From a virus, in IMG/VR virus record IMGVR_UViG_3300023223_000052, positions 1 to 24,444 of that record: a stretch of DNA of 24,444 nucleotides, one strand, 5' to 3'. This document shows, piece after piece, positions 1 to 24,444 of this stretch. Position 1 is the first letter of the stretch. Each line of letters begins with the position of its first letter. The position numbers and the translations under genes were made by a program. The notes under the pieces were generated by a model. The model was not told the origin of the DNA. It searched no databases and saw nothing but the letters and a program-made list of their open reading frames with translations.

Positions 1-21
1 ATAGATTTCAGAATAACAGTT

Positions 22-46
22 AGAACAAAAAGCCCCGAATGGGGCC
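22..46 (-). terminator. Intrinsic terminator ending the leftward operon
   Basis: Read on the minus strand, a five-pair GC stem (GCCCC at 45-41 with GGGGC at 36-32) around a four-base loop is followed at once by a T-rich run (31-22). It lies just past the last small gene of the leftward operon (stop at 57), where a terminator is expected. On the plus strand the T run is about nine bases from the stem, so rightward termination is less convincing. Confidence 0.8.
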
Positions 47-56
47 AGTTAATTTT

Positions 57-152
57 TTATAAGTATTTTTCTACTAGGTACACCATTATGGAACAGAGTC
101 CCCACATGGCGAGTAGGAATATAACCCCGCTTGCTGCCATCCAGAATGTCAT
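57..152 (-). CDS. 31-aa single-pass membrane peptide
   Basis: A 31-codon reading frame whose ATG overlaps the stop of the upstream 72-aa gene (TAATG at 154-150), preceded by a strong GGAGAAGG ribosome site. The product is almost entirely one hydrophobic helix (residues 4-27, including VIFLLAMWGL), ending in the short charged tail VEKYL. It is the last gene before the operon terminator. It resembles in build, though not clearly in sequence, the 28-aa peptide at 1357-1443. Function is unknown. Small phage membrane peptides include holin-like and superinfection-exclusion proteins, but nothing here assigns either role. The tight coupling and ribosome site support real expression. Confidence 0.6.
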   Translation of the reverse strand: MTFWMAASGVIFLLAMWGLCSIMVYLVEKYL

Positions 153-370
153 TAGCCTTCTCCGTTATCACTCATGCACCGATACACTAACTGGTGCCTA
201 TAATCAAAGTCCCTGCGGTACTCTTGGAGCTTTAGTTCGATAGACTGTTCATGCCCTCTTGGTAAGGGTGGTGTTAAGTCTGGTTTCATATAGAACTGGA
301 AGTAGTCTAGGGCTACGCTTACTTCAATAACCTTGCCATCTTGTTCACCGCCAAAGAAGAAAGCTTTCAT
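152..370 (-). CDS. Small phage protein with GG-x-x-DG N-terminus, 72 aa
   Basis: A small soluble protein with N-terminus MKAFFFGGEQDG, an aromatic central part (YFQFYM) and a tyrosine/arginine-rich end (YRRDFDYRHQLVY). This build, a GG-x-x-DG turn followed by aromatic strands and a YRR-type tail, recurs in small uncharacterised phage proteins; that resemblance is from memory, not a search. Its ATG overlaps the TGA of the 82-aa gene (ATGA) and its stop overlaps the ATG of the 31-aa peptide. The ribosome site before it is weak, so it probably relies on coupled translation. No function can be assigned. Confidence 0.65.
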   Translation of the reverse strand: MKAFFFGGEQDGKVIEVSVALDYFQFYMKPDLTPPLPRGHEQSIELKLQEYRRDFDYRHQLVYRCMSDNGEG

Positions 371-615
371 AAATCGAACTCAAATTTTTCGGTTAATTGA
401 TTAAGCAATATGATGTGGTGTGGTGCCACTGAGCCTTCTTCTACTGGGGGTAGCTTTGGGCTATCTATTAGCATCTTAAAAACACAACGGGGGTAATCAT
501 ACTCAACACGAATAGGTGTTGCTTGTAAATCGTACAGCATCTTGGGTACATCTCCGCTGTCCATGAACATCGTGGTAACTTCTATCTGTCCGTATCTCTT
601 GCTGTGCATTGCCAT
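367..615 (-). CDS. Hypothetical protein, 82 aa
   Basis: A small soluble protein with no recognised motif. The N-terminal half is predicted strand-like (YGQIEVTTMFM) and the middle reads as alternating strands (IRVEYDYPRCVFKMLI). Its start at 615 sits in a TAATG overlap with the 132-aa gene, with GAAGGA upstream as ribosome site. A second in-frame ATG two codons in (MAM) is possible but farther from that site. It lies in the middle of the coupled leftward operon, which points to an accessory role in the early or middle phase of infection; that is inference only. Confidence 0.65.
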   Translation of the reverse strand: MAMHSKRYGQIEVTTMFMDSGDVPKMLYDLQATPIRVEYDYPRCVFKMLIDSPKLPPVEEGSVAPHHIILLNQLTEKFEFDL

Positions 616-1013
616 TATCCTTCTCCGGGGTCTTCGTTAGTTTTAGTTGGTTTGATAAATAACTTAGGGTCATGTAAGTTCCCTACGCTTAATGTTGGGC
701 GTATGCAAAGCTTGTATTTACGAGGGTCTAAGTTCTGCTTAGGTATTACATCTGCAAATTCAGTATGGTCAGACATTGGAGGGACAATACCCTCGTAACA
801 GGCTAGCCTTTTGGTAAGCTGGTTGGTCTTGCAGTACAAGTGGTCTAGTTGCTTGCTGTCATGTACTCGGTTCCTTCGCAAGATGTGTATTGTGCTGGAC
901 ATTTTTGCGTTACGTTCTTTAAGCAGGGCGTTCTCTGCGGCCTTAGCGAGAGCATAGCAGGTTGTTACAATTGCATACCCTAATAGTGCGCCACCAAATA
1001 TAATATCAATCAT
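615..1013 (-). CDS. Membrane-anchored protein, 132 aa
   Basis: The first 22 residues form one hydrophobic segment (IIFGGALLGYAIVTTCYALA), followed by a charged helical stretch (about 24-72, AENALLKERNAK onwards) that could be a coiled coil, then a proline- and lysine-rich tail. This N-anchor plus coiled-coil build is seen in inner-membrane spanins and other phage envelope proteins. However, the tail is basic and irregular, and no partner lipoprotein lies next to it. The start is in a TAATG overlap with the 115-aa gene, with AGGA upstream. Function unknown; probably inner-membrane. Confidence 0.6.
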   Translation of the reverse strand: MIDIIFGGALLGYAIVTTCYALAKAAENALLKERNAKMSSTIHILRRNRVHDSKQLDHLYCKTNQLTKRLACYEGIVPPMSDHTEFADVIPKQNLDPRKYKLCIRPTLSVGNLHDPKLFIKPTKTNEDPGEG

Positions 1014-1360
1014 TAGAGATTCCTAACTTTGTATTTGCCATCCATGATGCCACCTAGTATGTATGGTATGAAGTCTTGGGACTCCCATATCTCAGCTGAG
1101 GCTTGCAATTCTTTTATCAGCATTGGTGGTGCCCCTCGATACTTATCCATTGCAAAGAATTCGATTAGGTACATCTGAGCATGGTCAAGTAATCGAACCA
1201 TTACCTTCACTTCCATAACCATTTCTTCCTCATAGAATATAGCGGTAACACGGTCTGCTCCACACATCCCTAAGGTCTGTTCGTCAGTTGGCGGGTTCTT
1301 AACTCGCATGAAGCAATAGTCGTTCCTTACTTTCATTGGTATTGTATGTAAACTAATCAT
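1013..1360 (-). CDS. Hypothetical protein, 115 aa
   Basis: A soluble mixed alpha/beta protein with no recognised domain. It has methionine-rich strands in the middle (EEEMVMEVKVMVRLL) and a helix-rich second half (LIKELQASAEIW). The start at 1360 overlaps the stop of the 28-aa peptide (ATGA) and has a good AGGAG ribosome site. A second ATG at residue 9 (MKVRNDY) is an alternative start without such a site. The operon position makes it an accessory gene; nothing more can be said from sequence. Confidence 0.65.
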   Translation of the reverse strand: MISLHTIPMKVRNDYCFMRVKNPPTDEQTLGMCGADRVTAIFYEEEMVMEVKVMVRLLDHAQMYLIEFFAMDKYRGAPPMLIKELQASAEIWESQDFIPYILGGIMDGKYKVRNL

Positions 1361-1443
1361 TCATCACTCCTAAAGGCTAGGTACATCATCATGATTCCCC
1401 AACCTATACAAAATAGTAATCCACCGATTAAAAAGCTAGTCAT
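1357..1443 (-). CDS. 28-aa single-pass membrane peptide
   Basis: A 28-codon frame that exactly fills the space between the GroES-like gene and the 115-aa gene. Its ATG overlaps the GroES stop (TAATG at 1445-1441) and its TGA overlaps the next ATG. The product is one hydrophobic helix (FLIGGLLFCIGWGIMMMYLA) with a short charged end (FRSDE). There is no strong ribosome site, so translation probably relies on coupling to GroES. The interlocking overlaps on both sides argue that it is a real gene. It pairs in build with the 31-aa peptide at the operon end. Function unknown. Confidence 0.55.
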   Translation of the reverse strand: MTSFLIGGLLFCIGWGIMMMYLAFRSDE

Positions 1444-1730
1444 TACTTAAGCACCGCGACGATAGCCTCAGATACGACAAGGATGCATTTGTCACCATTG
1501 TCAAGTCTGTCCTTAAGGGTACTGGCTACGTTGCCATAAATCACAGTGTCCCCAACTTTACATTGGGTGATAGGGATAATGTTACCAGCGGCATTCTGTT
1601 TGCCGGGGCCAATTGCCATCACTACACCATGTAGGCGGTCATCAATATTTTGAATGACAATCCCGCCAGCTGATGTGGCCTCTAGTTCCATCGGTTTAAT
1701 TAACACCCGGTCGTTACTTGGATAAATCAT
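1443..1730 (-). CDS. groES: GroES-type co-chaperonin, 95 aa
   Basis: Co-chaperonins form a seven-subunit lid on the GroEL chamber; phage versions help fold virion proteins with host GroEL. The sequence shows the GroES pattern: the start VLIKPMELEATSAGGIVI contains the strand-1 'R/K-P' motif and the mobile loop with its GGIVI hydrophobic anchor (residues 22-26). It continues with GVVMAIGPG (35-43), VGDTVIYG (59-66) and a closing LVVSEAIVAVL strand. Length matches bacterial GroES (about 95-97 aa), so it is closer to host GroES than to T4 gp31. It sits in the coupled leftward operon, starts in an ATGA overlap and has GAGG upstream. Its capsid-folding role is inferred from family knowledge. Confidence 0.92.
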   Translation of the reverse strand: MIYPSNDRVLIKPMELEATSAGGIVIQNIDDRLHGVVMAIGPGKQNAAGNIIPITQCKVGDTVIYGNVASTLKDRLDNGDKCILVVSEAIVAVLK

Positions 1731-1900
1731 CTACCAGCCTCACTTCTAAGTTTGTTCACACGCTCTGCATTAATCAATTCTGCTGTCGCGTCTTGGACAC
1801 GTTCTTTAAGCACTGCTATCTTAAGTTCCCTGTCCCATCGTTCGGTAACTTCGACAGCAGGGAGTTTGTTCTCACCATTTGTTACTGGGTTTATATCCAT
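1727..1900 (-). CDS. Hypothetical helical protein, 57 aa
   Basis: A 57-codon frame between the 62-aa gene and the GroES-like gene. The ATG at 1900 is in a TAATG overlap with the upstream stop and preceded by GAGGAA. The stop (TGA, 1729-1727) overlaps the GroES ATG. The product begins with a flexible MDINPVTNGENKLP, then becomes a charged amphipathic helix (residues 18-55, RWDRELKIAVLKERVQDATA and on), likely a coiled coil. No family recognised. The overlaps at both ends are the main reason to accept it. Confidence 0.6.
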   Translation of the reverse strand: MDINPVTNGENKLPAVEVTERWDRELKIAVLKERVQDATAELINAERVNKLRSEAGR

Positions 1901-2088
1901 TATTTAATTCCTCGTGCTTTTCTTCTAGCGCGTTTACGCTGGTTCTTGGTAACAGCTAGGGCAACCTTATCAATCTGGGCTACTCGTTCAGCTAACATCT
2001 CTGTACGGAATGCATCAGATTCACGTTCGAACTGAGCGCATAGCTCTGGGTTTTGTAGGGCCTGTTCTGCCCGGTTGAATTCTTGCAT
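1900..2088 (-). CDS. Hypothetical basic-tailed protein, 62 aa
   Basis: The first protein gene of the leftward operon. The start at 2088 is chosen because AGGAG (2099-2095) lies seven bases before it. The frame stays open upstream to 2178, but that extension runs through the terminator hairpin at 2101-2126. The product is a charged helix, glutamate-rich at first (AEQALQNPELCAQFERESDA), ending in a strongly basic tail (KNQRKRARRKARGIK, residues 48-62) that could bind nucleic acid. No family recognised. Its stop overlaps the ATG of the 57-aa gene. Confidence 0.6.
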   Translation of the reverse strand: MQEFNRAEQALQNPELCAQFERESDAFRTEMLAERVAQIDKVALAVTKNQRKRARRKARGIK

Positions 2089-2100
2089 GGTATTCTCCTG

Positions 2101-2126
2101 ATAAAAGAAAACCGCCCGAAGGCGGC
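2101..2126 (-). terminator. Intrinsic terminator or attenuator between tRNA and operon
   Basis: On the minus strand a CCGCC-TTCG-GGCGG hairpin (2125-2112) with a stable TTCG tetraloop is followed by TTTTCTTTTAT (2111-2101). The layout is that of an intrinsic terminator, lying after tRNA-Asn and only two bases before the AGGAG ribosome site of the 62-aa gene. There is no room for a promoter between it and that gene, so operon transcripts from upstream must read through it. Confidence 0.8.
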
Positions 2127-2189
2127 ATCTAAGTTGCAGGACTTCCACCTGCGACACCTCAGCGGTAGCGAAACGCACTGGTATGTTCG

Positions 2190-2266
2190 TGGCGATGATG
2201 GAGGGACTTGAACCCCCGACCCTCTGCTTAACAGGCAGACGCTCTACGCAACTGAGCTACATCATC
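2190..2266 (-). tRNA. tRNA-Asn (anticodon GUU)
   Basis: On the minus strand a full cloverleaf can be drawn. The acceptor stem is GATGATG (2266-2260) with CATCATC (2200-2194). The D arm is GCTC-AGTTGCGTA-GAGC. The anticodon stem is TCTGC/GCAGA around the loop CTGTTAA, giving anticodon GTT (Asn), and the T arm carries the conserved TTCAAGT loop. The discriminator is G and the 3' CCA is encoded (2192-2190), typical of bacterial and phage tRNAs. It is the first element downstream of the proposed leftward promoter. It would supplement host tRNA-Asn for AAC/AAT codons. Confidence 0.95.
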
Positions 2267-2325
2267 TAAATTGGTCAGGGGTATAAGGCTGCTGTATTCA
2301 AAACGCGATTTAAAACCTTGACGCT

Positions 2326-2421
2326 TCACCTTGTATCCCTTAATGAAGTAAGGAGCAGACCATTTGCTAACTTTTCAGTGCTAGGGCGACCATAGACGCT
2401 AACTGTATTCCTTGACTTCAT
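2326..2421 (-). CDS. Possible leaderless 31-aa peptide
   Basis: A 31-codon frame (MKSRNTVSVYGRPSTEK and on, ending LRDTR) whose ATG (2421-2419) lies at about the expected first transcribed base of the promoter with -10 at 2431-2426. There is no ribosome site, so it could only be made as a leaderless message. The amino-acid mix looks protein-like, but a frame this short may occur by chance. A GTG overlaps its stop and opens a frame that runs into the tRNA, which cannot be a normal gene. Treat as a weak candidate. Confidence 0.2.
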   Translation of the reverse strand: MKSRNTVSVYGRPSTEKLANGLLLTSLRDTR

Positions 2422-2425
2422 ATTC

Positions 2426-2455
2426 AGTATACTCTTTGCTAGGGTGCTGTTGCAA
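2426..2455 (-). promoter_or_regulatory. Leftward sigma70-like promoter
   Basis: On the minus strand TTGCAA (2455-2450) and TATACT (2431-2426) are separated by 18 bases; the -10 matches five of six consensus positions and the -35 four of six. Transcription would begin near 2419 and run through tRNA-Asn into the accessory operon. It is the best leftward promoter seen in the region. Confidence 0.5.
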
Positions 2456-2532
2456 AGAACTATTAGTTATATCTATCAGGATTGTTATTACTTTCTTTAC
2501 GAATGAATGAAATGAATGAGTTTCTTTGTATG

Positions 2533-2621
2533 GTTGTTTTAAAGTCCTTTAGGAGCTTTTAAACTAATAGATATGTAGTAGTTAACTAAGTTGTTTTAAA
2601 TGTCTGGAAGACCTTTTAAAC
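2533..2621 (+). repeat. Two 32-bp imperfect direct repeats
   Basis: Copies at 2533-2564 and 2590-2621 (period 57) share an exact 11-base left end, GTTGTTTTAAA, and an exact 8-base right end, TTTTAAAC, with a diverged centre. Conserved ends plus variable middle suggest paired half-sites for a DNA-binding protein or a phage-specific promoter. A related GGTTTTAAA lies on the minus strand at 2309-2317. Confidence 0.5.
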
Positions 2622-2632
2622 GGAGAGCAAGG

Positions 2633-2650
2633 GCACACTGCGTGGTGTGC
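2633..2650. other. Small inverted repeat (GCACAC/GTGTGC)
   Basis: A perfect six-base inverted repeat around a six-base loop, just after the second 32-bp repeat. No T run follows on either strand, so it is not an intrinsic terminator. An operator or RNA hairpin is possible. Confidence 0.35.
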
Positions 2651-2709
2651 TTAACTGCATTTTAACTACAGTGCAAAATCGTGTCAAGTCACCGTAAGGC
2701 TTATGTCAG

Positions 2710-2739
2710 TTAACCCCTTGAGGGAGTTACTTATATTAT
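2710..2739 (+). promoter_or_regulatory. Weak rightward promoter candidate
   Basis: TTAACC (2710-2715), 18 bases, then TATTAT (2734-2739): four of six and five of six matches to sigma70 boxes. It lies about 110 bases before the first rightward gene. The late genes could equally be read from a phage RNA polymerase promoter that cannot be recognised here. Confidence 0.25.
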
Positions 2740-2849
2740 TTTGGACTAGAAAACTACAGCCGTAGTGACCACTAACATATCGAACCAGTTGAGTTGACTT
2801 TTGTATCCCTTGTCAATGTAGTATTCTAATGAAAAATAAGGAGATTGCA

Positions 2850-3218
2850 ATGAAATGTAAAGTACTATGTTACGCACTAAAAGTGGCATACCCTAGAGTA
2901 GTGATTGATATAATCATAGGCAAACCAATGGCTTGTGCGTTTATAAAAAGGTTTGGTGATATAGATGGTGTCACACGCTTTGTAAATGGTGAGATTTGTG
3001 GTGGTTTTATGTGGCACACCGATGGCAGTTACGCGATGGTACTTCCTGAGAAATATGATGCACATGTGACGTTCCATGAGTGCTTACATGCTGCAACTCG
3101 CATATGGTATGATGCAGGAGCTGACCTTGAAGTTCCCTGTAACGACGAGGTTCTAACATACATGATGAATTATTTAGTAGAACAGATAGAGGAAATTTAC
3201 AATGCCAATCAAGAATAA
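2850..3218 (+). CDS. HExxH metallopeptidase-like phage protein, 122 aa
   Basis: A small protein with the zinc-peptidase signature HECLH (residues 76-80), followed about 20 residues later by NDEVLTYM, whose Glu100 is well placed as third metal ligand (gluzincin-like layout). The N-terminal part carries GGFMWHTDGSYAMVL, a likely beta sheet. Start 2850 is preferred over the in-frame ATG at 2829 because AAGGAG lies six bases before it. Small phage proteins with HExxH plus a downstream DE are known but mostly uncharacterised. Catalysis is inferred, and with only 122 residues it may be a minimal or inactive fold. It overlaps the next gene by 17 bases and opens the rightward block. Confidence 0.65.
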   Translation: MKCKVLCYALKVAYPRVVIDIIIGKPMACAFIKRFGDIDGVTRFVNGEICGGFMWHTDGSYAMVLPEKYDAHVTFHECLHAATRIWYDAGADLEVPCNDEVLTYMMNYLVEQIEEIYNANQE

Positions 3219-3492
3219 GTTTGTTATTCAAACAGGTGTCGGGGCGTCTGAGGCCATAGACATACAAGACACGAATGATATTAGAATATCTTATGTTGTG
3301 GTTGTAGTCGGTACGGTGACGTACAGTGTACAGCACTCAATAGGTGGGGACGCGTTCCTAGATAACACAGATAATGCAGCACAGACAATTACCAATGATG
3401 GCAACTACGTCTTCCCGGTACAGAAAGTCCGAGTGAATGTTACAGCAGGTACTGGTACAGCGACATTACATGTCCGTCAGTTGGTGGTTTAA
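3202..3492 (+). CDS. Small beta-rich virion-like protein, 96 aa
   Basis: The protein is almost wholly alternating strands (ISYVVVVVGTVTYSVQHS, then GNYVFPVQKVRVNVTAGTGT, ending ATLHVRQLVV). No catalytic motif. The pattern of a strand-rich 'sample-measurement' sequence with FPV-x-x-V-R-V-x-V is common in small phage structural or decoration proteins, so a virion role is likely but not proven. GAGGAA lies before the start, which overlaps the end of the HExxH gene. It is followed two bases later by the fiber-like gene, which may share its assembly. Confidence 0.6.
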   Translation: MPIKNKFVIQTGVGASEAIDIQDTNDIRISYVVVVVGTVTYSVQHSIGGDAFLDNTDNAAQTITNDGNYVFPVQKVRVNVTAGTGTATLHVRQLVV

Positions 3493-3493
3493 T

Positions 3494-4957
3494 ATGAGCA
3501 AATTAGGCGGTAAGGTCTTCTCGGAAGACACAGATAAAGATAATGTAGCAGGTCAGGTTGATAGTGTAGTAGCAGGTACTAATGTAACTGTTGATAATAC
3601 TGACCCTGTGAATCCAGTGGTATCATCCACAGCAGCAGCTTCACCTACCACAACTCTAGGCGACCTGATTAAACGTGGTGCATCAGCAGACGAACGACTA
3701 CCAATAGGAAGTGCTTTACAGGTACTACAGGTTAATGCTGGTGGTACTGACTTGGAATTCGCAGCAGCAGCCGCTGGCGGCACTGTTACTACCAAGGGTG
3801 ACTTGGAAGGTTTCGACACAGTTGCTAACCGCATTCCAGTTGGTACTAACGGGCAAGTGCTGACAGCAGATTCAGCAGAGGCTCTAGGTTTGAAATGGGC
3901 AACAGCAGCTGCAAGCTCTCCAACTACAACCCAAGGTGATATCATCCAACGTGGCGCAAGTGCTGATGAGCGTTTAGCCATAGGCACAGCTTTGCAAATA
4001 TTGCAAGTCAACGCAGGAGCAACAGCTCTTGAGTTTGTCGCACCAGCCGCTGGTGGTGCTAGTGGTAGTAGAATTATTAGTGATACTACTCTAGGGTCAA
4101 CATCACAAACTATTGGAGATGCTACCTTAAATAATCTAACTGAGTTTGATTTTGAACTTCATGTCCCAGATGCCGTTACTGTTGTTAATGTTCTGGCATA
4201 TATCAATGGTAATACCACAGCCACAGATTACAGGGCTACATCCATAAGGGGCTTTAATACCACAGTAGGAGCTAATGAATTTGATGATGCTCATGCTGGT
4301 TTTATACGAACAGCAGGGCCTACTCTGTTTACAGGGAAGGTTAGGTTAGTGGATGGACACTACACGATGCAAGTTCAATCGGTAGCACATGAAAATTCTA
4401 CCCAAGACAATGTAAAGTATGTAGGGGTATATAAGGAAACTACAGACACTGATTTTACTGAAATATCTTTCGATACCTTGTCAGGTACTAACGTATTCCC
4501 TATAGGAACTAGGTTAGTAATATTGAACCCTTATGCAGGAGGTACAGCATTCAGTGGGGCTTTAGCAACTACTGCTGTAGCTCAAACTGTAAACGGAACC
4601 ACAATACTTGATTGGGAACTTGAAGACTACGACACGGACAGTTGGCATGATTTAGTAACTAACAATACAAGGCTCACAGTACCAGCAGGGGTAACTTATG
4701 TCAGAGTTAGTGCAGGTATAATGGATACCAGCTCAGTTACAGGGCAGTTTAATGTACTCATATATAAAAATGGGTCTAACGTATATCCCGGTAGTCCTAC
4801 CAACGAGATTGAAACGGCTGGTGGTGATGGTGCCTCATGTCATACCGCAGTAATAGCTGTAGTAGAAGGGGACTATTTTGAGGTTAATGTTTTCACCTCA
4901 GGAAGTAGAACTATAACCGCAAATAGGTCATGGTTTGGAATAGAGAAGGTGGGCTAA
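3494..4957 (+). CDS. Fiber/decoration-like protein with repeats and jelly-roll end, 487 aa
   Basis: Domains in order: short N-terminus (1-48); three repeats of a phage fiber motif, TTxGDLIxRGxxADERLxIG...LQVLQVNAG (about 50-94 and 142-187), with a more distant middle copy TTKGDLEGFDTVANRIPVG (97-138); a first beta domain (about 195-350); and a C-terminal domain (about 375-487) with VPAGVTYVRVSAGIMD, IYKNG and VVEGDYFEV, typical of C1q/TNF-like jelly rolls in phage fibers. The start at 3494 is chosen because it follows the previous stop directly and begins MSKLGGKVFS; the frame is open back to 3437 but that overlaps the 96-aa gene. Likely a trimeric head or tail fiber for surface binding. Confidence 0.7.
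   Translation: MSKLGGKVFSEDTDKDNVAGQVDSVVAGTNVTVDNTDPVNPVVSSTAAASPTTTLGDLIKRGASADERLPIGSALQVLQVNAGGTDLEFAAAAAGGTVTTKGDLEGFDTVANRIPVGTNGQVLTADSAEALGLKWATAAASSPTTTQGDIIQRGASADERLAIGTALQILQVNAGATALEFVAPAAGGASGSRIISDTTLGSTSQTIGDATLNNLTEFDFELHVPDAVTVVNVLAYINGNTTATDYRATSIRGFNTTVGANEFDDAHAGFIRTAGPTLFTGKVRLVDGHYTMQVQSVAHENSTQDNVKYVGVYKETTDTDFTEISFDTLSGTNVFPIGTRLVILNPYAGGTAFSGALATTAVAQTVNGTTILDWELEDYDTDSWHDLVTNNTRLTVPAGVTYVRVSAGIMDTSSVTGQFNVLIYKNGSNVYPGSPTNEIETAGGDGASCHTAVIAVVEGDYFEVNVFTSGSRTITANRSWFGIEKVG
3641..4054 (+). repeat. Coding repeats within the fiber gene
   Basis: Codons for residues 50-94 (3641-3775) and 142-187 (3917-4054) encode nearly the same 45 residues, sharing RGASADERL and LQVNAG. 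The DNA has drifted at third positions (for example GGTGCATCAGCAGACGAA against GGCGCAAGTGCTGATGAG), so this is an old duplication rather than a recent one. Confidence 0.7.
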
Positions 4958-5322
4958 TGAGACTATCAGCATTAGTAATTGTAATAGTTATGATATCAGG
5001 TTGTGCAGCACTGAAAGGTTTCGCACTGGATGCACTCTCCCCTAGCAAGGGAGGAATCAATACTGAGATTGTTCTAGGGGATAAGGAACAAACCCTCGGA
5101 ACAAATCAAGAGGTTAAGGCCAAGAATGTAGGCAAAGTTGTGGGAGTAAATGACAACTCCCTAGACATAGCAAGGGCTACAGACGTAGTGGTTACTAACA
5201 ATACGTTCCCTATATGGGCCATATGCTTACTAATCATATTAGCTGCCCTAGTAGGTTGGCTAGCTCCTAGACCTGCATTATGGAAACGAATCATCAAGAG
5301 GAGAGAACCTGATGCCGTTTAA
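4957..5322 (+). CDS. Probable unimolecular spanin (lipoprotein with C-terminal TM), 121 aa
   Basis: The N-terminus is a lipoprotein signal (MRLSALVIVIVMISGC, lipobox I13-S-G-C16) directing the mature Cys to the outer membrane. A periplasmic part of about 65 residues (DALSPSKGGINTEIVLG, then KVVGVNDNSLD) follows. Near the C-terminus lies a transmembrane helix (84-103, FPIWAICLLIILAALVGWL) and a basic cytoplasmic tail (KRIIKRRE). One protein linking both membranes is the unimolecular spanin layout (T1 gp11 type), which fuses inner and outer membranes in the last step of lysis. Start at 4957 overlaps the previous TAA and has AAGGTGG upstream. No endolysin lies nearby; it may be outside the window. 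Confidence 0.65.
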   Translation: MRLSALVIVIVMISGCAALKGFALDALSPSKGGINTEIVLGDKEQTLGTNQEVKAKNVGKVVGVNDNSLDIARATDVVVTNNTFPIWAICLLIILAALVGWLAPRPALWKRIIKRREPDAV

Positions 5323-5545
5323 AGTAAACTACCGGGGCAGTTCATACGACTTACCCTTTGAATACAAATGCACAGAGTGTGGCGAACACACTACTATTGA
5401 ACATAAGCGAAGTGCTACTATGCGTGGCCGCGAATGTCCTGAGTGTAAGGGCGAACTCTCACGGTATATCGGTAAGGCTCCATCCTTGGGAGCCGATTAC
5501 CATCAAGACCAACTCACTCGGAATATAGGGTGGGATAGACAATGA
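5312..5545 (+). CDS. FmdB-like zinc-ribbon protein, 77 aa
   Basis: Two CxxC pairs (C20/C23 in YKCTECGEH; C42/C45 in ECPECKGEL) form a zinc ribbon. Before the first lies FEYKCTECG and after the second LSRYIGKAPS, matching the FmdB-type 'putative regulatory' zinc-ribbon proteins common in bacteria and phages. The C-terminus LGADYHQDQ is also seen in phage forms. The job is unknown; in phages it often lies next to terminase genes, as here. Good GAGGAGAG ribosome site; start overlaps the spanin gene. Confidence 0.75.
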   Translation: MPFKVNYRGSSYDLPFEYKCTECGEHTTIEHKRSATMRGRECPECKGELSRYIGKAPSLGADYHQDQLTRNIGWDRQ

Positions 5546-6126
5546 GTACTCCTGACGAATGGGATAAGGTCGATGACCCTGATGAAGATGATGTAAAGCG
5601 TTCCTTGAAAGAGGAGCTATCCCCTCGCAGTATTTATGATATGCCAATCCCCCAGAGGTTCCTTAAAACCACTAAGGGTTTGTTCTATGAACATCGGCAC
5701 CATACCACTGTTGACGAGAAGGCTCCTTACACCTTAAGGAACATGGACTTTATGGATAATGGCGGTCATGTGTATCAATCAATGTATATGATTTATATGA
5801 ACTGCGACAGCGAATACGAGGCAGCTATCAGGCTGCTTGGTTCATACCCACACTGGGTAAAACTCAAGAGATGTTCATGGTTCCAAGATTACGTACAAAC
5901 TTGGGAGCGGGAACGCAATATACGGGATGAAGCAATCGCACGCTCCATCTTAGTAAAGCTAGCTGAGTGCGGTAATGTGACAGCAGCTAGGACGTTGTTT
6001 GCTAATGCAGAGAAGACCAAGAAGAAAATTGGCCGTCCTGAGAAAGGTGGCAAACGCCAAGACAGCGATGGACTTGATGAACTAGATGAGATGCTAGGCA
6101 GAAGTAATGACGCTGATAAGGACTGA
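5542..6126 (+). CDS. Probable terminase small subunit, 194 aa
   Basis: Placed directly before a membrane peptide and the large terminase, where small terminase genes normally lie. The acidic N-terminus (DEWDKVDDPDEDDV) is followed by a helical middle. The helical stretch DSEYEAAIRLLGSYPHWVKL is compatible with a helix-turn-helix DNA-binding part, and ARSILVKLAECGNVTAARTLF with oligomerisation. The tail is basic then acidic (KTKKKIGRPEKGGKR, then DELDEMLGR). The assignment rests mainly on position, size and helical content. It would recognise the packaging site on phage DNA and hand it to the large subunit. Confidence 0.6.
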   Translation: MSTPDEWDKVDDPDEDDVKRSLKEELSPRSIYDMPIPQRFLKTTKGLFYEHRHHTTVDEKAPYTLRNMDFMDNGGHVYQSMYMIYMNCDSEYEAAIRLLGSYPHWVKLKRCSWFQDYVQTWERERNIRDEAIARSILVKLAECGNVTAARTLFANAEKTKKKIGRPEKGGKRQDSDGLDELDEMLGRSNDADKD

Positions 6127-6128
6127 AT

Positions 6129-6386
6129 ATGGAAATGCAATATTTAATGGCGGTTATGGCTGTTGTATACACGATACCTTTAGGATGGTTATTCTTGTTG
6201 CTCAGAACTGCCAATGGGAGAATAGATGAAATGCAGAAATCCAGTTATACGAAGGTGGAGACTAAGGAAATGATAGAGCTGTACAATGCGCCTCTACTCC
6301 AAGCAGTAGTGACTGTCAAGGAAGATGTTACTGAGATTAAACAACTGATAGGAAAACTGTTCGATGCCCAGTCAAAAAAAGAGTAA
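6129..6386 (+). CDS. Membrane plus coiled-coil protein, 85 aa
   Basis: One N-terminal transmembrane helix (residues 4-25, YLMAVMAVVYTIPLGWLFLL), then a charged helical part with heptad-like spacing (RIDEMQKSSYTKVETKEMIE, then VKEDVTEIKQLIGKLF). This is the build of XhlA-like and other small phage membrane proteins, and also of inner-membrane spanins. With a spanin gene 1.2 kb upstream, a lysis role (holin partner or i-spanin-like) is possible but unproven. AAGGA precedes its start; its end overlaps the large terminase start by 23 bases. Confidence 0.55.
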   Translation: MEMQYLMAVMAVVYTIPLGWLFLLLRTANGRIDEMQKSSYTKVETKEMIELYNAPLLQAVVTVKEDVTEIKQLIGKLFDAQSKKE

Positions 6387-7950
6387 GTCTTTGAGACAGG
6401 AGCGATTGGAGATACTTCGAGAGGAGTGTCTTCATTCTTTATGGAAGTTCGCTTGCGTAGTAGAGCCTCACCGGGTATATGGCGATTGCCACCGGGAGTT
6501 GTTCGAGTTCTGGCAAATGTCAGAGACTATGGAAATCGACAACACATTAGGACTCCTTCCTCGTGACCACCAGAAAAGTCACTGCCTAGCGGTGAGATGT
6601 GCATGGGAGATTTATCGTAACCCATCAACTACCATTGTTTACGTATCAGCGACAGCTGAGTTGGCTGAAAGACAGCTCGTGGATATACAACAGATTATGG
6701 AGAGCAAGCAATTCCAGTTGCTATCTCCTGACATGATTCATCCCAATAAAGGTAAGCGGTCAATGTGGAATACTACAGGTATTTCAGTCGACCATCCTGA
6801 CAGGGAGAAAGAGGGTGTACGTGACCCGACCATTGCAACAGCTGGACTAACAACTAACACCACAGGGTGGCACTGTGTGTTCTTGGCCAAGGATGATGTG
6901 GTAGTTCCACAGAACGCCTATACCTCGGACAGCAGAGCAAAAGTTGCCGCAGCATGTTCTCAATTAGCATCAGTGCTTACCACTGGTGGTGTAGAATGTG
7001 CCGTTGGTACTCGTTATCACCCTAAAGACCACTATGCCAAATTGAAAGACATGGAGGAAAGCGTCCGTGACGAACAGGGCGAAATTATCGACACCAAGAA
7101 GGTGTATGCCATTCACGAACGTCAAGTTGAGATTGATGGGATATTCTTATGGCCACGCATGGCTCGTAAGTCAGATGGCAAGATGTTTGGGTTCAACTGG
7201 GTCGAGCTTGACCGTAAGAAAGCGAAGTACGAAGATAAGCTTCAATTCTTTGCACAGTATTACAACAACCCTAATGATATGGATAATCGGAACATTGACA
7301 GGACTAACTTCGTTTACTATAAGCGTGAAGACGTTATAATGCGACAGGGGGCGTGGTATTACAAGGAACGTAAACTTAATGTCTATGCAGCGATGGATTT
7401 CGCATACAGCCTTAAGGATGATGCCGATTACACTGTGATAATAGTGGTTGGTATTGATTGGGAGTTCAATGTTTACATTCTGGACATATTCAGATTCAAG
7501 ACCAAGCGTATCATGATATATTTTAACAACCTTAAGGATGCCCTGATTAAGTGGGAGTTCAATAAGCTCCGCGCAGAAACCACCGCAGCCCAAGCAGTAA
7601 TCGCGCAATCACTTAAGGAACTTATCACCGATGAGGGTATGCATTGTAAGGTGCATGAACACCGTCCAACCCGTCACGATGGCGATAAGGAAGAACGGAT
7701 GGCAGCAGCCCTCGACCCTCGTTATGAGGAGCAGAAGGTTTACCATTACAAAGGGGGACTTTGCTCTCTATTGGAGGAGGAGTTACTATTAGATAATCCA
7801 CCGCATGATGATATCAAAGATGCATTAGCATCCGTCCTGTCAGCGGATTACGTACGCAAACCTCGTCGACCACGAGAAGAAGAAAGCAGCGGCAATATGT
7901 CAGTGCTATCAAGACTAAAATTCAATTCCAGATTTGGAGGAGTACAATGA
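6364..7950 (+). CDS. terL: Terminase large subunit, 528 aa
   Basis: The packaging motor: an ATPase that drives DNA into the prohead and a nuclease that cuts the concatemer. The Walker A-like motif is LPRDHQKS (65-72), a deviant P-loop of the terminase type. It is followed by TTIVYVSATAELAERQ (89-103, the adenine/translocation region) and a Walker B-like CVFLAKDDVV (171-180). The coupling motif lies in VGTRYHPKDHY (214-224). The C-terminal nuclease has the acidic triad context AAMDFAYS (Asp345), RAETTAA (Glu405) and PPHDDIKDALASV (Asp482/Asp486). Length is normal for podovirus TerL. The ribosome site is weak, so translation may be coupled to the preceding overlapping gene. The portal start overlaps its stop (ATGA). 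Confidence 0.92.
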   Translation: MPSQKKSKSLRQERLEILREECLHSLWKFACVVEPHRVYGDCHRELFEFWQMSETMEIDNTLGLLPRDHQKSHCLAVRCAWEIYRNPSTTIVYVSATAELAERQLVDIQQIMESKQFQLLSPDMIHPNKGKRSMWNTTGISVDHPDREKEGVRDPTIATAGLTTNTTGWHCVFLAKDDVVVPQNAYTSDSRAKVAAACSQLASVLTTGGVECAVGTRYHPKDHYAKLKDMEESVRDEQGEIIDTKKVYAIHERQVEIDGIFLWPRMARKSDGKMFGFNWVELDRKKAKYEDKLQFFAQYYNNPNDMDNRNIDRTNFVYYKREDVIMRQGAWYYKERKLNVYAAMDFAYSLKDDADYTVIIVVGIDWEFNVYILDIFRFKTKRIMIYFNNLKDALIKWEFNKLRAETTAAQAVIAQSLKELITDEGMHCKVHEHRPTRHDGDKEERMAAALDPRYEEQKVYHYKGGLCSLLEEELLLDNPPHDDIKDALASVLSADYVRKPRRPREEESSGNMSVLSRLKFNSRFGGVQ

Positions 7951-9752
7951 GTACGAACGTACTAAGTTTACTAGCTGCATTAACACCTGAGAACATGGCT
8001 GATGAAATTATCAACAAGTGGGTAAGGTTCAAGTTGGCTCGTAATTCTTGGGAAAGTGAGATGCTAGAAATTAGAAACTATGCATTTGCCACCAGTACCA
8101 GAACTACTGAGGTTAATTCAAACCAGTATAACAACAGCACAACAATTCCTAAGCTGTCCCAGATTGCCATGAACCTTAAGGCAAACTACTCAGCACACCT
8201 ATTCGGTAATCCTGATTGGGTTCAGTTTGAGGCATTCGATACAGATTCAGCATCACTGGAATCTAAAGAGATGGTAGAGGCTTATGCCCGTACCAAGGTT
8301 AAACGTAAGGGCTATGAGAAGGTCTTTGACCGTTGCCTTGACGATTGGATATATACAGGGGTAGCGTTTGCACAGCAGCGTTACGTTACTGAAATGGGCA
8401 CCGATAGAAGTGGTAATCCCATGATGATATACCAAGGCCCAGTGCTAGAACGCATATCACCAGATGATATCTGTTTTGATGTAACAGCCACGGATTTCAA
8501 ATCAGCTGTCAAGATTGTTCGTAAGATTTACACGCTTGGCGACATTGCCCGGTTAGTAAACGATGACTCTCATCCAGCATTCACACAATCCATGCTTGAC
8601 AATATTCGCAACACTAAACTGCTTGTTCGTTCCTCAGGAATGATTAAGCCACCAGAAGGTGTCGATTGGAAAGGTCAGGCCCTAACCAAAGATGGGTTTG
8701 GCGACTTACTTGATTATGTGTCAGGTGACTTGGTAGAAGTTCATGAGTTCTATGGCGACATGTACTCAGTTGAAACTGGCGAGTTTATGCCTAATCACAA
8801 GATTATAGTGGTTGACCGAAGACTAGTTATCGAGGCTGAACCTATTACAAACTCGAACGGTTCACAGGCAATCTATATGACTGGGTGGGAGGCACGACCT
8901 GAGAACTTAATGGCCATGTCACCACTAGCACGATTAGTGGGTATGCAGTTTAAGCTGGACAAGCTTGAGAATATGAGAGCCGATATCTTTGACCGCATCG
9001 CACATCCTGATGTAGTTGAGATTGGTGATATTGAGTTCTACGGTGAACGAGGTGAAATCGGTGGACGGTATGTAGTTGATGAAGGCGGTGATGTTAAGTA
9101 CCTTCGCCCTGATGCAACAATCCTTAATGCTGACTTCCAGATTAACACCACCATGCTAATCATGGAGGAGATGGCTGGTAGCCCTCGCAATGCTACAGGG
9201 TTCCGCACCCCCGGTGAGAAAACCAAGTTTGAAGTACAGGTGTTGGACAATGGTGGCAATCGTATCTTCCGTGAAAAGACTAAGAACTTTGAACAGGAGT
9301 TTGTTGAGGAAGTTCTCAACGACATGATTATGTTTGGCCGGGATAACATCGGTGAATCTGACATGGTATCGACTCAGGGAACTGAATTCGACATTCAGAA
9401 GTTCCTAAGTATCAATGCGGAAGATTTGAACATCAGTGGCAAGTTACGGGCACGAGGTAGTACCCTGTTTGCAGAGAAGGCAAATGCGTTGCAGAACTTG
9501 ACAACCTTGCTTAATAACCCTAACTTATTGGGACTAATTCAGCAGCATACTTCAAGAGTTGCCTTGTTCCGCGCAGTAGAGGAACTTGCAGACCTTAAGA
9601 CATTTAATATATTCTTACCTAATATCGGAGTACAGGAAGACCAAGTAACCGCTAAGATTGCTAATCAGGCCCAGAAGGGAACTGAGGTTAACCAAGCTAT
9701 TGATGCGATAGAACCAGAGGACGGATTAGATGAAAGTGAACAGGTTGGTTAA
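7947..9752 (+). CDS. Portal protein, 601 aa
   Basis: The twelve-subunit ring at the capsid vertex through which DNA passes. Position after TerL and before scaffold/capsid, length (601 aa) and layout fit the podovirus portal family: helical N-terminus with KWVRFKLARNSWESEMLE, a central beta-rich wing (ISPDDICFDVTATDFKSA; DLVEVHEFYGDMYS), and the stem/crown region including PLARLVGMQFKLDKLENMRA and MEEMAGSPRNATGFRTPG, where an A-x-G-F-R-T-P-type segment is characteristic. A strong GGAGGAG ribosome site precedes the ATG. The C-terminus is acidic and flexible (EPEDGLDESEQ). Confidence 0.9.
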   Translation: MSTNVLSLLAALTPENMADEIINKWVRFKLARNSWESEMLEIRNYAFATSTRTTEVNSNQYNNSTTIPKLSQIAMNLKANYSAHLFGNPDWVQFEAFDTDSASLESKEMVEAYARTKVKRKGYEKVFDRCLDDWIYTGVAFAQQRYVTEMGTDRSGNPMMIYQGPVLERISPDDICFDVTATDFKSAVKIVRKIYTLGDIARLVNDDSHPAFTQSMLDNIRNTKLLVRSSGMIKPPEGVDWKGQALTKDGFGDLLDYVSGDLVEVHEFYGDMYSVETGEFMPNHKIIVVDRRLVIEAEPITNSNGSQAIYMTGWEARPENLMAMSPLARLVGMQFKLDKLENMRADIFDRIAHPDVVEIGDIEFYGERGEIGGRYVVDEGGDVKYLRPDATILNADFQINTTMLIMEEMAGSPRNATGFRTPGEKTKFEVQVLDNGGNRIFREKTKNFEQEFVEEVLNDMIMFGRDNIGESDMVSTQGTEFDIQKFLSINAEDLNISGKLRARGSTLFAEKANALQNLTTLLNNPNLLGLIQQHTSRVALFRAVEELADLKTFNIFLPNIGVQEDQVTAKIANQAQKGTEVNQAIDAIEPEDGLDESEQVG

Positions 9753-10023
9753 GAAGTTCAAACATCAGGACAAGCATGAGGAGCGTGTCATGGCACACGC
9801 CCTTATCGAAGGCGAACAAGCCATTGGTGTAATTATTCAGTACGTAGCAATGCAGATAGATGGCATTGAAAAAGAATTAAATAATACTAAACATTTGTAC
9901 AGTATGCCGGGAGACAGCCACATTTATGTTGCCGCCTTGCTTGCTAAACGAGAGGCTAGTATGAATCTGCTCTTACTTCTTACCGAGAAAGTAGAGCTTG
10001 ACGTTGACCAAACGAAGGAATAA
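9730..10023 (+). CDS. Hypothetical helical protein between portal and scaffold, 97 aa
   Basis: A helical protein with no recognised family: basic N-terminus (MKVNRLVKKFKHQDKHEERV), a middle helix (EGEQAIGVIIQYVAMQIDGIE) and a C-terminal amphipathic helix (KREASMNLLLLLTEKVEL). It overlaps the portal end by 23 bases and has GAGGA upstream. Small helical proteins in this spot of podovirus genomes sometimes act in head assembly, but no specific role can be claimed. Confidence 0.7.
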   Translation: MKVNRLVKKFKHQDKHEERVMAHALIEGEQAIGVIIQYVAMQIDGIEKELNNTKHLYSMPGDSHIYVAALLAKREASMNLLLLLTEKVELDVDQTKE

Positions 10024-10027
10024 CATA

Positions 10028-10759
10028 ATGGGAAAGATTGATGACATGCTTGCTAACAAGCAAAATGACCAGATAGCAGAAGTTACTGGTGAGGATGCAC
10101 TTAAGCACATGGTTGGAGAGGGCGCTAAATACGCCACCGTAGAAGACCTAGCGAAAGCCGCACTAAATGGACAGGTGCATATTAGTAAGATTGAGCAGGA
10201 GAATGCAACCCTGCGCGACTCAACCGATAAAGCTAAGGGGATAGATGATATCCTTGCAGCGTTAAAAGGGACGCAACACCAAGAGCAAACCGATGATACT
10301 CACCCACCTGCCGACCAGCAGAAACCCGGTGGCTCGGATGAACTCAGTGTAGCAGACCAGATTAAAGCAGCACTTGAACAGCGTGATGCGAACACGGTAA
10401 ATCAGGCAGAAGATGCCAACGTAGTTAAGGTCATTGATGACTTGGCTAAGATTTACGGTGATAAAGCATTAGACGTATATCAAGCAGTTGGTAAGGAGAT
10501 GGGCCTCGACCTCGAAGCTCTCGCCAAAAAATCACCAGCAGCTGTCATGAAACTAGTAGCCGATGCACGACCCGCCTCTCATACCAGTGGTTTACCACAA
10601 TCAACTCAGCAGTTCACTCAAGACCCTATTGCAGGTGGAGTTATGACTAAGAGTGTGATTGAAAAGCAGTTCAAGGAAGGCAAGCTAGACCGCTACGCCA
10701 AAATAGCCCTTGAAAATGAAATGCTGACCCTATTGGGCAGCGATAAATTTTACAGTTAG
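10028..10759 (+). CDS. Scaffolding protein, 243 aa
   Basis: Sits between portal and major capsid, the normal place for the scaffold that shapes the prohead and leaves before DNA entry. It is acidic, low in hydrophobic core and mostly helical: KIDDMLANKQ start, a coiled region (HISKIEQENATLRDSTDKAK), a proline/glutamine linker (DDTHPPADQQKPGG), and a short basic/helical C-terminus (KEGKLDRYAKIALENEML) that in scaffolds contacts the capsid protein. Start 10028 is preferred because AAGGAA lies before it; an upstream in-frame ATG at 9998 would sit inside the previous gene. Confidence 0.8.
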   Translation: MGKIDDMLANKQNDQIAEVTGEDALKHMVGEGAKYATVEDLAKAALNGQVHISKIEQENATLRDSTDKAKGIDDILAALKGTQHQEQTDDTHPPADQQKPGGSDELSVADQIKAALEQRDANTVNQAEDANVVKVIDDLAKIYGDKALDVYQAVGKEMGLDLEALAKKSPAAVMKLVADARPASHTSGLPQSTQQFTQDPIAGGVMTKSVIEKQFKEGKLDRYAKIALENEMLTLLGSDKFYS

Positions 10760-10769
10760 GAATTAAATT

Positions 10770-11720
10770 ATGGCTGGTAATAACACAGGTAACTCTGGCA
10801 GCATTATCCGTTCGGAACTATGGCAGTCTCAGTTAGAAGAAATTCTACATGAGAACCTTTTAGGTATGCCGTTCGTCCGTCAGGTAGACTTCCCAGATGG
10901 CACCGCATTTACAATGCCTTCTATCGGTACGCCTTTAGTGCGTGACCTTCCAGAAGGTTCAGAAGTAACATTTGACGCATTAGACACTGGTGAAGTTACC
11001 ATTGTTATGAATGCACCTGTAGTAGCGGCTAACGCTATCTCAGAAGTGTTACTCGAAGATTCTATGTGGGCTAACGACTTGCTTTCAGCTGTTCCAGTTG
11101 AACAAGCACAAGCTATCATGGAACGTTTCGAATCAGATACTTTAGCTTTATCTATGCAGCAGTTTGCTGGTATTAATAACGCTAACAACATCAATGGTGT
11201 TGCTCACCGTAAAATCGGTGCAGGTACTAACGAAACTATGGCAACCACAGACTTCGCGTTTGCTGGTTATTCTTTACAGAAAGCCAAGGTTCCTCGTACC
11301 AATCTAATCGCTATTGTCGACCCTTCGGTTGCATATGCATTAGAGACTCAGACAAACTTGAGTAACGTTAGTAACAACCCACAATGGCAGGGCATTATCG
11401 AAACAGGTATTGCACAAAACTTCCGCTTCATCCGTAACGTATACGGCTTTGACGTATTTGAGTCAAACCTATTACCTACAATGAACGAAACCATTGGTGG
11501 TCTAACTACCGCAGCTGGTAAAGCTAACTTGTTCATGTCGCTTGCGCGTCCGGGCATCTTACCTTTCGCATTAGCGTGGCGCAGAAAACCTAAGCTTATC
11601 TCAGAAATGGATAACAAGGTGCATGAGCTACAGACACAAACCACAGCCCGTTGGGGCACAGGTCTAGTACGTGACGAGAACTTAGTTGTTATCGGTACTG
11701 ATACTGACCAAGTAACTTAA
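10770..11720 (+). CDS. Major capsid protein, 316 aa
   Basis: Position after the scaffold and sequence style identify the main shell protein (HK97 fold expected). The N-terminus NNTGNSGSIIRSELW is followed by HENLLGMPFVRQVDFPDGT, TMPSIGTPLVRDLPEGSEV and MERFESDTLALSMQQFAG, a pattern shared by a large group of phage capsid proteins of about 310-320 aa. C-terminal AWRRKPKLISEMDNKVHEL and RWGTGLVRDENLVVI also fit. Codon choice here favours C/T endings such as CGT and GCT, as expected for the most expressed phage gene. Preceded by AGGA. Confidence 0.88.
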   Translation: MAGNNTGNSGSIIRSELWQSQLEEILHENLLGMPFVRQVDFPDGTAFTMPSIGTPLVRDLPEGSEVTFDALDTGEVTIVMNAPVVAANAISEVLLEDSMWANDLLSAVPVEQAQAIMERFESDTLALSMQQFAGINNANNINGVAHRKIGAGTNETMATTDFAFAGYSLQKAKVPRTNLIAIVDPSVAYALETQTNLSNVSNNPQWQGIIETGIAQNFRFIRNVYGFDVFESNLLPTMNETIGGLTTAAGKANLFMSLARPGILPFALAWRRKPKLISEMDNKVHELQTQTTARWGTGLVRDENLVVIGTDTDQVT

Positions 11721-11733
11721 TAGGAGCTAACTG

Positions 11734-12255
11734 ATGACTAGAATTTCAATCACAGCTGGCGCAACAGCAGGTAGTAAGCGTCGAGCTGCTACCCATTACG
11801 GTGTACGGGACATTGAAAACGTACTACCTAGTGAACACGTAACTCACGAAGGTCATGTGGTTCAGCACATTGTGTTTAACTTTGATGACTTACCAGTAGT
11901 AGGCTTGGATGAAGCAATCTTGCGTATCCCGGGTAACTCGTTTATGGTTAGCGCGACACTACGTGTAATCACGCCACTAGCAGGTACTACACCTACAGTG
12001 ACACTCGGCTTAACAGAGCCTGATGGTACAGCCATTGATGCTGACGGTATTGACGTTGCTATTGCAGCATCTGCCTTAAGCTCAGTTGGTGAAACTGTCC
12101 TTTGTGACGGTGCCTTAGTTGGCGCGTTAGTCGGTATTGGTGCAGAAGATGGTCAAGTAGTTGTTACCACTGGTGGCACAGTCACCGCTGGCAAGTTCGC
12201 ACTTGATATCGAGTACTTACCGCTAGTTGATAGAGCTGAAAGTCAGGATACTTAA
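11734..12255 (+). CDS. Capsid-associated/decoration-like protein, 173 aa
   Basis: Follows the capsid gene by 13 bases with a good AGGAG site and ends just before a terminator, as a decoration or minor head protein would. It is beta-rich throughout, with LRIPGNSFMVSATLRVITPL in the middle and TVTAGKFALDIEYLPLVD at the end. This is a pattern seen in phage virion proteins that describe a uniform sheet domain. No specific family is recognised, so head decoration versus head-tail connector role is undecided. Confidence 0.65.
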   Translation: MTRISITAGATAGSKRRAATHYGVRDIENVLPSEHVTHEGHVVQHIVFNFDDLPVVGLDEAILRIPGNSFMVSATLRVITPLAGTTPTVTLGLTEPDGTAIDADGIDVAIAASALSSVGETVLCDGALVGALVGIGAEDGQVVVTTGGTVTAGKFALDIEYLPLVDRAESQDT

Positions 12256-12278
12256 TCCGGGCTAGACTAAAGTAAACT

Positions 12279-12300
12279 GGGGCCATAGTGCCCCTTTTTT
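12279..12300 (+). terminator. Intrinsic terminator after the capsid genes
   Basis: A five-pair GC stem, GGGGC (12279-12283) with GCCCC (12290-12294), around a six-base loop, followed by TTTTTT (12295-12300). It lies 23 bases after the stop at 12255 and 18 bases before the next start, so it would cut capsid-gene transcripts and reduce expression of downstream fiber and tail genes. Confidence 0.88.
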
Positions 12301-12317
12301 ATTAAGGAATTTTTATT

Positions 12318-13574
12318 ATGGGCATACACAATACCCTAACAGGTGCAGAACTCCATGAGCCTAAAGGCGCAGCAGCAGCCGCTGTTGGTTTGGTGTTTCA
12401 ATCGGATGGTGCAGGTTCTGGTAGCTTTCAGAAGTTCAAACCAGACACCTTAGTAATCGTCAATGCAATGTCTGACTTCCCTGCTCCATCAGCAGGAGTT
12501 ATCACTCTCGCAGCAGATACCTTCTACATCATAGGTACTGATTTAGCAACAGCAGAAAGGTTCGCATTATCAGCTAATGTGGGAATATCATCACTATATA
12601 CCAATGGTCCAGAACTGGATTACACAGGCACAGGTGCTATGTTCACAGGCACTGGTGTAGACTTAGTAATTACCAATGCCAGAGTAAAGGCAGCAGCAGG
12701 AACACTACTGGATTTAACTGGTGGTTTTTGTCGTATAGATAACTCAACCATAGTGGCAACTGCCAAAGATGGCAAGATGACTGACATAGTTGGCTTGGTC
12801 GTTAACCGTTGTTCATTCTTAGATAGCGATGACGGATTTGAATTCTTAGGTACAGCAGCCGCAGCAGTATTATCACTGAGTAAACTGCGCTATGTAACCA
12901 CATCAGCAACCAATGAGTTTGTCGATTTAGGTACTATCGTATTTAGTTCATTCGAGATTATGGATATCGTATTCGATACACCAGCAGGTGCCATCGCTAT
13001 TAAAGGCGCAACAGGAAGTGCTAACATTGCCACAGACAAATTAGCTCTAATTACCAGTTGTGAATTCGACCCAGATATGACAGTGCTAAGTGGCATAGCT
13101 ACTACTGACTTTAGATTTGAATTTCAAGCTAACTCAGGATTGATAGACAGCTTTAAAGCAGCAGACACATTCATTACAGCAACCCAAACTGTAACTATCG
13201 TTACTCAAAGTGTATTCGTGGTTATCAATGGTGGCTCATGGTCAAGTGACGTTGCCAGTAGATTTACCGCAAGCGCAGCGGGTTTGCTTACTTACATCAG
13301 TGAAATAGATGCCACGTTCCTAGTATCAGGGGTGTCTACTATCGAGAAGACCGCAGGTGGTACGGATGTACTTGAAATGCGTGTTTGTAAGAATGGTACA
13401 ACCGTGGCTAAGTCAGGCAGCTTCACAGAAACAGCAACCCCTGCAACTGTATCATCACAGGCACTAATAACATTGACAGCAGGAGATACCCTAGAATTGG
13501 CTGTGGCTAACAACAGCAGCACAGGTAACATTGATGTTAACGTGGCGAATCTTACTGTAAGGGCCTCAGGTTAG
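12318..13574 (+). CDS. Head fiber/decoration-like protein, 418 aa
   Basis: Begins IHNTLTGAELHEPKG, a motif found at the start of many phage head-fiber or decoration proteins, likely the virion-anchoring tip. The middle (about 55-270) is rich in short turns with strands, such as LVITNARVKAAAGTLLDLTG and CRIDNSTIVATAKDGKMTD, suggesting a beta-helix shaft. The C-terminus (about 335-418; VCKNGTTVAKSGSF, then ITLTAGDTLELAVANNSS) reads as a jelly-roll/C1q-like head, related in style to the 487-aa fiber at 3494. Likely a trimeric surface fiber binding host glycans. AAGGA precedes the ATG, directly after the terminator. Confidence 0.7.
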   Translation: MGIHNTLTGAELHEPKGAAAAAVGLVFQSDGAGSGSFQKFKPDTLVIVNAMSDFPAPSAGVITLAADTFYIIGTDLATAERFALSANVGISSLYTNGPELDYTGTGAMFTGTGVDLVITNARVKAAAGTLLDLTGGFCRIDNSTIVATAKDGKMTDIVGLVVNRCSFLDSDDGFEFLGTAAAAVLSLSKLRYVTTSATNEFVDLGTIVFSSFEIMDIVFDTPAGAIAIKGATGSANIATDKLALITSCEFDPDMTVLSGIATTDFRFEFQANSGLIDSFKAADTFITATQTVTIVTQSVFVVINGGSWSSDVASRFTASAAGLLTYISEIDATFLVSGVSTIEKTAGGTDVLEMRVCKNGTTVAKSGSFTETATPATVSSQALITLTAGDTLELAVANNSSTGNIDVNVANLTVRASG

Positions 13575-13583
13575 GAGTAGAGC

Positions 13584-16073
13584 ATGGCTAGACAAAAAGG
13601 TATAGACCAAAAGATACAGGTCACTAAAGGTTTCGTCACTGAGTTTACACCAGTGGCATTCCCACAAGAGGCCGCTATTGATTTGGACAATGTAATCATT
13701 GACCCTGATGGCAGTGTTCGTCGTAGACCGGGTATTGATTTAGAGCAAACTGCTGTTCTAAATACTATTGCAGGAGGTGTTGTAACATCAGCCCAGATAG
13801 AAGAAATGGGCATGTCTACTCACTTATGGGAGGCTGTAGGTAACTCAGGCACCTTAAATATTGTGGTGTTCCAGATAGGTGTGACATTACAGTTTTACGC
13901 CCAAGTGGGTGTACTGTCTAAGCAGTTATTAGGTACTATCGATTTAACTCCATTCGCTGTGAACTCGGCTAAGTTAACTAATGCCAAAGTGCAGACAGCA
14001 TCAGGCTTAGGGGACTTGTATGTAGTTAGTGAATTCATGGACCCTATCCGCATATCGTATGATGGAGCAGCATTCACTGCTACTAAAATTACAATTCGTA
14101 TTAGGGACTTTGAGGGCCTAGATGATGGATTAGCGATTGACGAACGACCAAAAATATTGACACGTAGACACTATTACAACCTTAGAAACCAAGGCTGGAC
14201 AGACATTAACATTAATAAGTTCGTCGGTTTGACCTCCAACCCTGACTTATGTGCGGCCACTGCGTTAAGTGGCATAGTAACTGCAAAACCTTGGCCCAGT
14301 AATGCTGACCAAATGATTGTAGGCATTGTAACGGATAGCAATGGCGATTTGACCTTCAACGGAGAGTTTATTCGGGAAGGTTTCACTGGTAACACTCCTG
14401 CACCGAGAGGACACTTCATTCTTGAGGCGTTCAATCAGCAATTTGATGATGTTTTAGGGTGCGCCAATACAGGCTTTAGGGTATTTGACACCAGACCAGA
14501 GGCTGTAGCTTTTCATCAAGGACGAGCATTCTTCACATCAGCTAACGTGCAAGGCAGAATTGGGGGCGTACTATATAGCCAGCAGTTAACTGTCCCAGAC
14601 AAAGAGGGTAATTGTTTCCAAGAGGCTGACCCAACAGCTGACCAGATTAACGACTTGATTGATACCGATGGAGGGTTCTTGCCAATGCCGGGTGTTGGTG
14701 AGATTTACAAACTCGTTGAAGTCGGAACAGGCATAGCAGTTATTGCCTCGAACGGTGTGTGGTTTATCACAGGTGCCGATGGTAACGGACTATCAGCAAC
14801 CAATATTCGTCTTGACCATTCCAGCACTATAGGTGCCTTGAGTGCGTCTAGTGTGGTACAGGCTGAGGGTGGCATATTTTACTTTGGTATAGATGGTATT
14901 ATCCAAGGGACAGTGGACGAACTATCCATATTGAATATGAAGAATATCACTCAGCAGGTTATCCAAACTTTCTACATTAACATCAGTGCAGCAGCTCGTA
15001 GGGATGCAGAGGCTGTTTACATACCAGAACAGCGCAAGATATACTGGGCCTACCGGGAGGCTCAAGCAGCTGAGGGAACTACCAGCAGGAGCTTTGATAA
15101 GTTTCTAATCTTAGATTTCGATGTGGGTGGGTTTTACAAGTACAGCATACCGCAACAAGCGGGAACTGTATTCCCTGAGATTGTGGGCCTATCATTTGTT
15201 AAGCCATTAGTTGAAGGTACACTCACCGAAGTTGTTACTGAAATAGATGGCACAGTGGTTACTGACACAGCCTTGGAGATTGTTACAGTAGAAAGGGAAC
15301 AGGATATCGGACAGAGAACCGAACTCAAGATGGCTACCTTAGCATTTGATATAGCAGCCGATGGATATAAGGCGACATTCGCCACATTCCATAGCCGCAG
15401 CTTTACTGATTGGCTAGGCGTAACCACGGACAAGGAAGGCATTCCTATGACCTCGTTCATTGAGTTTGCCGAGTTTAATATGGGAGCGATACATACTAAG
15501 GGTAAACCAACCTATGTGCATTCCTTCTACCAGAAGACAAGTAAGAATTTAGAATCGGGAGGGTATTATGAGTTGCCAGTTTTAGGATGCTACCCTCCTG
15601 TGGCTGATGTTATGTTAGTTATAGATAATACAGGTAGTCAAAAGCAGGACGAGTACTTTACAGTAACTCTCCCGGCAATTAGTAACATAATACAGCGGTG
15701 GTTAGTTGGTAGTTATGAGGGTAAGTTAGGTGCAACAGTAATTACAGAAGTTCCTTATTTACTGAACTCTCTTACAACCAATTTGGAGCTAGTACAGACG
15801 AATATTGAAGCGTTACCTGTCCCTACGGGACAAACCAATATAGCTGATGCTATTACTCTAGCTACGGCAGAGATAGCACTTAACGGTACGGGGGGAACTC
15901 CAAGCTTTATCGTAATAATAACCGATGGTGCGCCTAATTTCCCTAACTCTATAACAGCGTATCATGAGGCAGAGGTAGCTGCGTTAGCAGCAAGAGATGC
16001 TGGTATACGTGTAGTTGTATTTGGAGTTATGGGACAAGATTTATCACAACAAGTTGGTGGAGGAGGAGGCTAA
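13584..16073 (+). CDS. Tail nozzle/stabilisation protein with C-terminal vWA domain, 829 aa
   Basis: Residues 1-665 fit the podovirus tail nozzle (phage stabilisation protein, T7 gp12-like role): AIDLDNVIIDPDGSVRRRPG near the start, RRHYYNLRNQGW at 195-205, FHQGRAFFTSANVQGR, and KPTYVHSFYQKTSKNLE near 640-660. From about 672 the sequence changes to a von Willebrand factor A domain: VMLVIDNTGS (MIDAS Asp681-x-Thr683-x-Ser685), TNIADAI (Thr751) and ITDGAPN (Asp781), ending in five glycines. Nozzles do not normally carry vWA domains, and the usual nozzle end seems to be the separate 93-aa gene at 17315. The nozzle would seal the tail end; the vWA part probably binds a surface ligand through a divalent metal. 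GC-rich AGGAG site at the start. Confidence 0.85.
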   Translation: MARQKGIDQKIQVTKGFVTEFTPVAFPQEAAIDLDNVIIDPDGSVRRRPGIDLEQTAVLNTIAGGVVTSAQIEEMGMSTHLWEAVGNSGTLNIVVFQIGVTLQFYAQVGVLSKQLLGTIDLTPFAVNSAKLTNAKVQTASGLGDLYVVSEFMDPIRISYDGAAFTATKITIRIRDFEGLDDGLAIDERPKILTRRHYYNLRNQGWTDININKFVGLTSNPDLCAATALSGIVTAKPWPSNADQMIVGIVTDSNGDLTFNGEFIREGFTGNTPAPRGHFILEAFNQQFDDVLGCANTGFRVFDTRPEAVAFHQGRAFFTSANVQGRIGGVLYSQQLTVPDKEGNCFQEADPTADQINDLIDTDGGFLPMPGVGEIYKLVEVGTGIAVIASNGVWFITGADGNGLSATNIRLDHSSTIGALSASSVVQAEGGIFYFGIDGIIQGTVDELSILNMKNITQQVIQTFYINISAAARRDAEAVYIPEQRKIYWAYREAQAAEGTTSRSFDKFLILDFDVGGFYKYSIPQQAGTVFPEIVGLSFVKPLVEGTLTEVVTEIDGTVVTDTALEIVTVEREQDIGQRTELKMATLAFDIAADGYKATFATFHSRSFTDWLGVTTDKEGIPMTSFIEFAEFNMGAIHTKGKPTYVHSFYQKTSKNLESGGYYELPVLGCYPPVADVMLVIDNTGSQKQDEYFTVTLPAISNIIQRWLVGSYEGKLGATVITEVPYLLNSLTTNLELVQTNIEALPVPTGQTNIADAITLATAEIALNGTGGTPSFIVIITDGAPNFPNSITAYHEAEVAALAARDAGIRVVVFGVMGQDLSQQVGGGGG

Positions 16074-17305
16074 TGCCTACAAGATTTATAAATGATTGGT
16101 GGTTATCTACACAGATAGCCACAGCGAGTACTGCATCAGAGCAGAACTATTACGCGTTAACACTTAATAGTGAGTTAAGTTTAGCACTAGACGATTTCTT
16201 ATGTGACTTGGAGGCACCAAACCCCGCACCTGTACTTGCATTTGACGGATGGGATATAGCACCCCTATCTACAGAGTTCACTGAGGAATGGCAACACATT
16301 CTATATATTCCAAGTAACGATAGTTACGTAATATTTGCACAGGACACAGGTGCAGGAAGTATTGGTCGAGTCAGTACCAGCCCTGATGGAATAACATGGA
16401 CAGCAAGAACAAGCCCTAACGTAAACAATTGGAACAAACCAATATACATTCCAAGCAAAGATTTAATAGTGGTTGCAACAAATTCTAACCTAGGCGGTAC
16501 TGGTGATAATTTCGTAACCAGTGCTGACAGGGGTGTTACTTGGGTGGCAGGAACTACAGGGATAATTGCCTCAGTAGGTAATGTTCCTAACTTAAATAAC
16601 ATACTGTGGGTAGAATCATTGGGGCTGTACATAGCCACAGGGTTTATAAGCACCATCTTGTGGAGCGCAGACTTAGTGACATGGACGGAAGGTACTATGG
16701 CACAACCTGCATTCCTCGGACTGCCCTCAGTTATGGCTTATGCCCCTGCCTTAGGTCTGGTAGTAGCTCTTGATGAAAACCAAGTGGCGTACACCAGTAC
16801 TGATGGTAAAATCTGGACACATAACACATTAGGTGCAGGGTTTGATAATTTCTATTACGACATAGCATGGTCAGAACCTTTAGGATTATTTGTCGGTAGT
16901 ACCGAACATAATGAGGGTACTAGTGAGCTGTTTGTAACCAGTACTGATGGCGTTAACTGGGTCAAAACTTCTGTGGGATATACCATCGTACAGCACAATG
17001 CTGGACAGGATACATTCCAGCCGGGAGGACAGATTGAGTGGGATGATTTCACTAGTAAATTTTATGCGTTAACTATTGGTGATGATAATGGTAATTTTAC
17101 GGGGCAAAGTCTAATAACTCCTTCTGTGAATCTGCTAACCAGTGTTGATGGCATTACTTGGGTGATTGATGACACAGTGCCCAGTACGCATGCTTTTAGT
17201 TACCCTGTATTCGGAACGAGACACTATGTAGGTTTTGCAATCAAGGACGCTACTAACATGGTTATGATAAACCGACACTCAGCAATCCGTAGAATACCTA
17301 CGTAA
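16073..17305 (+). CDS. Asp-box beta-propeller protein, 410 aa
   Basis: Six Asp-box (BNR-type, S/T-x-D-G-x-x-W) motifs are seen: STSPDGITW (101-109), TSADRGVTW (149-157), WSADLVTW (197-204), TSTDGKIW (241-248), TSTDGVNW (289-296) and TSVDGITW (356-363). Each follows a strand pair such as HILYIPSNDSYVIF or DIAWSEPLGLFVG, giving a six- or seven-bladed propeller. Such propellers occur in sialidases and in glycan- or protein-binding virion proteins; sialidase catalytic residues (Arg triad, Tyr/Glu pair) are not evident, so binding is more likely than cleavage. Start overlaps the nozzle stop (TAATG), with the ribosome site inside the codons for the nozzle's terminal glycines. Probably a receptor-binding partner of the vWA domain. 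Confidence 0.8.
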   Translation: MPTRFINDWWLSTQIATASTASEQNYYALTLNSELSLALDDFLCDLEAPNPAPVLAFDGWDIAPLSTEFTEEWQHILYIPSNDSYVIFAQDTGAGSIGRVSTSPDGITWTARTSPNVNNWNKPIYIPSKDLIVVATNSNLGGTGDNFVTSADRGVTWVAGTTGIIASVGNVPNLNNILWVESLGLYIATGFISTILWSADLVTWTEGTMAQPAFLGLPSVMAYAPALGLVVALDENQVAYTSTDGKIWTHNTLGAGFDNFYYDIAWSEPLGLFVGSTEHNEGTSELFVTSTDGVNWVKTSVGYTIVQHNAGQDTFQPGGQIEWDDFTSKFYALTIGDDNGNFTGQSLITPSVNLLTSVDGITWVIDDTVPSTHAFSYPVFGTRHYVGFAIKDATNMVMINRHSAIRRIPT

Positions 17306-17314
17306 GGAAATATA

Positions 17315-17596
17315 ATGACATTATCAGATGTGTACTCTTGTATGCTTACTGTGAAGTTTGACTTTTCAGTAGACAACAGCACAGGCAAGTGGAGTACCCC
17401 ACAGGAAACATATAAGCTTAGTACCATACGCCTCAGAGGACGCCCAGAGAATGAGTACGAGTATAATGTAATTGATACCAGAGTGAGAGTACGAGGAACA
17501 GGCAGAGTAGCAGTGTCACGCTATGAGTCATCTCCCGGTAAAGACTTCCAGTTGATAGGGCGAGTAACGCCATTCACATTCGAGACAGAGGGTTAA
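17315..17596 (+). CDS. Detached C-terminal domain of the tail nozzle, 93 aa
   Basis: Reads MLTVKFDFSVDNSTGKW, STPQETYKL, then DTRVRVRGTGRVAVSRYES and SSPGKDFQLIGRVTPF. From family memory, nozzle proteins end in this pattern: a W/F-D-x-S strand, 'GKWS-x-P-x-E-x-Y', then 'VRGRGR-x-x-x-x-R-x-ES-x-x-GKDFxLxG'. Here it is a separate gene after the vWA and propeller genes, with its own AAGGA site. The natural reading is that the nozzle gene was split by an insertion and this fragment continues to be made and may assemble with the nozzle in trans. Alternatively it is a decaying remnant, but the intact frame and ribosome site argue against that. Confidence 0.7.
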   Translation: MTLSDVYSCMLTVKFDFSVDNSTGKWSTPQETYKLSTIRLRGRPENEYEYNVIDTRVRVRGTGRVAVSRYESSPGKDFQLIGRVTPFTFETEG

Positions 17597-17598
17597 TT

Positions 17599-17685
17599 AT
17601 GCCAGTACATACAGGTAAAGAACGCAAGAAAGCGCAGAAGAAGATTAACAAAAAGGTTAAGAAGACTAAGAAGGGTAAGAAATAA
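17599..17685 (+). CDS. Lysine-rich 28-aa peptide
   Basis: A 28-codon frame, MPVHTGKERKKAQKKINKKV and so on, with 13 lysines and almost no acidic residues. It is preceded by GAGGG and its TAA overlaps the ATG of the tail adaptor gene. Such tiny basic peptides appear between tail genes in some podoviruses. They may bind DNA or neutralise it during packaging, or act only as a coupling leader for the adaptor gene. The overlaps and ribosome site support translation; function is unknown. Confidence 0.6.
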   Translation: MPVHTGKERKKAQKKINKKVKKTKKGKK

Positions 17686-18443
17686 TGGCTAAGAAAACTC
17701 TATTGAGAATAGTAAGGCTGATAGGAGAACGGATTGGCTCGGATGAGATTGACACTCTCGACGAGACTATTGAGGCTACGGAGATAGTCAGTATCCTTGA
17801 ACTTACTTATGATGAAATATTAGACCGCAGGGACTGGGAGTTCTTGCGTGACCGCACATTGAAACTAAAGGCGAGAGCTGTTACGGATACCAAGTTATTC
17901 AACCTTGATATACCATCTATGGTTACTGCTTTGCAGTGTGTTAAATACCGGGACGTTAATGGCAAGTTCCCTGAGATGGAATACGTGGAACCTTGTGTGT
18001 TCATTGAACGCTTGGATGGCAGGAATGCCGCTGATGCTAACGTCACTGAGATTGCCAACGATGATGGAGTGCTACTTAGGATTATAACTGACAAGGCACC
18101 GACCTTTTACACCAGCTTTGACGAGGCAACACTATCGTTTGAGTCGTATGATTCCACTAGGGGAACTGGTAATCAGGCAGGTGATAGTATTATAATTGCC
18201 AACATCAAGCCCGTTATGGACTTTACTGACCCAACGGCATTATTTCCAATCCCTGAGAGGATGGGAACACTACTCCTAAATGAGGCTATGGCCACAGCAG
18301 GGGTTCAATTAAGACAGGTATCCGATTCAAGAGCCGAACGCATAGCACGCAGACAAGGCATCAAACTTAGAGAATTAGAGCCAATCACACAACGCGACCA
18401 GCAGGTGAAACGACATGGCAGAAGAACGAGCAGTGGACGATAG
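17685..18443 (+). CDS. Tail adaptor (tail tubular A-like) protein, 252 aa
   Basis: Likely the gatekeeper ring that joins the portal to the nozzle. The N-terminal helices (RIVRLIGERIGSDEIDTLDE, then EIVSILELTYDEILDRRDWEF) and the sheet SFESYDSTRGTGNQAGDSI followed by FPIPERMGTLLLNEAMATAG fit podovirus tail adaptors (T7 gp11-type), where an early 'W-x-F' helix pair is typical. Size (about 250 aa) is larger than T7 gp11 (196 aa) but in range for marine and N4-unrelated podoviruses. It starts in a TAATG overlap with the lysine-rich peptide. Confidence 0.75.
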   Translation: MAKKTLLRIVRLIGERIGSDEIDTLDETIEATEIVSILELTYDEILDRRDWEFLRDRTLKLKARAVTDTKLFNLDIPSMVTALQCVKYRDVNGKFPEMEYVEPCVFIERLDGRNAADANVTEIANDDGVLLRIITDKAPTFYTSFDEATLSFESYDSTRGTGNQAGDSIIIANIKPVMDFTDPTALFPIPERMGTLLLNEAMATAGVQLRQVSDSRAERIARRQGIKLRELEPITQRDQQVKRHGRRTSSGR

Positions 18444-18684
18444 TTACGGCAAGGTACTCCTTGGCACAACTCCTAAGGGTAAAGAAATTTACATGGTACG
18501 GAAGATTAACCATACAGTTAGATTTATTGAGTTTGGCAGTGGTGGTCAATTACCGGATTGTTTAGAAGGTGGATTCAGTTCCATCCAGATTGCACAGGAC
18601 AAGGCTGATGCCTATCTTGCACGACTGGTAAACAAGGAGATTGACGAGGCAGGGAAGGAACTCCGTAAGGCGAAGGCCAAGTAA
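18415..18684 (+). CDS. Hypothetical protein, 89 aa
   Basis: Small soluble protein starting MAEERAVDDSYGKVLLGTTP with AGGTGA upstream, overlapping the adaptor end by 29 bases. It contains a strand part (IYMVRKINHTVRFIEFGSGG), PDCLEGGFSSIQIAQDKADAY and a charged helical tail (NKEIDEAGKELRKAKAK). The pattern 'G-x-LP-x-x-L-x-GxFT/Sx-x-x-A' resembles small phage proteins of unknown role next to tail genes. It precedes a terminator, so it is the last gene of this transcription unit. Confidence 0.65.
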   Translation: MAEERAVDDSYGKVLLGTTPKGKEIYMVRKINHTVRFIEFGSGGQLPDCLEGGFSSIQIAQDKADAYLARLVNKEIDEAGKELRKAKAK

Positions 18685-18687
18685 CAC

Positions 18688-18716
18688 AAGGGCTACCTAA
18701 GGGTAGCCTTTCTTCT
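18688..18716 (+). terminator. Intrinsic terminator before the acetyltransferase gene
   Basis: GGCTACC (18691-18697), loop TAAG, GGTAGCC (18702-18708), then TTTCTTCT. The stem can extend by A-T and G-T pairs at its base. It lies just after the 89-aa gene and before the acetyltransferase ribosome site. Confidence 0.82.
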
Positions 18717-18729
18717 ATTGGAGAATACC

Positions 18730-19197
18730 ATGAGAATTGAACAAGTATCTTACTTACAAGCACACAACGAAATGCATGAGGAAATGGATGCTCACTGGGA
18801 AGAAGTTCCTTTTGGTCCATTTCACATGCCCCTAAACCTTGACCATGAATCTTACATGTCAGGAGAGGCCGAAGGGTATGCACGTTTCTACTTAGTATAC
18901 GTTGAGGATGAGGCTACGGAGAAAGCTGTGGCCTATATGAGCGTCTTTGCATCACCAATGGTACAACACAAAGGAGAACTGCAAGCGGTCACTGACGCGT
19001 TCTATGTGTCCCCTGACTATCGTAAGAGTGGAGTTTTTGGTAAACTATTGGAGTTCGTTGAGCAAGACCTAAAAGCTTGCGGCATAAGATTCTTCACAGT
19101 CGGCACTAATCCAATGTATAAAGGTAAGACCGAGCAGTTCCTAGAACATGTGGGATACTGTAAAACAGAAGTAAATTACACTAAGGAATTAACATAA
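18730..19197 (+). CDS. GNAT-family acetyltransferase, 155 aa
   Basis: GNAT enzymes move an acetyl group from acetyl-CoA to an amine. The family core is seen: strands around ARFYLVYVEDEATEKAVAYM and LQAVTDAFYVSPDYR, then the acetyl-CoA pyrophosphate-binding turn RKSGVFGKLLEFV (98-110; the R/Q-x-x-G-x-G/A signature reads R-K-S-G-V-F-G). A final GTNPMYKGKTEQFLEHVGY resembles the usual 'N-x-x-A-x-x-x-Y-x-x-x-GF' end. Start 18730 is preferred because GGAG lies seven bases before it; an upstream in-frame ATG at 18718 lies within the terminator tail. Some phages carry similar enzymes among late virion genes; the target (host protein, tRNA or a virion protein) is unknown. It is flanked by a terminator, like a gene cassette. 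Confidence 0.82.
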   Translation: MRIEQVSYLQAHNEMHEEMDAHWEEVPFGPFHMPLNLDHESYMSGEAEGYARFYLVYVEDEATEKAVAYMSVFASPMVQHKGELQAVTDAFYVSPDYRKSGVFGKLLEFVEQDLKACGIRFFTVGTNPMYKGKTEQFLEHVGYCKTEVNYTKELT

Positions 19198-19649
19198 TGG
19201 CGTCCGTAGGCATAGGTACAATACTAAAGTTTGTAGTAGCAGCAGCAGCTGTAAGTAGCGCAGTACAATCACGTAAGGCAGGTAAAGAGCAACGTAGACA
19301 GAATGAAATCCAAAATAGAATTGCAGCAACTAGTCGAGTGCGTAACATTCGTCGTTCTATTGCAGAGGCTAGGGTTCGTAGGGCACAAGCTGAATCAGCT
19401 GGATTCCAACTAGGTGTGTCAGGTGGCACAGCGGTACAAGGTGCATCAGCAGGTATCACCAGTGATTTAGGTGGAGTTATCGGTGCAGCTAATCAGCAGT
19501 TCACAGGCCAGCAAGCAATATCTGCCAGTCAGAATCGCGTAAGTTCATTCCAGCAGTCAGCGGCTACCTTCGGGTCTGTTGCTAGTTTAGCTGGTCAATT
19601 CAATGAACAAAATATTGCAGCAATCACCGACTTAGCAGGAGGCAGCTAA
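19197..19649 (+). CDS. Small internal ejection protein, 150 aa
   Basis: Starts in a TAATG overlap after AAGGA. Residues 8-24 form a hydrophobic segment (ILKFVVAAAAVSSAVQS), followed by an arginine-rich helix (RKAGKEQRRQNEIQNRIAAT; RNIRRSIAEARVRRAQAES), then a glycine/serine/glutamine-rich flexible part (GVSGGTAVQGASAG; FTGQQAISASQNRVSSFQQ). This is the build of T7 gp14-type core proteins, which are ejected to form the channel in the outer membrane. Position just before the giant ejection protein supports the role. Confidence 0.78.
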   Translation: MASVGIGTILKFVVAAAAVSSAVQSRKAGKEQRRQNEIQNRIAATSRVRNIRRSIAEARVRRAQAESAGFQLGVSGGTAVQGASAGITSDLGGVIGAANQQFTGQQAISASQNRVSSFQQSAATFGSVASLAGQFNEQNIAAITDLAGGS

Positions 19650-19650
19650 T

Positions 19651-22600
19651 ATGGCTGAACCACTAAACCCTGATGAAATGCATAAGCTAACATCAGATGA
19701 ACCACAGGCAGGGGACTCTTTATTGAGTCCTGATGCTGTTAGTGAACTAATGAGCGATGGCAGTAGTATTGGTGAGGTTCGAAGAACTAATCTCACTAGT
19801 CAGATAGTCTCAGCCCAAGGCAAGGCTATGGATACTCACGCTATCAACATGGCAGATGCAGCAGTGGACCACAAGGCAGCTTTATCAGCAGCCGCACAAA
19901 CGGTGTATGAACAACTTGAAAGTGAGTTGGCCAATGCAGCGTCACAGTCAATGACCCTACCCGGTGGGGATGTAACCAACGTCACCCAACAACTGCATGA
20001 AGGTCAGGTGATAATCAACGATAACCGCAACGACCCTATCTCGGAAGAACTTGCAATCATCCAGAATGCGTCAACAATACCTTTGAAAGATGCAGTACGT
20101 AGAGAGGTTGCCCTTAGTTTAGCAATGACTAATGAACTGGTTCGCTTGGTTGATGAAGCAGGTTTCATGGACAAGGCCCTAGATTTCGGAGCTATGCTAA
20201 TGCCGCTACGTGGCACTAAAGCATGGGAAGAAGTTAAATCAGGGATTGAAGGTAACGATGTACTGAGCCAATACATGAACGGGGATAGTATCTCAGGAAT
20301 GATTACATCTTGGCAGTCATTGCCAATAGCACGTAAAGAAGTATTGTTCCCCTTACTAATTAAAACTGTAGTGGAATCCCTAAGGACTCCATTGTTTGGT
20401 ATGTTCGGTGGTCCTAAGATGGACCCTAATACCTTGTTAGCAGTATCAGCCCTAATGAGATTCATGCAACCAGAGGGTGCCAAGCGTGCAACTCAGGAGC
20501 AACGCATTGGTTTAGCCTTGGATATAGCAGATTTGGGCCTCAGTGCTATCGGAATCGCGTCTAAGGCAGCTAAGATAAGCAAGGGCACAGGTAAACCATT
20601 TGACCTCGGTGGTGTGCCTCCTGTGAGTCCTACGAGTCCTGCGGATGGTGCAGCAGTAGTTGCAGATATCGCAAAGCTACCACAGGTTGTCCGTCGAGAG
20701 ATGGAAATGATTGTGTTTGATATGGCTAATAGGTCAGCGCGTGATAACAACTTGGCCAAAGTAGCAGCTAAAGCTGGTGACACAGCACAGGCAGCACGTA
20801 TCAACTTAGCAGCAATGGATAGCCCAGAGATTGCTAAAGCATTCAACATCAGCACAGATGATGCGATTGTCAATGCCATGCCTTTCCAAACTGATGAATG
20901 GTTGCCGGGAGCTATTAAAGGCTTAGTGCCTGATACAGCAGAGGCTATCAATGCACAACTGCGTGCAGCAGAGAAGACGGTCCGTAGTATGACTACTGAA
21001 TCAGACCTCTTTCGTGTAGGAGCTTTGGACAAATCTGACCAGCAACGCGTGGTATTAAACTTCCTTGATGAAATGGAAGTCACACAATCAGACATGATGA
21101 TGGAAGGTATTGTCATGAGTGATGTACGAAACTTAATTTCTAAAGCCGATGGGTTTGAATTTGAATTCGACATTACCCGTACCACTGATAACATTCCAGA
21201 AATAGTAACAGGTCGACGCTCTTGGAGAGTCAATCAAATAACAGGCAACTACGATGATACAGTTGTCGATTTAGCAAAAACAACAACCTCAAGTATACCG
21301 GGACAATCCCCCGCAGCATGGTCGGTGACTAAGCCGGGTGATGAACTTGACTTCAATGACACAGTTAAGACAGCCATCCAACTTGAAGATATCGCAGTAG
21401 CAAGTAAGACTCGTATCAATCAGTTATGGATTGACGCTAACAAGACTATTAGTGGGCCTCATCAGATGAAAGCCCGTCAACGTATTAATGATGTGGAACT
21501 AGCAGGGGACGAGTATGTTAACCCCGGCTCTCACGAACGGGGCAAGGTGTTTAGTCATCTTGAATTGGCAGCAGGTATCCAGACCAGAAACGGTACTGTT
21601 CGTATCACTAACCCACAAGAAGTTGAGGCATACTTCGGTCGAAGAATAGTAGCTGATGCATTCAGTGCAATGCAGAACTTCGTTACTCGCAGAGAATTGG
21701 AACTTGAGGGTTTCAAGTCCACCTTTGTCAAGCCAGCAGGTGAGGAGTTACCCCTCCTAGTTAAACCTTTTGATGAGTTAGTTGGCGCATTAGCATCTAC
21801 TCGCAACAAGCCGGGATTTGAGGCGTGGGACACAGCAACTAAAACCACTACTGTTATGACTCCTGAGTTCATTACCAGAGTTTATGCAGACGGTAAGATA
21901 CTTGCACGTTTACGTGAAGATTGGAATGTATCAGGCAATGCTAATATGCGTGGTGGTAAACACGTTGCATACGTTGTCATGGATAGAGCTGCTATCGAAC
22001 AGCTACCACAACAGGTGGTTAATTACAAATACGGGTATGTGCCTAGGATTCATGAAGGTATCGAGTTCGTAGTTACTCAGCTATTCCCTTACAAGAAAGC
22101 TGGTGAAACAGGCTTGAGCAAGAGTGAAGCACTACGTGCATTCGCATCTCGACATGATGCTGAGAAGTTCACAAACATCATGGCTACCAAGTACGCAGCC
22201 AAATACAACATCCCTGTTGCAGATGCTAAGTTACGTTTCCAGACTAAAGATGGTTCAGCTATGGGCCAGATGGAAAGAATGGAATTGAACCTGAGTGGAA
22301 CTAAAGGGTTATTCACTGGTACTCGTGCAGCAGATGATTTGCTAATGGGATTGGATGGTGTAGAAATTGAACGCATGAACCCTGCGGAGGCTTTTGGCCG
22401 TTACATTGACCACTTGGGAACTAAGGTAGCCAAGAACGAATGGCGTATTGGGCGTGAAACAGATTGGATAAACACTGTTCGCAGACAGTTACCCGGAACT
22501 AGAATCATGGGATTCAATGGAACTGAACTTCCAGACACTGAGGTAGGCCACGCTCTACGTCAAGTACGTGACCAGATTAACAAGTGGAATCGTGTCCCTA

Positions 22601-24444
22601 GTCGTAAGGAAACATTGTTCGAGGCAGCGGTACAAGGTGTTCACGATTGGACATTAAACGGGGCAAGGGGACTAGGCATTGAGAAGAATGCTATCAGTTC
22701 TATCCTATACCTTAAGCACGCTAACCCTCAGGCAGCTATCATGTCATCCAGTATGCATGTAATGTTAGGCACGTTAAATCCAGCACAGTATTATGTGCAA
22801 GCGTCAGCTATGGTATTCGCTTTATCGTTACGACCTATCAGAGAGGTTCCTAACATCTTAGGACTTGCGACAGGTTTTAGTACATTTGACAATGTGAGGA
22901 ATCAGACAGCTTTAAATGGCGTAATGAAACTAATGCGAGGTTCAACAGACGAAGAAGTTAGAGCCGCAGGTAATGCAGTTGAAGTGTACAGACTATGGAC
23001 AAGAAGTGGCCTGTTCGAGTCAGTTAAAAGCAACGCTGATATGAACTACATGTCAGCCACAGGCTTAGGTATGACAGCTGACACACTGCGTAATGCCAGT
23101 AACATTAGTTTATTCATATACCGGGCAGGTGAGTTATTAAACCGTAGGGTTGCATTCATCGCAGCTTATAACACTGTCAAAAACAAGAAACTTCTTGAGG
23201 CTGGTTTAGGAAAACGTGACTCATTAGAAGGTACAGACATAGCAACAGATGACCACTTCTTAGCAGAGGTATTACAGATAGCTAACTTAACTATGCTTGA
23301 GCTGAATGCAGCACAAAAAGCATGGTGGCAGGGAGGTCAAGGTGCTAATGGTATTCAGAGAACATCAGCTATGACTACTCAGTTCATGCAAGTGTTAGCT
23401 AAGACAACAGAGCTTGGATTGAAAGGTCCTCGGAGAGGTGGTCTTACTTTAAGACAAAAAGGACGAGCATCACTAGGACAATGGTTAATGTTCGGTTCAA
23501 CGGGTGTACCGTTCATGGCTATGGTTGGACCAGCATTTGTGGATTGGGCAGGAGAGAAGATGGGTCTGGACGATAATGACCCAGATGATGTAGCCCTTAA
23601 GCAATCAATTGCCAATACCGTTAACCAAGGGATTGCAGGGTTAGTACCTCATGAAGTATTCGGTGCTGAGATAGAAGTGTCAGGACGCGCAGCACTAGCA
23701 GCAAACATCCTTGAAACAATTAAGGATACTCTCACTAGTAAAGACCCGTTATGGGTTAAGGCGTTTGGTGTATCTAGTGAAACAGGTAGACGGGTAGCAG
23801 CCGCAAGCGCACAAGGTCAGGCAATAGTTCAGTCACATGCTATGTTAGCACTGGCACAACTAGAACCTTTCTCTATGGCAGATAGACGCGGGATGCCTAA
23901 CCTAACATCAGATACAATGGTTGCAGCAGCTACGGACATTGCATACTTAATGGGTGGCATCCCATCATTTGGGAGACAGCTACTAAAAGAAGACATGATG
24001 GATAAGCATGACATTATCATGGACAGGAGAGGTCGTGTAAACATACGTGCTAAATTCAATCTAGCAACTAGGATAGGTGTTGCTTTAGGTTTCCAAACCA
24101 CACGAGAAACAAGGAAACGTTCAGTACAGCAAACTAATGAAGATAACACCGAGAAGGTTAGAGCTGCATCAGATGTGATAGTAGCTGCCTATCATCGGTT
24201 AGCCTACATTCACAAAAATCACCCAGACCATGCGGAGAGTGTTCACATAGTAGTGCAGTACTTGCAAGAGACATTAGATAACGACAAGTTAGTTGAGGAG
24301 TTACGGAATTCGTTGAAGACTAGAATATTTGATAACCCTAGGACGTTGGAGGAGAAAGAACTATTACTTTTCTTTGAACGCACAGCATCTGATAAGATAA
24401 GCCAAGGGCTAATCATTGATTCAGAAAACATGCTGAACCCTAGT
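19651..24444 (+). CDS. Giant internal ejection protein, partial (>1598 aa)
   Basis: An open frame from ATG 19651, with AGGAGG upstream, to the last base of the window (1598 codons, no stop). Large internal virion proteins in this position (T7 gp16-like role) are ejected before DNA and build the conduit through the envelope. It is helix-rich with few clear domains: acidic start (NPDEMHKLTSDEPQAGDSLL), long alpha regions, a moderately hydrophobic part around codons 1020-1060 (ASAMVFALSLRPIREVPN) and another near 1260-1310 (GQWLMFGSTGVPFMAMVGPA). No lytic transglycosylase catalytic motif or RNA-polymerase motif is recognised in the visible part. The remaining C-terminus lies outside the window. 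Confidence 0.78.
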   Translation, partial: MAEPLNPDEMHKLTSDEPQAGDSLLSPDAVSELMSDGSSIGEVRRTNLTSQIVSAQGKAMDTHAINMADAAVDHKAALSAAAQTVYEQLESELANAASQSMTLPGGDVTNVTQQLHEGQVIINDNRNDPISEELAIIQNASTIPLKDAVRREVALSLAMTNELVRLVDEAGFMDKALDFGAMLMPLRGTKAWEEVKSGIEGNDVLSQYMNGDSISGMITSWQSLPIARKEVLFPLLIKTVVESLRTPLFGMFGGPKMDPNTLLAVSALMRFMQPEGAKRATQEQRIGLALDIADLGLSAIGIASKAAKISKGTGKPFDLGGVPPVSPTSPADGAAVVADIAKLPQVVRREMEMIVFDMANRSARDNNLAKVAAKAGDTAQAARINLAAMDSPEIAKAFNISTDDAIVNAMPFQTDEWLPGAIKGLVPDTAEAINAQLRAAEKTVRSMTTESDLFRVGALDKSDQQRVVLNFLDEMEVTQSDMMMEGIVMSDVRNLISKADGFEFEFDITRTTDNIPEIVTGRRSWRVNQITGNYDDTVVDLAKTTTSSIPGQSPAAWSVTKPGDELDFNDTVKTAIQLEDIAVASKTRINQLWIDANKTISGPHQMKARQRINDVELAGDEYVNPGSHERGKVFSHLELAAGIQTRNGTVRITNPQEVEAYFGRRIVADAFSAMQNFVTRRELELEGFKSTFVKPAGEELPLLVKPFDELVGALASTRNKPGFEAWDTATKTTTVMTPEFITRVYADGKILARLREDWNVSGNANMRGGKHVAYVVMDRAAIEQLPQQVVNYKYGYVPRIHEGIEFVVTQLFPYKKAGETGLSKSEALRAFASRHDAEKFTNIMATKYAAKYNIPVADAKLRFQTKDGSAMGQMERMELNLSGTKGLFTGTRAADDLLMGLDGVEIERMNPAEAFGRYIDHLGTKVAKNEWRIGRETDWINTVRRQLPGTRIMGFNGTELPDTEVGHALRQVRDQINKWNRVPSRKETLFEAAVQGVHDWTLNGARGLGIEKNAISSILYLKHANPQAAIMSSSMHVMLGTLNPAQYYVQASAMVFALSLRPIREVPNILGLATGFSTFDNVRNQTALNGVMKLMRGSTDEEVRAAGNAVEVYRLWTRSGLFESVKSNADMNYMSATGLGMTADTLRNASNISLFIYRAGELLNRRVAFIAAYNTVKNKKLLEAGLGKRDSLEGTDIATDDHFLAEVLQIANLTMLELNAAQKAWWQGGQGANGIQRTSAMTTQFMQVLAKTTELGLKGPRRGGLTLRQKGRASLGQWLMFGSTGVPFMAMVGPAFVDWAGEKMGLDDNDPDDVALKQSIANTVNQGIAGLVPHEVFGAEIEVSGRAALAANILETIKDTLTSKDPLWVKAFGVSSETGRRVAAASAQGQAIVQSHAMLALAQLEPFSMADRRGMPNLTSDTMVAAATDIAYLMGGIPSFGRQLLKEDMMDKHDIIMDRRGRVNIRAKFNLATRIGVALGFQTTRETRKRSVQQTNEDNTEKVRAASDVIVAAYHRLAYIHKNHPDHAESVHIVVQYLQETLDNDKLVEELRNSLKTRIFDNPRTLEEKELLLFFERTASDKISQGLIIDSENMLNPS

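Follow-up and report, generated by a model that had tools for sequence, protein, structure and literature searches.

A two-gene tail nozzle in a marine podovirus: probable ancient fission at a platform loop now used as a slot for exchangeable adhesion-type genes

Introduction

The podoviral tail nozzles T7 gp12 and P22 gp10 are made as single chains, unlike the nozzle described here, and separate fiber or spike proteins dock at the interface of nozzle and adaptor. In T7, the fibers were placed between fiber docks of the nozzle and the adaptor (PMC6702177), while the nozzle gp17 of phage SU10 bears a dock loop for the short tail fibers (PMC9509320). Nozzles consisting of two pieces are already known from notes in the GenBank entries of VpV262 and RIO-1. 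According to these notes, ORFN of VpV262 is mosaic and ORFP resembles the C-terminal part of Roseophage SIO1 gp27. For the Pseudoalteromonas phage RIO-1 (Melvirus), gp44 and gp40 are annotated as two nozzle pieces, and three genes lie between them. In the accessible literature, which did not include the 2003 VpV262 and 2016 RIO-1 papers, we found no account of the split, of a clade sharing it, of empty sites, or of cassette exchange.

We analyzed a stretch of 24,444 bases (the window), an IMG/VR virus record that consists of a single metagenomic contig. It harbors a podovirus structural module with terminase, portal, major head protein, nozzle, adaptor, and internal virion protein, and the phage is a marine podovirus. 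In PHROG terms, the portal is named a 'head-tail adaptor'. As far as can be judged from a fragment of 24 kb, the Zobellviridae are the closest classified relatives of the nozzle and its detached domain.

Results

An original prediction for this locus described an open reading frame of 829 aa followed by a six-Asp-box propeller gene and a frame of 93 aa. This layout and its coordinates agreed with our analysis, in which the propeller gene encodes 410 aa (Table 1). A vWA segment and the 410-aa gene separate two nozzle genes, and the nozzle pieces belong to one tight gene row.

Table 1. Features of the nozzle locus in the window.
Feature	Position	Strand	Basis
Nozzle body fused to vWA domain, 829 aa	13584..16073	+	phrog_8094, PF00092, unsplit-nozzle profile
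vWA domain, residues 675-820	15606..16043	+	PF00092; MIDAS motif also in L002, L003
Five Gly codons, GGAGG ribosome site, and TAATG	16056..16075	+	Sequence; L002 and L003 alike
410-aa six-Asp-box beta-propeller-type protein, second cassette gene	16073..17305	+	Motifs; relatives
AAGGA ribosome site of the 93-aa gene, 6-nt spacer	17304..17314	+	Overlaps propeller stop codon
Detached C-terminal nozzle part, 93 aa	17315..17596	+	Profiles, strands of L034 model, purifying selection
Adaptor (head completion / tubular protein A)	17685..18443	+	phrog_7592, E 2.8e-48

The 93-aa protein had been proposed to be the last domain of the nozzle, and two profiles bore this out. With phrog_8094 ('tail appendage'), the 829-aa protein aligned over residues 1-657 to profile positions 1-669 (E 1.6e-105), and the 93-aa protein over residues 8-82 to positions 682-758 (E 2e-11). 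Since circularity had to be avoided, a second nozzle profile was built from 47 unsplit nozzles only. Of its 739 positions, the 829-aa protein covered 1-641 and the 93-aa protein 651-737 (57 bits, E 4.6e-19), leaving about 9 linker positions uncovered. When residues 1-671 were joined to the 93-aa protein, the alignment ran without interruption over profile positions 1-737, as had been expected from the prediction, and the score rose to 597 bits from the 536 that the 829-aa protein reached by itself. The same two-part fit was seen in the split relatives L022, L001, L007, and L029 (handles with L denote loci). The full-length profile coverage of a T7-type nozzle and phrog_8094 member was reached by the two chains together, but the nozzle of the window is encoded by two genes and not by a single polypeptide.

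The body ends after the conserved strand 'PTYVHSFYQK', and the detached part begins with 'SCMLTVKFDF'. As predicted, the vWA domain follows the nozzle part; nozzle homology, however, stopped near residue 659 and not near residue 670, and residues ~660-674 form a linker. A profile search with the alignments of the body and the detached domain revealed no relatives among the sequences of solved structures, and a conserved-pattern scan of the detached-domain alignment returned too few conserved stretches.

The prediction also held that the displaced end was kept as a working gene with its own ribosome site. AAGGA is found six bases 5' of the ATG of the 93-aa gene, and comparable purine-rich sites precede the detached gene in most split relatives. 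For the detached domain, pN was 0.155 and pS was 0.734 between the window and L018, indicating that the 93-aa gene is under purifying selection. Only these two values are quoted because dN/dS of the nozzle body was saturated at synonymous sites. Judged by its sequence, we concluded that the 93-aa gene is the displaced end of the nozzle, maintained under selection as a separate gene with its own ribosome site. Between the nozzle genes of the window, signals for internal promoters or terminators did not exceed chance level.

We also considered that the 93-aa domain is made mainly within a full-length nozzle by recoding, either readthrough or frameshift. In L022, the detached gene indeed lies in the frame of the body after one TAA and nine bases. 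The frames differ, however, in L007 and L029 (gaps of 8 and 16 nt), and ribosome sites precede the separate start, so that recoding appears extremely improbable as the main route. For the window itself, such an origin was rejected, as 1.24 kb and another gene intervene between the pieces.

The vWA domain of the 829-aa protein was recognized by PF00092 above the curated cut-off (E 1.1e-11). Its MIDAS ligands are complete (D681-N-T683-G-S685, T752, and D781), and the vWA domains of L002 and L003 share these motifs. The 829-aa chain ends in five Gly codons (GGT GGA GGA GGA GGC), which double as the GGAGG ribosome site of the following gene, and the TAA stop of the body overlaps the ATG of that gene. 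The 410-aa protein contains all six of the predicted Asp-box-like motifs (SPDGITW, SADRGVTW, SADLVTW, STDGKIW, STDGVNW, and SVDGITW), two of which are imperfect. No library model exceeded its cut-off (Pfam BNR_2 reached 14.3 bits versus a cut-off of 31.4), and the motifs point to a beta-propeller-type protein. This protein is 71% identical in L003 and is fused to the vWA domain in L029. In the annotated phage collection, the search with the vWA domain found no relative, and the search with the propeller found weak matches only, in unrelated phages.

To place the window among its relatives, nozzle bodies were searched in IMG/VR, which yielded 80 loci and, with other members as queries, a further 26 and 5; annotated isolates were added. 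Some contigs were fetched twice (L001 also as L004 and L019, VpV262 as L008 and again as L110), and all counts refer to loci. Both pieces were present on the split contigs of the window, L001, L003, L018, L020, L022, L023, L024, L026, L029, L111, and L112 and in the split isolates 1.034.O (L005), 1.015.O (L006), 1.077.O (L007), and VpV262 (L008). In L002 and L021, the contig stops short of the second piece, and the cassette served to assign these loci to the split group. A single-query scan for further nozzles of the 1.034.O type found none. Domain and body were encoded in one chain at 102 unsplit loci, and in most unsplit nozzles, the C-terminal part follows 9-23 residues after the body. An unrelated 93-aa gene next to intact nozzles lacking this domain, the pattern that would speak against a displaced nozzle end, was not seen among the relatives.

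In an unrooted tree of 70 bodies, a single branch (SH-aLRT 98) separated the 15 split rows from the others. With L111, the clade comprised 16 rows, and it persisted when the long rows L007, L008, L010, and L016 were left out. It contains the Vibrio phages VpV262, 1.034.O, 1.015.O, and 1.077.O, and all relatives found to be split at the platform loop but one (L125) belong to it. The position of the adaptor gene followed the same division. All 18 split loci in which it was found have it downstream of the nozzle, but it was upstream in 102 of 102 unsplit loci and downstream in none of them. This relocation would be a second shared change that marks one old event. The window combines both features of the VpV262-type clade, fission at the platform loop and an adaptor gene downstream. 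Since the nozzles of T7, P22, and SU10 are single chains to which an unsplit homolog (L034, see below) could be matched from end to end, we took the unsplit nozzle as the ancestral state; the tree itself has no root or outgroup.

The content of the site between the pieces, referred to as the slot, varied strongly within the clade. The window and L003 have a vWA domain on the body and a propeller gene, as does L002 as far as its contig reaches. In L029, vWA domain and propeller are fused to the body in one chain of 1190 aa, and a gap of 16 nt follows before the detached gene. The bodies of L001, L018, L020, L023, L024, and L026 carry two or three 17-residue RVSQSVLEVL repeats, and one or two phrog_2448-type genes follow in the slot (PHROG matches were run for L001 and L018). 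Outside the split clade, the repeats gave one weak match, to a Providencia phage with two records. VpV262 has a body extension and a phrog_6368 gene, with a similar gene in L111, and other genes occupy the slots of L005 and L006. The slot is empty in L022 (9 nt) and L007 (8 nt). As L022 sits among relatives with filled slots, its empty slot is probably due to loss.

Slot content also differed between close relatives. The window and L018 are sister bodies with 65% identity (82% in the detached domain), but their cassettes are unrelated. The sisters L023 and L026 are 73% identical in the body and 77% in the detached domain, but only 36% in the cassette gene; the cassettes of L020 and L023 are 67% identical. 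Six cassette states needed a minimum of 7 changes on the tree, where the floor would be 5. Between the window and L003, the propeller gene differed at 36 of 132 fourfold sites, compared to 240 of 472 in the gene for the internal virion protein. This is a hint at a more recent exchange; small neighboring genes also score low. As far as sequences tell, we concluded that the slot holds exchangeable, unrelated cassettes.

These results contradict the view that insertion of a 1.7-kb adhesion module split the gene. According to that view, the vWA and propeller module entered an intact nozzle gene in the recent ancestry of the window phage, and it would explain the exact position of the cassette between the nozzle parts and the presence of the same cassette in the close relative L003. 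But split relatives with another cassette or none share the clade of the window, as well as the relocated adaptor that marks one old event. L022, L007, and L018 could only be reconciled with a recent insertion if fissions had recurred many times within one codon range, and we consider it very unlikely. One clade, empty slots, and unrelated cassettes at the same point rather argue for an old fission and an exchangeable cassette. An assembly artefact joining unrelated phage DNA might be suspected for a single metagenomic contig, but its probability is negligible: the independent contig L003 has the same layout at 64-79% identity. The isolates carrying the split refute an artefact.

To locate the break in the protein, the unsplit nozzle of L034 was modeled (pLDDT 88.7, pTM 0.85). 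The model matched solved nozzles over its full length (Z 21-27), including T7 gp12 (residues 3-737 against 3-791, Z 21.5), and the folds of T7 gp12 and P22 gp10 resemble this unsplit homolog throughout. The propeller-plus-platform fold was found for L034, to which the comparison applies rather than to the window chains themselves. Structure matches with the propeller only ended near residue 585, so the platform would consist of residues 586-737 and the N-terminal strands. In the model, the fission falls between the strands at 619-629 and 651-658. Together with the T7 literature, this assigns the break to a platform-domain loop predicted to contact the adaptor, and two chains would then have to make up the platform. 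Because the fission lies between platform strands, the detached piece, predicted to comprise the last strands of the platform domain, should complete a beta-sandwich and not be a free domain. The mediocre model of the 93-aa chain folded alone (pLDDT 75, pTM 0.59) agrees with this. As expected for a fragment, it gave no useful match in the PDB.

Discussion

Our data make it probable that a podoviral nozzle of the T7 gp12 / P22 gp10 type underwent an ancient fission at a platform loop and that the break now serves as an exchangeable slot for adhesion-type genes. By analogy, the nozzle would be a hexamer docked on the adaptor and gating the DNA. Six copies of each piece would reassemble in the virion without a covalent link. 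Together with strands from both termini of the body, the 93-aa chain would complete the platform beta-sandwich, and it would sit against the adaptor encoded next door, the predicted direct partner of the platform domain. The vWA domain, which now forms the C-terminal end of the body, and the propeller may project from the rim at which the T7 fibers dock and bind the host surface, the vWA domain through its metal site. Fission would let a bulky adhesin be attached to a free C-terminus, with no need to thread it through a loop of the beta-sandwich, and the adhesin could be replaced by recombination in the conserved flanks.

The cassette proteins might instead be factors for nozzle assembly or ejection control, with the vWA domain as a metal-switched clamp and the propeller as a scaffold. 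Protein-protein assembly is a frequent role of vWA domains; here the domain is covalently attached to the nozzle, and no receptor is known. However, the cassettes are highly variable and swapped between close relatives, as in receptor-binding modules, and relatives of phrog_2448 in other phages adjoin tail-tip, tail-fiber, or lectin-like genes. We therefore regard an assembly function as rather unlikely. Exchangeability, the position at the fiber-docking rim, and the tail setting of phrog_2448 make host adhesion the most likely role of the cassette.

The fission suggests that two chains can do the work of the conserved tail gate, and that the site of the break is a docking place for exchangeable host-recognition modules. 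This would be a possible route for podoviruses to change receptor-binding parts without touching the gate. It also explains small hypothetical genes beside the adaptor in VpV262-like phages and unites scattered GenBank notes in a single recurring evolutionary pattern whose states are empty, filled, and fused.

Breaks and insertions also occur in other such nozzles. Within the unsplit clade, L125 is broken at the platform loop by no more than a TAATG overlap, apparently an independent empty fission or alternatively an indel error. L129 and L132 have roughly 160 and 256 extra residues inserted in frame at this loop. In Vibrio phage 1.235.O, the split in the nozzle lies near 182|196, within an insertion. 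In the Melvirus type, the pieces are separated by three genes in RIO-1 and by about 0.5 kb in HP1; in three oyster-associated genomes, the distance is 9 nt. As splits and in-frame inserts share sites, fission and insertion appear to use the same few loops. We tentatively suggest that Zobellviridae-type phages repeatedly broke the essential nozzle gene at insertion-tolerant loops and that each break turned into a standing slot for interchangeable receptor-binding genes, fission coming first and adhesin capture later; this is possible, but slightly less likely than not. The loops would be the platform loop B (clade of the window and L125), loop A at 276|288 (Melvirus), and a third near 182|196 (1.235.O). 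The distant nozzles L129 and L132 would carry their in-frame inserted domains at loops A and B.

Among the known systems close to the window, the nozzle of VpV262 is split at the same loop into ORFN and ORFP, with the gene ORFO between them. VpV262 differs in having an extension of 200 aa and the phrog_6368 gene in place of the vWA domain and propeller. The Melvirus nozzle is broken at another loop inside the propeller part, and its C-terminal platform part is still joined to the body. SU10 gp17 likewise holds receptor-binding fibers by an element of the nozzle (PMC9509320), but there an unsplit chain without a vWA domain provides the dock through a loop of propeller blade 1.

Features flanking the nozzle genes

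The gene preceding the nozzle gene encodes a protein of 418 aa. Its C-terminus matched BclA_C only weakly and the matches to tail-fibre PHROGs were likewise weak. Since the lengths of the counterparts in relatives differed strongly, this gene may encode a second variable surface protein. MPxHT...K-rich ORFs akin to the small Lys-rich ORF in front of the adaptor gene were present at the equivalent position in four loci of nozzle relatives (L003, L018, L022, L029) and absent from that position in L001, L020, L023, L024, and L026. The overall number of stem-loop sites like that downstream of the adaptor gene was at chance level.

Coordinates of the flanking features in the window
Feature	Position	Location	Description
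418-aa gene	12318-13574	before nozzle	
28-aa ORF	17599-17685	between detached nozzle gene and adaptor	very Lys-rich, MPVHTGKERKKAQKKINKKVKKTKKGKK
Hairpin	18688-18711	between small gene after adaptor and GNAT-family gene	perfect 10-bp stem, 4-base loop, T-rich tail

Breaks and insertions in related nozzles

In L001, L018, L020, L021, L023, L024, and L026, the nozzle body was terminated by two or three copies of a 17-residue repeat (RVSQSVLEVL). The repeats were found in every genome with a phrog_2448-type gene in the slot between the nozzle pieces and in none besides, with L021 being counted among these slots from the start of the gene only. The repeats may represent a docking peptide.

The nozzle of L125, which belongs to the unsplit clade, was broken (region 1690-2054) at the platform loop, the same loop as in the window. 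The two pieces overlapped there by TAATG alone, accompanied by a GGAGG site. This is apparently an independent fission lacking a cassette, or else an indel error. In the nozzle ORFs of L129 and L132, domains were inserted in frame into the platform loop (about 160 and 256 residues) and into the Melvirus loop (about 207 residues).

In the Melvirus loci (L102-L106; RIO-1, HP1, and oyster-associated phages) the nozzle was split at profile positions 276|288, a loop other than that of the window, and the spacing of the two pieces ranged from 0 through approximately 0.5 to approximately 2 kb. A third fission site is represented by Vibrio phage 1.235.O (L012, 2009-4764), whose nozzle was broken within an insertion near profile positions 182|196. 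Phage 468E53-1 (L016) carried an insertion at the equivalent position that was itself unbroken.
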